A stretch of 64,000 bases of DNA from Alistipes sp. dk3624 (GTDB taxonomy: Bacteria > Bacteroidota > Bacteroidia > Bacteroidales > Rikenellaceae): positions 1,798,001 to 1,862,000 of the forward strand of contig NZ_CP045651.1 in assembly GCF_009557455.1 (NCBI RefSeq), given 5' to 3'. The translations under genes and the position numbers were made by a program. Shown here piece after piece: positions 1 to 64,000 of the stretch. The notes under the pieces are model-generated. The model was given only the letters and a program-made list of their open reading frames with translations. It was not told where the DNA came from and made no database searches. The stretch's first letter is position 1, and each line of letters starts with the position of its first letter.

Positions 1-816
1 AAATACGGGCACCAGGCGGTTGGCCTGCGGATCGTAATAACGCAACGAATCGGGCCGGTGACCGTCGGAATACATCAGAACGGGTTCGAAACGGGTTGCG
101 CTTCCGGACGCCATTTCATTCCCGAAATCCGCCTTGATCCGGAAGGGGGCCGCATCGATCCGGGCGACCACGTTTCCCTGCATATCTTGGTTCCAGACGA
201 AACTTTCGATTCCCGCGTTTTCGAACGGCAGGACGCTTACCGAAACCGTCGAGTCGGGGTTCGCCCGGAAAATCCCTTTCGGAGACCTGCAAGGCAACGG
301 TATCGACGGCAGCGACGACCCGTCGAGCCCGAAGACCAAAATCCGGTCGCTTTGCCACGGCAGGATAAACACGCGGCCGGAGCCCTCGTCGATCTGAGCC
401 CAGTAAATGTTGCGGTATTCGTTGGGACCGCGCCCCTGCGTCCCGATATCGTTCAGGAATTTCCCATTCCCGTCGAACAGTTTGAAAGAGGCCGGTTCGT
501 AGCCTACGACCCCGATGTAATTTTCGGAAACGAACGTTTTGGACGGCTTGAAAAATGCCTCGGGACGGGTTTCCAGTTTTACGATCCTCAGTTTTTCGGC
601 GGTCAGTTCGCTCAGCGGGAGGTCGATCGTATCGCGGATCTTGTTCAGGTCGCAGACGACCACGGTATCCGCACCGATCACCACCCGCTCGGCCACGCCG
701 TCGGAAACGGCAGCCGGCCGGCCGCAGCCAGCCGAAAAAGCCGAAAACGCCGCAACGGCGAACCAACGGACGACGACGCGTCCGGCATGCTCCGAATGAA
801 AAAACGCATTTGCCAT
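1..816 (-). CDS. 6-bladed beta-propeller lipoprotein, 3' end outside window
   Basis: This reads as one open frame of 272 codons from the ATG at 816-814 to the window edge, so the C-terminus is missing. The N-terminus is a signal peptide with a lipobox-like Cys at about residue 31 (FSAGC), which suggests a lipoprotein. The body has the beta-propeller hallmarks of the Bacteroidota 6-bladed family: a VSENYIGVVG strand, LFDGNGKFLNDIGTQG and the conserved GRGPNEY motif near residue 118. No catalytic residues are recognised, and the function of the family is not established. It is transcribed away from clpB. A start further downstream is unlikely because it would remove the signal peptide. Confidence 0.8.
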   Translation of the reverse strand, partial: MANAFFHSEHAGRVVVRWFAVAAFSAFSAGCGRPAAVSDGVAERVVIGADTVVVCDLNKIRDTIDLPLSELTAEKLRIVKLETRPEAFFKPSKTFVSENYIGVVGYEPASFKLFDGNGKFLNDIGTQGRGPNEYRNIYWAQIDEGSGRVFILPWQSDRILVFGLDGSSLPSIPLPCRSPKGIFRANPDSTVSVSVLPFENAGIESFVWNQDMQGNVVARIDAAPFRIKADFGNEMASGSATRFEPVLMYSDGHRPDSLRYYDPQANRLVPVF

Positions 817-1184
817 AATCTGAAGTTTTTAGGTTATTAGAACCCGGACAATCCGGACCCGTTTATCGTTTTTCTCCTTTCCCGTTCGACGCGAGTAATT
901 CATTATTTATCAGCGTGATAATTCAATAACGTAAATATAACTATTATATTTTGGACAAACGATCGAAAATAGTTTAGAAAACAAATCCGTAGCATTCCGG
1001 AAAACAGGAAGGACCGTCCTGTCATTTAGGCAGGATTTATGCCACGGATATGTCTTCCGGACAGTTCGTTCTGTCATTTTTGTCCGGTATTCTGCGTCAT
1101 TTTTTCACAAACCGTTCTCTGGCAGCCATTTTGCTGCTTTCCTGAAAAAACGGATAAAACACGAAAATAAAAGGAGAATAAGAT
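817..1184. other. intergenic region between divergent propeller gene and clpB
   Basis: No gene is supported here. The clpB-proximal half contains the 9-mer CTGTCATTT twice (1019-1027 and 1071-1079) and a related CGTCATTT at 1095-1102, which may be regulatory. On the minus strand a weak promoter-like TATATTTA lies at 932-939. A purine-rich AAAAGGAGAATAAG precedes the clpB ATG. Confidence 0.5.
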
Positions 1185-3776
<2,592 letters not shown>

Positions 3777-3840
3777 TCATCCGGCGTTGCCGCACGACCG
3801 CCCGCCCGGCGCAAGGGCTATCCATAGGTTAATTTCATAA

Positions 3841-3875
3841 AAACACTCCGAAAAGTTTTTTTCGGAGTGTTTTTT
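3841..3875 (+). terminator. rho-independent terminator of clpB
   Basis: A 14-bp perfect stem (AAACACTCCGAAAA with TTTTCGGAGTGTTT, four-base loop) ends in a T run. It lies 64 nt after the clpB stop. Confidence 0.9.
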
Positions 3876-4034
3876 ATTCGTTCCAATTCAGATATTCATT
3901 CCGGCAAACAAAGTAAAACGCAATACCATAATCATTGTCCGTCCTTAAAAACGGATTTTTCTGTCTATATTTCTTAATTTATTTTCGACATATCAAATTT
4001 TAATTTATTTTCGTACTCAAAATAACTTTGGTAT

Positions 4035-4566
4035 ATTATGCGAATCAGGAGTTGGCTTCTTGATTCTAAAATTAAAAATTAACATAGGTTAGCATAACAA
4101 CAGCCAACTTTCCAAAGGTATGTACTAACAGTCCTTTAGTAGCTCTAACCTTCGACGCTCTTTGAATTTCTGTTTTTTCATTCAGCCAGTTGAAAAATGA
4201 CTCGATATGTTGCCTAATGTTTGGAAACAGCCTGTGAAAACGGGTCTCTGGCGGCTTTTCCCCTTTATTTGAGAATTTCCGCCTCTCCCTTAATCTCCTT
4301 ATGCAGAGTAAGCACCTTTACAGAACTGGAGTTGTTGCTGAATCTCTAACAGTAGAAATGCAAAAAAAATTTATAGACAGATGTACAAACTAATTAATTT
4401 TAACTTTTTCTCTTTGGGAATCATAATTAGAAAAACAAGTGGAATTATTATTCTAATTCACTGATTTTCAATTACAACACAAAAGAAAATGAGATAATCA
4501 ACTGAATTATAACGTTTTAACACAGAGCTGGAATTGATTTTTCAACTATTGATTCGCATTATTAAT
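4035..4566. mobile_element. internally deleted insertion-sequence remnant
   Basis: The left end reads ATTATGCGAATCAGGAGTTG (4035-4054). Its imperfect inverted copy is CAACTATTGATTCGCATTAT (4543-4562), sharing ATGCGAATCA and AGTTG. Between them, on the minus strand, the C-terminal part of a transposase can be read; the rest of that gene is missing, so the element is about 0.5 kb and cannot be autonomous. The right inverted repeat ends about 20 nt before the start codon at 4586. Clear target-site duplications are not seen. A 14-bp direct repeat, TTAATTTATTTTCG (3974-3987 and 4000-4013), lies just outside the left end. The IS family is not assigned. Confidence 0.7.
4072..4317 (-). pseudogene. 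transposase, C-terminal fragment
   Basis: On the minus strand the frame ending in a TAA at 4074-4072 reads ...RKFSNKGEKPPETR, then HIESFFNWLNEKTEIQRASK, then VRATKGLLVHTFGKLA. This resembles the C-terminus of DDE-type transposases of Bacteroidota insertion sequences, with the HIE...WL segment carrying the usual catalytic Glu region. The upstream frame breaks at about 4290-4318, where homologous-looking sequence appears to continue in another frame. No start codon or N-terminal catalytic domain remains. Confidence 0.65.
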
Positions 4567-4585
4567 GAATTACAAATGAAACAGT

Positions 4586-4915
4586 ATGAAGAAAGTAAAA
4601 ATAACCGTATTGCGTTCCACTTTTAATGAAGATTTAGCCCGCGACTATGGAATGCCGGGACTCAAGCCATGTAGTCTGATGAAAGAAGGGCAGGTGTTCT
4701 ATGCCGGATTAGGTAAACCCGAAGGTTTCTGCGATGGCGCGTGGCGAACCATCCATCCATACGTGTTTGCTCTTGCCAATGGTGCAAAGCATTTCTATTT
4801 CAATGATTGGGTACGCCAGCCGGGTGTTGCGATTACTTGTTGCAATGACGGGTTGCGTCCAGTCTTTTTCAAGTTGGAGGCAACCGACGAAGAGGTTAAA
4901 TCTCCTTTTATATGA
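4586..4915 (+). CDS. TIGR04076 family protein
   Basis: This small cytosolic protein has 109 residues and no signal peptide or membrane segment. The sequence matches, from memory, the TIGR04076 family: MKKVKITVLRSTFNEDLA at the start, a central EGQVFY...KPEGFCDGAWRTI motif, and ITCCNDGLRPVFFKLEA near the end. The family has no established function. It sits 24 nt upstream of a truncated iron alcohol dehydrogenase in the same orientation, a pairing that suggests a former operon. The IS remnant ends about 20 nt before its ATG, so its original promoter may have been lost. Confidence 0.8.
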   Translation: MKKVKITVLRSTFNEDLARDYGMPGLKPCSLMKEGQVFYAGLGKPEGFCDGAWRTIHPYVFALANGAKHFYFNDWVRQPGVAITCCNDGLRPVFFKLEATDEEVKSPFI

Positions 4916-4939
4916 TAATCAACAAAATAGTATAAGACA

Positions 4940-5092
4940 ATGAAACCGAATCCGAATTATGACCAGTACATTCCTACCTGCATCCTTTTCGGGGCAGGAC
5001 AGTTGAACAACCTTCACGTTCAACCTATGCCGGGCAAAAGGACATTGATTGTCATTTCCAACGGCAAATTCACACGATTAATTAATTTATAG
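4940..5092 (+). pseudogene. iron-containing alcohol dehydrogenase, N-terminal fragment
   Basis: Fifty codons start at an ATG and read MKPNPNYDQYIPTCILFGAG, then MPGKRTLIVISNGK. This is the N-terminus of the group III (iron-dependent) alcohol dehydrogenase family, normally about 380-400 residues. After the conserved ISNGK segment the frame runs into unrelated AT-rich sequence and stops at TAG 5090-5092. The substrate-binding and metal-binding parts are absent, so it is a 3'-truncated pseudogene. The break is the left edge of a junction with the beheaded NVEALA gene that follows. Confidence 0.75.
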
Positions 5093-5148
5093 CCCCTGCG
5101 ACACTGGTTAGTCGTATCCACCATGAACCACACAATTTACGAGATTGA

Positions 5149-5373
5149 GTGAAACCTGATCTTTTGCAAGCCAATATCGAAGCGTTAGCCCGGGGTGAAT
5201 CTGAAACAGGAGTAGCGGAAGCGATGATTTCTGTCACGAGAGGATCAGAAACCATCGAGAATGACAAAGGGGAAAAAGTTACTCTCGCATACACTAGATA
5301 TACCACTACTGCTTGTATTGGCAAAGGCGAAGTATATTGTGTATCAGGACAAACGGTAACAGTTTACGACTAG
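5149..5373 (+). pseudogene. NVEALA-type peptide gene lacking its signal peptide
   Basis: The 74-codon frame begins at GTG directly after an in-frame TGA. It reads DLLQANIEALARGESETG, the NVEALA family signature (here NIEALA), then a tail with two Cys (TTACIGKGEVYCVSGQ). Intact family members are short exported proteins with an N-terminal signal peptide just before this motif. That part is missing here and is replaced by unrelated sequence shared with the ADH break point. It is therefore likely non-functional as a secreted peptide. It lies 15 nt upstream of a propeller lipoprotein gene, the normal partner order. No function is known for NVEALA proteins. Confidence 0.6.
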
Positions 5374-5388
5374 CAGGCATCCTAGCTC

Positions 5389-6501
5389 ATGAAGCGAATC
5401 CTTTTTTCTTTTTTTTCTATCCTGTTGTATTCGTGCACGTCTTCTCCTTTGGCGACGATGTCAATACCCGTCGTTGAACACAAACCGATCGACGATTCCG
5501 TATTATTCGATGCAAAGCGGATCGTTTTTTTGTCGTCCGATTCCTGCATGATAGGAAGCATCTCACGAATCGTCCTGTGTGACGACAGGATTTATTTATT
5601 AGACACTCAAACCGATGCGGTATGGATATACGACATGCAAGGGAATCATATCGGGCATATTCGGGCAGTCGGACGGGCTGCAAACGAATACATTAACCTA
5701 ATGGACTTTTTCGTGGACAGGGAATCGAAACAAATCGTCCTATATGCGGACCCTTCTAAATTTTTGTTTTACGATTACAACCTGAAACCCACCCGAGTCA
5801 TGAAAGCTCCGGCTTTATTTTACGAAACCGTGAATTCCGGAGAACAAATTGTCTGTTTCAATGCGCGAACTGCCGATCCGGAGTGCTGCATTTCAGTACT
5901 TGCCGAAAAAAATGGCGACCCGCTAAAAATAAAAACTTCCGTCCCCCTGGCACAGCAAGATTACAGCGACGTATTCGTGTCCGGTCGCCAGCTTACCAAA
6001 AGCAAACGCATCAATTTTTCGAAACGGTTCGACAATTCCATTTACAGCGTGGAAAACGGAAGCGTAACCTTGCGATACACGATTGATTTCGGAAAAGCGA
6101 ATCTTCCGGACGGTTTGTTACAGAAAAAACTCCAATTGCAAGAATTTATCGACAAGGTTGCATCGAAAGGATATATTTATTCGATCGTCAATTTGAAGGA
6201 AAACGACTCGCACATTTATTTCAACACTTCTTCACCCGGATTATACCGACTTTCTAAAACGGCTTTCACCGTTCAACACATCCCGGAGATCACAGACAGC
6301 GAATCCGGCATCCGACACTCCATGATGATCGCTACCGAAGATAAAAATAACGAATGGATCTGTTTCTGCAAAAACATGATGGAATTGAAAAACGAAGTGG
6401 ATCTCGATAAAGGTCAGCAAAAAAATAACCCGTTCGTACAAAAAGTAAATTCTTGCAATGAGTCAGACAATCCCGTTCTTTTTTTCTATCATTTGAAATA
6501 A
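5389..6501 (+). CDS. 6-bladed beta-propeller lipoprotein
   Basis: The protein has 370 residues. It has a short signal peptide with a lipobox ending at Cys16 (LLYSC), so it is probably attached to the outer or inner membrane. Propeller blades are visible as repeated IYLLDTQTDAVWIYDMQGN and LFYDYNLKPTRVMKAP type strands. The family motif GRGPNEY is degenerate (GRAANEYI near residue 101). No enzyme motif is seen. It follows the beheaded NVEALA gene and is followed after 41 nt by a paralog of the same length, which suggests a tandem pair. The segment is visibly AT-richer than the flanking housekeeping genes. Confidence 0.8.
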   Translation: MKRILFSFFSILLYSCTSSPLATMSIPVVEHKPIDDSVLFDAKRIVFLSSDSCMIGSISRIVLCDDRIYLLDTQTDAVWIYDMQGNHIGHIRAVGRAANEYINLMDFFVDRESKQIVLYADPSKFLFYDYNLKPTRVMKAPALFYETVNSGEQIVCFNARTADPECCISVLAEKNGDPLKIKTSVPLAQQDYSDVFVSGRQLTKSKRINFSKRFDNSIYSVENGSVTLRYTIDFGKANLPDGLLQKKLQLQEFIDKVASKGYIYSIVNLKENDSHIYFNTSSPGLYRLSKTAFTVQHIPEITDSESGIRHSMMIATEDKNNEWICFCKNMMELKNEVDLDKGQQKNNPFVQKVNSCNESDNPVLFFYHLK

Positions 6502-6542
6502 TCCGACAAATCAAGGAACTGCCAATCTCTTAAATTTGACTT

Positions 6543-7655
6543 ATGAGATATTATTTCCTCTTTTTTCTATTGCTTGTATCGTATTCCTGTTCCCGGGAAG
6601 ATCAAAATCCCGATTCGATCCGGATCGACCTGTCGCGCAGCTACGGCAATGAACAACTGGAAAACATCGTAGACGATATCCGTTTGGTTCCTCTGGAAAC
6701 GAACGACAGTTGCATCGTCGGGCAGTACGACCGGGTAATCGTAAAAGGCCGGTCGATTTTCATTCTGGACAAAATGCAAAACACCGTTTTTTGTTTCGAT
6801 ACAACCGGCAAATTCCGACAGAAAATCAACCGACAGGGACGTTCAGGCCAGGAATATATCACGGCAGACGATTTTATCGTACAGGACAATACGCTTATTG
6901 TTTTCGACAACAACAAATCGCAATTACAATTTTACGACTTTCAGGGAAACTATGTAAAAACAATACCCGTTTGCCAGGGAGATCAAATCGCGGTTAATCC
7001 GGCAGGCGGCTACATCGTTTATTCATCCGTCGCGGACAAATACCATGTCCACACATTCAACGACAAGGGAGAAAAAACCGGCGAATACCTACCCGTCGAA
7101 TCAAAAATAATCAACCTCCCGAGCGCATTTTGCAATAACAAATCCATCCTCTCCTATAATGACGAAACATTCATTCTCAATTTTTTCGACTACAATGTTT
7201 ACTCATTGAAAAACAACGAGCTAAAAATCAAATACCGTTATGACTTCGGGGTGAAAAATATGCCCGACGACCTACTCGAAGTATCCGATCCGGCTTCATT
7301 CATGCAAAAAATAGCAAAAGACAAGAGCGTTCAACAAATTGAAAACTTTACCGAAACACGAAATTGGATAACATTCGATGCGCGCTATCCTGTCTATTAC
7401 AACAAAAATGCACAAGTCTATTATGTATTCAACGAGTTGAAATTTCCTTACAGTCTTTTCTTTTGGCAAGCTCCTTTGGCAATAAACGACGACAATGAAT
7501 ATTTCTCGATCGTTTCCATCAACCAAATCCAGGCTTTGGTCCCGGCTGTGAAAAAATATACCGGACAATACCCTTTCATCGAAACCGTCGCAAGTGCGTC
7601 GATTAATGATAACGACAATAATTGGGTCCTGTTTTTCCGGCTGAAAAACAATTAA
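6543..7655 (+). CDS. 6-bladed beta-propeller lipoprotein
   Basis: The protein has 370 residues and a lipobox at Cys16 (VSYSCSRE). The typical family opening follows: a short linker, an LENIVDDIRLVPLETND strand, IFILDKMQNTVFCFDTTGKF and a degenerate GRGPNEY (GRSGQEYI, near residue 100). The remainder is propeller-like with many aromatic strands and ends in VLFFRLKNN. It is a tandem paralog of the gene at 5389-6501, equal in length but clearly diverged. It ends 28 nt before the duplicated clpB tail. The role is unknown; a surface-exposed binding protein is a guess. Confidence 0.8.
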   Translation: MRYYFLFFLLLVSYSCSREDQNPDSIRIDLSRSYGNEQLENIVDDIRLVPLETNDSCIVGQYDRVIVKGRSIFILDKMQNTVFCFDTTGKFRQKINRQGRSGQEYITADDFIVQDNTLIVFDNNKSQLQFYDFQGNYVKTIPVCQGDQIAVNPAGGYIVYSSVADKYHVHTFNDKGEKTGEYLPVESKIINLPSAFCNNKSILSYNDETFILNFFDYNVYSLKNNELKIKYRYDFGVKNMPDDLLEVSDPASFMQKIAKDKSVQQIENFTETRNWITFDARYPVYYNKNAQVYYVFNELKFPYSLFFWQAPLAINDDNEYFSIVSINQIQALVPAVKKYTGQYPFIETVASASINDNDNNWVLFFRLKNN

Positions 7656-7683
7656 TAATAAACAAATCAACCTTATAAATCCC

Positions 7684-7772
7684 CGAAAAGAGATCTCGGC
7701 CGGCAAGGTGGCCGCAACAGCACGATCACCGTCGACGCCGACGGCAAGGAGGGATTGGTTTTCAAAAACTGA
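7684..7772 (+). pseudogene. clpB 3'-terminal fragment, frameshifted
   Basis: The last ~28 codons of a clpB gene end at TGA 7770-7772. They read ...EISAGKV, then after a single-base deletion ...NSTITVDADGKEGLVFKN. There is no upstream clpB sequence. It is a by-product of the duplication or insertion event that separates it from the functional gene at 1185-3776. Confidence 0.8.
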
Positions 7773-7832
7773 TCGCGCGGCGTCGCCGCGCGACCGCCCG
7801 CCCGGCGCGAGGGCAGCCCTTAGGCTAGTCAT

Positions 7833-7867
7833 AAAAAACACTCCGAGACCGTTCGGAGTGTTTTTTT
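7833..7867 (+). terminator. rho-independent terminator (duplicated clpB terminator)
   Basis: AAAAAACACTCCGA (7833-7846) pairs with TCGGAGTGTTTTTT (7853-7866) and is followed by T residues. It would also stop transcription of the upstream propeller gene at 6543-7655. Confidence 0.88.
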
Positions 7868-7934
7868 ATAATCCATTAGCCTTTCTATACTATATTTAGA
7901 CCTGAATAAACAAATAACGCTGATATATTCTTCT

Positions 7935-7942
7935 TACATTTG
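7935..7942 (+). promoter_or_regulatory. candidate -7 element upstream of NVEALA gene
   Basis: TACATTTG matches the Bacteroidota TAnnTTTG consensus. It lies about 80 nt before the likely start of the peptide gene and just after the duplicated terminator. No convincing -33 TTTG is seen. Confidence 0.4.
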
Positions 7943-8023
7943 TTAATATATTTTATATCGGAATCAAAAATTTAGACAATAACCTTATTTAACAAACTAA
8001 CATAATCACTAAAAACAAAAATC

Positions 8024-8320
8024 ATAAAAAAAAGAACTATTAAATTGTTTTGTGTCGGGATCGCCGGAGCTTTAGCGGTTTCAGCTTATATCCAAAAATT
8101 TCACAAATCTGAAACCGATTTACTGTTTTCCAACATTGAAGCATTGGCCGACCCTGAACAGTCGACAAATAAGTTTGATTGGGTTCCTCCCACAATAAAT
8201 TGTTCAGTCTATGTTTCAAATAAACAAAATCCCACGCAAGAAGGAACCTATATTCCAGGGACAAAAGATACCTGTATTTCAGGATCACAACACTCAGGAT
8301 GCCCCGACTGTTCAATATAA
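8024..8320 (+). CDS. NVEALA family exported peptide, non-ATG start
   Basis: The frame encodes a lysine/arginine start (KKRTIKLF), a hydrophobic signal segment (CVGIAGALAVSAYI), then LLFSNIEALADPE with the NVEALA-type motif. The tail carries four Cys (INCSV, DTCISG and GCPDCSI at the C-terminus). It is about 98 codons if read from ATA at 8024, where intact homologs have ATG followed by several Lys codons. The first conventional alternative is TTG at 8045, which trims the positive N-terminus. Either the gene uses a rare start or its ATG has mutated. It lies 22 nt upstream of a propeller lipoprotein, the standard neighbour. The function of the family is unknown. Confidence 0.6.
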   Translation: MKKRTIKLFCVGIAGALAVSAYIQKFHKSETDLLFSNIEALADPEQSTNKFDWVPPTINCSVYVSNKQNPTQEGTYIPGTKDTCISGSQHSGCPDCSI

Positions 8321-8342
8321 TTGGCAAAACATCATACCATAA

Positions 8343-9536
8343 ATGAAACTTTGGAAATCAATTCTACCTGTTATTGGTATTGCAGGATTATTTTCCTGCA
8401 ATACCAATAACTCCAAATATAAAGTGGCGACATCGGACTCAATCACGATATTGCATGTACACGATATCGACCCGGACTTATCCATTGAAAACCTGATAGA
8501 TTCGGTCGGGTATATTCAATTGGAAACGACCCCCGAATCCCTGTTTGCAGACATGCGAGGGTTGGAAATCTTGAATGACAAATTTTATATCCTCGATTTT
8601 AAAGGAACGACTATTCTGTCTTTCGACAAAAATGGAAAATTTCTCAGAAAAATTTCAGCCCAAGGAAGAGGACCAAATGAGTATATCATGCTGGACTGGA
8701 TGCGTACGGATCCTTACACCAATAAGGTTCTGGCCGTCGATGGATTTTCGAATAAAATACTCATTTATGATGAAAACCTGAAGTTGGAAAAAATCGTGCA
8801 TACCGATTTCCGTCCCCGAATCGTCATTGCGTTCCGCGACCAAAAACTAATCCATTACAATTATGTAAACAAGGAGCAAGAACCTCCCGGTCTACTTAAA
8901 GAGTTTGATCTGCATATTATCGACATGACGGGAAAAACGACGGGAGGTTATATCAAAAACCGGACTCCTGAACACAATATCTTAGGTACTCATGCAACCT
9001 CTTCACATGCAGACGGTAGTATCTCTTTTTTGCCCATATTCGGCGATACTGTCTATAACATATCGGCCGACGGAACCATAAAGCCATCCTACATATTGGA
9101 GATGGAAGGCAAACATATCAAAGGATTATCGGAACGACAACGAAACGAAATCGAATCGGACGAAAATAACCCGTCCCACCGTTACGATTCCTGGGAAGAA
9201 AAGGGTTATCTCCTTCCTTTTGAAATATTCGATAACGGAACCCCGATCTCAATTACGTTCAATTCCAGAGAAAGCCTTCGTTACCTCTATTCACCGCAAA
9301 GCGGAAAATCATATTTATACAACCCGATGAAAATAGAGGGTAACAGTACGCTGAAATTTTTAACGCAGTCCGCCATGGCCCAACAAGGAGAATGGTTTTA
9401 TCAGCCGCACAATGCGATCACAATGCAAAACCTGAGCGACTATTACAAATTCTCCGGCAAATACCTCGATATGATCAACGGAATGGAACCCGATGCCAAC
9501 CCTGTGATTATCTATTACAGATTCAAACCGTTCTGA
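8343..9536 (+). CDS. 6-bladed beta-propeller lipoprotein
   Basis: The protein has 397 residues and a lipobox ending at Cys19 (AGLFSCNTN). The family opening is intact: NLIDSVGYIQLETTPESLFA, FYILDFKGTTILSFDKNGKF and the full GRGPNEYI motif (near residue 115), unlike the two paralogs upstream. Later strands (ILIYDENLKLEKIV, GDTVYNISADGTI) fit further blades. It lies 22 nt after the NVEALA peptide gene and 8 nt before a thioredoxin-like lipoprotein, so the three probably form one transcript. The function is unknown. Confidence 0.82.
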   Translation: MKLWKSILPVIGIAGLFSCNTNNSKYKVATSDSITILHVHDIDPDLSIENLIDSVGYIQLETTPESLFADMRGLEILNDKFYILDFKGTTILSFDKNGKFLRKISAQGRGPNEYIMLDWMRTDPYTNKVLAVDGFSNKILIYDENLKLEKIVHTDFRPRIVIAFRDQKLIHYNYVNKEQEPPGLLKEFDLHIIDMTGKTTGGYIKNRTPEHNILGTHATSSHADGSISFLPIFGDTVYNISADGTIKPSYILEMEGKHIKGLSERQRNEIESDENNPSHRYDSWEEKGYLLPFEIFDNGTPISITFNSRESLRYLYSPQSGKSYLYNPMKIEGNSTLKFLTQSAMAQQGEWFYQPHNAITMQNLSDYYKFSGKYLDMINGMEPDANPVIIYYRFKPF

Positions 9537-9544
9537 GCCGACGT

Positions 9545-10075
9545 ATGAAAATTTCGCACCTTTTGTTGTGGGCGATCGTGTTGACGGCGCCGACCGGTTG
9601 CCAAAGGCGGATCGCCGAAAAGGATAAGTACATCGTAGAATTTCTGTCCCGCCCGGTTCGTTTCGACCATACGTATTCACCGGATCGGGCGGCCGATTCC
9701 CTCCTGTTCGGAACAAAACCGAAACTAATCCACTACATCGATTCTTCGGGATGCATCAGTTGCAAATTCAGCGATCTGAAATTATGGTCGGTAGTCCATA
9801 AGCACTTCCGGATTCCGGTCGTATTGGTATGCGAAACACAAGACATCCCGTCGACACGATACAGACTGCAAAGCATAAACTGGCGGTTCCCGGTAGTGTA
9901 CGATACGGCCGGCCTGTTTCGTACGAACAACCGGATCAGTACTCCGGTACTCCAAACGTTTTTACTGGACAGCGGCAATCATCCGCTGATCGTAGGAAAT
10001 CCGATCGGAAATACGCAACTCTGGAATCTTTATGAAAAAGAGATCGCCCGGTTGACGGACATCCGGGAACGGTAA
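9545..10075 (+). CDS. thioredoxin-like lipoprotein
   Basis: The protein has 176 residues and starts at the ATG at 9545, chosen because it opens a signal peptide with lipobox Cys19 (TAPTGCQRR); an upstream extension of the frame is not gene-like. It contains a putative redox motif, CISC, in DSSGCISCKFSDLKLW (about residues 77-92). It also has a thioredoxin-fold-like order: PVVLVCE, a central PVVYDTAG, and FLLDSGNHPLIVGNPIGN near the end, where the cis-Pro region would lie (STPVLQTFLLD). It is probably a periplasm-facing, membrane-anchored thiol protein. It follows the propeller gene by 8 nt. Its substrate could be the Cys-rich NVEALA peptide, but that is inference. Confidence 0.72.
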   Translation: MKISHLLLWAIVLTAPTGCQRRIAEKDKYIVEFLSRPVRFDHTYSPDRAADSLLFGTKPKLIHYIDSSGCISCKFSDLKLWSVVHKHFRIPVVLVCETQDIPSTRYRLQSINWRFPVVYDTAGLFRTNNRISTPVLQTFLLDSGNHPLIVGNPIGNTQLWNLYEKEIARLTDIRER

Positions 10076-10206
10076 GAAGCAAATCACAATATCGTTACGG
10101 TCGAACTATTCCCGCGCCCCTCTTCATTTGATTACAAAGTCCTCATTATTAAACTGTTTACTTGTAGGCAAATAGCGATGAACGAATCCCGATCTCCGGT
10201 CGGAAA

Positions 10207-11739
10207 TCACGATTCGCCGTCCAGCGGCAGCGTCACCGCAAAGCGGGAACCCTCCCCGAACCGGGATACGAACGACACCGTTCCGCCGAGCCGCTCGGTG
10301 ATCGTCCTGCAAATCGGCAGGCCCAGCCCGGCACCCTGCACGAAGCTGTCCACTTTGAAAAAGCGTTTGAAAATGTCTCGCTGCTTATCTTCAGGAATTC
10401 CGCAACCGGTATCTTCGACGAACAGCTCCACGGTACGTACGTCCGCAGCGATCGCATAACCGAGGCCGATGTGCCCGGCAAAGGTGAATTTCGCCGCATT
10501 CGACAGCAAGTGGTCGAGCACCTGCCGCAACCGCACGGCGTCGGTCGTAATTTTCATATCCTCATCCGGAAGCATCAGATCGAACCGTACGTCCGGACGC
10601 ATATCCAGCAAATAATTGTGATAAATATCGGACAACAACCGGCCGAGCCCGCATTCGGCGAAATTGTATTCCATCGTCCCGGACTCGATTTTCGACAGAT
10701 CGAGCACGTCCGAAATCAAAGCCAGCAACTGGTTGCTGTTGGTATTGATCAGACTGACGAATTCCTGCCCCTCGGAACTGTCGATAGCAATATCTCCGTG
10801 TGTCAACAGATTTGAAAAACCGACGATGGCATTCAGCGGAGTACGGATCTCATGGCTTATATTGGTCAGAAACGCCGACTTGAGCCGGTCGCTCTCCTGC
10901 GCCCGATCGCGCGCGGCAATCAGGTTCTGCTCGACGATCTTATGATTCTGGATGCTCTGACAAACTCCCACGATCCGGTACGGAGCGCCCTCCGTCCGAC
11001 CCAGGTAAACGGATTTCTCCTGGAACCATTCCCAGGTTCCGTCGGCGCGCTGCAAACGGTAGGTGAAAAGATCCGTATTCAATTTCCCGGCTATCTGGGA
11101 CATCAGCGCTTCGATCAGGCCGTCCCGTTCCTCGGGATGCACCCTGGCGGCAAATTCGTCGGCCGTCAGCGTACAGTCTCCCACCGGAATACCCAGATGA
11201 GTGAACCAGCGGGCGTCGATGATCATTTTGTTTTGTTCGATATCGAAAAACCAGGGAAAAATCTTCGCATCGGTCAACGCCATTTCCAGAACGTATTCCC
11301 GGGTCAGTTCTTCCTCGATATTCCGGAACAGGAAAAATATCCGGATTAGTCGTCTGCCGTCATATTCTCCGATGAATTGACCTTTGACATAGAATTTATC
11401 TTCCGACCCCAACTTACGAACGTATGTATTCACAGGCAACTCAATGGATTGCTCTCCGCTGACAATACGCTCCATCAACTCGGAAAGAATATTGCGCCCG
11501 TCGTGGAAAATTCCGAAGAACTCCTGCATCTCCCGACCGGACACCTCGTATCGGTCCAACTTCAAATCACTCAGCGCCTGGGTATTGATCCTTCGTATTT
11601 TTCCGGATGCGTCGACGGCCAAAAGTCCCACGGACAATGTACTGAGCATATTGTCCTGCTGCATCTGCGAAACGCTCTGCGATCCGGAAGCACCGGACGA
11701 ACGCCTGTTTTTTTTAAAGAACCGCATCCGACTCATCAC
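10207..11739 (-). CDS. PAS-domain sensor histidine kinase
   Basis: The protein has 510 residues and no signal peptide or membrane span, so it is probably a cytosolic sensor. An N-terminal PAS-like domain (about 30-140) is followed by a second PAS/PAC region (about 155-265, ending YRIVGVCQSIQNH). A coiled linker leads to the dimerisation domain with phospho-acceptor His296 in NISHEIRTPLNAIVGFSNLL. The ATPase domain shows the N box (LSNAAKF), G1 (EDTGCGIP), F box and G2 (GAGLGLPI). It has no receiver domain, and no response regulator gene is adjacent, so it is an orphan kinase here. The signal and target are unknown. Confidence 0.9.
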   Translation of the reverse strand: MMSRMRFFKKNRRSSGASGSQSVSQMQQDNMLSTLSVGLLAVDASGKIRRINTQALSDLKLDRYEVSGREMQEFFGIFHDGRNILSELMERIVSGEQSIELPVNTYVRKLGSEDKFYVKGQFIGEYDGRRLIRIFFLFRNIEEELTREYVLEMALTDAKIFPWFFDIEQNKMIIDARWFTHLGIPVGDCTLTADEFAARVHPEERDGLIEALMSQIAGKLNTDLFTYRLQRADGTWEWFQEKSVYLGRTEGAPYRIVGVCQSIQNHKIVEQNLIAARDRAQESDRLKSAFLTNISHEIRTPLNAIVGFSNLLTHGDIAIDSSEGQEFVSLINTNSNQLLALISDVLDLSKIESGTMEYNFAECGLGRLLSDIYHNYLLDMRPDVRFDLMLPDEDMKITTDAVRLRQVLDHLLSNAAKFTFAGHIGLGYAIAADVRTVELFVEDTGCGIPEDKQRDIFKRFFKVDSFVQGAGLGLPICRTITERLGGTVSFVSRFGEGSRFAVTLPLDGES

Positions 11740-11938
11740 TCGTAGCTTTGTTTGCCGGTACTAAGTTATACTAAAAAAATCGAATTGACCTGAGAATCTG
11801 AATAAAATATTGTATCGGCAACGATATCCGGCTCTTTCCGGGAGTCCGCTGCCGATAAAATGTCAATAAGTTCACACGCCGAAACCGGAAAGACCGGACA
11901 ATTATACATTCCTTTGTATGCATAAAAACCGAAACGCA

Positions 11939-12295
11939 ATGTCATTGACTGTTATCGAACTGGAAAACATGGAATTCCAGGCATTTCACGGCTGCTACCC
12001 GCTCGAACAAGTAGTGGGAAACCGTTTCCTGGTGAACGTTACGATCGAAGCCGACCTGTCGCTGGCCGCCGAAAGCGACGACGTGGCCGACACGATCAAC
12101 TACCTGCACGTCTACGAAACCGTCCGCGAACAGATGGCCGTCAAATCGCACATCCTCGAACACGTCGCCCGGCGCATCATCGACGCGATCTACCGCAGAT
12201 TCCCGCCGACACGACGGGTGCGGGTCAAAGTCTCGAAAATGGCGCCGCCGCTGGGCGGAAAAATCGAACGCGTTTCGGTAAGCCTTGAGAAATAG
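11939..12295 (+). CDS. folB: dihydroneopterin aldolase
   Basis: It cleaves 7,8-dihydroneopterin to 6-hydroxymethyl-dihydropterin and glycolaldehyde in folate synthesis. The protein has 118 residues from the ATG at 11939, a normal length. The fold is recognisable from IELENMEFQAFHGCYPLEQ near the N-terminus (with the catalytic-region Glu), NYLHVYETV in the middle and the SHILEHVARRIID helix carrying the second active-site segment. A GKIERVSVSLEK strand closes the protein. An in-frame ATG at 11918 would add seven residues without family support. No other folate gene is adjacent. Confidence 0.88.
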   Translation: MSLTVIELENMEFQAFHGCYPLEQVVGNRFLVNVTIEADLSLAAESDDVADTINYLHVYETVREQMAVKSHILEHVARRIIDAIYRRFPPTRRVRVKVSKMAPPLGGKIERVSVSLEK

Positions 12296-12424
12296 GGCAT
12301 TCCGGAAAGTGTTGATAAAATATTGATAAGATTCGCCACCGGCGCTTCCGGAAAAAACAAAGAGTTCGTAATCTTGTAACGCCGAACCCTGACGAACACG
12401 GGACGGTTAACCGAGTTATTGATC

Positions 12425-15007
12425 ATGTCTGAGAAAACACAAAACAACAGCAAGACCGACGCAATGAAGACGTACAACTATGCCGACGCCGTAGAGGTCG
12501 CCAAACGATATTTCAAGGGCGACGACCTGGCCGCAACGGTATGGGTGAGCAAGTATGCGCTGAAAGATTCGATGGGAAATCTTTACGAAGAGTCTCCGGA
12601 GCAGATGCACCGCCGGATCGCCGACGAAATCGAACGGATCGAACGGCGCTATCCGAATCCGATGACCGCCGCACAGGTGTACGACCTGCTGAAAGAGTTC
12701 CGCTACCTGATTCCGCAGGGGGGGCCGATGACCGGCATCGGCAACAACCTGCAGATCGCGTCGCTATCGAACTGTTTTGTGATCGGACACCGCCATCCGG
12801 CCGACTCGTACGGCGGCATCATCCGCATCGACGAAGAACAGGTGCAGCTGATGAAACGCCGCGGAGGCGTCGGGCACGACCTGTCGCACATCCGGCCCAC
12901 CGGCAGCCCGGTGCTGAACAGCGCGTTGACCTCGACGGGGATCGTGCCGTTCATGGAGCGATATTCGAACTCGACGCGCGAAGTGGCGCAGGACGGACGG
13001 CGCGGCGCGCTGATGTTGTCGCTGTCGGTAAAACACCCGGACGCCGAGAACTTCATCGACGCCAAAGTCGAAACCGGCAAAGTAACCGGAGCGAACGTTT
13101 CGATCAAGATCGACGACGAATTCATGCATGCCGTAATCGACGGCAAAAAATACCACCAACAGTTCCCGATCGATTCCGACAAGCCGATGTACGAAAAAGA
13201 TATCGACGCGCGCGCATTGTGGAACAAAATCGTCTTCAACGCATGGAAGTCCGCCGAACCGGGCGTGCTGTTCTGGGACACCATCCTGCGCGAATCGGTG
13301 CCGGACTGCTACGCCGACCTCGGATTCCGCACCGTTTCGACGAATCCGTGCGGCGAAATTCCGCTGTGCCCGTACGACAGTTGCCGCCTGCTGGCGATCA
13401 ACCTGTACAGCTACGTCGACAAGCCGTTCACGAAGGAGGCTTCGTTCAATTTCGATAAATTCAGGCAGCACGTCGCCGCAGCCATGCGGATGATGGACGA
13501 TATCATCGACCTCGAACTCGAAAAGGTCGAAGCGATCCTCGAAAAAATCTCGAAAGATCCCGAAGACGAGGACATCCGCCAGGTGGAAGTGAAACTGTGG
13601 GAGAAAATCCGCGAAAAAGCGCTTCAAGGACGCCGTACGGGCCTGGGCATCACGGCCGAAGGCGATATGCTGGCAGCCTTGGGCCTGCGCTACGGAACCG
13701 ACGAAGCGACTGATTTCGCCGTCGAAATACAAAAAACGCTGGCAGTGGAAGCCTACCGCACATCGGTCAAGATGGCGCAGGAGCGCGGTAAATTCCCGAT
13801 ATACGACGCCGGGCGCGAAGAGGGCAACCCTATGATCGAACGCATCAAAGAGGCGGACCCGGCCCTTTACGAAGAAATGGTGAAACACGGCCGCCGCAAC
13901 ATTGCGATGCTGACGATCGCCCCGACCGGAACGACCAGTCTGATGTCGCAGACCACCTCGGGCATCGAACCGGTATTCCGTCCGGTCTATACGCGCCGGC
14001 GCAAAGTGAATCCGGGCGACAAGGATGTCAAAGTGACTTTCGTGGACGAAGTAGGGGATTCCTGGGAAGAATACAACGTATTCCACCACAAATTCCTCGT
14101 CTGGCTCGAAGTGAACGGATACGACATCGAAGAGGTCAAAAACATGCCGATGACCGAAATCGACAAACTGGTGGCCCTGTCGCCCTATTACAAAGCGACG
14201 GCGAACGACATCGACTGGGTCAGCAAGGTCAAGATGCAGGGCGCCATTCAGAAATGGGTCGACCACTCGATCTCGGTAACGGTCAACCTGCCGAACGAAG
14301 TGACCAAAGAACTGGTCGCCAAAGTATACCTGACGGCCTGGGAGTACGGCTGCAAGGGCGTCACCGTTTACCGCGACGGATCGCGCGCCGGCGTGCTGGT
14401 CGACAAGAAGAAGAAAAAGGGAGCCAAGACGGAGGAAGCTCCGGTCAATCCGGACGGATACCGGCCGCCGCTCAAACGCCCGCTCGAATTGTCCGCCGAC
14501 ATCGTTCGCTTCAAGAACGGCGAGGAGGACTGGATCTCGTTCGTCGGCATTTACAACGACCGTCCCTACGAGATTTTCACCGGAAAGATCGAGGAGGATG
14601 CGATGTTCATCCCGCAGAAAATCAAAAAAGGCGTGATCATCAAGGTCAAGGACGCCGAAGGCAACAAACGCTACGACTTCCAGTACAAGGACAAATACGG
14701 GTACACGAACACGATCGGCGGCATCTCGCGCCTGTTCGACGAAGAGTTCTGGAACTACGCGAAACTGATTTCGGGCGTGCTGCGCAACGGTATGCCGATT
14801 CTGGACGTGGTGACTTTGATCGAATCGCTGCACCTGAACAGCGAGAGCATCAATACGTGGAAAAACGGCGTGGCACGTGCGCTGAAACAATACATTGCCA
14901 ATGGAACCAAAGCCAAAGAGAAGTGTCCGAACTGCGGACAGGAAACCTTGGTTTATCAGAACAGCTGTCCGGTTTGCATGAGCTGCGGTTACTCCAAATG
15001 CGGATAA
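12425..15007 (+). CDS. nrdJ: adenosylcobalamin-dependent ribonucleoside-diphosphate reductase (class II)
   Basis: It reduces ribonucleotides to deoxyribonucleotides using a radical generated from vitamin B12, independently of oxygen. The protein has 860 residues from ATG 12425. Recognisable parts are the first active-site Cys in ASLSNCFVIG (Cys117), the finger-loop segment NPCGEIPLCPYDSCRL, and SYVDKPF. The core carries TIAPTGTTSLMSQTTSGIEP, typical of the TIGR02504 family. A C-terminal zinc-ribbon-like tail (CPNCG...CPVCMSCGYSKCG) fits the class II C-terminal redox region. There is no separate small subunit, as expected. No cobalamin riboswitch could be made out in the 129 nt upstream. Confidence 0.94.
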   Translation: MSEKTQNNSKTDAMKTYNYADAVEVAKRYFKGDDLAATVWVSKYALKDSMGNLYEESPEQMHRRIADEIERIERRYPNPMTAAQVYDLLKEFRYLIPQGGPMTGIGNNLQIASLSNCFVIGHRHPADSYGGIIRIDEEQVQLMKRRGGVGHDLSHIRPTGSPVLNSALTSTGIVPFMERYSNSTREVAQDGRRGALMLSLSVKHPDAENFIDAKVETGKVTGANVSIKIDDEFMHAVIDGKKYHQQFPIDSDKPMYEKDIDARALWNKIVFNAWKSAEPGVLFWDTILRESVPDCYADLGFRTVSTNPCGEIPLCPYDSCRLLAINLYSYVDKPFTKEASFNFDKFRQHVAAAMRMMDDIIDLELEKVEAILEKISKDPEDEDIRQVEVKLWEKIREKALQGRRTGLGITAEGDMLAALGLRYGTDEATDFAVEIQKTLAVEAYRTSVKMAQERGKFPIYDAGREEGNPMIERIKEADPALYEEMVKHGRRNIAMLTIAPTGTTSLMSQTTSGIEPVFRPVYTRRRKVNPGDKDVKVTFVDEVGDSWEEYNVFHHKFLVWLEVNGYDIEEVKNMPMTEIDKLVALSPYYKATANDIDWVSKVKMQGAIQKWVDHSISVTVNLPNEVTKELVAKVYLTAWEYGCKGVTVYRDGSRAGVLVDKKKKKGAKTEEAPVNPDGYRPPLKRPLELSADIVRFKNGEEDWISFVGIYNDRPYEIFTGKIEEDAMFIPQKIKKGVIIKVKDAEGNKRYDFQYKDKYGYTNTIGGISRLFDEEFWNYAKLISGVLRNGMPILDVVTLIESLHLNSESINTWKNGVARALKQYIANGTKAKEKCPNCGQETLVYQNSCPVCMSCGYSKCG

Positions 15008-15174
15008 CCGGCTCCCGGGAAACCGGGTTCGTCACAGCCGGCGAGTCGCGGACGGTTGATTCCCCGCGGGTCTTGGAACGGGCGTTTGTCGGGAGGCATC
15101 CCGAAACGGCGCCCTTTCCCGGACTAACGGGAAAAAACGGGAACCAACACACCCACACCTATAAAACGCGAAAC

Positions 15175-15498
15175 ATGATCGAACATAAATTTCCGGAAAG
15201 CCGGGAACTGGATATCGAACTGAACGACGAAATCGCCGAAGGCGAATATTCCAACCTCGTCATCATCTCGCATTCCACGTCGGAATTCGTACTGGACTTC
15301 GTCCGGATGATGCCCGGCGTATCGAAAGCGCGGATCAAAAGCCGGATCGTCCTGGCTCCGGAACACGCCAAACGGCTGCTGCTGTCGCTGCAGGAGAACA
15401 TCGAACGCTACGAAGCGGTCGTAGGCACCATTAACCTGCCCAAAATGCCGTCCGAAGAGACCAGCATGGCCATGAGCTTCATCGGGGGCGAAGCCTGA
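15175..15498 (+). CDS. DUF3467 domain-containing protein
   Basis: This small protein has 107 residues. The ATG at 15175 starts the conserved body EHKFPESRELDIELNDEIAE. EGEYSNLVIISHSTSEFVLDF and the MPGVSKARIKSRIVLAPEHA segment are the DUF3467 signature, and LLLSLQENIERYE follows. It has no signal peptide or membrane segment. It lies 167 nt after nrdJ in the same direction and converges on ruvB. The function of the family is not known. The fold is probably small alpha/beta. Confidence 0.85.
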   Translation: MIEHKFPESRELDIELNDEIAEGEYSNLVIISHSTSEFVLDFVRMMPGVSKARIKSRIVLAPEHAKRLLLSLQENIERYEAVVGTINLPKMPSEETSMAMSFIGGEA

Positions 15499-15520
15499 AA
15501 AAACGGACGTTTAAAACGGG

Positions 15521-16525
15521 TTAAAACAGGGTATCCTGCCGGGTCGGCGGAATGATTCCGAGATGCGCGTAAGCCAGCTCGGTCGCTTCGCGTCCGCGGG
15601 GGGTGCGCTTCAGAAAACCTTCCTTGATCAGGAACGGTTCGTAAACTTCTTCGATCGTGCCGGTATCTTCGCTGACAGCCGTGGCGATCGTGCCGAGGCC
15701 GACCGGGCCGCCGCCGAACTTGTCGATGATCGTCGTGAGGATCTTGTTGTCCATCCGGTCGAGTCCCCGCGCGTCGATATTCAGCGCATTCAGCGCATAG
15801 CGCGTAATTTCCAGATCGATATGCCCGTCGCCCTTGACCATTGCGAAATCGCGCACCCGGCGCAGCAGAGCGTTGGCGATCCGCGGCGTACCGCGGCTGC
15901 GTAGCGCCACTTCCCGGGCCGCCTGATCGTCGATCGGGATGTTCAGGATACCGGCCGAACGGCGGACGATCCCGCTCAAAACACGGCTATCGTAATATTC
16001 CAGGTGACACTGTATCCCGAACCGGGCCCGCAACGGACTCGTCAGCAATCCGCTGCGAGTCGTAGCGCCGATCAGCGTGAACGGGTTCAACTCGATCTGG
16101 ATCGAACGGGCGCTCGGCCCCTTGTCCAGCATGATGTCGATCTTGTAGTCCTCCATCGCCGAATACAGGTACTCCTCGACAATCGGGCTGAGCCGGTGTA
16201 TTTCGTCGATGAAAAGCACGTCGCCGGCATTGAGATTCGTCAGCAAACCGGCCAGATCCCCTGGTTTGTCGAGCACCGGCCCGGAGGTCATCTTGAGGGT
16301 CGCCCCCATTTCGTTGCAAATGATATTCGCGAGCGTCGTCTTGCCGAGTCCCGGAGGCCCGTGCAGCAACACGTGGTCGAGCGATTCGCCGCGCATCAGC
16401 GCCGCCTGGATGAACACCGTCAGGTTGTCGACGATCTTGTCCTGTCCGCTGAACGTTTTGAGTTCCTGCGGGCGGATCTTGTTCTCGAAATCGAGGTCGG
16501 TCTCTATGTTCCGGATATCTTTCAT
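15521..16525 (-). CDS. ruvB: Holliday junction branch migration ATPase RuvB
   Basis: It is the AAA+ motor that drives branch migration of Holliday junctions with RuvA. The protein has 334 residues. Walker A GPPGLGKT is at 56-63, Walker B LFIDEIH at 104-110, sensor 1 is in [10 protein letters not shown], followed by an arginine-finger-like PLRARFG. The C-terminal winged helix contains [17 protein letters not shown]. The start at 16525 is preferred over a TTG at 16546 because the promoter -7 element (16544-16551) covers that codon. ruvA and ruvC are not in the window. Confidence 0.96.
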
Positions 16526-16543
16526 CGGTTCGGCTTGACGCTG

Positions 16544-16551
16544 CAAAGATA
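16544..16551 (-). promoter_or_regulatory. candidate -7 promoter element of ruvB
   Basis: On the minus strand TATCTTTG matches TAnnTTTG and ends 18 nt before the ruvB ATG. It decides against the upstream TTG start. No clear -33 element is seen. Confidence 0.55.
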
Positions 16552-16572
16552 ACGATTATTTGCCGAAATACG

Positions 16573-17148
16573 CTACCGCTCGGCTCCCCATTCGTAATGC
16601 GGGGCATCAACGCCGAGCAGCGACAAGACGCGTTCGACGATCGTTCCGCACAGTTGTTCGACAGTCGCCGGCTTCGAATAGAACGACGGCGACGCCGGAC
16701 AGACGATCGCGCCGGCCTCGGTCAGCCGCAAGAGGTTGTGCAAATGGATCGCGCTGAGCGGAGCCTCGCGCGTGACGAGAATCAGCCGCCGCCGCTCCTT
16801 CAGCATCACGTCGGCCGCCCGACACACCAGGTTGTCCGAAACGCCCGAAGCGATCCGTCCGACCGTACCCATCGAACAGGGAATCACCGCCATCGCATCG
16901 TACGAAGCCGAACCGGAAGCCGGCGCGGCGAACAGGTCGTCGTCGTCGTAACGGGTAAAACGGCTGTCGGACAGCCATTTGTCGCCGTCCTCGAACGCAG
17001 CGACGCGGCGGCCGTTCCCGGTGACGATCAGCGCGATCTCGCCCAATTCCGCGACGCGGGAAAGCGCTTCGCACAGCAGGCGGGCATAGACGGAACCGCT
17101 GGCTCCGGTCACCGCTACGATGATTTTTCGTCGTCCGTCCATCTTCAT
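16573..17148 (-). CDS. ubiX: UbiX family flavin prenyltransferase
   Basis: It joins dimethylallyl phosphate to FMN, producing the prenylated flavin cofactor used by UbiD-type decarboxylases. The protein has 191 residues. The FMN-binding loop IIVAVTGASGSVYARLL is near the N-terminus, VIPCSMGTVGRIASGVSDNL carries the conserved Ser/Gly region, and LVTREAPLSAIHLHNLLRLT plus the PASPSFYSKPATVEQL tail are family signatures. The start at 17148 overlaps the stop of the upstream deacetylase gene by four bases (ATGA), pointing to translational coupling. The partner UbiD is not in this window. A role in menaquinone synthesis is the usual inference in this phylum. Confidence 0.92.
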   Translation of the reverse strand: MKMDGRRKIIVAVTGASGSVYARLLCEALSRVAELGEIALIVTGNGRRVAAFEDGDKWLSDSRFTRYDDDDLFAAPASGSASYDAMAVIPCSMGTVGRIASGVSDNLVCRAADVMLKERRRLILVTREAPLSAIHLHNLLRLTEAGAIVCPASPSFYSKPATVEQLCGTIVERVLSLLGVDAPHYEWGAER

Positions 17149-17753
17149 AATTCGATTACGGAACATTCGAGTCCCTGTTTTTGCAAATACTGTAAGGTGC
17201 GCGGCAACGCGTAACGCAGGTTGCGGAACGACTTGACCGAATCGTGGAATACGACGATCGAACCGCCGCGCACGTGTCTGGTAACGTTGTGCAGACACTG
17301 CCGCGGCGAGATCAGCCGGCTGTAATCGCGGCTCAGCACGTCCCACATCACGATGTTGTAACGTTCGCTGATGCGGTGCGCCTGCGACGGCTTGATCCGC
17401 GCATAGGGCGGACGGAACAGGTCGGTATGCAGGATATCGTTCGCGAAATCGACGTCTTCGAGGTAACGTTCGAGACTCATGCCCCAACCTTTCTGGTGAC
17501 TGTAGGTATGGTTACCGATGGCGTGTCCGGCGTCCACGATCATGCGGTACAGGTGCGGGTACTGCTCGGCGTTTTTGCCGAGGCAGAAAAACGTAGCTTT
17601 GGCGTCGTACTCGGCCAACTGGTCGAGAATCCACTCGGTAACGCCGGGCGTGGGGCCGTCGTCGAACGTCAGATAAACCCGGTCGCTTTCGGGCATCGAC
17701 CAGATCAGCGAAGGAAACAGGCGTCGTATGAATTTAGGCGGTCGTATGTACAT
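17145..17753 (-). CDS. polysaccharide deacetylase (NodB domain)
   Basis: This putative metal-dependent de-N-acetylase has 202 residues and no clear signal peptide. The NodB motifs are in order: TFDDGPTP with metal and catalytic Asp31/Asp32, H-x3-H at His82/His86 (NHTYSH), RPPYARIKPSQ at about 114-124, WDVLSRDYS, and the closing VVFHDS motif. Substrates of this family are usually N-acetylated envelope glycans or peptidoglycan; which one applies here cannot be told. It is the first gene of a two-gene transcript with ubiX, which looks functionally unrelated. Confidence 0.88.
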   Translation of the reverse strand: MYIRPPKFIRRLFPSLIWSMPESDRVYLTFDDGPTPGVTEWILDQLAEYDAKATFFCLGKNAEQYPHLYRMIVDAGHAIGNHTYSHQKGWGMSLERYLEDVDFANDILHTDLFRPPYARIKPSQAHRISERYNIVMWDVLSRDYSRLISPRQCLHNVTRHVRGGSIVVFHDSVKSFRNLRYALPRTLQYLQKQGLECSVIEL

Positions 17754-17856
17754 GGTCCGTTATATCCGGATAAAGCGTACCGGCGGATACGCGATACCGT
17801 AAAAAAGCGTTATTTTATACTGCACGGAGCAGGCCGGAACCTCCGGAAAATTTTCG

Positions 17857-17887
17857 CAAAGTAAGCTTTTTTGCTTCAATTGTCAAA
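17857..17887 (-). promoter_or_regulatory. candidate promoter of deacetylase-ubiX transcript
   Basis: On the minus strand TTTG (17887-17884), a 19-nt spacer and TTACTTTG (17864-17857) resemble the Bacteroidota consensus with one mismatch in the -7 element. It would give a leader of roughly 95 nt. Confidence 0.5.
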
Positions 17888-18071
17888 ACAACGCGATTTT
17901 TGCACGTTTTGTTGTTCCGCCGTCCGCAACCGCGCGCCCGAAGCGACGGCCGCCTATCGAAAAAATGAAGGTTCCCCGTTCCGATTCCGGCAAAAAAAGC
18001 CTACTTTTGAAAACATGCCGCCGCCGTCCGGCACACCGGCGGCGCGGCGTAAAACCTCAACCGAAAAAGCC

Positions 18072-19466
18072 ATGTTCGACAAACAAACCTATATCGCCCG
18101 CCGCAAGGCGCTGCACGCCAAATTGTCCGGCGGCCTCGTGCTGCTACCGGGCAACGACGAATCTCCGGCCAACTATCCGGGCAATACGTTCCGATTCCGG
18201 CAGGACAGCACGTTCCTGTATTTTTTCGGGCTGAACCGCCCGGGCTGCTCCGGCCTGCTCGATCTGGATTCCGGCGAAGACGTTCTGTTCGGCGACGACC
18301 CGACCCTCGAAGACATTATCTGGACGGGGCCCCAGCCTTCCCTGGCCGAACTGGCCGGCGAAGTCGGCGTCGAAAAAACACAGTCGGCCGCCCACCTGCA
18401 GAAGCGGATCGAAGCGGCCGTCGCCAAAGGCCGCCGCATCCTCTTCCTGCCGCCGTATCGCGGCGAAACCCGTTCGACGATGAGCCGACTGCTCGGCATC
18501 CGCGCCGACCGGCTGGCGTCCTACGCTTCGGCGGAATTGGCGCGCGCCGTCGTCGCGTTGCGCGAGGTAAAAGAGCCTGCGGAGATCGAAGAGATCGAAC
18601 GGGCCTGCGAGACCGCCGGCAAAATGCACCGCCTGGCGATGCGCATGTGCCGTCCGGGGATTACCGAACGCGAAATCGCCGGGGCGATCGAAGGCGTCGC
18701 CCTGCAACACGGAGCCGGAGTATCGTTCCCGTCGATCGTAACGCAGCACGGCGAAACGCTGCATAACCACGATTACGACCATGTCCTGCAAAGCGGCCGG
18801 CTGATGCTGATCGACGCCGGCGCAGAGACGGCGATGAACTATTGCAGCGACTTCACGCGGACATTCCCGGTCAACGGACGTTTCACCGGCAGGCAAAAAG
18901 ACGTTTACGACATCGTGCTGGCGGCCAACGACCGCACGTTCGAACTGGCCGGGCCGGACACGTTCTACTACCGGATGCACAACGAAGCGTCGATGGTGAT
19001 CGCCGAGGGACTCAAATCGCTCGGCCTGATGCGCGGCAACATGCAGGACGCGGTCGGGGTGGGGGCGCAGGCGCTGTTCATGCCGCACGGGTTGGGACAC
19101 CAGATGGGGCTCGACGTGCACGACATGGAGAATATCGGCGAAAAATACGTCGGCTACGACGAAGAGACGCTGCGCAGCTCGACGCCGGGGCTTTCGTCGC
19201 TCAGAATGGGCAAACGGCTGAAAGAAGGCTTCGTCATCACGGTCGAGCCGGGCATTTACTTTATTCCGGCGCTGATCGCCAAATGGGAACGGGAAGGACT
19301 CGGCGGCGGGTTCATCGACTTCGAAAAAGTGCGGGAATACCTCGATTTCGGCGGTATTCGGATCGAGGACGACATGCTGATTACTTATTACGGCAACCGG
19401 ATGCTCGGCGGTAACCGCCCCCCGGTAACGACCGCCGGGATCGAAGCGTACATGAACGGCGGATAA
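18072..19466 (+). CDS. Xaa-Pro aminopeptidase (M24B)
   Basis: It removes N-terminal residues that precede proline, using two metal ions. The protein has 464 residues from ATG 18072. The N-terminal creatinase-like domain carries NTFRFRQDSTFLYFFGLNRPG. The pita-bread domain has the metal ligands: Asp in LMLIDAGAE, Asp in CSDFTRTFP, His in MPHGLGHQMGLDVHD, Glu in ITVEPGIYF and Glu in GGIRIEDDML. An in-frame ATG at 18015 would add a low-complexity leader without homology, so 18072 is preferred. It is probably cytoplasmic because no signal peptide is seen. Confidence 0.92.
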   Translation: MFDKQTYIARRKALHAKLSGGLVLLPGNDESPANYPGNTFRFRQDSTFLYFFGLNRPGCSGLLDLDSGEDVLFGDDPTLEDIIWTGPQPSLAELAGEVGVEKTQSAAHLQKRIEAAVAKGRRILFLPPYRGETRSTMSRLLGIRADRLASYASAELARAVVALREVKEPAEIEEIERACETAGKMHRLAMRMCRPGITEREIAGAIEGVALQHGAGVSFPSIVTQHGETLHNHDYDHVLQSGRLMLIDAGAETAMNYCSDFTRTFPVNGRFTGRQKDVYDIVLAANDRTFELAGPDTFYYRMHNEASMVIAEGLKSLGLMRGNMQDAVGVGAQALFMPHGLGHQMGLDVHDMENIGEKYVGYDEETLRSSTPGLSSLRMGKRLKEGFVITVEPGIYFIPALIAKWEREGLGGGFIDFEKVREYLDFGGIRIEDDMLITYYGNRMLGGNRPPVTTAGIEAYMNGG

Positions 19467-19495
19467 CGGCTCCGCCCGCCTGCCGCGGAGCGCAA

Positions 19496-19579
19496 AAAGC
19501 GGTTCCGTTTTTCCCGTCGATTTTCATTCGATAGAACAGCGGGGACAAGAATGTTTCGTTCGGGGTACGGAACCGCTTT
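19496..19579. repeat. 13-bp perfect inverted repeat with 58-nt loop
   Basis: AAAGCGGTTCCGT (19496-19508) and ACGGAACCGCTTT (19567-19579) are exact reverse complements. On the minus strand the second arm continues into TTTTT, so the structure could end a minus-strand RNA. On the plus strand no T run follows. Confidence 0.6.
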
Positions 19580-19737
19580 CAGGCAAAAGTAAATAAAATT
19601 CCGTGCATTCCGTCCGGCCCCGAAATTTTTCCGAGACGGCACCGTTCGGAAAATCCTCGCCGCCGGAACGGGGCGGAGCGTCGGAACCCTTGCGAACGGA
19701 GCAACCGTCCCGGCAACCCGTACAGGACCCCGAATAA

Positions 19738-19769
19738 AAAAGATTCCGCCCGGCGGGGCGGAATCTTTT
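19738..19769. terminator. bidirectional rho-independent terminator
   Basis: AAAAGATTCCGCCC (19738-19751) pairs with GGGCGGAATCTTTT (19756-19769) over 14 bp with a GGCG loop. There are A residues before it and T residues after it, so it works in both directions. It lies 40 nt past the stop of the GH36 gene. Confidence 0.88.
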
Positions 19770-19808
19770 CCGTTTTCGTTTTCGGGAGCGCTCCTTCCGG
19801 CCGACGCA

Positions 19809-21845
19809 TTACGGCCGGTCGACTTCGGAGATCCGGATCAATTTCGACTCCGGAGCCTGCGTAAAAGTGAACCGCAGCCCCTGGCCGAGCAGCTCCTCGC
19901 CGCCGAGCAATACGCTTTGCTGCGTATCCATATCGGTAACCCGGTACCGTTTCTGCGGATCGAGCCCTTTCAGCCGGCATACGCCCGAATCGTAGATCGA
20001 CCCGGCCCGGTTGAACATCTGCACGAAGCCCGTACCCGTCTCGGGACGGAAGAACATCCAGCCGATCCACACGTCGTCCTGCAAGCTGTACGCAGTCAGC
20101 GGATAGAAGTCGCCGCGGTAGTCGCCGCGCACCTCCTCCCACTGCGCCAGCAATCTGCGCAGCAACGGGTAATCGGCGTCCTTGACCCGCGAGTCGAGAT
20201 TCAGCACGATCGACGGGCTCATGTTGCTGCGGAAATCGTAAGCCGTGATCCGGTTGACCCCGGCGCCGGAGAACGGAATCCAGGCCGAAAGTCCGTAAGT
20301 CTGTCCCTGCACGCCGACCGGTTCGAACGCGTAGTCGCTGCGCCACAGCGGTACGGCGCGCCGCAAGTTTTCGAGTTCGAGCCGCTTGCCGCCGGCGGCG
20401 CAGATGTCGATCAGCATCCCCGGATGGCGGCGTTGCAGCTCGTCCATGTATTTCAGGTAACCGATTACGTGCTTGATTTCGGCGATCCCCTGCCGGTCGG
20501 GATTTTTGCGGTCTTCCTCGTTCCAGTAATCGGACGACATGACGGCGAAATCCTGACGGTACAGGTCGATATCCTCGCTTTTGAGCAGACTGTCCACATG
20601 ATCGGTCATCCAAGCCAGCGCTTCGGGATTTCCGTAGTTGAAAAAGCGGGTAGTGCCGTCGCCGAGCGTCCACTCCGGATGGTTTTCATAAATCCAACTG
20701 CCGGCCGTCACGCGCTCCGGCTCGAACCAAAGCAACGACTTGACCCCTTTCGCATGGGCGTGGTCGCTGATCGCCCGCAGTCCGTTCGGATAACGTTTCG
20801 GGTCGGGATACCACGTTCCGAGCAGATCTTGCCACGAACCTCCCCGGTTCGGATACCAGCCGGCGTCCATCCACCAGTAATCCAACTTCACACCCTCTTC
20901 GAGGTAACGGTCGATAAACTCCATCTGGTCTTTATCCGTAGCATGGAACATCTCGGCGAAATAGGCCGAACTGGCCGCTTCGAGGATCGGTTCGGGCAAA
21001 CGGCCTCCCGGACGCGGCAGGTTATGGTCGTACATCCAGCCGCGCCACATGTTTTGCGCCGCGTCGCGCGTCCCGTTCCAGAACATCACTACGACCAGCG
21101 GCGTGCGAATCTCCTCGCCCGGTTCAAGGTACAAGCGCGTTTTAATCTGTCCGATGCGAACGTTCAGCGTCGTGTCGGCCTTCCTGTCGAACGAAGCTTT
21201 CCACTGCGCAGGCCAACCTACGGCGGTCATCACGCCCCGGGTTCCGCCGTTCCACTCCGCATTGAAGAACGGCAGGTTCTCGGCCGTCGGGAAACCGTAC
21301 CAGAAAGCGCCGACCTCTTTGGCCTCCTGCCGGCCGAGCTTCATCCGGTTCGGCTGGAAATCCTTCGCTCCAGAGTGCCCTCCCTCGTTGTAGTTCAGGT
21401 AAACGTCGTCTTTCCCGTCCAATCCGAACGGAACGTCCAAAGGCAACAGGTTTTCGAGGATTCCGGTTTTCGTCCTGCCGTTATTTTTGAAATAGACGAC
21501 CCACTCCACGGCCGGGTAATCGGCATAACGAACGATCTCGCAGCGCACCTCCAGGCCGGAAGCGGGATCGGTATAAGTCCGCGCCTCCCGTTCGCGGGCG
21601 GCATCCGCCGAACCGGTTTTCACTTTCAATTTGCAGCCGCTTAAAAATTCGCCGGAAGATTTCCCGTCGTAAACGAAACTGAACGGCAGCGGTCCGCCGA
21701 CGGCAAACTGCCGATCGACCCATGCGCGGCAAGCATCGATCTGTGACTGCGGAACGGCAACAGACGCTTCCGCCTTTTTCGCGGAAAGCGAAACGGCCAG
21801 ACCGCACGATGCGAGTAAAATAAGAAAAACGCGTTTTCTGAACAT
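19809..21845 (-). CDS. GH36 family alpha-galactosidase, exported
   Basis: This retaining glycosidase releases alpha-galactosyl (or alpha-GalNAc) residues. The protein has 678 residues with a signal peptide (about 1-22, ending LSAKKA), so it is periplasmic or secreted. An N-terminal beta-supersandwich leads to a TIM barrel that begins LDYWWMDAGWYPNRGG (about 321-336). LLWFEPERV follows. The probable nucleophile is Asp432 in DLYRQDFAV. ICAAGGKRLELENLRRAVPL then leads to the acid/base Asp504 in WRSDY. These are GH36 landmarks, although the nucleophile motif is RQD rather than the usual KWD. The exact sugar specificity cannot be set from sequence. It is not part of a SusC/SusD locus in this window. 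Confidence 0.88.
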   Translation of the reverse strand: MFRKRVFLILLASCGLAVSLSAKKAEASVAVPQSQIDACRAWVDRQFAVGGPLPFSFVYDGKSSGEFLSGCKLKVKTGSADAAREREARTYTDPASGLEVRCEIVRYADYPAVEWVVYFKNNGRTKTGILENLLPLDVPFGLDGKDDVYLNYNEGGHSGAKDFQPNRMKLGRQEAKEVGAFWYGFPTAENLPFFNAEWNGGTRGVMTAVGWPAQWKASFDRKADTTLNVRIGQIKTRLYLEPGEEIRTPLVVVMFWNGTRDAAQNMWRGWMYDHNLPRPGGRLPEPILEAASSAYFAEMFHATDKDQMEFIDRYLEEGVKLDYWWMDAGWYPNRGGSWQDLLGTWYPDPKRYPNGLRAISDHAHAKGVKSLLWFEPERVTAGSWIYENHPEWTLGDGTTRFFNYGNPEALAWMTDHVDSLLKSEDIDLYRQDFAVMSSDYWNEEDRKNPDRQGIAEIKHVIGYLKYMDELQRRHPGMLIDICAAGGKRLELENLRRAVPLWRSDYAFEPVGVQGQTYGLSAWIPFSGAGVNRITAYDFRSNMSPSIVLNLDSRVKDADYPLLRRLLAQWEEVRGDYRGDFYPLTAYSLQDDVWIGWMFFRPETGTGFVQMFNRAGSIYDSGVCRLKGLDPQKRYRVTDMDTQQSVLLGGEELLGQGLRFTFTQAPESKLIRISEVDRP

Positions 21846-22033
21846 AAATCTATTTTATTGAACGTTAAAAAAGAATCCGTACCGCACGGAAAATTTCCAT
21901 AAACGACGCATACCTCCGTCCGCGGTGACAAAACGGGCGACGGCAACCCATACACGTTCCAAAAAACGGCCCTCTTATCCGAAACAATCGCCGTGCACGT
22001 TTTCAAAGATACCGAAATTATTCCGAAACGGCA

Positions 22034-22064
22034 CAAAAAAGCCGCATTTTTACAAATGCGGCTT
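22034..22064 (-). terminator. rho-independent terminator of efp
   Basis: On the minus strand AAGCCGCATTT pairs with AAATGCGGCTT (22064-22054 with 22049-22039) and is followed by TTTTTT. It lies about 20 nt after the efp stop. Confidence 0.88.
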
Positions 22065-22084
22065 GCCAATCGTAAGTTCGAGAC

Positions 22085-22654
22085 CTATTCTTTGATCCGT
22101 TCGTTGTACTCGCGGGTACGGGTATCCACGCGGATTTTGTCGCCGGTATTGATAAACAACGGCACCTTCACAGTAGCTCCCGTATCGACCGTAGCCGGCT
22201 TCAGCGAATTGGTCGAAGCGGTGTCGCCTTTCACGCCGGGTTCGGTGTAAGTCACTTCCATGTCCACTACCGGAGGAAGTTCGGCCGAAAGGACGGTTTC
22301 CTTTTCGGTATGGAACATCACCTCCACGACCTGTCCTTCGCGCATCAGGTCGGAATTATTGATCAGATTGCGGTCGATATGGATCTGCTCGAACGTTTCG
22401 GTATGCATGAAATTGCAGCCCAAATCGTCTTCGTAAAGGTACTGGTAGGGACGGCGTTCCACACGAACCGGTTCGATCTTCTCGCCGGCCGAGAACGTTT
22501 TGTCGAGCACGCGCCCGTTTTCGAGGTTTCTCAGTTTGGTGCGGACGAAGGCCGGGCCTTTGCCGGGTTTTACGTGCAGGAATTCGACGATCGAAAACGT
22601 TTTACCGTCCAGTTCGATGCACATTCCGTTTTTGATATCTGCTGTCGTTGCCAT
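22085..22654 (-). CDS. efp: elongation factor P
   Basis: It relieves ribosome stalling at polyproline by binding next to the P site. The protein has 189 residues from ATG 22654, the usual length. The KOW-like N-terminal domain starts [20 protein letters not shown]. The loop that reaches the peptidyl-transferase centre is [16 protein letters not shown], with Lys at the tip. Two OB domains follow, including [20 protein letters not shown] and the C-terminal [20 protein letters not shown] signature. An upstream extension of the frame runs through the promoter and is rejected. No EF-P modification gene is adjacent. Confidence 0.96.
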
Positions 22655-22676
22655 TGCATTGAATTGTTTTAGGTTG

Positions 22677-22708
22677 CAAAAGTAGTTTTTTTTTCCGAAA
22701 AATGAAAA
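22677..22708 (-). promoter_or_regulatory. candidate promoter of efp
   Basis: On the minus strand TACTTTTG (22684-22677) fits TAnnTTTG exactly. A TTTT, close to the -33 TTTG, lies 20 nt upstream. The leader would be about 15 nt. Confidence 0.6.
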
Positions 22709-22741
22709 CCGAAGATCCATCGCCCACTACAACACTGAAAA

Positions 22742-25057
22742 TCAATAAAATAATCCATTACGATTGAAAATCGTGAACCCGAAATTGAACGTCAGGAACC
22801 AGTTGTTTTTGTTGGTGACGTCGTATTTCGACAGGGTCAAGCTGACCGGGCCGAAAGCCGTCTGATAGACCAGCGACGAATTGAACATGTAGCGCACGCG
22901 CTTGTGGATATTCTCTTTCACCTTGTTGTTGTCGCCGGGCAGGAAGGCGTAGGCGCTGTTTTTCAGGTAGAACTTCGGGGCGAACTCGAACGTCGGCATA
23001 ATGCCGAGTCCGATGAACGAATTGCTGCGGAACTCCTTGATATACACGAACCGGCTGTGCGGAGTCGGCGTGAAAGCCGGCGAAGAGATGTTGGTCGCGT
23101 ACTCGTTTGTGAACGAAGGATGATTCGTCACGACCAACTGCGCCAGGTATCCGACCGAGAACCATTTGCACACCGGATAATAGTGCTCGCGGACGAACTG
23201 CGCCCCGAACCAGTGCCGCGAATCGCCGCTGCGCCTCGGGACCTGATCGGGCGACCGGGTTCCGGGAGCGTACATTTCGTTGCCGGTAACGAAAATGGCC
23301 GATATCGTCTGGCGGATACCCCGCGTCGGGTAGAGCAGGTAGTTCAGGCCGTTGCGGTCGAGTTCCAGCTTCAGGCCGAAGAACGGGAACTGCGTCCGGT
23401 CCATCACGTCGTCGTCCGTATAGTCGGTCGTCTGGAAATAACTGTAACGGTCGTAACCTCCGTTCATGCGCAGCGACAGCACCGAATAACGATCGACCGG
23501 TACGGTCAGCGCGGCCGTCGCATACGTGTCGATATACTTCGAGTAGGTCAGGTCGGTCTTTTTGGCGATCCCGCCGAAATTGCTTTTAAAATAGTTGTAA
23601 TAGTTGAAGTTATACCCGTAATCGAGCGAAAACAGCGCCTTCATGAAAAAATCGGTACGTCCCCGCAGCGACAACGAGGAGTAGAGCGGACTGAAATAAC
23701 CGTCGAAATTGTAGGTCTGCGAACTGAGGCCGATCCGCCGGTATTCGAGTCCGACGTAGGCCTGGTTCATCGACGTCGACGACACGTTGCCGCCGAACAT
23801 CACTTTGAAGCTCGGTTTGGTCTTCATCTCGATGTCGAGCTTGAAAAATTTCGAGGAATCGTCGTAGGTCACGTCCGGATAATTTCCTTCGATATCCCCG
23901 TCCGACAAAATCTTGAAATAACCGGAACGGAATTTTTCGAGGTCGAATGCTCGGTCCTTCTTCTTTTTAGCGTTTTTCGGCCCGTCCAGTTGCAGCAACT
24001 CCTTAACATACATCGTCTGGTTATCGTTCAGCCCGGAAATCTCGTACTTGTCGAAAAACAGGTTCGGCAACGAAGCCCGGTAAGCCTTCCGAGCCGCCGA
24101 CAGCGAATCGGGGTCCACGCGGCGGGTAATGCGCTCCTTGATCAGCGGCATCGCGTCGATGGCGTCGCTGTAACCGCGGTTGATCACATACTCCACCTTG
24201 CCGAAATCGAGCGTCGACACATCCTCGAAAGCGTGTTCGATCAGAATGTCGCTGTCCGACGGCAATTTGTAGTCGGTATGCATCATCGTCAGCGCCAGGA
24301 TCTGGTCCACCACGTTGTCCTCGCTGGGCTTGGTATTGCCGGCCGTGCACTTGCTTCCGATCAGCACCTCCGGACCGAAATCCTCTTTCAGCACCTGCCA
24401 TGGGAAATTATTGTACATGCCGCCGTCGTAGAGCAGCGTCGAATCCTGTTTCAGCGGTTTGAAAACGAGCGGAATGGTCATCGAAGCCCGGATCGCCTTA
24501 CCCAGGTCTCCGTTGCGGTACACCACCTCCTTCTGCGCGGCCGCATCGGTCGCCACGCAACGAAACGGGACGAAAAGCTTATCGAAATCGCCTCCGCACT
24601 GCGCGTTCGGCGCTGCGAAGAACTCCACGAACGACATGTCGATCTGGTCGGACGGGATCAAGTTGGTGGGCAACTGGGCCACCATCTTTTTGTTGCGATT
24701 ACGCAGATCGAGCCGCAACGACACCATCGCCGCATTGGGTTGTTTCTGCCGGAAATAATAGATATACTGCGGCTTGATCTTGCCGCTCATCCAGTATTTG
24801 ATCTGATCCGATTTGAAAACTTCGGCCATTTCGTCGGGCGTGTACCCGATCGCGTAAAGCCCCGCGATAATCGATCCCATCGACGTGCCCGAAACGTAGT
24901 CGACCGGAATCCCGTTCTCTTCCAAAGCCTTCATTACTCCGATGTGGTACAATCCCTTAGCCCCGCCGCCGCTCATCACCACACCCACTTTTTGCGCTGA
25001 CGCCGATATTGCGATCCATACCGACAAACCGGTAATTATGCTTTTTATGCGCGTCAT
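22742..25057 (-). CDS. patatin-like phospholipase with C-terminal outer-membrane barrel
   Basis: The protein has 771 residues. A signal peptide (1-21, SASA) is followed by a patatin domain with the oxyanion hole GGGAKG (30-35), nucleophile Ser59 in GTSMG and catalytic Asp211 in YDGG. A POTRA-like stretch lies around 340-420. The remaining ~330 residues are rich in alternating aromatic strands and end in FNFGFTIFNRNGLFY, typical of an outer-membrane beta-barrel. This order is that of PlpD-type (type Vd) patatins, so it is probably a lipid esterase anchored in the outer membrane. The true substrate is unknown. It diverges from pheS with a 73-nt gap. Confidence 0.88.
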   Translation of the reverse strand: MTRIKSIITGLSVWIAISASAQKVGVVMSGGGAKGLYHIGVMKALEENGIPVDYVSGTSMGSIIAGLYAIGYTPDEMAEVFKSDQIKYWMSGKIKPQYIYYFRQKQPNAAMVSLRLDLRNRNKKMVAQLPTNLIPSDQIDMSFVEFFAAPNAQCGGDFDKLFVPFRCVATDAAAQKEVVYRNGDLGKAIRASMTIPLVFKPLKQDSTLLYDGGMYNNFPWQVLKEDFGPEVLIGSKCTAGNTKPSEDNVVDQILALTMMHTDYKLPSDSDILIEHAFEDVSTLDFGKVEYVINRGYSDAIDAMPLIKERITRRVDPDSLSAARKAYRASLPNLFFDKYEISGLNDNQTMYVKELLQLDGPKNAKKKKDRAFDLEKFRSGYFKILSDGDIEGNYPDVTYDDSSKFFKLDIEMKTKPSFKVMFGGNVSSTSMNQAYVGLEYRRIGLSSQTYNFDGYFSPLYSSLSLRGRTDFFMKALFSLDYGYNFNYYNYFKSNFGGIAKKTDLTYSKYIDTYATAALTVPVDRYSVLSLRMNGGYDRYSYFQTTDYTDDDVMDRTQFPFFGLKLELDRNGLNYLLYPTRGIRQTISAIFVTGNEMYAPGTRSPDQVPRRSGDSRHWFGAQFVREHYYPVCKWFSVGYLAQLVVTNHPSFTNEYATNISSPAFTPTPHSRFVYIKEFRSNSFIGLGIMPTFEFAPKFYLKNSAYAFLPGDNNKVKENIHKRVRYMFNSSLVYQTAFGPVSLTLSKYDVTNKNNWFLTFNFGFTIFNRNGLFY

Positions 25058-25071
25058 TTATAAAATATTCT

Positions 25072-25079
25072 TAACTTTG
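25072..25079 (+). promoter_or_regulatory. candidate -7 element of pheS operon
   Basis: TAACTTTG matches TAnnTTTG and lies 51 nt upstream of the pheS ATG. A -33 element is not evident. Confidence 0.45.
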
Positions 25080-25130
25080 TTCGTTAAATCTATCGGGTAA
25101 AAATAGCGATAAAAACATAAACCACCAACG

Positions 25131-26153
25131 ATGATCGACAAAATAAACGATTTGCTGAAGCGGGTCGAAGCGTTCAAACCGCAGGCCGCCGCCGAGGTCG
25201 AAGAGTTCCGGGTGCGAATGCTCGGACGCAAAGGGGAAATGAACGACGTGTTCGAAGAGTTCAAGAAAGTGGCGCCGGAGTTGAAAAAAGAGCTCGGCCA
25301 GAAGATCAACGCGCTGAAAACACGCATCAACGACAAAATAGCGGAGATGAAATCCGCTCTGGAAAATACCGAAACCGACTCGGACGCGGCCATCGACATG
25401 ACCCGTCCGGGATCGAACGACCCGATCGGCAGCCGGCATCCGATCTCGCTGGTAAGGAACGAAATCGTCGACATCTTCGCGCGGCTCGGCTATACGGTCG
25501 CCGAAGGGCCCGAAATCGAAGACGACTGGCACGTATTCTCGGCGCTGAATTTTCCGCCGGAGCATCCGGCCCGCGATATGCAGGACACGTTTTTCATCCG
25601 CAAAAACCCGGATATCCTGCTGCGGACGCACACCAGTTCGATCCAGGTGCGCACGATGGAGCGTCAGAAACCGCCGATCCGCGTGGTTTGCCCGGGGAGG
25701 GTATTCCGCAACGAGGCCATTTCGTACCGGGCGCACTGCATTTTTCACCAGGTCGAAGGACTTTATATCGACGAAAACGTATCGTTCGCCGACCTGAAAC
25801 AGAGCATTCTGTATTTCGCCAAGGAGATGTTCGGCGAAAAGGCGCAGATCCGGATGCGCCCGTCGTACTTCCCGTTCACCGAGCCGTCGGCCGAAGTGGA
25901 CGTGTCGTGCAACTTGTGCGGAGGCAAAGGATGCAACGTATGCAAACATACCGGCTGGCTCGAAATCATGGGCTGCGGGATGGTCGATCCGAACGTGCTC
26001 GAAGCGTCGGGCATCGACCCGCAACGGTATTCGGGCTTCGCATTCGGCATGGGAGTTGAACGGATCGCCATGTTGAAATACGGCGTCAAGGATCTGAGGC
26101 TCTACTTCGAAAACGACGCGCGTTTCTTGCGCCAGTTCGATTCTGTTTTCTAA
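25131..26153 (+). CDS. pheS: phenylalanine--tRNA ligase alpha subunit
   Basis: It is the catalytic subunit of the alpha2-beta2 synthetase that charges tRNA-Phe. The protein has 340 residues. An N-terminal coiled-coil tRNA-binding arm (about 1-90) is followed by the class II core. SRHPISLVRNEIVDIF and GYTVAEGPEIEDDWHVFSAL mark motif 1, FRNEAISYRAHCIFHQVEG is motif 2, and FGMGVERIAMLKYGVKDLR is motif 3. A small Cys cluster (CNLCGGKGCNVCKHTGW) appears before motif 3. pheT is not adjacent. The gene starts a co-directional run with the TPR, envC-like, ybeY and mnmG genes. Confidence 0.96.
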   Translation: MIDKINDLLKRVEAFKPQAAAEVEEFRVRMLGRKGEMNDVFEEFKKVAPELKKELGQKINALKTRINDKIAEMKSALENTETDSDAAIDMTRPGSNDPIGSRHPISLVRNEIVDIFARLGYTVAEGPEIEDDWHVFSALNFPPEHPARDMQDTFFIRKNPDILLRTHTSSIQVRTMERQKPPIRVVCPGRVFRNEAISYRAHCIFHQVEGLYIDENVSFADLKQSILYFAKEMFGEKAQIRMRPSYFPFTEPSAEVDVSCNLCGGKGCNVCKHTGWLEIMGCGMVDPNVLEASGIDPQRYSGFAFGMGVERIAMLKYGVKDLRLYFENDARFLRQFDSVF

Positions 26154-26173
26154 AAAACCCGGAGGGGCTGTTT

Positions 26174-27901
26174 ATGACGAAACTGACAAAATCTCTTTGC
26201 GTGGGTGCCGCCGCTGCGGCGCTGCTGTTTTGCGGCCCGTCCCGTCCGGCCTATGCTTCGAAACCGGAAGCGCGGACAGACCGGGGATATTCGCCGGAGC
26301 AGACGGCTTCTTATTATTACACCGAAGGGATCAAGAACAACATCATGAACGGCGATCCGCAACAGTCGGTAGACCTTTTCAAAAAGGTGCTGGAGATCGA
26401 TTCGACGCATGCGCCGACCCTTTTCGAGTTGGCCACGCTCACGATGTCCGAGCCCGAAACCGCCCTCCGGTACAGTCTGCGGGCCAATGCCGCCGACACG
26501 GGCAACATCTGGTACCGAACCCAGCTCGGACGGCTGCTGATCGCCACGCAGCGCTACGACTCGGCGATGACGGTTTACAATTCGCTGCTGAAGGCCGCTC
26601 CGAACAATCCGGACAACTACCGGCTGATCGCCATGCTGTACGAACAGAAAGGCGATCCCGAGAAAGCGCTGATCATCCTCGATTCGGCCGAACGCCAACT
26701 CGGCGCCGTCGAAATGCTGGCGGGGTATAAGCGGCAACTGCTGCTGAACATGAAACAGTACGACCGGGCCTTGGTCGAGGCGAAAGCCATGGTGGAAAAT
26801 TTCCCTTACGACGAAGACAACTACGTCGAACTGGCGGAACTCTACACCACGCTCGGACAGCTCGCGCAGGCGCAGGAAGCTTATCGGAAAGCGCAGGAGA
26901 TCAATCCCAACAGTCTGCGCGTCATCGCGTCGCTGAATGATTTTTACAAGCGCACGAACGACAATGTCCGCTTCCTGTCGACGGCTGCGCAACTTTTCCG
27001 GTCGAAAGAATTTCCGCTCGAAACGAAACTGAAATTTTTCGAAGAACTCACCCAAACGCCGAATTATTACCGCGACTATTACGTCCAACTCGGAGAACTG
27101 GCTTCGTCGCTGGCGATCACTTATCCCGAAGACTACCGGACGGTCGAACTGTACGCCAAACACCTGATCGCCGGAGGATTTCTGGAAGACGCGCTCAGTC
27201 TGTACAAATCCTACCTGAACGATTCGACCGACCGCAAAGAGCCGTTCAACACCGTCATCGAGATCGAAGCATATCAGAAACGGCCCGATTCGGTGGCCAA
27301 ATACACGGCAATGGCCTTACAGCGCTTCCCGTCCGACCCGGAGCTCTACCTGCGCAAGGGATCTATTTCGGCCTACATGCTGAACAACCCGAAAGAAGCC
27401 GAACCGGCCTACCGCGAAGCGCTCAAATACGCTAAAACCGACTCGCTGCGCAGTGTGATCTACGGCGTGCTGGGAGACAATTACCAAACGCTCGGCGACT
27501 ACAAAAACTGCTTCAAATCGTATGAAAAAGGCATGAAGCTCGATACGACCAATGCGGTCATATACAACAACTACGCTTATTTCCTGAGCCTGCGCAACGA
27601 GCGGCTCGACAAGGCGCTCGCGATGACGGAAAAGGCGATCCGGCTGTCGCCGAACAACCCGACCTACCTGGATACCTACGCATGGGTGCTCTACCAGTTG
27701 GGCCGGTACGAAGAAGCACGGACGCCGATGCGGCAGGCCGTATCGCTCGATCGTACCGGCAACAAGGAACTGTTCCTGCACTACGGCGACATCCTCTATA
27801 AACTGAAAGACAACTTCATGGCTTCGATTTACTGGAAAAAGGCGCTGGAAAGCGGTTACGATCCGGAGCAGATCGAACAACGGCTTAAACAAATCGAATA
27901 A
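26174..27901 (+). CDS. tetratricopeptide-repeat protein, exported
   Basis: The protein has 575 residues and an N-terminal signal peptide (about 1-29, ending AYASKPEA). The rest is made of helical TPR units: DPQQSVDLFKKVLEIDSTHA (about 56-75), YRLIAMLYEQKGDPEKALII, YVELAELYTTLGQLAQAQEA, NYQTLGDYKNCFKSYEKGMK and YLDTYAWVLYQLGRYEEART. There is no catalytic domain. It is probably a periplasmic scaffold. Its stop is 2 nt before the EnvC-like gene, and this TPR/EnvC pairing is common in Bacteroidota (from memory). That makes a role in cell-envelope or division work plausible but unproven. Confidence 0.85.
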   Translation: MTKLTKSLCVGAAAAALLFCGPSRPAYASKPEARTDRGYSPEQTASYYYTEGIKNNIMNGDPQQSVDLFKKVLEIDSTHAPTLFELATLTMSEPETALRYSLRANAADTGNIWYRTQLGRLLIATQRYDSAMTVYNSLLKAAPNNPDNYRLIAMLYEQKGDPEKALIILDSAERQLGAVEMLAGYKRQLLLNMKQYDRALVEAKAMVENFPYDEDNYVELAELYTTLGQLAQAQEAYRKAQEINPNSLRVIASLNDFYKRTNDNVRFLSTAAQLFRSKEFPLETKLKFFEELTQTPNYYRDYYVQLGELASSLAITYPEDYRTVELYAKHLIAGGFLEDALSLYKSYLNDSTDRKEPFNTVIEIEAYQKRPDSVAKYTAMALQRFPSDPELYLRKGSISAYMLNNPKEAEPAYREALKYAKTDSLRSVIYGVLGDNYQTLGDYKNCFKSYEKGMKLDTTNAVIYNNYAYFLSLRNERLDKALAMTEKAIRLSPNNPTYLDTYAWVLYQLGRYEEARTPMRQAVSLDRTGNKELFLHYGDILYKLKDNFMASIYWKKALESGYDPEQIEQRLKQIE

Positions 27902-27903
27902 CG

Positions 27904-29106
27904 ATGACCCGGACAAGACTGTTGCTGACCCTTTTGTTTGCCCTTGCGACGCTGAGCGTGCCGGCCCAGCAGTTGGAATCGTTGCGCGAAGAGATCCGGC
28001 AAGCCGAAGAGGAGATCAAAATGACCAACCAGTTGCTGTCGAAAACGCAGAAAAACCAGCAAACGACCGACCGGCAGCTAAACCTGATCCGCAATAAGAT
28101 CCGCAACCGGAAGAACATCATCTCGAACCTCGAAAAACAGTCGGGATTGATCGAAAACAACATCGGTGCGAAAAACACGACGATCCGGTCGCTGGAACAG
28201 GATCTGAATCGGCTGCGGCAGGAATACGCCGCGATGGTTTACGATTCCTATAAGAATTACAAGCTGAACAACTTCATGCTCTTTCTGTTCGCATCGCGGG
28301 ATTTCAACGACGCTACGCTGCGGATCGCCTATATGCACCGCTACAACCGGATGCGGGAACAGAAAGCCGCCGAAATCGATTCGGTATCGGCCTCGGTCGG
28401 ACGCGAAATATCCAGCCTGCAAAGTCAGAAGGAGGAACTCGACAAAGTGCGCCGCAGCCGCAACGAAGAGCTGACCTCGCTGGACAAGGACGAAACGCAG
28501 TACCGCACCTCGTCGCAGAAACTGCAGCAGGAAGCGGGCAAACTGAACTCGATCATCAAGGCGAACAGGAAGCGGATCGAACAGATGCAGAAACAGATAC
28601 GGCAGATCATCGCCGAAGAATCGCGCAAAAACAAAGCGAAACCGCAAACGTCCGAACAACGGGAATTCGACGTCAAGCTCTCCGGACAATTCGAACAGAA
28701 TACCGGCAAGTTGCCCTACCCGGTGCGGGGAGTCATCGTAAATAACTACGGACTCCACTCGCACACTGCGATCAAAGGCGTCGTCGAAAAGAACCAGGGC
28801 GTCGACATCGCGGCCGAACCGGGAGCCGAAGTGCGCGCCGTGTTCGAGGGAGAAGTCAGCCAGGTGCTGCTGAACCAATGGACGAACAAGGTCGTCCTGC
28901 TGCGTCACGGAAACTACCTGACCCTTTACAGCAACCTCGCTTCGGTCAACGTCAAGGTGGGCGACCGGGTCACGCTGAACCAGCCGATCGGGCGGATCGC
29001 TTCGTCCGAAGACAGTAACGATTGCACGCTGCATTTCGAAGTATGGAAACTCGACGCGCAGAACAATCCCGTCAACCTGAATCCGGAAAAATGGCTGAGA
29101 CGATAA
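27904..29106 (+). CDS. EnvC-like murein hydrolase activator (degenerate M23 domain)
   Basis: The protein has 400 residues. A signal peptide (1-21, VPAQ) is followed by a long coiled coil (about 22-250, heptads rich in Gln, Glu, Lys and Arg), then a C-terminal LytM/M23 fold from about residue 270. The zinc ligands are lost. The HxxxD site reads NQGVD in KNQGVDIAAEPG, and the HxH site reads TLH in DCTLHFEVWK. It therefore should not cut peptidoglycan but could activate an amidase, as EnvC does. It is tightly linked to the TPR gene (2 nt) and lies 31 nt before ybeY. Confidence 0.88.
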   Translation: MTRTRLLLTLLFALATLSVPAQQLESLREEIRQAEEEIKMTNQLLSKTQKNQQTTDRQLNLIRNKIRNRKNIISNLEKQSGLIENNIGAKNTTIRSLEQDLNRLRQEYAAMVYDSYKNYKLNNFMLFLFASRDFNDATLRIAYMHRYNRMREQKAAEIDSVSASVGREISSLQSQKEELDKVRRSRNEELTSLDKDETQYRTSSQKLQQEAGKLNSIIKANRKRIEQMQKQIRQIIAEESRKNKAKPQTSEQREFDVKLSGQFEQNTGKLPYPVRGVIVNNYGLHSHTAIKGVVEKNQGVDIAAEPGAEVRAVFEGEVSQVLLNQWTNKVVLLRHGNYLTLYSNLASVNVKVGDRVTLNQPIGRIASSEDSNDCTLHFEVWKLDAQNNPVNLNPEKWLRR

Positions 29107-29137
29107 CCCGAAAACGAATTAAACTACGATACGAACA

Positions 29138-29628
29138 ATGCCGGTAAATTACTGCACCGAAGCGTGCGACTTCATATTCAGGGGCAAAAGAAAAACCTCC
29201 GCATGGATCAGGCGAACGGCCCGGACGGAGGGGTGGGACACGGGAGCCGTATCGGTCGTCTTCTGTTCGGACGAACGGCTGCTGGAAATAAATAACAAAT
29301 ACCTGAACCACAATTACTTTACGGATATTATTACGTTCGATTACAGCGATCCGGAGAAGAAAAAGATCGCCGGAGACCTGATGATCGGAATCGGTACCGT
29401 GCGCGATAACGCGGCCGCTTTCGGAACGACGTTCGAAAACGAACTGCAGCGCGTGATCATTCACGGTATTCTGCATTTGTGCGGCTACGGCGACAAAACG
29501 CCCGAAGAAGCCGCACGGATGAAAAGTCTGGAAAACAAATACCTGGACCTGTTTTACAACGAAATCCCCGGGTCCGCGCCGCGTCGGGTAGACAAGAAGC
29601 GGAAAGGGGAGCCGGAAAAACAAAAAAA

Positions 29629-29632
<4 letters not shown>
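29138..29632 (+). CDS. ybeY: rRNA maturation endonuclease YbeY
   Basis: It is a metal-dependent RNase of the UPF0054 family involved in 16S rRNA 3' end maturation and ribosome quality control. The protein has 164 residues. It shows LEINNKYLNHNYFTDIITFDY and the metal site HGILHLCGYGDKTPEEA. The third ligand of the H-x3-H-x5-H motif is Asp here; I recall this from other Bacteroidota members. The C-terminus has a lysine-rich tail whose last codons overlap mnmG (ATGA at 29629-29632), so the two are probably translationally coupled. Confidence 0.94.
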
Positions 29633-33100
<3,468 letters not shown>

Positions 33101-33121
33101 AACATTAATAATCAATTATAT

Positions 33122-33152
33122 AAAAAAGAGAGACGATCTGTCTCTCTTTTTT
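33122..33152. terminator. bidirectional terminator between thiC and TonB-like gene
   Basis: AAAAAGAGAGAC (33123-33134) pairs with GTCTCTCTTTTT (33140-33151), five-base loop. A and T runs on both sides suit termination of both convergent genes. Confidence 0.9.
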
Positions 33153-33247
33153 TACGCCTTCGGAATCCGCAGTATGTTCCGCTTTCGATCCGAAATAACG
33201 TTATTTATAAAAATTTCTACCGGTTGTCCGCGCAAAAAAGCGATCGG

Positions 33248-33919
33248 TCAATTTTCGTCTATTACGAACCGAATCTGGGCTACCGTCCTGAAAGGCACTC
33301 CGTTACGTTTAGCCGGATTCCATCCGCGCACCGCAATATCGTAAATCTTATCGATAAACACCTGCGAATACTGCTTCAACGCCCCGCCCAGCTCCACGAT
33401 CCGGTGCACGATCCCGTCTTCGTCGATATCGACTTCGAGTAAAAACACGTCCGGCCTGTCCGGATCGAGCAGGCTGCGGTCGTCAATCAGCTTTTCGATC
33501 TGCGGCCGCCAAAGCTCCGGTAATTTCAGCAGCGATACGCCATTAAAAGAGGGCGCCTCGTACTTGGCCTCGGTTTGCTCGATATAATTAAATCCCATGC
33601 CTTTAAACAGCCTTCTATTGCGGTCGTACTGCAGACGCACGACCGGCGCATCCGGCGATACGGCAAAACTGTATTCCCGCTGGCCGATCCGCAGCTTCAC
33701 CAGCGAACAGCCGTCTCCTTTCGGCTCTTCGGTCACCGAAGCGTCGGCCACCTTGAAATCACAGGCCATCTGTTTGGCGAATTCCCGATCCGAATAGCGG
33801 TAAATCGACGTATAACCGGGCGTAGTAATGATGATGCGGCAACTATCCGCCTGTGCGAAGCAAACGGCGGAAATCCCCGCAAAAACCAGTAATAAAAGCA
33901 ACTTTTTCAACTTACACAA
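33248..33919 (-). CDS. secreted protein with TonB C-terminal-like domain
   Basis: The protein has 223 residues and a signal peptide (1-22, SAVCFAQA). The N-terminal two-thirds is not recognised. Residues about 150-223 look like a TonB C-terminal fold: VFLLEVDIDEDGIVHRIVE, ELGGALKQYSQVFIDKIYD, and a final RGWNPAKRNGVPFRTVAQIR strand pair. It lacks the membrane anchor and Pro-rich linker of true TonB, so it is probably a periplasmic protein that uses this fold for binding. It lies 40 nt downstream of glnS in the same direction and may be cotranscribed. Confidence 0.72.
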   Translation of the reverse strand: MCKLKKLLLLLVFAGISAVCFAQADSCRIIITTPGYTSIYRYSDREFAKQMACDFKVADASVTEEPKGDGCSLVKLRIGQREYSFAVSPDAPVVRLQYDRNRRLFKGMGFNYIEQTEAKYEAPSFNGVSLLKLPELWRPQIEKLIDDRSLLDPDRPDVFLLEVDIDEDGIVHRIVELGGALKQYSQVFIDKIYDIAVRGWNPAKRNGVPFRTVAQIRFVIDEN

Positions 33920-33959
33920 GTCTTCAATTATTATGGAAACGGAAAACGGAGACCGTCTC

Positions 33960-35648
33960 TTATTTGGCAGCCATTTTAGCCCAACTGTCTTTCAACGTAA
34001 CGGTACGGTTGAATACTTTCCCAGCCGCCGTGGAATCTCTGTCCACGCAGAAATAACCCAACCGTTCGAACTGGAAAGTATCTCCTTCCGCAGCTTCGTT
34101 CAGCGAAGGTTCGAGATATCCGGTTACGGTCTTCAGCGAATCGGGATTCAGGTAATCCTCGAACGTCTTCCCCTCCTCGATGTCGTTCATATCCTCTTTG
34201 ACGAACAAGCGGTCGAACAGTCGCACTTCGGCCGGAACCGCATGCCGCGCCGAAACCCAGTGGATCACCCCCTTCACCTTACGCCCGTCGGAAGAGCGTC
34301 CCCCCTTGGACATCGGATCGTACGTACAACGCAGTTCGACCACCTTGCCGTCGGCATCCTTGATCACTTCGTCGCACCGGATCAAATAGGCGTACCTGAG
34401 CCGCACTTCGCCGCCCGGAGAGAGACGGTAATATTTCTTGGGAGGATTTTCCATAAAATCGTCGCGCTCAATATAGATCTCCCGCCCGAACGGAACTTCC
34501 CGTTTCCCGGCCGTTTCGTCCTCCGGATTATTGATACAATCGACCGTTTCGGTTTTCTCTTCCGGATAATTGGTAATCACCACGCGGATCGGGTCCAACA
34601 CGGCCATGCGCCGCCGAGCCCGTTTATTCAAGTCTTCCCGGACGCAGAATTCGAGCAGTCCGAGGTCGATCACGTTATCCCGCTTAGCCACGCCCACCTT
34701 ATCGGCGAACATTCGCACGCTCTCCGGCGTATAACCCCGACGCCGCAACGCGCAGATCGTCGGCATACGCGGATCGTCCCAACCCATCACGGTGCCCTGC
34801 CGCACCAACTGCAACAGTTTCCGCTTGCTCATCATCGTATAGGTCAGGTTCAAACGCGCAAACTCGTACTGATGGCTCGGATAGATATCCAACTTCTCGA
34901 TAAACCAGTCGTACAGCGGCCGGTGCACATCGAATTCGAGCGTACAGATCGAATGCGTAACCTTCTCGATCGAATCGCTCTGCCCGTGCGCATAATCGTA
35001 CATCGGATAGATGCACCATTTGTTGCCGGTGCGATGATGCTCGGCATGCAGGATCCGGTACATGATCGGGTCGCGCAGCAGCATATTCGGATGAGCCATA
35101 TCGATTTTCGCACGCAGCACCTTTTCGCCGTCTCCGAACTCGCCGTTTTTCATCCGTTCGAACAGGTCGAGGTTCTCTTCCGCCGACCGGTTGCGCCACG
35201 GGCTCTCCTTGCCCGGCACGGTCACCGTACCCCGGCTCTGACGAATCTCCTCCTGCGACTGATCGTCCACATAAGCCAGCCCTTTACGGATCAATTCAAC
35301 GGCCCAAGCGTACAACTGGTCGAAATAATCGGACGCATAGTGCACGCCGGCCCACTCGAAACCGAGCCAACGAACGTCCTGCTGGATCGAATCGACGTAC
35401 TCGACATCCTCCTTAACCGGGTTCGTATCGTCGAAACGCAAGTTACACTTTCCTCCGTATTTGCGGGCTAAACCGAAATTCAGGCAGATGCTCTTCGCAT
35501 GCCCGATATGCAGATAACCGTTCGGTTCGGGCGGAAACCGGGTCTGCACCCGTTTCTCGCCCCCGGCGATGCTTTCCTCTACAATTTCTTCCAGAAAATT
35601 CAAGGATTTTCCTTCAACCGATGCTGATTCTTCGTGCAAATCGCTCAT
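33960..35648 (-). CDS. glnS: glutamine--tRNA ligase
   Basis: This class I synthetase charges tRNA-Gln. The protein has 562 residues from ATG 35648. The signature HIGH is at 47-50 ([14 protein letters not shown]), [20 protein letters not shown] follows, and the KMSKS loop is [12 protein letters not shown]. The family motif [20 protein letters not shown] follows. The C-terminal anticodon-binding beta barrels end ...[21 protein letters not shown] at 35666 lies inside the -7 promoter element, supporting 35648. Direct GlnRS charging means this organism need not use the GatCAB route for Gln. Confidence 0.96.
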
Positions 35649-35665
35649 AAAATACCAATTTTGCA

Positions 35666-35698
35666 CAAAATTAATTCTATTTTGATAATATCTGCAAA
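35666..35698 (-). promoter_or_regulatory. promoter of glnS
   Basis: On the minus strand TTTG (35698-35695), a 21-nt spacer and TAATTTTG (35673-35666) give a full match to the Bacteroidota consensus. The leader would be about 10 nt. Confidence 0.72.
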
Positions 35699-35730
35699 TT
35701 TTACAGACATTATAATATCCGGGACGGCCG

Positions 35731-37869
35731 TCACCGGACGATCGTCATCTCGTCGATCAACCGGGTGTCGCCCGCAAACCGGTCGATAATAAACAACACG
35801 TAACGGATATCCACGCAGATGGTCCGCTGCAGCCGGGGTTCGAAAACGGTATCCCCGCTCATCGCCTCCCAGTTCCCGTCGAACGCCAGCCCGATCAACT
35901 CTCCTTTACGGTTCATCACCGGACTGCCCGAATTTCCGCCGGTAATATCGTTCGTCGTGATGAAATTTACGGGCAGCACTCCCTTTTCGGCATAAGGCCC
36001 GTAATCGCGCTCGCGGTAAAGTTCTTTCAGTTTGTCAGGCACGGCAAATTCGTAAGCGTTCTGCGGATCCTCCTTGGCGATCACTCCGTCCAGCGTCGTA
36101 AAGTAATCGTAATAAACGGCATCCTGCGGTTCGTACGGCAATACCTGACCGTACGAAAGCCGCATCGTAAAGTTCGCATCCGGGTAGTACTTCTTGTCCG
36201 GATTCATCGCCATCAGGCCCGCCACGTACAGCCGATGCCCCCGGTAAAATACCGAATCGAACGCCCGAATCGAATCCACCAGCGCGTTATAGGTTTTCAC
36301 CACCTCCCGCCGCATTTTATACGCCGGATCGTTCAGAAACGCATTCGCATCCGGACGCCGTAGGAATTCCTCGGCCTTTTCGGGCGATGCGAACAGCGAA
36401 TTGTCGTAGACATAATCGATATAAGCGTCCGCATCACCGCCGAAATTTTCACGGATCACCGCAAAACACGAAGGCAGTTCCTCCGCGGAAAGACTGTCGA
36501 GCAACAGCCTGAACATCCGTTTGGCGATTTTCCGGTCGGTGGGAGGGTTGTAATCTTTATAAAAAGCCTGCAATTTGCCGGCGATTTCACCGATTCTCGA
36601 CGTATCGACCTGCTTTTCGGCGTTGATAAGCGGTATCGCCGCACCGACCGCGCCGATGATCTCGGTACCCCGTATCAGCGCTTCCGAAAAGTACTGCAAC
36701 CGATCCCGCAGCGGCGCCGACCCCTCGACCGCTTTGCGGATCAGCGGAAGCGCCTCCCCGTATTTCGCCCGCCGTTCCGGATCGGCATTCGCCCATTCGG
36801 TGAATTTTTCTTCTTCGGCGAGTTTCCGCTCCCGAACGCGCTGCCGCTTCAACCCGCGGTTTTCCCCGATCGAATTTTTCCAGTAATTCGACGAAGAGCT
36901 ATATTTCGAAGCGTACTGGATACGCACCCGGTCGCTCGCGAGCATGTCCTCCATCATCAACTTCTGCCGCTCCCCGCGGATAAAAATCCGGTTCGGATTG
37001 GCCACGTCCAGCGTATAGTCGATTTCGTAAGAAGTCTTGTACCGCTCGGTCGATCCCGGAAAACCGATAATCATCGTAAAGTCGCCCGGCTTATACCCCT
37101 TTACCGATACCGGCAAATGTACGGGAGGCCGATAGGGAACATTCTCTTCCGAATAATCGGCCGGAGCGCCGTCCGGAGAAGCATAAATCCGGAAAATCGA
37201 AAAATCGCCGGTATGCCGCGGCCACATCCAGTTGTCGGTATCGCCGCCGAACTTACCGATCGACGAAGGCGGAGCCCCCACCAGGCGAACGTCCGTATAA
37301 ACTTCTTTCACGAACAGCAAGTATTGGTTCCCGCCGAAAAAATCCTTGATTTCCACCTCCTGTCCCGGCCGGTCGAGTTTCGTCTGGCTCTTGACCATCG
37401 CAATGGCCTGTACCACCTTCACGGTGCGGTCCTGCTCCGACAGCGAATCGTCCAGTTGCGACAGGATGCGATCCGAAACATCTTCGATCCGGCGGATGAA
37501 CGTCACGGTCAGCCCCGGCGTAGGGATCTCCTCCCGGTCGGACATCGCCCAGAAACCGTTTTTCAGGTAGTCGCGCTCGACGGTGCTGTGCTGCTGAATC
37601 GCACCGAAACCGCAGTGGTGATTGGTCAGCACCAATCCCCGGTCGGAAACCACCTCTCCGGTACACCCGCCGCCGAAAATCACGACGGCATCCTTGATCG
37701 CATACCGGTTGACATCGTAAATATCCTCCGCGGACAATCGGAACCCGCGGGCCTTCATATCTTTTATATTCAACTTCTGTAAGTAGGGAAGCAGCCACAT
37801 CCCCTCGTCGGCCCGGACTCCCGACACGCCCGCCCACAAAGCCAGGCACAGCACGATAAACCGTTTCAT
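35731..37869 (-). CDS. S46 family dipeptidyl-peptidase, DPP7-like
   Basis: This exported serine peptidase releases dipeptides from N-termini of oligopeptides, supporting amino-acid nutrition. The protein has 712 residues from ATG 37869, with a signal peptide (1-20, VRADEG). The chymotrypsin-like triad is visible: His85 in LTNHHCG, an Asp in the [17 protein letters not shown] region, and Ser in [10 protein letters not shown]. Eighteen residues after that Ser the sequence reads AFDGNW. Gly at this position marks DPP7 (hydrophobic P1) rather than DPP11, which has Arg. It lies 34 nt downstream of nadA and may be read from it. Confidence 0.92.
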
Positions 37870-37903
37870 ATTTTCTTCGCGTTCGTTTTTTTCGTTATTC
37901 GAA

Positions 37904-38848
37904 TTATTTGCTTCGGCCGATCTGCAACATGCGGCGGATCGAACCTTCCGCACGCCGGCGCACCTCCTCGTCGATAACCACCTCGGGAGCCTCCCGCTCC
38001 AACGCGCTGCATATCTTCTCCAGGGTCACCATTTTCATGAAAGCGCAGTTGTTGCACCCGCAGGTGGAATCGACCGGAGGCGCCGGAATAAACCGTTTCT
38101 GCGGATTCTCACGCTGCATCTGGTACAGGATTCCCGCTTCGGTCACTACGATGAACGTATCGGCCGGATCTGTCGAAGCGTACTTCAGCAGAGCCGCCGT
38201 ACTCCCGATGTAATCGGCCGTCAGCAACACCGCCCGTTTGCATTCGGGATGCGCCAGCACCTTCGCTTCGGGATACTCCTTTTTCAGTTCCAAGATCTTT
38301 TCCACCGAAAATTCTTCGTGGACGCCGCATGCGCCGTCCCATACGACCATATCCTGCCGGCCGGTCAGTTGTTTGATGTAATTTCCCAAATTCCGATCGG
38401 GAGCGAATACGATCTTCGCGTCGGCCGGCAGGCTTTCGATCACCTGCACCGCGTTGCCCGACGTGCAGCAGATATCGGTCAGCGCTTTGACCCCGACCGA
38501 CGTATTGACGTACGAAACGACCGTATATCCGTTATAATTCCTCAAAAAACGCTCGAAATCCGGCGCGCTGCAGGAATCCGCCAGCGAACATCCCGCCTCG
38601 GGTTCCGGCAACAGCACTTTTTTGTCCGGCGAAAGGATTTTCGCCGTCTCCGCCATGAAATGCACGCCGGCGAAGAGGATGATTTCCGCATCGGTTTCGG
38701 CCGCCCGGGCCGACAGCGCCAGGCTATCGCCGGTGAAGTCGGCCACCTGTTGCACTTCGGGAATCGTATAGTAATGCGCCAGAATCACGGCGCGCTTCTC
38801 TTTTTTCAGACGAAGGATCTTATCGATCAGTTGACGCTCGTTTTCCAC
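37904..38848 (-). CDS. nadA: quinolinate synthase
   Basis: It condenses iminoaspartate with dihydroxyacetone phosphate to quinolinate in de novo NAD synthesis, using a 4Fe-4S cluster. The protein has 314 residues. Signatures are AVILAHYYTIPEVQQVADF, ILFAGVHFMAETAKILSP, Cys in GCSLADSC, Cys in DICCTSGNAV, LAHPECKRAV and the C-terminal CGCNNCAFMKM. Three of these Cys should bind the cluster. nadB and nadC are not adjacent, which is somewhat unusual. The start at 38848 follows an AT-rich leader. Confidence 0.95.
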   Translation of the reverse strand: MENERQLIDKILRLKKEKRAVILAHYYTIPEVQQVADFTGDSLALSARAAETDAEIILFAGVHFMAETAKILSPDKKVLLPEPEAGCSLADSCSAPDFERFLRNYNGYTVVSYVNTSVGVKALTDICCTSGNAVQVIESLPADAKIVFAPDRNLGNYIKQLTGRQDMVVWDGACGVHEEFSVEKILELKKEYPEAKVLAHPECKRAVLLTADYIGSTAALLKYASTDPADTFIVVTEAGILYQMQRENPQKRFIPAPPVDSTCGCNNCAFMKMVTLEKICSALEREAPEVVIDEEVRRRAEGSIRRMLQIGRSK

Positions 38849-39348
38849 AGTTCTTTTCTTTTTAATTTTTTAAGATTAATAAATAAGGAAAAAAGAGTAA
38901 TAATAATACCTGTTCATTCTGTTGGTAAATTTTCCGCACTTTTTTTATGCCGTGTTACGAATACTTTTTGAACAATGAGTAAACGAATCCTGTCGATTCA
39001 TCTTTTTGATTTAAAGTTATTCATGTTTTGTTGTAAACATATATTGAAAACCTTTTCGGGGTTAATCGACAAAATAAGTTTCCGGTATTTTTCCGTTTTT
39101 TTCTGTTCATTTCATTGTCCGTAAGATTCTGTAAAATCCGGTATTTTTTCCTTGCGTTTGTACGGTTTTTTGATATACCGATCCGGAAGTCGAAAATGCA
39201 AGCCGTTTTTTCCGAAATCGGATATTTTTAACGAACAGTTTCATGCGGGTCGGTTTAACAGATTATTAACATTTTTGAAATGCATTCATAGTATTGGAAA
39301 ACAAACGAATGCAAATAAAAAGCCGAAAAATTATCATCAATGGCCGGA
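38849..39348. other. 500-nt AT-rich intergenic region
   Basis: No gene, tRNA or repeat is supported. It lies between the mrp stop and the nadA start, both minus strand. It has long T/A runs but no exact TAnnTTTG match on the minus strand and no DnaA-box cluster. Confidence 0.5.
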
Positions 39349-40410
39349 TTAGGGCAGTTCGCGTACGATATTATTTGCCAGCAAGTCGTAGTATTCGCTC
39401 GCAGCGTCGGTCTTTGCAGAGACCGGACGGCCCGCGTCGCCGGATTCCCGAACGCTCTGGATCAATGGAATCTGCGCCAGCAGCGGCAGTTTTTGCCGTT
39501 CCGCCAACATTTTTACACCCTCTTTTCCGAACAGGTAATAACGGTTTTCGGGCAGTTCGGCCGGAGTGAACCAGGCCATGTTTTCGACGAGTCCCAGGAC
39601 GGGGATGTCGATTTTGTCGTTTCGGAACATCGCGATGCCGCGGACGACGTCCGCCAGCGCCACTTTTTGCGGCGTGCTGACGACAATGGCTCCCGTTATC
39701 GACATTTCGGAGATGATCGACAAGTGTACGTCGCCGGTTCCGGGAGGCAGGTCGATCAGCAGGAAATCGAGCGGTCCCCACAGCGTTTGGCGGATCATTT
39801 GCCGCAACGCGTTGGTCGCCATCGGGCCGCGCCACATCAGCGCGTCGGCCGGGTCGATGAAAAATCCGATCGACATGATCCGGATTCCGAACCGTTCGGC
39901 CGGAAGAATCCAATCCTTGCCGTCTTTTTTTTCCCCTTCCGGCCGGTAGTCTTCGACGCCGAACAGCATCGGCTGGGAAGGCCCGTAAATATCGGCGTCC
40001 AGAATGCCTACTTTATATCCCAAACGAGACAAGGCGACCGCCAGGTTCGCCGTAACGGTGCTTTTGCCCACTCCGCCTTTTGCGGAACTGACGGCAAGGA
40101 TGCGACGGACGCCGTCCTCGCCGCCGAACGGTTTCTGTTCCTTTTTTTCGGCGGCTTTTTTCGGCGCGGCTTCCTTGATGAAGATGCTGATTTTCCCGGA
40201 ATAATCCGGGAACCGCGCGGCGATTAGTTCTTCGCAGCGCTTCTTGATCGATAGCGCAAACGGATCGCGGCTGCGCGGGAAAAGCAGCGTGAGCTGGATT
40301 TTATCGTCGGTCACCACCGGATTTTCGACCATGCCCAGCGTGACGATGTCGTTATGCAGTTCGGGATGCGCGACCTCGTGCAGCAGTCCGAACAGTTCTT
40401 CCTGAGTCAT
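39349..40410 (-). CDS. Mrp/NBP35-family iron-sulfur carrier ATPase
   Basis: This P-loop ATPase (ApbC/Mrp type) is thought to carry and deliver Fe-S clusters. The protein has 353 residues from ATG 40410. The N-terminal DUF59/MIP18-like domain (about 1-80, ELFGLLHEVAHPELHNDIVTLG) is followed by the deviant Walker A AVSSAKGGVGKST, LDADIYGPSQPML, and IDLPPGTGDVHLSI (Walker B). VENMAWF is the place where many homologs have a CxxC, which is absent here. An upstream extension of the frame crosses the promoter and is rejected. Confidence 0.92.
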   Translation of the reverse strand: MTQEELFGLLHEVAHPELHNDIVTLGMVENPVVTDDKIQLTLLFPRSRDPFALSIKKRCEELIAARFPDYSGKISIFIKEAAPKKAAEKKEQKPFGGEDGVRRILAVSSAKGGVGKSTVTANLAVALSRLGYKVGILDADIYGPSQPMLFGVEDYRPEGEKKDGKDWILPAERFGIRIMSIGFFIDPADALMWRGPMATNALRQMIRQTLWGPLDFLLIDLPPGTGDVHLSIISEMSITGAIVVSTPQKVALADVVRGIAMFRNDKIDIPVLGLVENMAWFTPAELPENRYYLFGKEGVKMLAERQKLPLLAQIPLIQSVRESGDAGRPVSAKTDAASEYYDLLANNIVRELP

Positions 40411-40743
40411 TCGATTGTTTTTTTGTGTTCGATACAAATTTACGGTATCCTGCGGATAAATCAATCATTTCGGACAGCCGCTTTCGTTTTAAACGGGAAA
40501 AAGGCCGTTACAGGGATATTTTGCACCTAAATAATTATATCTTTTCCCGGAATGAAGACCACCGGATGGCAATGCGATTCGGTTCGGAGCGAAATTTTTT
40601 CGGTCCGAATCTTCTCGAACCGACCGAAAACCGGCCGGGACTGCGTTATGGAACGATATGTGTGTGTAAATGAAGAATAAATTCGTAATTTTACGCGCAG
40701 TAAACGGTTCGGATGAACCGCAAAGCGAAAAACAGGAGATAGA
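40411..40743. other. 333-nt intergenic region between divergent mrp and sppA
   Basis: It contains the mrp promoter (40435-40465). The sppA-proximal part has overlapping short inverted repeats around 40570-40630 (GATTCGG/CCGAATC, CGGTTCG/CGAACCG) but no supported gene, and no clean sppA promoter was found. Confidence 0.45.
40435..40465 (-). promoter_or_regulatory. candidate promoter of mrp-family gene
   Basis: On the minus strand TAAATTTG (40442-40435) matches TAnnTTTG, with ATTG (one mismatch to TTTG) 19 nt upstream. Confidence 0.6.
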
Positions 40744-42540
40744 ATGAAAAATTTTTGGAGTACGTTTCTGGCCTGCCTGCTTGCACTGGTGGTGGCCAAT
40801 GTGGTGATCGGCGTCTTTTTAGTGATGGTGCTGGCCGGTATCGGGACGCTTTTTTCGGAAACGGTTCCCGACGTGCAGCAGAAAACGGTGCTGCGGCTCG
40901 ATTTTGCCGAGCCGATCAGCGACGATCCGTCGCGCAACCCGTTGTCGGAGATGGGATTCAACGACCTGATATCGATGCGGGTCGCCCGCAATTACGCTTT
41001 GATCGACGTGTTGAAAGCTATCGAGACGGCTGCGACCGACGACCGGATCAGCGGGATTTACCTGAATGTCAGCCCAAATATGGGAATGGGAATGGCTACG
41101 CTGGAGGAGATCCGCGATGCGTTGTTGCAGTTCAAAGAATCCGGGAAATTCATCGTTAGCTATGCGGATTACTATACGCAAGGTTCCTATTATATGGCTA
41201 CGGCCGCCGATAAAGTATATCTGAACCCGCAAGGCAATGTGACCTGGCTCGGTCTCGCTTCCGGAGTCGTATTTTATAAAGGACTTCTGGATAAGTTGGG
41301 CGTGCAGGTCGAAGCGATCCGCCACGGCTCGTTCAAATCGGCCGTCGAACCGTTTATCCTGGATAAAATGAGTCCCGAGAACCGTTTGCAGATGGATGCG
41401 CTGCTGGGTTCGATCTGGGGGCATGTCGTGAAAAGAGTCTCCGACGCCCGCGGCATCGATTCGGCTCAGTTGCAGCGATACGCTTCCGACCTGGCTCTGC
41501 GGAGCGCCCGCAATACGGTCGATCTGAAAATGGTCGATTCGCTGGTTTACGCGTCCGACGTCGAGCGGATGCTTTGCGAGATGACCGACCGGGACGAAGA
41601 GCCGGAATTCGTATCGCTGGGAACCTATATCGACCAGCCGAGGACGGCGGTTCAGAAGCTATCCCGGAATAAGATCGCCGTCGTGTATGCCGAAGGGCAG
41701 ATCGTGGACGGAAAGAGCCGGGAAGGGCTGATCGGCGGCAGTTCGCTGGCGGCGAGGCTGGCCCGGGTACGAACGGACGACCAGGTGAAAGCGGTTGTGC
41801 TGAGGGTCAACAGTCCGGGAGGAAGCGCGCTGGCGTCGGAAGTGATCTGGCATGAAGTGGAACAGATCCGTCAGCTCAAGCCGGTCATCGTGTCGATGGG
41901 AAACATGGCCGCTTCGGGCGGGTACTACATTTCGTGTCCGGCGGATGTCATTCTGGCTTCTCCGGTGACGCTGACCGGTTCGATCGGCGTATTCGGCTTG
42001 ATGCTGAACGGCGAAAAGGGACTTCAAGATAAACTCGGCATTACGGTGGATGTGGCCAAGACCAATCCGTCGGCCGATATGGATATGGCGGTCTTCGGGG
42101 CGGTCGGGGTACGCCCGATGAACCAGGCCGAACGCGATTTCATGCAGAATAGCGTCGAGCAGGTTTACAGCGCGTTCGTCGGTCACGTGGCCGAAGGACG
42201 CAACATGACCGCAGGGCAAGTAGACAGCGTCGGCGGCGGCCGGGTGTGGTCGGGTGAAAGCGCTCTGCGGATCGGCCTGATCGACGGCTTCGGCGGGTTG
42301 AGGGATGCGGTGGCCCTGGCGGCCGACCGGGCCGGCGTGGCGGACGATTTCCGGATCGTCTCCCCGGAGGAGTCTCCCGACCGGCTGACGCAGTTGTTGA
42401 AGTTGTTTTCGGCGGAGACCCGCGCGGAATTGTTCCGGGGCGAAATGGGGGAAGCTTATCGCGATTACGAAACATTGCGTAATATGTTATACCAGAACAG
42501 TATTCAGGCGTTGTCGCCCTACCGGGTAGCGATGCCGTAA
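40744..42540 (+). CDS. sppA: signal peptide peptidase SppA, 67-kDa type
   Basis: It is a membrane-bound serine protease that degrades cleaved signal peptides. At 598 residues it has the long (duplicated) form. One transmembrane segment lies at about 8-32 (ACLLALVVANVVIGVFLVMV). The first half holds the general-base Lys in IRHGSFKSAVEPF, and the second half the nucleophile Ser in SMGNMAASGGYYIS. LTGSIGVFGLMLNG is the conserved interface motif. A hairpin follows the stop. No neighbouring gene suggests a special role. Confidence 0.93.
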   Translation: MKNFWSTFLACLLALVVANVVIGVFLVMVLAGIGTLFSETVPDVQQKTVLRLDFAEPISDDPSRNPLSEMGFNDLISMRVARNYALIDVLKAIETAATDDRISGIYLNVSPNMGMGMATLEEIRDALLQFKESGKFIVSYADYYTQGSYYMATAADKVYLNPQGNVTWLGLASGVVFYKGLLDKLGVQVEAIRHGSFKSAVEPFILDKMSPENRLQMDALLGSIWGHVVKRVSDARGIDSAQLQRYASDLALRSARNTVDLKMVDSLVYASDVERMLCEMTDRDEEPEFVSLGTYIDQPRTAVQKLSRNKIAVVYAEGQIVDGKSREGLIGGSSLAARLARVRTDDQVKAVVLRVNSPGGSALASEVIWHEVEQIRQLKPVIVSMGNMAASGGYYISCPADVILASPVTLTGSIGVFGLMLNGEKGLQDKLGITVDVAKTNPSADMDMAVFGAVGVRPMNQAERDFMQNSVEQVYSAFVGHVAEGRNMTAGQVDSVGGGRVWSGESALRIGLIDGFGGLRDAVALAADRAGVADDFRIVSPEESPDRLTQLLKLFSAETRAELFRGEMGEAYRDYETLRNMLYQNSIQALSPYRVAMP

Positions 42541-42565
42541 CCGGTAAAGCCGGTAAAAAAGGTTG

Positions 42566-42588
42566 TCCCCCGGAAATTTTCCGGGGGA
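42566..42588 (+). terminator. hairpin downstream of sppA
   Basis: TCCCCCGGAAA and TTTCCGGGGGA form a near-perfect palindrome 26 nt past the stop. The T run after it is weak (TAATTGTTT), so it may be an incomplete terminator. Confidence 0.6.
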
Positions 42589-42606
42589 TAATTGTTTGTT
42601 AAAAAC

Positions 42607-42637
42607 TTTGATATCCAATCTTTTTAATTTATTTTTG
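42607..42637 (+). promoter_or_regulatory. promoter of lpxK operon
   Basis: TTTG (42607-42610), a 19-nt spacer and TATTTTTG (42630-42637) match the Bacteroidota consensus in full. The lpxK ATG is about 20 nt downstream. Confidence 0.75.
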
Positions 42638-42658
42638 AAAATTGGATAAGTATGAGTT

Positions 42659-43732
42659 ATGAAATTACCTCCGCTGATCTCCGTCCCGCTGTCGTGGCTG
42701 TACGGAATGGTCGTCCATATCAGGCATAAACTGTTCGATCTGAAGATTCTTCGGAGCGAGGAGTTTGATATTCCCGTAGTCTGTATCGGGAACCTGACGG
42801 TCGGCGGAACGGGAAAAACGCCGGTGGCCGAGCTGTTGATCGAACGGTTTTCGGAACATTACCGGGTCGGGGTGCTGTCGCGGGGATATCGCCGCAAGAC
42901 GAAAGGATTCGTACTGTCTACGCCCACGTCGTCCGCACGGACGATCGGCGACGAGCCCCGCCAGATGAAACTGAAGTATCCGTCGGTACCGGTGGCCGTT
43001 TGCGAAAAGCGGGCCGAAGGGATCCGGTTGCTGCGGAAGGCGCATCCCGAGATCGAACTGATTATTCTCGACGACGCGTTCCAGCACCGTTACGTCGAAC
43101 CCTGGGTCAATATCCTGCTGATGGATTACAACAACCCGGTTTACCGCGACCGGCTGCTGCCGTGGGGACGTCTCAGGGATACGCGCAATCAGATCCACCG
43201 GGCCAATTTCGTGCTGGTGACCAAGTGTCCCGACGATCTGAATCCGCTGGATATGCGCATCGTGATCAACTCGCTCGGACTGTTCCCGTACCAATCGCTC
43301 TATTTTACCAGGATGCGGCAGGGGGAGATTACTCCGTTGTTCGCCGACCGGGCCGTCGGAAAGGTCCGCGAGGGGGATCCGGTGATCGCGATGTCGGGCA
43401 TCGCCAATCCCGTTCCGTTGCTGGAAAACCTGCGGAAACGCTTCGACGTGGTGGCCGAATTGACTTTCGACGATCACCACACTTACCGGCTCAGCGATAT
43501 GAGGCGGCTGGAAGCGTTGTTCGCAGCGTATCCGGATGCGGTCGTGCTGACGACCGAGAAAGATGCCGTGAAGCTGACGAACCGTAAAAAAGTTCCGGAA
43601 GCCGTGCAGCAGCGGCTCTATTACGTACCGATTCATGTTTCATTCGTGGCGGATTCCGAATCGGAATTCCTGCGTCAATTGGAGTTATATGTCAGAACGA
43701 ATCAAAAATACAGCCTCCTTCATCCGGAATAG
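42659..43732 (+). CDS. lpxK: tetraacyldisaccharide 4'-kinase
   Basis: It phosphorylates the 4' position of the lipid A precursor at the inner membrane. The protein has 357 residues. An N-terminal hydrophobic/amphipathic segment (PPLISVPLSWLYGMVVHIRH) precedes the P-loop in CIGNLTVGGTGKTPVAELLI (about 42-61). VGVLSRGYRRKTKGF, GDEPRQMKLKYP and LDDAFQHRYVEPWVNILLMD are family motifs, and FDDHHTYRLSDM lies near the C-terminus. The end overlaps the start of the purine nucleoside phosphorylase gene by 44 nt in another frame. Other lpx genes are not in the window. Confidence 0.94.
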   Translation: MKLPPLISVPLSWLYGMVVHIRHKLFDLKILRSEEFDIPVVCIGNLTVGGTGKTPVAELLIERFSEHYRVGVLSRGYRRKTKGFVLSTPTSSARTIGDEPRQMKLKYPSVPVAVCEKRAEGIRLLRKAHPEIELIILDDAFQHRYVEPWVNILLMDYNNPVYRDRLLPWGRLRDTRNQIHRANFVLVTKCPDDLNPLDMRIVINSLGLFPYQSLYFTRMRQGEITPLFADRAVGKVREGDPVIAMSGIANPVPLLENLRKRFDVVAELTFDDHHTYRLSDMRRLEALFAAYPDAVVLTTEKDAVKLTNRKKVPEAVQQRLYYVPIHVSFVADSESEFLRQLELYVRTNQKYSLLHPE

Positions 43733-44492
43733 GGTGAATTTCGAGCCGGAAGTCGGGATCATTCTCGGAACCGGGCTCGGCGGGCTGGTGGAGAGCATCG
43801 ACATCCGTGCGACGCTCGACTATGCGGAGATACCTGATTTTCCGGTTTCGACGGTCGAAGGACATGCCGGCCGGTTTATTTTCGGTATGCTCGGCGGCCG
43901 GCGGGTCGTCGCGATGCAGGGGCGTTTCCATTATTACGAAGGGTACACGCCGCAGCAGGTGGTTTTTCCGGTGCGGGTGATGAAATTCCTGGGCGTCGGC
44001 CGCCTGTTCGTGTCGAACGCGAGCGGCGGGGTAAACCCGTCGTTCCGCACCGGCGACCTGATGGTGATTACCGACCACATCAACCTGATTCCGAATCCGC
44101 TGATAGGACCCAACGATCCGGAGCTCGGCCCGCGTTTTCCGGACATGAGCGAACCTTACGACGCCGGCCTGATCGCATTGGCCGCCGAGGTGGCTTGCCG
44201 GGAAGGAATCCAGTTGCAGTACGGGTGTTACATCGGGGTGACTGGTCCGACTTTTGAAACCCGCAAAGAATACCGTTTCTACCGTACGGCGGGAGCCGAT
44301 ACCGTAGGCATGTCCACGACGCCGGAAGTGATCGCCGCGAATCATGCGGGTTTGCCGGTATTCGCCGTGTCGATCATTACAAACATGGGGCTCGACGGGA
44401 TGAAGTCGACGCACGAAGAGGTGCAGCGCGAAGGGGCGAAGGCCGAAGCGAAGATGACGCGGCTGTTCGTCGGTATGCTCGAAGCGCTTTAG
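43689..44492 (+). CDS. purine nucleoside phosphorylase
   Basis: It splits inosine and guanosine with phosphate in purine salvage. The protein has 267 residues from ATG 43689. Family I motifs are VGIILGTGLGGLVESI, STVEGHAGRFIFG, QGRFHYYEGYTPQQV, LFVSNASGGVNPSF, DHINLIPNPLIGPND, Glu in TGPTFETRKEYRF and VGMSTTPEVIAANHAG. The gene begins inside the 3' end of lpxK, so the pair is probably translated from one message. A start at 43635 is less likely because it would add a non-conserved leader. Confidence 0.93.
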   Translation: MSERIKNTASFIRNRVNFEPEVGIILGTGLGGLVESIDIRATLDYAEIPDFPVSTVEGHAGRFIFGMLGGRRVVAMQGRFHYYEGYTPQQVVFPVRVMKFLGVGRLFVSNASGGVNPSFRTGDLMVITDHINLIPNPLIGPNDPELGPRFPDMSEPYDAGLIALAAEVACREGIQLQYGCYIGVTGPTFETRKEYRFYRTAGADTVGMSTTPEVIAANHAGLPVFAVSIITNMGLDGMKSTHEEVQREGAKAEAKMTRLFVGMLEAL

Positions 44493-44549
44493 TACGGCGG
44501 TTCCGGGTAAGACGTATCGTATTGTAATATAATTTAATCGGGATAAATC

Positions 44550-45038
44550 ATGGTCAATAAAGTAATTCTTATCGGAAACGTGGGGATGGACCCTGAAGTA
44601 AGGGCTCTGGAAGGGGGCGCTAAGGTCGCGCGGTTGCGGATCGCAACGACCGAGCGGATCTATAATCGACAGACGCAGACCGCGACCGAGCATACCGAGT
44701 GGCATACCGTGACACTGTGGCGCGGGTTGGCCGACGTGGCCGACCGTTATGTCCGCAAAGGGAGCCAGGTCTATATCGAAGGAAGTCTGCGTACGCGCGA
44801 GTGGACGGACAAAGACAACAACAAACGTTACACGACGGAGATCGTCGCCAACGATATGAAGCTGCTCGGTCGTCGCGCCGAAGGCGCGGGCGCGCCGATG
44901 GACGGTAGCACTTACGGCGCCGCTCCGCGTCCTGCCGCCGCTGCGCCTGCGGAAGCGCCGTCGGGAGCCGCTCAGCCGTTCAGCGGCGGAGGCGCTGCGG
45001 AAACGTCGGCCGACGAGGTGGACGACCTGCCCTTTTGA
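44550..45038 (+). CDS. ssb: single-stranded DNA-binding protein
   Basis: It binds single-stranded DNA in replication and repair. The protein has 162 residues. The OB fold (about 1-108) opens MVNKVILIGNVGMDPEVRAL and includes TEWHTVTLWRGLADVADRYV, KGSQVYIEGSLRTREW and TTEIVANDMKLLGRR. A Pro/Ala/Gly-rich flexible linker leads to the acidic tip EVDDLPF that contacts partner proteins. It sits between pnp and the SUI1-like gene in an apparently cotranscribed set. Confidence 0.95.
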   Translation: MVNKVILIGNVGMDPEVRALEGGAKVARLRIATTERIYNRQTQTATEHTEWHTVTLWRGLADVADRYVRKGSQVYIEGSLRTREWTDKDNNKRYTTEIVANDMKLLGRRAEGAGAPMDGSTYGAAPRPAAAAPAEAPSGAAQPFSGGGAAETSADEVDDLPF

Positions 45039-45063
45039 TTTTTCATAGCACGATCAGAACGCG

Positions 45064-45411
45064 ATGACCAACAACGATTGGAAAAACCGGCTCAACGTGG
45101 TCTATTCGACCAATCCCGATTTTCGGTACGAGGAAGAGGAGAAAGGAGAGCGACAGACGCTTCCCGCCGCTCAGCAGCAGTTGAAAGTGTGGATCGATCG
45201 CAAACAGCGCGCCGGGAAACAGGTGACGCTGGTGCGGGGATTCGTCGGTACGGAAGACGACCTGAAAGAACTGGCGCGGTCGCTGAAGAGCAAATGCGGC
45301 GTCGGCGGAACGGCCAAGGACGGAGAGATCCTGATTCAGGGCGATTTCCGCGACCGGGTCGTCGATGTGCTCGTCAAAGCCGGATATAAGGCGAAAAAGG
45401 CGGGAGGATAG
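45064..45411 (+). CDS. SUI1/YciH family translation initiation factor-like protein
   Basis: The protein has 115 residues. The eIF1/SUI1 fold covers about 40-112: LKVWIDRKQRAGKQVTLVRG, FVGTEDDLKELARSLKSKCG, GVGGTAKDGEILIQGDFRDR, and VDVLVKAGYKAKKAGG. Bacterial YciH homologs are reported to influence start-site fidelity, but the role in Bacteroidota is not settled. It lies 25 nt after ssb and 2 nt before the large envelope protein gene. Confidence 0.9.
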   Translation: MTNNDWKNRLNVVYSTNPDFRYEEEEKGERQTLPAAQQQLKVWIDRKQRAGKQVTLVRGFVGTEDDLKELARSLKSKCGVGGTAKDGEILIQGDFRDRVVDVLVKAGYKAKKAGG

Positions 45412-45413
45412 CG

Positions 45414-48260
45414 ATGAAGCGGTGGATCGGGCGGTTGGTCGCCGGGTGGATGTGCGTGTTGCCGGTCGCGGGTTTCGGCCAGTATTACGACTGGGGGCGT
45501 TCGCCGTCGGGCATCCGCTGGAATCAGGCGAATACCGTTGCCGGAAAGATCGTTTATCCGGATTATTTTTCAGCGCAGGCCGCCCGGGTGGCGAATTATA
45601 TGGACACGGTGCGGTCGCATGTTTCCTACGGGTTCAAGTACGGCCCGTTGCGGTTCCCGGTAATTCTGCATACCGAAAATTTCGTTGCAAACGGGATCGT
45701 GATGTGGGCGCCGAAACGGATCGAGCTGGAGGCGATTCCGCCGTCGGCCCCGTTCGCCGAGCCGTGGCTCAAACAACTGGTGACGCACGAATACCGGCAC
45801 GCCGTACAGTACGGCAACCTGCACCGGCGGTTCATGAAATGGGTCGGTTACGTGGTCGGACAGCAGGCGGGTTTGCTTAGTTCGGTGCTGTTGCCGATCT
45901 GGTTCCTCGAAGGGGACGCTGTGATGAACGAGACGCAGATGGCGTCGTTCGGCCGTGCGCTGCAACCCTCTTTTACGATCGAATACCGCGCCTACCTGAC
46001 CGAAGGGACGAAGAAATTCCCGCTCGACAAGTGGTTTTGCGGTTCTTATAAGAATTATATTCCGGATCACTACCAGTTCGGTTATCAACTGGCCGCCTGG
46101 TCGCGCGAACAGTACGGGGACGATATGTGGTCGCGGGTCGCGGAATACGGTTCGAAATATCCCTATACCATTCTGACGACGAAGTGGGCGCTGCATAAGT
46201 ACTACCGCACGTCGGTCAACGAGATCGCGCGCAACACGCTCGACGAGTTGACTCGGTTCTGGCGTTCGCAGCCCGTCGAACCGAACAGCGGCGAAACGCT
46301 GCCGACGCCGATTACCAGTTATACGGTCTACGATGCCCCGATGGCGCTGAACGATACGACGCTGCTGGCGCTGAAACGCGATATGGACAAGACGAGCCGC
46401 GTCGTGGCGGTCGATCCGCGGACGGGCTGCGAACGCCGGTTGTTCTGGACGGGAAGCGTCAATACGCCTCCGGTGCTGTACGACAGTACGCTGTACTGGA
46501 CGGAGTACCGGAGCAGCACGCTGTGGGAACAACGCGTGACGTCGCGGGCGTGCAGTTACGACCTGCGCACCGGCCGACGCCGGACCTTGCGCGAACGCGG
46601 TAAGACGCTGTTCCCGACGCCGTTGCCCGACGGCCGGCTGGCGACGGTCGGTTACGATTATGCGGGGCGTTACAGCCTCGATCCGGGCGACGGAAGGCGT
46701 TTCGATTTTCCGGATACCCTTTCGATACACGGACTCGCTTACGACGAGGTCACCGGAACGCTGGCCGCGATTGCGCTCGGCGACGCGGGGATGTCGATCC
46801 TGCGGATCGACCTACAGGACGGAGTGCTGCGGACGATCAAGGAGCCGACTTATGCGAGCCTCTATAACCTGCGGGCGGGAGCCGGAAAGCTTTCGTTCAA
46901 TTCGATCCAGTCCGGTAAGGACGAAATCCACCTGTTCGACCTTACCGGGGGCCGGGAGTACCGGCTGAGCCGTTCGCGCTACGGTTCGGTGGCTCCGTCG
47001 GCTCCGGACAGTAGCGGAGAACTCTATTTTACGACTTACTCGCTGGACGGATACCGGCTGGCCCGCCAATCGGTTCGCAGCGATTCGCTGATTCCGGTGG
47101 AGCCTCGGAAACTGCCCGAGAATCGGGTCAATCCGCCGCGACGCAAATGGGACGTGATGAACATCGATACGGTGACGGTTTCCGGCGATTTTCCGGCGGA
47201 AACGCGGAAAAAACGATTCCGCAAAGGATTGCATCTGTTTAACCTTCACAGTTGGGCGCCCTGGGATTTCAACCCGTTCCATATCGCCGACGAGAACCGG
47301 ATCGACATCAGTTTCGGCGCTACCGTCATGTCGCAGAATCTGCTGAGCAGTACTTCCGGGTACCTGGCCTACGGCTATGCCCCCGAATTCGGCAGCCGCC
47401 TGCGCGGAGGAATCAACTATTACGGACTTGCGCCGAAATTTGAACTGTCGTTCGAATACGGTGGAGGCAAGCAGTTGCTTTACGGCGTAAAAAACCTCGA
47501 GTACGAAGGGATGAAGCGGAAGAATTATTTTCAGGTCAATCTGCTGGGATACCTGCCGATGACGCTCGCCTCGGGACATCGCGTACGGACGTTGACCCCG
47601 TCTGTGGAGCTGCGCCATATCAATGCGCTGATGTGCGGGGACTCTTCCGTTAAAACCGGGTTTCAGCGGTTAGTGACCGGCCTGAATTTTTCGGACAACG
47701 TCCGGATGGCGACCCGCGACTTTTTGCCTCGGTGGGGCTATGCGGCCCGGTTCGCTATGGTATGCGCCCCGTTCACGGAAGGTTTCGGCCGACTCTATTC
47801 GCTGTACGGGCGGGCCTACCTGCCGGGCGTGATGAAACATCATTCGCTGATGCTGCGCGGAAACCTGCAGCATCAGAACCTGGCTTCCCAGAACTTTTTC
47901 TATAAGGAACTTTTTCCGCGCGGAGCCGCGTACAACATCGTGGCGACCCGGCTCGGGGCCGCGTCGGCCGACTACCAGTTCCCCGTGTGGTGTCCCGACG
48001 GCGGGATCAGCAGCATCGTCTATTTCAGCCGGATCCGGCTGAACGTCTATTACGATTTCGCCCGGTTCAGACAGGCGATTCCTTCGGTGTTCAGAACGTT
48101 CTACCGGATGCATACGGTCACTTCCTACGGCGGCGAGATCATCTTCGACATGCATCCGCTGCGGATTCCGGCGAAGACTACGACGGTCGGGTTTTACATC
48201 TATAAGCCCAGCGACCGTTCGGGCGTGGTGGGCGGCGTGAAACTGTCGCTTCCGATCTGA
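45414..48260 (+). CDS. large envelope protein: gluzincin-like peptidase, propeller and barrel
   Basis: The protein has 948 residues with a signal peptide (1-22, GFGQ). Residues about 25-270 resemble a peptidase MA-type zinc domain with HEYRH at 125-129 and a candidate third ligand Glu166 in PIWFLEGDAV. Residues about 300-590 have TolB-like propeller strands (VVAVDPRTGCERRLF, TLAAIALGDAGMSILRIDL, GKDEIHLFDLTGGREYRLS). Residues about 600-948 are aromatic beta strands ending HPLRIPAKTTTVGFYIYKPS and GVVGGVKLSLPI, resembling an outer-membrane barrel. It would be a surface- or periplasm-facing protease fused to its own membrane anchor. The substrate is unknown. It starts 2 nt after the SUI1-like gene. 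Confidence 0.75.
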   Translation: MKRWIGRLVAGWMCVLPVAGFGQYYDWGRSPSGIRWNQANTVAGKIVYPDYFSAQAARVANYMDTVRSHVSYGFKYGPLRFPVILHTENFVANGIVMWAPKRIELEAIPPSAPFAEPWLKQLVTHEYRHAVQYGNLHRRFMKWVGYVVGQQAGLLSSVLLPIWFLEGDAVMNETQMASFGRALQPSFTIEYRAYLTEGTKKFPLDKWFCGSYKNYIPDHYQFGYQLAAWSREQYGDDMWSRVAEYGSKYPYTILTTKWALHKYYRTSVNEIARNTLDELTRFWRSQPVEPNSGETLPTPITSYTVYDAPMALNDTTLLALKRDMDKTSRVVAVDPRTGCERRLFWTGSVNTPPVLYDSTLYWTEYRSSTLWEQRVTSRACSYDLRTGRRRTLRERGKTLFPTPLPDGRLATVGYDYAGRYSLDPGDGRRFDFPDTLSIHGLAYDEVTGTLAAIALGDAGMSILRIDLQDGVLRTIKEPTYASLYNLRAGAGKLSFNSIQSGKDEIHLFDLTGGREYRLSRSRYGSVAPSAPDSSGELYFTTYSLDGYRLARQSVRSDSLIPVEPRKLPENRVNPPRRKWDVMNIDTVTVSGDFPAETRKKRFRKGLHLFNLHSWAPWDFNPFHIADENRIDISFGATVMSQNLLSSTSGYLAYGYAPEFGSRLRGGINYYGLAPKFELSFEYGGGKQLLYGVKNLEYEGMKRKNYFQVNLLGYLPMTLASGHRVRTLTPSVELRHINALMCGDSSVKTGFQRLVTGLNFSDNVRMATRDFLPRWGYAARFAMVCAPFTEGFGRLYSLYGRAYLPGVMKHHSLMLRGNLQHQNLASQNFFYKELFPRGAAYNIVATRLGAASADYQFPVWCPDGGISSIVYFSRIRLNVYYDFARFRQAIPSVFRTFYRMHTVTSYGGEIIFDMHPLRIPAKTTTVGFYIYKPSDRSGVVGGVKLSLPI

Positions 48261-48325
48261 TCGGAAAGGGCTGTAAAATAAGCGGGCGCCAAAAACGTTG
48301 TTTATTAAAATAGCGATTAAAATTG

Positions 48326-48333
48326 TACCTTTG
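48326..48333 (+). promoter_or_regulatory. -7 promoter element of PBP gene
   Basis: TACCTTTG matches TAnnTTTG exactly, 23 nt before the ATG at 48357. The -33 region is not clear. Confidence 0.6.
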
Positions 48334-48356
48334 CCCGAGATAACCGTTGCATCGTC

Positions 48357-50723
48357 ATGACCAAAAAGAAGATTATCGATAAGCTTCAAACCCCCAAGGC
48401 CGTAAAATGGTTCTGGATTATACTCGTATCGCCCGTTGCGCTGATCGTTTTGCTGCTACTGCTGATTCGCCTCGGCGTATTCGGGAAACTGCCGACTTTC
48501 GAAGAGCTCGAGAACCCGAAAAGCAACCTGGCTACCGAAATCTATTCGGAGGACGGGCAGATGATCGGCAGCTTTTTTGTCCAGAACCGTTCCTATGTCG
48601 ATTACAGCGAACTTTCCCCGGCACTGGTGGCGGCCCTGACGTCGACCGAAGACATGCGTTTCTACTCCCATTCCGGGATCGATTTCATTTCGCTGGCCCG
48701 CGTGGCCGTCAAGACGATGGCGCTCGGCAACCGCAATCAGGGCGGCGGCAGCACGATTACGCAGCAGTTGGCCAAAAATCTCTACCCGCGCGATACGGCC
48801 GTCTACGACAACCCGGTTTCGAAGGGTTCCAAACTGGTGATCTCGAAGCTGAAAGAGTGGATTACGGCCGTGATGCTGGAGTATAACTATACGAAAGAGG
48901 AGATCCTGACGATGTACCTGAATACGGTGCTTTACGGCAGCAACGCCTACGGCATCAAGTCGGCGGCGCGGACCTTCTTCAACAAACTGCCGTCGGAACT
49001 GAACGTGCAGGAGGCGGCGATGCTGGTCGGCGTGGTGAATGCGCCGACGCGTTACAGCCCGCGCAGCAATCCGGATCGGGCTCTTATCAGGCGCAATACG
49101 GTGATCGACCGGATGAGGGCCGGGGGATTTCTGACGCGTCACCAACGCGATTCGATCAAGGCGCTGCCGATCGTACTGGATTACCATCCGATTTCGCACG
49201 ACGAGGGTACCGGCACCTATTTTCGGAGTATGTTACAGATCGTGATGACCTCGGATCGGCCCGACCGCAAAAGTTTTGCGCCGGGAGTGGCCGGCGATTG
49301 GGATTACAAGGCGGCCGTCGAACTGTGGGACAAAAATCCGCTGTACGGCTGGTGTCGGAAAAATACGAAGGCGAACGGCGCTCAATACGATTTGTACCGC
49401 GACGGGCTGAAGATCTATACGACGATCAATGCGACGATGCAGAAATATGCCGAGAAGGCCGTATGGGCGCAGATGGGCGGTAACGTACAACCGATGATGG
49501 ATCGGGTGCTGAAGGGGCGGCGGAGTATTTTCTCGAACCTCAGCAAGGAAGAGGAACAGGCGATTATCAACCGCGCAATGCGTAATTCCGACCGCTATCG
49601 GATGTTGAAAAAAGAGGGAGCTACCGAGAAGGAAATTCAACAGGCGTTCGACACGCCGGTCAAAATGCGGGTTTTCAGTTACAAGGGCGACCGGGATACC
49701 ACGATGACCCCCCGCGATTCGCTGTATTACTACAAGCGTTTCCTGCGGGCTTCGCTGATGGCCCTCGACCCGTCGAACGGTTATGTGAAAGCCTATGTGG
49801 GCGGCCCGTCGTTCCGTTATTTCAAATACGATATGGTCAAGCAGGGCAAACGCCAGATCGGGTCGACGATCAAACCGTTCGTCTATACCTTCGCGATCGA
49901 GCAATTGGGGCTGACGCCCTGTACGCCGGTGCCGAACCTCCCGGTCACGATCGAAACCTACAACGAGCCGTGGTCGCCGCGCGAGGCCAGCAAAGTGGTT
50001 TACGACGGAAATCCGAGACCGCTGCGGTGGGGCCTGGCCAACAGCCGCAACAACTATTCGGCATGGATCATGAAACAGGCGCGGCAGCCGGAAGCGGTAG
50101 CCGAATTTATTCATAAGTTCGGTATTCACAGCTATGTGGATCCCGTGCCGGCCCTGTGCGTCGGAACGTCGGACTTTTCGCTGTTCGAACTGGTCGGCGC
50201 TTACGGGACGTTCGCCAACCGGGGCGTGCATATCGATCCAATTTTCGTGACGCGGATCGAAGACCGTCACGGCAACGTGCTGGCCAATTTTACTGCGCCG
50301 GCTCAGGATGCCATTTCCGAACAGACGGCCTATACGATGCTCGGTATGCTGAAAAACGTCGTCAATGCCGGAACGGCCGGCCGCATCCGGGCGCTCGGGA
50401 TCACGGCCGATATGGGCGGCAAGACCGGGACGACGCAGAACAACTCCGACGCTTGGTTCGTCGGCGTGACGCCGAAGCTGGTCGCCGGCGTGTGGGTCGG
50501 CGGCGAAGACCGGAGCATCCATCTCTCTTCGGGCGGCGAAGGATCGCGGATCGCGCTGCCGATTTTCGCCGATTTCATCAAGCGGGTCTACAACGAGCCG
50601 AAGCTCGGAATCACGCAGAAAGACCAATTCCCGATACCGGTCGGCGCGGTTTCCTACGACTGCGACGAGAGCGACCTCCATGCTCCCGCATCGCAGACGC
50701 GCGACGACGAGTTTTTCGATTAG
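48357..50723 (+). CDS. class A penicillin-binding protein (PBP1A-like)
   Basis: It is a bifunctional peptidoglycan synthase in the inner membrane. The protein has 788 residues. One transmembrane segment lies at about 19-40. The GT51 glycosyltransferase domain has Glu98 in STEDMRFYSHSGID and GGGSTITQQLAKNLY (about 130-144). The transpeptidase domain has the SxxK serine in RQIGSTIKPFVYTF, SxN in NSRNNYSAW and KTG in GGKTGTTQNNSDAWFVG. The C-terminus is short and acidic. The stop region overlaps by four bases the end of the minus-strand ORF at 50720. Confidence 0.95.
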   Translation: MTKKKIIDKLQTPKAVKWFWIILVSPVALIVLLLLLIRLGVFGKLPTFEELENPKSNLATEIYSEDGQMIGSFFVQNRSYVDYSELSPALVAALTSTEDMRFYSHSGIDFISLARVAVKTMALGNRNQGGGSTITQQLAKNLYPRDTAVYDNPVSKGSKLVISKLKEWITAVMLEYNYTKEEILTMYLNTVLYGSNAYGIKSAARTFFNKLPSELNVQEAAMLVGVVNAPTRYSPRSNPDRALIRRNTVIDRMRAGGFLTRHQRDSIKALPIVLDYHPISHDEGTGTYFRSMLQIVMTSDRPDRKSFAPGVAGDWDYKAAVELWDKNPLYGWCRKNTKANGAQYDLYRDGLKIYTTINATMQKYAEKAVWAQMGGNVQPMMDRVLKGRRSIFSNLSKEEEQAIINRAMRNSDRYRMLKKEGATEKEIQQAFDTPVKMRVFSYKGDRDTTMTPRDSLYYYKRFLRASLMALDPSNGYVKAYVGGPSFRYFKYDMVKQGKRQIGSTIKPFVYTFAIEQLGLTPCTPVPNLPVTIETYNEPWSPREASKVVYDGNPRPLRWGLANSRNNYSAWIMKQARQPEAVAEFIHKFGIHSYVDPVPALCVGTSDFSLFELVGAYGTFANRGVHIDPIFVTRIEDRHGNVLANFTAPAQDAISEQTAYTMLGMLKNVVNAGTAGRIRALGITADMGGKTGTTQNNSDAWFVGVTPKLVAGVWVGGEDRSIHLSSGGEGSRIALPIFADFIKRVYNEPKLGITQKDQFPIPVGAVSYDCDESDLHAPASQTRDDEFFD

Positions 50724-50926
50724 ATTTCCGGTTCGACAGTCGTTTCCGCAGGTTTGAAAAAACGGACGTATGGAATTCTGTAAAAATGTTCCGAGTGTTC
50801 CTGTATTTCTTTGATCGGAACGAAAAGTTGAGTCGTTTTTAGATCTTTGTTCATAAGACAAAGAAACGGAACGTTTTCTTTATCCAGTATACCTAATCGG
50901 ATATCGTGAGTTACATATAATTTCAT
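50720..50926 (-). CDS. small ORF coupled to propeller gene, possible thioredoxin-like C-terminal remnant
   Basis: The 68-residue frame starts at an ATG overlapping the stop of the propeller gene (ATGA at 50926-50923). It has no signal peptide. The sequence DIRLGILDKENVPFLCLMNK, then LFVPIKEIQEHSEHFY, loosely resembles the end of the thioredoxin-like lipoproteins that often follow propeller genes. It could be a remnant with the redox domain lost. The overlap and base composition argue for real coding, but no firm homology is claimed. It converges tail to tail with the PBP gene. Confidence 0.45.
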   Translation of the reverse strand: MKLYVTHDIRLGILDKENVPFLCLMNKDLKTTQLFVPIKEIQEHSEHFYRIPYVRFFKPAETTVEPEI

Positions 50927-52125
50927 GGATTATTCTTGATATGAGCTACGACGATGACCGGATTGTCGTTTGCTGTGATTGTTTTGCTTAGGTTCGCTAT
51001 TTGAGGATTATCACTGTTTCGAAAATAATCGAAATAGAAAGATTCCATAACATAATAGAAGTTTTTACCGTCTGTCGCCATAGGCATAAACGGAATCGTT
51101 TTGTCCAGATCGTTGACGACGGGAATCCGGTTATCGGTGTTTTTTTCCCAAATGCGGACTCCTTCCTTAAATGTTTTGCGCCGGGGATTGTAAAATCCGT
51201 AATAACTTTTATTGTTATGCCGGTAAAAGAGATAAACAACGCTGTCGCTTTCGAGCATGTTGCAAATTACCGGATATTGAGGCTTAGAATCTTCCTGTGA
51301 GGCTTCTTGAGCCGATTTACTGCTACTTGCCGTCCGTTGTAGTTCCCGCATTTGGGGGGTAACGCCGAGGTCTACGTAATATTCCGGCTGAACCTTATTG
51401 TTGCAAATACTGTAAACGGTATCGTTTAGCGGCATGATTAGGTGTACCGTATCGTTCGAATAAGTGCTGGACAGATTGTTGATAAGACCCGTAATTCCTA
51501 ATCGGTTGATTGTGCTGTTGAAAAATAATTTTGATTGAGTTTTACGGGTTTGCAGGTCGAAAAGAATCAGATTGGGAGATTTGGAACGGATGCTGTAATT
51601 CGGATTGTTGATGTAGTCACAATAGCAGGCCAGTCGGTTGTTTCCCAAATAAGCGATCGAGGTCGTGATAAAATCCAGTCTGATTTTTTCGATAAATTCT
51701 CCTTCATAAGTGAATATGGAAATTTTCTGGGCCATATCGTCGTGAACGATCAGTCTTTTGTTAGAGACGTCTACGGCGACGTCGTTCAAGCTCAAATATT
51801 CTCCGGGCCCTCGGCCTTTTTTATTGATTTTACGGATAAACTTTCCCGATTTATCGAAGATGTAAATCGTTTGCGTGATATCTTTATCCACTATTAGAAT
51901 ACGGTCTTTCAACGGGATTATTTTATCGATTACTCCTATTAGGTTCGAAGTATCGGTAGCCAGTTTGATATAAGATAATGAATCCGCAATGTCAGAAAGA
52001 TGTAGCAGGTGTTCTGTCGTTTGCAACGGCGGATGCAGAACGGTTAGCCCGGTCGCCGGACGATTCCGGTGGCAGGCCGACAACAGGATTGCACCTGAAA
52101 AAATAACAAACAGCGTTCGGGTCAT
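50923..52125 (-). CDS. 6-bladed beta-propeller lipoprotein
   Basis: The protein has 400 residues from ATG 52125. The signal peptide ends in a lipobox with Cys18 (ILLSACHRN). The family features are intact: IADSLSYIKLATDTSNLIG, RILIVDKDITQTIYIFDKSG, KFIRKINKKG and the GRGPGEYL motif. An upstream in-frame ATG at 52164 is rejected because it hides the signal peptide and lies in the promoter -7 element. A small coupled ORF follows. The gene is not near an NVEALA gene. The function is unknown. Confidence 0.82.
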   Translation of the reverse strand: MTRTLFVIFSGAILLSACHRNRPATGLTVLHPPLQTTEHLLHLSDIADSLSYIKLATDTSNLIGVIDKIIPLKDRILIVDKDITQTIYIFDKSGKFIRKINKKGRGPGEYLSLNDVAVDVSNKRLIVHDDMAQKISIFTYEGEFIEKIRLDFITTSIAYLGNNRLACYCDYINNPNYSIRSKSPNLILFDLQTRKTQSKLFFNSTINRLGITGLINNLSSTYSNDTVHLIMPLNDTVYSICNNKVQPEYYVDLGVTPQMRELQRTASSSKSAQEASQEDSKPQYPVICNMLESDSVVYLFYRHNNKSYYGFYNPRRKTFKEGVRIWEKNTDNRIPVVNDLDKTIPFMPMATDGKNFYYVMESFYFDYFRNSDNPQIANLSKTITANDNPVIVVAHIKNNP

Positions 52126-52161
52126 GTTTTTACCGGATGGTCGATCGGGCGTTTCGTATTC

Positions 52162-52192
52162 CAAAGTTATGAAATAAAGTCTTTTCAGAAAA
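52162..52192 (-). promoter_or_regulatory. candidate promoter of propeller gene 50923-52125
   Basis: On the minus strand TAACTTTG (52169-52162) is an exact -7 match, with TTTT 19 nt upstream in place of TTTG. It overlaps the ATG at 52164, which supports the start at 52125. Confidence 0.6.
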
Positions 52193-52353
52193 ATTCACGG
52201 ATCGGTTTGCTTCGTATTTCGGCAGCGAAACTTAAAGGTAATCCCTGTCGGTATTCCGTCTTATGATTTTTAATGGAAGATGTTTCGAAAACATGTAAAT
52301 AAAACAAATAGAATAAAAATTTAACAAATAGTTTATTTTAAAATAAAACCTGT

Positions 52354-52403
52354 TACCTTTGTCGCAAACAGAAGGCTTTTACGAAAAAAAGTCATTATTT
52401 TTG
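52354..52403 (+). promoter_or_regulatory. two candidate -7 elements upstream of asd
   Basis: TACCTTTG (52354-52361, with TTTA 18 nt upstream) and TATTTTTG (52396-52403) both fit TAnnTTTG. The region 52193-52353 before them holds no gene and is AT-rich. Confidence 0.5.
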
Positions 52404-52481
52404 CCGAAACAATAGATAGAAACGTTTTTAATAAAGGGCTTTCCCCGCGGGAAGGTTTCCTGTTTAAAAGTCTTTAAAATT

Positions 52482-53492
52482 ATGAAAGTTGCGATTGTTG
52501 GCGCAAGCGGCGCCGTAGGCCAGGAATTTCTCCGGGTGCTGGAACAACGGGAATTTCCGATCGACGAATTGTTATTGTTCGGTTCCGAACGCAGTGCGGG
52601 CCGTAAATATACGTTCCGGGGTAAGGAGCTGACCGTGCGTCTGCTGGCCCATAACGACGATTTCAAAGGGGTCGATATCGCTTTTGCGTCGGCCGGAGCC
52701 GGTACGTCGAAAGAGTTTGCCGAGACGATCACCAAATTCGGGACGCTGATGATCGACAATTCGAGCGCATTCCGGATGGATGAAAATGTGCCGCTGGTGG
52801 TTCCCGAAGTGAATCCGACCGATGCGGTCAATCCGCCCCGCCGGATCATCGCTAACCCGAACTGTACGACGATCCAGATGGTCGTGGCGCTCAAGGCGAT
52901 CGAGAATCTGTCCCATATCCGCCGGGTGCACGTATCGACTTACCAGTCCGCCAGCGGCGCCGGAGCGAGCGCGATGGCCGAACTGGCCGAACAGCACGCC
53001 CAGTTGGTGCGCGGCGAAGAACCGACCGTCGAAAAATTCGCTTTTCAATTGGCTTTCAATGTTATCCCTCAGGTGGATGTCTTTACCGACAACGGTTATA
53101 CCAAAGAGGAGATGAAGATGTTCAACGAGACGCGTAAGATCATGCATTCGGACGTGAAGGTCAGTGCGACCTGCGTGCGCGTTCCGGTAATGCGCGCCCA
53201 CTCCGAGTCGATCTGGCTCGAGACCGAACGGCCCGTATCCGTCGAAGAGGCGCGCAAGGCGTTCGCGGGCGCAGAAGGGGTGGTGCTGATGGACGAACCG
53301 GGAGAAAAAGTTTATCCGATGCCGCTGCCGTTGGCCGGTGTGGACGCCGTGTACGTGGGGCGTATCCGCAAGGATCTGGCCGATCCGAACGGACTTACGT
53401 TCTGGTGCGTCAGCGACCAGATTCGCAAAGGCGCGGCGCTGAATGCCGTGCAGATCGCCGAATACCTCGTAAAGGAGGGACATGTGAAATAA
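52482..53492 (+). CDS. asd: aspartate-semialdehyde dehydrogenase
   Basis: It reduces aspartyl phosphate to aspartate semialdehyde for lysine/diaminopimelate, threonine and methionine synthesis. The protein has 336 residues. The NADP loop [20 protein letters not shown] is at 3-22, the catalytic Cys in [15 protein letters not shown], and [14 protein letters not shown] and [15 protein letters not shown] carry substrate-binding residues. It ends with a [17 protein letters not shown] helix. It is monocistronic here, with a terminator 30 nt after the stop. Confidence 0.96.
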
Positions 53493-53524
53493 GGATTTCC
53501 CGGGAACGGGAAGGTATGAATAGG

Positions 53525-53556
53525 AAACGGGCATGAACCTAAGTTCATGCCCGTTT
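53525..53556. terminator. rho-independent terminator after asd
   Basis: AAACGGGCATGAAC (53525-53538) pairs with GTTCATGCCCGTTT (53543-53556), loop CTAA, followed by TTT. It probably also serves the convergent GH106-like gene. Confidence 0.9.
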
Positions 53557-53572
53557 TTTGGAATCGTGCGTA

Positions 53573-55897
53573 CTATTTTCCGATGGCGAAAACGGCGCTG
53601 ACCGGTTCGAGCGTAAGGCGAATCCGGGTATAGATCGTGCCGTCGGCATGTCTGTCGTATTCGACATCTTCCCACTTCCCGATCGTGCCGGTATGCGGGT
53701 TCCACTTTTCGAGTTTCAGCTTTCCTTTCAGGCTCACCTGCGTGTCGACCGGTTTGTCGGTAGAGTTGGCGAACAGGTAGATATCCTGTCCCTCTTTCTG
53801 CTTGTGGATATATGAGAACATGCCGAGTTCGTCGGCCGGCAGGTCGCGGAACCGTTCTACGCCCAACAGCGGCTGTCCCGGCAGGCCGGCTGCGGCCAGC
53901 GTTTCGACCGGATCGACCCGGACGTCCGGGTCGGGCAACAGCGAATCGATCGCTGCGGCCAGCGCGGTCGACTCGGCCTGCGGCAAGAAGATGGTTTTTC
54001 CGCCGTTTTCATTGGAAGAAGAGACCTGTCGGGCAGGCATCGGAGCCTCCGGATCGATGCCGAAAATCTCCCGTACCAGCGCGACCGCTTCTGCATCCTG
54101 CCCGAATTCGGCGGATCTGGACGGCAACAGGTTGGTCGCCAGTATTTTTCCGCCGCTTCGGTAGTAATCCCGTATTTTCCGTAAGGTTTCCACCGAGAGC
54201 ACTTTTCCGGAGGGCATGATAAGCAGTTTGTACGTCTGTCCGGTGGACGGCGTGTTCAGCTTGATTTGTCCGTTGCCGATCTGGTATTTGTCCGTGACGA
54301 AGTCTTCCGGATGCAGGAAAGTAAAGTCCCGTCGGATCTGCCCGGTCAGCAGATCGCCGATCCGGTTGTAGTCGGTGCCGGGAGGCACGTCTTTTCCGCA
54401 CCGGGGGCGTCCGGTTTCCCAGGCGTACCACGCTTCGAGCGACTGAATCGGGAAGAGCAGCGCGATGTCGGCCACCCGGCGACCGCCTTGCAGCAGGAAC
54501 GTGCTCCGGCCGGCGAAATCGTTGTATCCGGGCAGGGCCGGGGCCAGCCGCGGATTGTAATGCGCGATCAGCGGCGGGATCTTGACCGTATCCGGTTCGT
54601 ACCACATCCCGTGCGGAACCAGGAAGTTGACGCCCCGCGCCATGACTTCCATCGCAACCCGGTACAGCATGGCCGAATCGGTCTCCCGATCCGAATAATT
54701 CCCGTAAATTTCGGCGCCGACGAGTTGTTTGTCGAATGCGTCGGCAGCCGAGCTGATCAGTTTGAAGCCGGGACGCCCGTACGGATAGCCGTGGATGGCG
54801 TCCATCAGCGGAATGTGGACGTGCCGGTAAAATTTGAATGGGTCTCCGTACATATCGACGGTCGTCGGCTCGTAATTTCCGGGCGGGTGTCCCATGCTTT
54901 GCAACCCGTAGCGGTCGCACCATTCGGCTACGCAAAGCGGGAAACCGTCGCCCATCGCCTCGGCGCGCAGTCCGAACAAGGCGACCCGTGCCGCATCGGT
55001 TTCCGTACCGATATCGTACCACAGGGCCGGGTAATACAGAGCCGCCTTTTTTCCATAGCGTTTTTCGAACAGGCCGGAAAGCTCCGGATTCCAGTAATTC
55101 TCGATGCCGTAATAGCCCACGTCGTCGAAAAACGTTTTCGTGATCGTATTCCCGAAATAGGGTTCGAAACGTTCGGCATACTGGTCGTAGGTCATTTTCA
55201 TGAACTCTTTGACAGCCTTCGGCTCCATGTAGTCCACGTGGTTGTCTACGTGGTTTTCCATCGCGAACGACATGATTTTCCATGTTCCTTCCGGTACCTG
55301 CCATTCCAGCGTGCTGTCGGTTACGAATTCGCCGAGATCGATCCGTTCGAGCGTCAGCGTGTTCATCGCTGCGGCCCCCATGAACGAGTCCCGGAGCGGA
55401 ACGGCGATTTTTACGTTCTTCGGTCCGATTGCCTCTTCTTCGGTTTTACAAAGCCTCTTGCGGGTGTACTGCGGGAATTGTTCGCCCAGTTTGCCGCCGG
55501 CGGTTCCGCTCGGGAAATCGACGTCGTCGTACAGGATCACCTGCGCTCCCTGTTCGGCCGAACATTCCAGGATGTCCCGGTAGCGGTTGAAATAGCCTTC
55601 CGACAGGTAAACGGGCGTCGTGCCGGGACAGATGCCCTGATTGCCCCACATGCCTCCCGGGTTCAGCGGAAGGACGGCCACGCCGCCGAATCCGTCTCCC
55701 TGGATGGCGTCGCTCAGTTGTTTGCGGATTCCTTCGGTGGTCAGCGTGCCGTTGATGTGCCAGAACGGCTGCGGACGGTAGATGTCCGACGGGTCGGCGA
55801 ACTCTTTTTCCCAGGTTTCGCGCTGACCGGCTCCGCGGCATCCGCATACGGCGAGCACCGTCCCGTATATGAGCAGTTTTCGGAATGTTTTTTTCAT
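53573..55897 (-). CDS. GH106-like alpha-L-rhamnosidase lipoprotein
   Basis: The protein has 774 residues from ATG 55897. The signal peptide ends in a lipobox (LAVCGCRG, Cys about 20-22). RPQPFWHINGTLTTEGIRKQ is the family opening. GDGFGGVAVLPLNPGG, QVILYDDVDFPSGTAGGKL, FFDDVGYYG and MGHPPGNYEPTTVDMYGDPF line the barrel. A C-terminal beta region follows (LFANSTDKPVDTQVSLKGKL). This pattern fits GH106 and related rhamnosidase-type hydrolases of Bacteroidota. The catalytic residues are not assigned here and the sugar specificity is inferred only. No SusC/D pair or sugar regulator is adjacent. Confidence 0.72.
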   Translation of the reverse strand: MKKTFRKLLIYGTVLAVCGCRGAGQRETWEKEFADPSDIYRPQPFWHINGTLTTEGIRKQLSDAIQGDGFGGVAVLPLNPGGMWGNQGICPGTTPVYLSEGYFNRYRDILECSAEQGAQVILYDDVDFPSGTAGGKLGEQFPQYTRKRLCKTEEEAIGPKNVKIAVPLRDSFMGAAAMNTLTLERIDLGEFVTDSTLEWQVPEGTWKIMSFAMENHVDNHVDYMEPKAVKEFMKMTYDQYAERFEPYFGNTITKTFFDDVGYYGIENYWNPELSGLFEKRYGKKAALYYPALWYDIGTETDAARVALFGLRAEAMGDGFPLCVAEWCDRYGLQSMGHPPGNYEPTTVDMYGDPFKFYRHVHIPLMDAIHGYPYGRPGFKLISSAADAFDKQLVGAEIYGNYSDRETDSAMLYRVAMEVMARGVNFLVPHGMWYEPDTVKIPPLIAHYNPRLAPALPGYNDFAGRSTFLLQGGRRVADIALLFPIQSLEAWYAWETGRPRCGKDVPPGTDYNRIGDLLTGQIRRDFTFLHPEDFVTDKYQIGNGQIKLNTPSTGQTYKLLIMPSGKVLSVETLRKIRDYYRSGGKILATNLLPSRSAEFGQDAEAVALVREIFGIDPEAPMPARQVSSSNENGGKTIFLPQAESTALAAAIDSLLPDPDVRVDPVETLAAAGLPGQPLLGVERFRDLPADELGMFSYIHKQKEGQDIYLFANSTDKPVDTQVSLKGKLKLEKWNPHTGTIGKWEDVEYDRHADGTIYTRIRLTLEPVSAVFAIGK

Positions 55898-55922
55898 TTG
55901 CAGAATGATTAACGAACGCTTA

Positions 55923-55953
55923 CAAATATAAAGATATGTGTAAGATATTAAAA
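55923..55953 (-). promoter_or_regulatory. promoter of GH106-like gene
   Basis: On the minus strand TATATTTG (55930-55923) is an exact -7 match, with TTTT 19 nt upstream. It sits in the 50-nt gap after the methyltransferase stop. Confidence 0.65.
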
Positions 55954-56664
55954 TTTTTTCCGGCGGATCAGGCTTCCGACCAGAAACAGCAGCAACGCGG
56001 CGGCGGCGGCCAACGCTATCTGCCACGAATCGTTCCACGAAAAGGTAATCATGCGCCGTTTCAGAATGGCCGTCAGCAGGAATAGCAGTGCCATTCCCCA
56101 GAAATTACGGAAATCGCCGCGCAGAATGGCCAGAAACGAGAATTTTCGCGTCCGGTACCGTTTGCCTCTGCGGTTCGGGATCAGCGCGGGGGTCTGTTTG
56201 CACCAGATGCGGAAATCTTCGCCGTACTTGTGCAACATCAGTTCCTCTTCGCGGCTCAGGACGATCAGGTAGCAGGCGACGTATGCGGCTGTCGCGGCGA
56301 CGATAAACCAGTTGACGCCCACGAACAGGATAAAGCCGAACCAGACCAGAAAGTTGCCCGTATAGAGCGGATACCGCATTCGGGCATAGATGCCCTCGGT
56401 CGGGAAGACGGCAGGGCCGTTTTCGGCCGTTTCGGCATTTTTTCGCGCCAGCGGAGCCGATGTTCCGAGCGCGCGGGCGCGGATCAGGAATCCCCACAGC
56501 GAGCAGGCGATGCAGAGCGCCGCATAGACGATTCCGTCGTAAACGGAGAACGGCACTGCGATCCACAGGGCGATCCATCCGGCGGGGATCAGCACCAGCG
56601 GCAGTTTTCGCCGCGCACGCCAGAGGCGGTAACGGAAAATGGTGTATCGTTCTGAAAGCGTCAT
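55948..56664 (-). CDS. ICMT/PEMT-like membrane methyltransferase
   Basis: The protein has 238 residues and about five hydrophobic segments (35-50, 55-75, 118-135, 190-205, 215-232). The family core is GIYARMRYPLYTGNFLVWFG, then LSREEELMLHKYGEDFRIWC, which match the isoprenylcysteine carboxyl methyltransferase / phospholipid methyltransferase fold (RxPxYxGN...EExxL...Y). It would use S-adenosylmethionine on a membrane substrate, which is unknown. The ATG overlaps the PAP2 stop by four bases, so the two are coupled. Confidence 0.78.
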   Translation of the reverse strand: MTLSERYTIFRYRLWRARRKLPLVLIPAGWIALWIAVPFSVYDGIVYAALCIACSLWGFLIRARALGTSAPLARKNAETAENGPAVFPTEGIYARMRYPLYTGNFLVWFGFILFVGVNWFIVAATAAYVACYLIVLSREEELMLHKYGEDFRIWCKQTPALIPNRRGKRYRTRKFSFLAILRGDFRNFWGMALLFLLTAILKRRMITFSWNDSWQIALAAAAALLLFLVGSLIRRKKF

Positions 56665-57263
56665 TTATCGGAAGAAATGTTTTCGGTTCGTTCCGGGGGC
56701 GTTTCGACCCGTTTCATTAGCCGGCCGAACAGCGCGAACGCGCCGGCTCCGAGACCGAGGCCGAGAGCCGTCCCCAGCAGAATGTCCATCGGGTAATGGA
56801 CGCCGAGGTAAATGCGGCTGTAAGCGAGCAGCAGCGCCCATCCGAAGATAGCGACCGTATACCACCTTTTTCGGAACAGCCGGGCGGTGAACAGCGCGAT
56901 CGCGAAGCTGATCGCCGCATGGGCCGATACCGTGCCGTACAGTCCGCCGCGGTAACCCCGCACGGTATGGACGAAGGCTTCGATGTCGGGCGTATGGGTC
57001 GGCCGGAATTTCGGCGTGAAGTGTTTGAAGAAATTGCAGATCTGGTCGGCCGCTCCGACGCACAGGCCGAGCACGACCGCTACCCACAGCAGGCGGCGCC
57101 AGCCCCACTGTTTCCAGACCGCGTACAGGATCGCCGCATAAAGCGGAACCCAGGTCAGCCGGGCCGAAACGATGTAAAAAAAAGTATCCCAGCCCGCTCC
57201 GCCGTCCCCGTTGAGGGCCAGCAGCAGTTGCTTGTCGATATCCAGAAGGGATTGCCAAACCAT
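56661..57263 (-). CDS. PAP2 family membrane phosphatase
   Basis: The protein has 200 residues and about five transmembrane helices. The acid phosphatase signature is in order: K-x6-RP at Lys80-Pro88 (KHFTPKFRP), SAH at 113-115 (a variant of PSGH), and S-R-x5-H-x3-D at 149-160 (SRIYLGVHYPMD). It probably removes phosphate from undecaprenyl pyrophosphate or another lipid phosphate at the outer face of the inner membrane. It is coupled to the methyltransferase downstream and lies behind the MBOAT gene, with its own promoter between. Confidence 0.88.
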   Translation of the reverse strand: MVWQSLLDIDKQLLLALNGDGGAGWDTFFYIVSARLTWVPLYAAILYAVWKQWGWRRLLWVAVVLGLCVGAADQICNFFKHFTPKFRPTHTPDIEAFVHTVRGYRGGLYGTVSAHAAISFAIALFTARLFRKRWYTVAIFGWALLLAYSRIYLGVHYPMDILLGTALGLGLGAGAFALFGRLMKRVETPPERTENISSDK

Positions 57264-57285
57264 AGGTGCGGATCGTTTTGATCCC

Positions 57286-57317
57286 CAAAAATACGATTAA
57301 AATCCGTTCCGGTCAAA
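57286..57317 (-). promoter_or_regulatory. promoter of PAP2-methyltransferase pair
   Basis: On the minus strand TTTG (57317-57314), a 20-nt spacer and TATTTTTG (57293-57286) match the consensus fully. The PAP2 ATG is about 23 nt downstream. Confidence 0.75.
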
Positions 57318-57334
57318 CATCCGGTGCGGAAACC

Positions 57335-58834
57335 CTAAAATTGGAAGTAGATGAACGGTTGGATTTCGGACGATTTGATCTGCATGATTCCCCAGATCAG
57401 GACGGTGATGATGACGGCCTGCGCCAGTACGGGGGCGGCGGTAACGACCCTTTTTCCCCAGGTTTCGGCCGCTTCGGGCAGCAGGTGCAGCAGGAACCCG
57501 ACGGCCATCAGTCCGAAGATCGTTCCGTAACCGGAAACCACCTGCGGGATCAGCGCGGCATTGAAATGGTTGAATATCTGGGATGTTATCAGCGTGACGC
57601 TGTGCATGTCCTGTGCGCGGAACATGATCCAGCCGAAACAGACGACGTGGAACGTGACGATGATACCGATTACCCGTCGCCAGGGAACCATGTCCGCGCC
57701 CGTCTTTTTGAACGAAGGGAAGCGGTTCACCGTCCATTTGTGCACGGCCAGCGCCGCGCCGTGCCATGCGCCCCACAGTACGAAACGGATCGCCGCGCCG
57801 TGCCACAGCCCGCCGATCAGCATCGTCAGGAACAGGTTCAGGTAGGTGCGGGCTTTTCCCTTGCGGTTGCCGCCCAGCGAAATGTAAAGGTAATCTTTCA
57901 ACCAGCTCGACAGCGAAATGTGCCACCTGCGCCAGAATTCGGTGATCGTAGCCGATTTATACGGCGAGTCGAAGTTCTTCGGGAAGCGGAAACCCAGCAG
58001 CAGCGCCAGTCCGATCGCCATGTCCGAATAGCCCGAGAAGTCGCAGTAGATTTGCAGGGCGTAGCCGTATACGCCCATCAAATTCTCGAACCCGCTGTAT
58101 AGGAGCGGGTTGTCGAATATGCGGTCGACGAAATTCAAACTGATGTAGTCCGAAATAATGGCTTTTTTGAAAAGACCCGATATGATCAGGAAGATTCCCA
58201 TGCCGAACATTTCGCGCGTTACGACGATCGGCTTCTGGCGGATTTGCGGCATGAAATCCCTCGCTTTGACAATCGGGCCGGCTACCAGTTGCGGGAAGAA
58301 CGACAGATAGAACAGGTAGTCGATCCACTGGTCGGCCGGATCGATCCGCCGTTTGTACAGGTCGATGATGTAGCTGATTGACTGGAACGTGAAAAACGAG
58401 ATTCCTACGGGCAGGAAAATGTTTTGGAAATCGAGCCAGTCGCGTCCCGAAACGTCGTTGAGCAGGCCGATGAAAAAGTTCGTGTATTTGAAATAGCACA
58501 GCACGCCGATGTCGATCGTAAGGCTCAGCGCTACGAGCCATTTGCGCAGCGATTGCTTCCGGGCGGCACACAGGAAGCGGCCGATGACGTAGTCCGAGAC
58601 CGACATGCCGACCAGCAGGAACAGGAACAGTCCGCTGGTTTTGTAATAGAAATAGAGCGAAAACAGCACGACATAGATCATCCGCAGCATGACCGCCCGC
58701 CGCATGAATTGGTAGAAAAAGGCGAAGCCGGCGAACAGGAACAGAAACAGCCCGCTGGAAAACAGGATCGGGTGCAGCGGATCGTAACTGAGTATTTCCG
58801 TTATTTTGTCGCAAACGGACGAAACATCGGGCAT
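57335..58834 (-). CDS. MBOAT family O-acyltransferase (AlgI-like)
   Basis: The protein has 499 residues from ATG 58834 and about ten membrane helices. The AlgI-type signatures are CYFKYTNFFIGLL, LPVGISFFTFQSISYIIDLY, FPQLVAGPIVKARDFMPQI, YCDFSGYSDMAIGLALLLGF, EFWRRWHISLSSWLKDYLYI and the catalytic His in LIGGLWHGAAIRFVLWG. It should move acyl (commonly acetyl) groups across the membrane to an extracytoplasmic acceptor. It lies downstream of two SGNH genes, the usual partners for such enzymes. The glycan it modifies is not known. Confidence 0.92.
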   Translation of the reverse strand: MPDVSSVCDKITEILSYDPLHPILFSSGLFLFLFAGFAFFYQFMRRAVMLRMIYVVLFSLYFYYKTSGLFLFLLVGMSVSDYVIGRFLCAARKQSLRKWLVALSLTIDIGVLCYFKYTNFFIGLLNDVSGRDWLDFQNIFLPVGISFFTFQSISYIIDLYKRRIDPADQWIDYLFYLSFFPQLVAGPIVKARDFMPQIRQKPIVVTREMFGMGIFLIISGLFKKAIISDYISLNFVDRIFDNPLLYSGFENLMGVYGYALQIYCDFSGYSDMAIGLALLLGFRFPKNFDSPYKSATITEFWRRWHISLSSWLKDYLYISLGGNRKGKARTYLNLFLTMLIGGLWHGAAIRFVLWGAWHGAALAVHKWTVNRFPSFKKTGADMVPWRRVIGIIVTFHVVCFGWIMFRAQDMHSVTLITSQIFNHFNAALIPQVVSGYGTIFGLMAVGFLLHLLPEAAETWGKRVVTAAPVLAQAVIITVLIWGIMQIKSSEIQPFIYFQF

Positions 58835-58879
58835 ATATCTGATTTTTTCTGGGTCGCCGGAACATCGGGTAACGGCGGG

Positions 58880-58887
58880 CAAATTTA
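58880..58887 (-). promoter_or_regulatory. weak candidate -7 element upstream of MBOAT gene
   Basis: On the minus strand TAAATTTG matches TAnnTTTG in the 149-nt gap between the SGNH and MBOAT genes. No -33 element is seen. Confidence 0.35.
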
Positions 58888-58983
58888 ATATTATTTTCTA
58901 CGACCGCTACCGGAGCGGAAGAAATACGAAAAGTTTTTCGATCGTTTTCCGGATTCGGACGGGAACGAAGATTCGGGAGCGGA

Positions 58984-60258
58984 TCAATTCAGCAGAATCT
59001 TGAGTTCTCCGTTATGTTTGCGGTAGTGGTCGTAGGCTTTCATGATCGCGTCGTAGAAAAGTTTTCCCTGCAGCCGGTATCCTTCGCGCGAAAGGTGCAC
59101 CCGGTCGGCGTTGGCTATTCCGAGATCGGCCCATCGGCCCATTGCTCCGTCGCCGCCCGCTGCCGCGTAGAAATCCCAGACCGGCAGCCGGTACAGCGCC
59201 GCCTGCCGCAGAATGCATTCCCGCATGGCGCAGGCGTTCGGGTTGGGTTTCCGGTAGGTGCGGCCTTTGGAACGTATCCGTCTGCAGTGTTCCATCGGAG
59301 TGGTCAGCAGCAGAACGGAAGCGGGCATGTTCCGGCGGATCGAGTCGATCAGCCGGGTGATCTGAACGTCCGCGTCGGCCGGATCGAAAGACGCGCCGTA
59401 GCTGTCGTTCGTGCCGAGCGAGACGATTACCAGATCGGGGCACAGTCCAGATGCCTGGCGGACGATCTGCGGGTTGCGGTTAATGGCGGCGTAGGTGTTG
59501 CCGTTGATGCCGAAACTGTGGTACAGGACTCCGCTGCGACCGTTTTCGAGGGAAAAACCGTAAAAAGCCGAATGGGCGAACGACGAGTCCGCGACCGAAG
59601 CGCACAACCTGATCTGTTCGACCGGCCGGCTCAGCGGGATCAGCGTCATTTCGTCGTTGTCTAGGGCGGGACAGCAAATCCCGTCGGACAGCGAATCGGG
59701 AACCGTGAGCAGCGGCGCTTCGCGGTGGTGGAATGCCCAGATGCGGTCGAACGGTTCCTTGGTTTTGATATCCAGTTCGATATGGCGGTCGTAGGTAACG
59801 ATCGACATGCCCGACATGCCCGGTTCTTCGGTTGCGGCGCGCGTGATGCAGTTGCTGCGGTTCCAACTGTTCGGCGAGGTGATCGCGTAATCCGGCGGTT
59901 CGTTCGTTCCGGCCAGCTTCAGCGGGACGATCAGGCCGCGCCCCGCATTGCCGAATTCGCGTTGGAGGTTTTCACGCACTTCGTTGGGGAAAAATCCGGC
60001 CTGGATATGCGAATCGCCGATTTGCAGGATCGAGATCACGGCTGTCGTATCCTTTTTTTCGAGTGCCTCCAGTTTTTGGAAAAGGGGTTCGAGCGCTGCG
60101 ACGTTACCGCCGAGGCGGTTCGAGTCGGGACAGATGATTTCCGGATAACAAGAGTCGGCCGGCTCGGCGGAATCCGCCTGCGCGCGCGCGGTAAACGCCG
60201 TGCCGCACAGCAGCAAAGTCAGGATTGTTTGCAGGTATGGTATTCCTTTGAGGATCAT
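58984..60258 (-). CDS. SGNH/GDSL hydrolase-like exported protein
   Basis: The protein has 424 residues with a signal peptide (about 1-26, FTARAQ). SGNH blocks are present: block I ISILQIGDSHIQAGFFP with Ser83, an LAGTNEPP segment near 118, block III VIVSLGTNDSYG, and block V ADRVHLSREGY with the Asp-x-x-His pair. It could hydrolyse or transfer an O-acyl group on an envelope glycan. It follows the other SGNH gene with an ATGA overlap and precedes the MBOAT gene, so a shared acylation role is likely but inferred. Confidence 0.85.
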   Translation of the reverse strand: MILKGIPYLQTILTLLLCGTAFTARAQADSAEPADSCYPEIICPDSNRLGGNVAALEPLFQKLEALEKKDTTAVISILQIGDSHIQAGFFPNEVRENLQREFGNAGRGLIVPLKLAGTNEPPDYAITSPNSWNRSNCITRAATEEPGMSGMSIVTYDRHIELDIKTKEPFDRIWAFHHREAPLLTVPDSLSDGICCPALDNDEMTLIPLSRPVEQIRLCASVADSSFAHSAFYGFSLENGRSGVLYHSFGINGNTYAAINRNPQIVRQASGLCPDLVIVSLGTNDSYGASFDPADADVQITRLIDSIRRNMPASVLLLTTPMEHCRRIRSKGRTYRKPNPNACAMRECILRQAALYRLPVWDFYAAAGGDGAMGRWADLGIANADRVHLSREGYRLQGKLFYDAIMKAYDHYRKHNGELKILLN

Positions 60259-61922
60259 GGTTGTGCGAATTCGTTTGTCGTGAAGGTCGTATCTGCGTCC
60301 GCGTCTGAATCCGTTTCCGTCTCCGTTTCGATGGTTCCGGGGATCGTATCGTTCCGGTTGTAATGCAGCATCTCGTTTTTCCGGCGTTCCTCTTCGATCC
60401 GGTCCCGGCGCTGCTGCTCCGCTTCGACTCCCTGCATCCAGTTCCCGACCAGTTTCCCGGCGATGAATTTTCCGCCGGCGTAACCCAGGTGGGTGTAGTC
60501 TTTCGCCGCCCAGTTCTTGCGGACGAACTCGACCATGCTGTTTTCGCCTCCCATCGCTTCGAAAGTGTTCCAGAATGCGACGCCCGTTTCCCGGGCGGCG
60601 TTCCGCTGCGCTTCGATCATTCCCCGCACGGCGGGCATCGTGACGAATTCCCCGTCGCGTTGCGTACTGCGGTCGCAGACGCCCATGACCAGTATGCTGC
60701 TGTTCGGGAAACAGCGTTTCATGTAATTGATTACCTTTATGAAAGCCTTTTCATAGGAGCCGTAATGCAGGACGTCGGCCGACATGACGTTCAGGCCGTA
60801 TTGCAGGATAATCAGGTCGTACCCGCGCATGGCGCCGATTCGCGCGTTGACTGCGGCGTTGGTTCCGAACAGGGCTAGTCCGCTGTTGCCCCGGATCGAA
60901 TAGTTGTCGAGACTGACGCCGTTTTTGTTTTCGAAAACGATCCCGTAACCGATGAATCCCGCCGGATTGGCGATCCGGACTTCGAGCGAACGGATCGGGG
61001 TGTGGATGTCGATCTGCTGGACTTCCGGGCCCGGTTCGGGGTTGTAGACTTTATGGATCGTATCGTTGATCGTTACATGGATCGTCGTTCGTTCGCGGTT
61101 CGTAAAGATCAGCCGGGCGACCGACGCGCGGTCGATGTGCTTGCGGAACATGACGCCTTTCATTTGCACCGAAGCGCTTTCGTCGGGGATGCACAGGCTG
61201 CCCGATACGAAAAATTTATCTCGGTACTCTTCGGGAGCCTGCCGGGCGTTTTTTACGTCCAGCGTCGTCCAGCCGTCGAACGTGTGGCGCACCGTTCCCC
61301 GGAACTGGGCGATCGGCGACGAAAACGGCACGAATCCTACGCCCCCGCCGCCGTACAGATCTTGCAGTTGTTCCCGGATGTCGGCCGTGATGATATCTCC
61401 TTCGATGAACGAATCGCCCAGCACCGCGATCCGTACCGGGCGTTTGCCCTCTTTTTTCAACAGAGCGTCGTAGAAATGGAGCATCGACGGGCCGTCCGTT
61501 CCGAAATCTTCGAGGAATCCGATCCGTTCGACGACCGGTGCGGGAGGTTGCTCCGCCGCGCTGTCGCCGCGCTGCACCTCTGCGGATGACTCGTGTCGGG
61601 AATCGTCCCGGGTATGGGGAACCGTTGCCTGAACCGTCCGTGCGTTCGTCTGTGCCGTTTGTTTTTCTGCCTGCGAATCTGCCGCCGCCCGTGCTTCGGC
61701 CTCGAGCGCTTCTCCTTCCGCCAGGAAGGTAGTGTCGAAATAGAGATTGGTTTCCGGAATCGGTTCGTGTTCGTCCTGGATCAGATCGGACAGGATATTG
61801 ATCTTTTTCAAGGTCGTTTTGCCGAAGGTGACTTTCGGAATCCGGGATATGCCCAGCAGAAAGAGGATGACAAAAACGGTGATCAGAAAGCTCCGACCCG
61901 TATAATCTTGTTTTCGATTCAT
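60255..61922 (-). CDS. membrane-anchored SGNH/GDSL-like protein
   Basis: The protein has 555 residues. An N-terminal transmembrane segment (about 11-27, SFLITVFVILFLLGISR) is followed by a low-complexity Glu/Ala/Gln/Thr-rich linker (about 65-130) and an SGNH domain. Block I is RIAVLGDSFIEGDIITADIR, a long beta insertion follows, block III-like LIILQYGLNVMS lacks the usual GxND, and block V is KDYTHLGYAGG. The C-terminal tail is charged and rich in Thr, Glu and Asp. It is anchored in the inner membrane facing the periplasm. It is the first gene of the SGNH-SGNH-MBOAT set. Confidence 0.82.
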   Translation of the reverse strand: MNRKQDYTGRSFLITVFVILFLLGISRIPKVTFGKTTLKKINILSDLIQDEHEPIPETNLYFDTTFLAEGEALEAEARAAADSQAEKQTAQTNARTVQATVPHTRDDSRHESSAEVQRGDSAAEQPPAPVVERIGFLEDFGTDGPSMLHFYDALLKKEGKRPVRIAVLGDSFIEGDIITADIREQLQDLYGGGGVGFVPFSSPIAQFRGTVRHTFDGWTTLDVKNARQAPEEYRDKFFVSGSLCIPDESASVQMKGVMFRKHIDRASVARLIFTNRERTTIHVTINDTIHKVYNPEPGPEVQQIDIHTPIRSLEVRIANPAGFIGYGIVFENKNGVSLDNYSIRGNSGLALFGTNAAVNARIGAMRGYDLIILQYGLNVMSADVLHYGSYEKAFIKVINYMKRCFPNSSILVMGVCDRSTQRDGEFVTMPAVRGMIEAQRNAARETGVAFWNTFEAMGGENSMVEFVRKNWAAKDYTHLGYAGGKFIAGKLVGNWMQGVEAEQQRRDRIEEERRKNEMLHYNRNDTIPGTIETETETDSDADADTTFTTNEFAQP

Positions 61923-62023
61923 AGACGCGAAGGTTCAAAACCCGTTGCGAAGTTAATAAAAATCATTCGTACGGCCCTATACGATTTCCCTTTTTCTTTC
62001 GGCCCGATCCGCCGTAAAAGCAA

Positions 62024-62046
62024 AAAGCGGCCCGACAGGCCGCTTT
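62024..62046 (-). terminator. rho-independent terminator of citrate synthase
   Basis: AAAGCGGCC (62024-62032) pairs with GGCCGCTTT (62038-62046). On the minus strand TTTTT follows. It lies 27 nt past the stop. Confidence 0.85.
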
Positions 62047-62072
62047 CGGTTGTCAGAGTGAGGTTTTTGCGC

Positions 62073-63437
62073 TTAGACTTTTGCCTGCCCTCTTTTTTCC
62101 ATCGGAATGAATTTCTTTTCGGGTCCGACGTTCCGGTAGGCCGGGCGAATGATCCGTTTGCTGTCGAAGTTCAGTTCTTCGATCCGGTGCGCGGCCCATC
62201 CGGTGATGCGGCTCATGGCGAACAGCGGGGTGAAGACTTCGCTCGGGAGCCCGATCATTTCGTAAACGAATCCGGAATAGAAGTCGACGTTCGCGCAAAC
62301 TCTTTTATTTACTTTGTTTCCTTTGAAATTCATGAAGTTTTCGACGGCGCGCTCTTCGAGCAGTTCGAGGAAAGCGAACTCCTCTTCGCGGCCTTTCTCC
62401 CGGGCCAGATCGCGGGCCATCTCCTTCAGCAGCAGCGCGCGGGGGTCGGAGATCGTATAAACGGCATGTCCGATGCCGTAGATCAGCCCGCATTTGTCGT
62501 ATACCTCTTTGCGTAGCATTTTCTGCAGGTAGTCGTCTATTTCGGAGACGCTTTTCCAGTTGCGGATATTTTCTTTCAGGTGGTTGAACATGCTTACGAC
62601 TGCGAGGTTGGCTCCGCCGTGCAGCGGCCCTTTCAGCGACCCGATCGCCGCGGCGATCGAAGAGTAGGTATCGGTGCCCGACGAACTGGTCACGCGGACC
62701 GTAAACGTGGAGTTGTTGCCGCCGCCGTGTTCGGCATGGAGCATGAGGGCCAGATCCAGCGTCCGGGCATCCAGAGCGGTATAACCTCCTTTCAGCATGT
62801 ACAGAAAATTCTCCGCGACCGAAAGGTTCTCTTTCGGGAAACGAATGTGCAGCGAACGTCCCTGGTTGCTGTGGCGCATGATGTTGTACGCGTAAGCGAT
62901 GATGGTCGGGAACTTCGAGATCAGGTCCACCGACTGGCGCATCAGGTTGTTCCGCGAAGTGTCGTCGGGGTTTTCGTCGAAGGTATACATCTCCAATACG
63001 CTGCGGGCCAGGATATTCATGATGTTCTGGCCCTCCAGGTCGAGGATGTTCATTTTGGTCTTCTGGGTCAGCGGCATGCACTGGTGCACCATGTTGCTGA
63101 AAGCGGCCAGTTCTTCTTTGTCGGGAAGGTAGCCGGATAGCAATAGGAATGCGGTTTCTTCGAAGCCGAACCGTTTTTCGGCCAGAATGCCCCGAACCAG
63201 GTCTTCGACGTCGATGCCGCGGTAGATCAGCCGTCCCGGGATCGCTTTGAGTCCTCCTTCGGGCAATTTTTCGTAACCTACCACGTTTCCGATTTTAGTC
63301 AACCCGACCAGCACTCCGGAATGATCTTCGTTGCGAAGTCCCCGTTTTACGTTGTATTCGGTAAAAAGTTCGTTATCAATACGGCTGGTCGTTTTAATCG
63401 ATTCCGACAATCTGCTGATTATGCATTCCTTTTCCAT
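62073..63437 (-). CDS. gltA: citrate synthase
   Basis: It condenses acetyl-CoA and oxaloacetate to citrate. The protein has 454 residues. The family motifs are GRLIYRGIDVEDLV, then the first catalytic His in MLHAEHGGGNNSTFTVRVTS, GSLKGPLHGGANLAVVSMFN, and GIGHAVYTISDPRALLLKEM with the second His and Asp. The C-terminus reads FYSGFVYEMIGLPSEVFTPL and FAMSRITGWAAHRIEEL. The start is backed by an unusually strong AAAGGAGGATAAAG Shine-Dalgarno sequence for this phylum. No other TCA-cycle gene is adjacent. Confidence 0.96.
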   Translation of the reverse strand: MEKECIISRLSESIKTTSRIDNELFTEYNVKRGLRNEDHSGVLVGLTKIGNVVGYEKLPEGGLKAIPGRLIYRGIDVEDLVRGILAEKRFGFEETAFLLLSGYLPDKEELAAFSNMVHQCMPLTQKTKMNILDLEGQNIMNILARSVLEMYTFDENPDDTSRNNLMRQSVDLISKFPTIIAYAYNIMRHSNQGRSLHIRFPKENLSVAENFLYMLKGGYTALDARTLDLALMLHAEHGGGNNSTFTVRVTSSSGTDTYSSIAAAIGSLKGPLHGGANLAVVSMFNHLKENIRNWKSVSEIDDYLQKMLRKEVYDKCGLIYGIGHAVYTISDPRALLLKEMARDLAREKGREEEFAFLELLEERAVENFMNFKGNKVNKRVCANVDFYSGFVYEMIGLPSEVFTPLFAMSRITGWAAHRIEELNFDSKRIIRPAYRNVGPEKKFIPMEKRGQAKV

Positions 63438-63661
63438 CTTTATCCTCCTTTATTATCAGTTCAAGCCTCGCAATTTATAAAAAAATTTTGTAATTTACTA
63501 TCGCCGGAAACGATCCGGTCGTTCTTTTCGGATTTTTTCCCGATCCGGGGTCGAGGTAGCCGATACGGGAACAAGCCACAAGTAGTTACAGGGATGTCCT
63601 CCGGTCTGGAGAACCCGCAGTTTGCCCGTAAAACCGGCGTCGGAAAAATGGTCGTCCGGTG

Positions 63662-64000
63662 TTAAAAATAGTGTACGGGATTGCCCTCGATGGCCGAGAG
63701 CAGGTTGTTCGCCAGCGAGCTGGCGCCGATCCGGAAACGTTCCGGCGTAAGCCACTCCTCGCCCAGGATTTCCTGTACGATCGTGTAGTAAAGCGCAGCG
63801 TCTTCCGGGGTCGAAATTCCTCCGGCCGCTTTGAATCCCACCTTGCGTCCGGTTTGTGCGGCGAACAGCCTGATGGCTTCGCACATCACTACCGCCGCTT
63901 CGGGAGTCGCGGCGACCGAAGCCTTGCCGGTCGAGGTTTTGATGAAATCGGCTCCGGCGAGCATGGCGATCACGGCGGCCCGGTGGATCAGTTCCGGCTC
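63662..64000 (-). CDS. deoC: deoxyribose-phosphate aldolase, C-terminal part
   Basis: The gene enters from beyond the right edge; 112 codons to the TAA at 63664-63662 are present. It splits 2-deoxyribose 5-phosphate to acetaldehyde and glyceraldehyde 3-phosphate in deoxynucleoside breakdown. The active-site Lys that forms the Schiff base lies in ADFIKTSTGKAS, and the second Lys in RKVGFKAAGGIST. The end is RFRIGASSLANNLLSAIEGN. The N-terminal half is not in the window. Confidence 0.93.
   Translation of the reverse strand, partial: EPELIHRAAVIAMLAGADFIKTSTGKASVAATPEAAVVMCEAIRLFAAQTGRKVGFKAAGGISTPEDAALYYTIVQEILGEEWLTPERFRIGASSLANNLLSAIEGNPVHYF

Follow-up and report, generated by a model that had tools for sequence, protein, structure and literature searches.

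Genes for NVEALA peptides, beta-propeller lipoproteins and thioredoxin-like lipoproteins with a CxxC motif form a conserved unit, as gene order in Alistipes sp. dk3624 and in other genomes shows, and they apparently belong to a widespread, undescribed gene system of gut bacteria that looks like one of peptide signalling or warfare. The same comparison shows that the main loci add a regulator (TM-periplasmic-TM-winged-helix), an S26 signal peptidase and a Wzy_C/TPR membrane protein; a transglutaminase-like lipoprotein is often present too, and genes resembling those of an RND pump are found at some. This is most likely a regulated system of secreted disulfide peptides with cognate propeller partners, working like the class II bacteriocin or pheromone regulons. 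The window (the whole 64,000-nucleotide stretch of DNA analysed here) would carry one satellite cassette of such a Bacteroidales system, together with what is left of another. To this account as a whole we give slightly less than an even chance.

The window cassette

The relevant features are as follows.

5149..5373, forward strand: truncated NVEALA relic (PF14055, 19.4 bits, below the cut-off of 27)
5389..6501, forward strand: 6-bladed beta-propeller lipoprotein P0004 (PF17170 DUF5128, 107.5 bits)
6543..7655, forward strand: 6-bladed beta-propeller lipoprotein P0005 (PF17170 DUF5128, 130.6 bits)
7687..7867, forward strand: second clpB 3' end and terminator copy, frameshifted (81% identity over 187 aligned columns to the clpB end at 3693-3875)
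8024..8320, forward strand: NVEALA prepeptide gene of the variable (type II) class (PF14055, 27.6 bits, cut-off 27)
8343..9536, forward strand: 6-bladed beta-propeller lipoprotein P0003 (PF17170 DUF5128, 117 bits)
9545..10075, forward strand: thioredoxin-like lipoprotein P0002 with a CISC motif (predicted fold; no Pfam or NCBIfam match)

The three-gene neighbourhood of the preliminary description was correct on recheck, with 22 nt between the peptide stop at 8320 and the P0003 ATG at 8343, and 8 nt between the P0003 stop at 9536 and the P0002 ATG at 9545. Its family assignments hold too, with the peptide in PF14055 (27.6 against 27) and P0003-P0005 in PF17170 (107-131 bits). The 8024 peptide has a hydrophobic N-terminal segment, a NIEALA motif followed directly by DP, and a cysteine-containing tail ending GCPDCSI; a similar tail is seen by eye in the paralogue L012:13867-14223 of the same genome. 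Read by eye, the three propellers and P0002 each have a lipobox cysteine. The AlphaFold2 model of P0003 (mean pLDDT 87.3) best matches PDB entry 4raa (E 6.1e-23, TM 0.73/0.81), and other propellers are also matched. There is no sensor-regulator gene adjoining the cassette.

At E ≤ 1 neither Pfam nor NCBIfam gives a match to P0002, which is predicted to adopt a ResA-like thioredoxin fold with a paired CxxC: ResA is the best PDB match of its structure model (pLDDT 88.4; E 3.2e-6, TM 0.51/0.63) and its profile matches StoA (E 1.2e-5). Both CxxC cysteines are invariant across 65 aligned sequences. By model and profile it shares fold and motif with TlpA, ResA and StoA, and it departs from them in having no Pfam match and in the C-terminal DUF1573 found in both long homologues tested; of the CxxC proteins, 71 of 90 are longer than 250 aa. 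The family alignment also has no proline before the TFLLD strand, where we take one to be expected in TlpA/ResA/StoA-type proteins. One further protein, L013:8115, appears thioredoxin-like by eye and has no Pfam match.

Translation of the 8024 peptide is doubtful because its codon at 8024 is ATA, with ATC one codon upstream, the peptide frame contains no ATG downstream of the stop that precedes it, and a start at the earliest in-frame TTG, at 8045, drops the charged N-terminus; this copy may be silent. The preliminary description had a second NVEALA relic heading two more propellers (5149-7655). A relic does head P0004 and P0005, but its PF14055 match is below threshold and it begins right behind an in-frame stop, without a signal segment; by eye, its tail CIGKGEVYC matches the conserved type I pattern described below. 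The second, frameshifted clpB end with its terminator suggests that 3777-7686 is an inserted or recombined segment.

One reading of these features, compatible with any account of the family, is that the window's own copies are decaying and now inactive leftovers of a once-expanded family. The ATA start, the truncated relic and the duplicated clpB end favour it, as do a short frame at 4940-5092 that looks cut and damaged starts in other NVEALA copies of this genome. However, none of the three propeller frames is disrupted, nor is the CISC frame, which keeps both its cysteines, and we consider general decay a somewhat doubtful explanation.

Recurrence of the gene order

There are 20 PF14055 matches at E ≤ 10 in the Alistipes sp. 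dk3624 genome, eight of them above the cut-off. By map reading and Pfam, a propeller gene directly follows the match on the same strand in 16 of the 20 (a looser count of 17 takes in one peptide whose next gene is another peptide), with a chance probability of ~3e-28 if 28 propellers are assumed among 2,500 genes. The full three-gene order is present again at locus L012. There are 25 DUF5128 matches and two S26 genes, one of which, at 265.5 kb, is flanked by a Wzy_C/TPR gene and a gene for a CxxC lipoprotein. Upstream of 19 of the peptide genes, no common motif was better than those in first-order Markov shuffles.

A single-sequence search of genome contigs with P0002 found no relative. An alignment of the CxxC family fetched 79 loci (from 174 relatives, limited to the best 80), several of which are from the same genome or are near-duplicates; one is from a Clostridiales bacterium (MAG) and the others are from Bacteroidales or a Bacteroidia bacterium. 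The preliminary description had proposed counting co-occurrence across Bacteroidota, and NVEALA peptides were found in 71 of the 79 loci, which is not an unbiased estimate because the query alignment was built from loci themselves fetched via NVEALA matches. The exact NVEALA-propeller-CxxC order is present in 33 loci and NVEALA-CxxC in 21. The next gene after the peptide is a propeller for 121 of 163 peptides and a CxxC gene for 24, with a peptide finder (motif plus hydrophobicity filter) that lets in a few false members. The partner propellers fall into three families, DUF5128, TolB_like and DUF4221, with TolB-like propellers in 63 loci and DUF5128 propellers in 49.

The regulator family is present in 58 of the 79 loci, S26 in 45 and Wzy_C in 34 (the latter two identified by Pfam on example loci), and a transglutaminase-like lipoprotein, whose Pfam match is under the cut-off, in 47. 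RND adaptor-like genes (16 loci), pump-like genes (13 loci) and a TonB receptor-like cluster (only 6 loci) were counted from sequence reading by eye, as was done for all RND, TolC and TonB labels of neighbouring genes. Phocaeicola vulgatus ATCC 8482 is one carrier of a main locus (L145).

A chance neighbourhood can be discarded because the arrangement recurs, both in the pairing within this genome and in other genomes. Conservation of the three-gene order, the absence of which the preliminary description had named as fatal to its proposal, is evident from the L012 paralogue, the 33 loci and a plasmid. Its idea of a single unit of cysteine peptide, propeller and redox lipoprotein stands as far as this recurring order goes, but it is incomplete, in that the unit is a satellite of a larger locus and the peptides are of two classes.

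Distribution is patchy: NVEALA is found in 15 of 295 genomes of the order, this one included, and in none of 20 relatives, eight of them of the same genus; propellers are present in same-genus genomes without detected peptides. NVEALA-propeller cassettes also occur on Bacteroidales plasmids. One of these has the three-gene order with a second CxxC protein, which was called thioredoxin-like by sequence reading alone, and one NVEALA plasmid locus has a TonB receptor and a SusD gene downstream. In phage records, which are unannotated, a plasmid propeller had three partial matches covering 32-41% of its length. Literature naming NVEALA or pPvulCL10 was not found within a search scope that excluded most subscription papers and bioRxiv, and matches for DUF5128, DUF4934, PF17170 and PF14055 were judged unrelated from the parts of those sources available.

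Two classes of peptide and a family of regulators

The 163 peptides of the 79 loci fall into two classes, a Cys-loop class (type I) and a variable class (type II). The Cys-loop class lies beside the regulator in 56 of 65 cases and the variable class in none of 98; a Fisher p for this association is only descriptive, because the pattern for type I was relaxed once the sequences had been inspected. Under a first pattern, dropped as too strict, type I numbered 18 peptides, 15 of them beside the regulator, and another 41 peptides beside the regulator counted as type II. The number of cysteines in the mature part is even in 145 of the 163, and median mature lengths are 34 and 39 residues. Alanine precedes the presumed cut in 162, with a search pattern that limits the presumed cut site to A/G/S/T/N and fixes alanine at -3. 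The peptide of the main locus in Alistipes sp. dk3624 (L009:9811) has two cysteines, does not fit the type I pattern and adjoins a sensor kinase split over two frames.

Within a locus, leaders of the variable class resemble one another and mature parts do not. Within loci (57 pairs) median identity is 80% for the leader and 25% for the mature part, and between loci it is 45% and 26%. When a similarity threshold is applied, the relative nearest by mature part in another locus carries the propeller ranked first in 25 of 36 comparisons; without the threshold the figure is 29 of 83, against a null mean of 0.41 and maximum of 4 in 500 permutations, and for the nearest relative by leader it is 1 of 83. 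Mature part and propeller are thus shown by these comparisons to be inherited together and the leader not, and mere linkage could account for this. Peptide and propeller are weakly correlated over all variable pairs (Mantel r 0.06, p 0.003), and in type I just 8 of 25 nearest mature relatives come with the top propeller.

Trans_reg_C was detected in all three regulators tested, over the cut-off in one. A search of 393 genomes gave matches in 375, mostly via the winged-helix domain only; six are strong (E < 1e-40), of which four adjoin an NVEALA gene and two (L215, full-length relatives) have none within 9.3 kb. Loci L215-L218 hold no convincing NVEALA peptide. The periplasmic domain weakly matches two-component sensors beside NVEALA genes (E 8e-5 for L096 and 2.7e-4 for L094; 0.38 and 1.7 for L099 and L098), and the L009 sensor of Alistipes sp. 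dk3624 is absent among the 30 matches listed for this domain.

A model and its alternatives

In the regulated disulfide-peptide system that we favour, the prepeptide would use its hydrophobic N-terminal segment for export by Sec and would be cleaved behind the Ala-Leu-Ala of NVEALA, the probable enzyme being the signal peptidase encoded at the locus. The CxxC lipoprotein would form or isomerise the disulfides of the cysteine-rich mature peptide, and the adjoining propeller would be its cognate binding partner, serving as receptor, as carrier or for self-protection. Where a conserved Cys-loop peptide lies beside the regulator, it may be an autoinducer sensed by the periplasmic domain of that regulator, and the variable peptides may be effectors, most plausibly acting against or between related bacteria. 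Joined together, these steps would give the Bacteroidales their own class of ribosomal peptides for communication and competition: Sec-type prepeptides, a motif cut by a dedicated S26 enzyme, a locus-specific thioredoxin lipoprotein closing disulfides, a Cys-loop autoinducer driving a membrane-bound winged-helix regulator, and diversifying effectors matched by propeller receptors or immunity proteins, on cassettes that are also plasmid-borne. In its entirety this synthesis is tentative and rather improbable.

One alternative makes the variable peptides narrow-spectrum toxins, the neighbouring propeller the immunity protein of the producer and extra propellers orphan immunity genes. It would account for the co-inherited mature part and propeller, the homogenised leader beside a variable mature part, the plasmid cassettes, and the excess of propellers over peptides (25 DUF5128 to 20 NVEALA matches here, and the same-genus genomes with propellers only). 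We know of no immunity activity in propellers, however, these belong to three families, and the bacteroidetocin regions, described by Coyne et al. 2019 (PMC6671954) as having no obvious immunity gene, lend it no support by comparison; overall it is unlikely. Alternatively, peptides, propellers and CxxC lipoproteins could be parts of complexes in the periplasm through which envelope or thiol state is reported, with the regulator sensing that state and not a diffusible peptide. The lipoprotein-type or hydrophobic export sequences of the partners, the predicted ResA-like redox fold and the RND-like genes in 16 and 13 loci are consistent with this, but strongly diversified mature tails with matched propellers are not expected of a housekeeping sensor, nor does the presence of NVEALA in 15 of 295 genomes fit one, and we think it quite improbable. 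It is very unlikely that NVEALA peptides are glycopeptides or small, pilin-like subunits of a surface fibre, which a dedicated signal peptidase would process and Wzy_C/TPR proteins would modify, since in spite of the S26 and Wzy_C/TPR genes in 45 and 34 of the 79 loci the mature parts are short with even cysteine counts, and most peptides (121 of 163) adjoin a propeller of their own, which a polymer system does not need.

If the favoured model is right, gut anaerobes offer a peptide-sensing circuit that is open to experiment, and the family is a source of many natural disulfide peptides whose binding partners come matched to them. Among the major bacteria of the human gut are Bacteroides, Phocaeicola and Parabacteroides. 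DUF5128, DUF4221 and TolB_like are large propeller lipoprotein families with, to our knowledge, no known ligand, and the model would tie them to specific secreted peptides.

Comparison with known systems

Bacteroidetocins are small secreted peptides of Bacteroidales that contain cysteine, and next to their genes lies one for a thiol oxidoreductase, whose product is considered to form their disulfides; their leader, of 15-16 residues, is removed behind GG, and an ABC transporter with a peptidase domain goes with them (PMC6671954). NVEALA peptides are likewise small, contain cysteine and would be secreted, and the P0002 gene is, by predicted fold, such an oxidoreductase neighbour. They have a hydrophobic N-terminus and the NVEALA motif instead, and their loci have propeller, regulator and S26 genes; 'propeller' is absent from the main text of that paper. 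GG, GA or GS directly follows the motif in only 15 of the 163 peptides from other genomes, and the Alistipes sp. dk3624 genome has no PF03412 (C39) match; a GG-leader/C39 route was rejected for this genome. C39 genes are present in seven of eight other genomes with such loci, and are far from the locus for the two positioned, L145 and L154.

Bacteroidales RiPP clusters with GG-motif precursors paired with peptidase-containing transporters (PMC10352776) share the order and the leader-plus-core layout; 'propeller' and 'signal peptidase' are absent from the main text of that paper. BtuG2 and BT1954, among the structure matches of the P0003 model, are surface propeller lipoproteins of Bacteroides and bind a small ligand (cobalamins), but they are partnered with TonB-dependent transporters, whereas a TonB-like cluster was seen by eye in only the six CxxC loci noted above. 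In B. thetaiotaomicron, the annotations of BT0662 (O-antigen ligase), BT0664 (6-bladed propeller), BT0667 (signal peptidase I) and BT0669 (RND adaptor) fit a main locus, a likeness by annotation alone; the accessible part of PMC10434189 does not handle these genes as a system, and the second value in their rows is 0.11-0.44.

The favoured model also has a parallel in organization. In other genomes, NVEALA main loci resemble class II bacteriocin regulons in having a conserved peptide by a membrane sensor and variable peptides with partner genes, but differ in the Gram-negative host, the leader, the mostly one-component membrane regulator, the propeller lipoprotein as partner and, in Alistipes sp. 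dk3624, the absence of a GG/C39 route. In the class II regulons of lactic acid bacteria, a signal-type peptide is encoded by a membrane sensor, and variable peptides share one leader type and each has a partner gene.

The window cassette

The preliminary description placed an exported NVEALA (PF14055) peptide, a propeller lipoprotein and a lipoprotein with a CISC motif in one tight array. The coordinates and the gaps of 22 and 8 nt were re-confirmed, as was a truncated NVEALA relic ahead of two more propellers (5149–7655).

8024–8320 (+): NVEALA prepeptide gene
8343–9536 (+): DUF5128 propeller lipoprotein P0003
9545–10075 (+): CISC lipoprotein P0002
5149–5373 (+): truncated NVEALA relic, heading the next two genes
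5389–6501 (+): propeller P0004
6543–7655 (+): propeller P0005
7687–7867: frameshifted duplicate of the 3′ end and terminator of clpB, 81% identical across 187 columns to the original (3693–3875)

The start codon of the peptide and the clpB repeat are additions to the preliminary description. The peptide frame at 8024 opens with ATA, and it contains no ATG downstream of the preceding stop. Because the clpB 3′ end and terminator are repeated, the segment 3777–7686 looks imported, apparently through insertion or recombination at the end of clpB. The stretch 4586–5092 holds a TIGR04076 gene (96 bits) and, after it, a short frame (4940–5092) that looks like the beginning of a truncated alcohol dehydrogenase. 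Two other DUF5128 propeller lipoproteins in the window (1–817 and 50923–52164, both −) have no NVEALA peptide detected with them.

P0002 has no Pfam match; its AlphaFold2 model (pLDDT 88.4) aligns with ResA and CcmG (E 3e-6 to 2e-5, TM about 0.5 by query length), its family profile matches StoA, and both CxxC cysteines are invariant across 65 aligned family members. For P0003, both the model (pLDDT 87.3) and the sequence profile (E 5.5e-58) match 4raa, a putative exported B. fragilis protein.

NVEALA genes in this genome and elsewhere

The 3.02 Mb genome has 20 PF14055 matches at E ≤ 10 (eight above the cut-off) and 25 DUF5128 matches at E ≤ 0.001. Gene maps place a propeller directly 3′ of the peptide on the same strand in 16 of the 20 (three of these propellers are TolB_like by Pfam); of the remaining four, one has another peptide next to it and three have no adjoining propeller. 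The three-gene order recurs at locus L012:

13867–14223: peptide
12663–13844: propeller
12143–12661: CxxC lipoprotein, 37% identical to P0002

It is also present at L013 with a different CxxC protein. This second type, thioredoxin-like in appearance, follows NVEALA–propeller pairs at L013 (8115–8537) and on a plasmid (L182, 8250–8780).

The main locus (about 263–284 kb) comprises a Wzy_C/TPR protein, an S26 peptidase (one of two S26 genes in the genome), a CxxC lipoprotein and TolC-RND-looking genes, followed by propellers, peptides, a sensor kinase and a response regulator. The kinase gene adjoining a peptide here (L009, 10188–11532) is split over two frames, so the two-component regulator may be broken. 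Damaged or unusual starts in several NVEALA genes (L012, 8157; L011, 7702; L016, 7942; window, 8024) suggest ongoing loss.

None of 20 relatives, eight of the same genus, has an NVEALA match at E ≤ 0.001; DUF5128 propellers are present in eight of the 20. Two same-genus genomes (L067, L070) have tandem DUF5128 propellers beside RND-efflux-looking genes, with NVEALA peptides undetectable. At E ≤ 1e-4, counting this genome, NVEALA is found in 15 of 295 genomes of the order and 2 of 296 phylum-wide. Among 22 loci fetched around NVEALA matches in other genomes, nine have all three genes, eight lack CxxC, two lack a motif-positive peptide and three lack a DUF5128-type propeller.

The three-gene order also stands on plasmid pPvulCL10_1 (P. 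vulgatus), with a gene annotated as NVEALA, then a 6-bladed propeller and a CxxC protein of thioredoxin-like appearance; pBdorCL06T03-4 (P. dorei) has this cassette, another NVEALA–lipoprotein pair and TraG/TraM genes. PLSDB types both as non-mobilizable, despite the mobC and relaxase genes of pPvulCL10_1. In B. fragilis, a plasmid that is typed as mobilizable carries an NVEALA gene and then a hypothetical protein. The plasmid peptide query matches 5 of 72,556 plasmid records.

Loci around the CxxC proteins

An alignment of seven CxxC stretches, searched against named genomes, gave 174 relatives, the best 80 of which yielded 79 loci (Parabacteroides, Bacteroides, Phocaeicola, Tannerella, Petrimonas and others). 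The counts are descriptive, because the queries came from loci originally reached via NVEALA matches and some loci are near-duplicates or share a genome. Of the 79 loci reached with this NVEALA-derived query, 33 have the exact NVEALA–propeller–CxxC order; 21 have NVEALA–CxxC, 23 neither, and two meet a contig edge. NVEALA peptides occur in 71 loci. Propellers of the TolB_like family are present in 63 and those of DUF5128 in 49; 47 loci have a transglutaminase-like protein, 45 have S26, 34 have Wzy_C/TPR, and 58 encode a putative regulator, a ~346-residue membrane protein with a C-terminal winged helix.

These loci contain 163 peptides, 145 with an even number of cysteines in the mature part and 146 with an acidic residue at +3 past the motif. 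A nine-residue loop (C-x3-[GC]-[SDENTC]-[VILYT]-x-C) is present in 65, whereas shuffling all the mature parts yields 0.67 per shuffle; 57 of the 65 have exactly two cysteines. The regulator gene adjoins 56 of these 65 type I peptides and none of the other 98 (p = 1e-34, only descriptive because the pattern was fixed after inspection of the sequences); an earlier, stricter pattern took in 18 peptides, 15 adjoining the regulator, with 41 non-pattern peptides also adjoining it.

Peptide–propeller matching

Variable (type II) peptides of one locus (57 pairs) have median identities of 80% in the leader and 25% in the mature part, and those of different loci 45% and 26%. For 36 of 83 non-redundant variable peptide–propeller pairs there is a clear mature-part relative in another locus, and for 25 of these 36 the closest propeller, too, belongs to that relative (permutation mean 0.41); with the relative chosen by leader this holds in 1 of 83. 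By this comparison of identities it is the mature part that co-travels with the propeller, and not the leader. The correlation over all variable pairs is weak (r 0.06) because most are unrelated; type I pairs correlate at 0.46, yet the top propeller is matched in just 8 of 25. The co-travel fits a specific peptide–propeller pairing, though plain linkage may also explain it.

Comparison with known systems

From sequence, the genes are best read as a regulated system of secreted disulfide peptides whose cognate partners are the propellers. The peptide would be exported, cleaved after the NVEALA motif and disulfide-bonded in its mature part; it may be bound by the propeller, and sensed. Against this reading are the patchy NVEALA distribution, the damaged copies in this genome, two of six strong regulator relatives with no NVEALA peptides nearby, and a search of 19 peptide genes of this genome that found no common upstream motif.

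Within the same order the bacteroidetocins are nearest. They have a GG leader and a C39 transporter, whereas GG, GA or GS follows the motif in 15 of 163 NVEALA peptides and this genome has no C39 match. The proposed way of working most resembles that of class II bacteriocin regulons and their pheromones.
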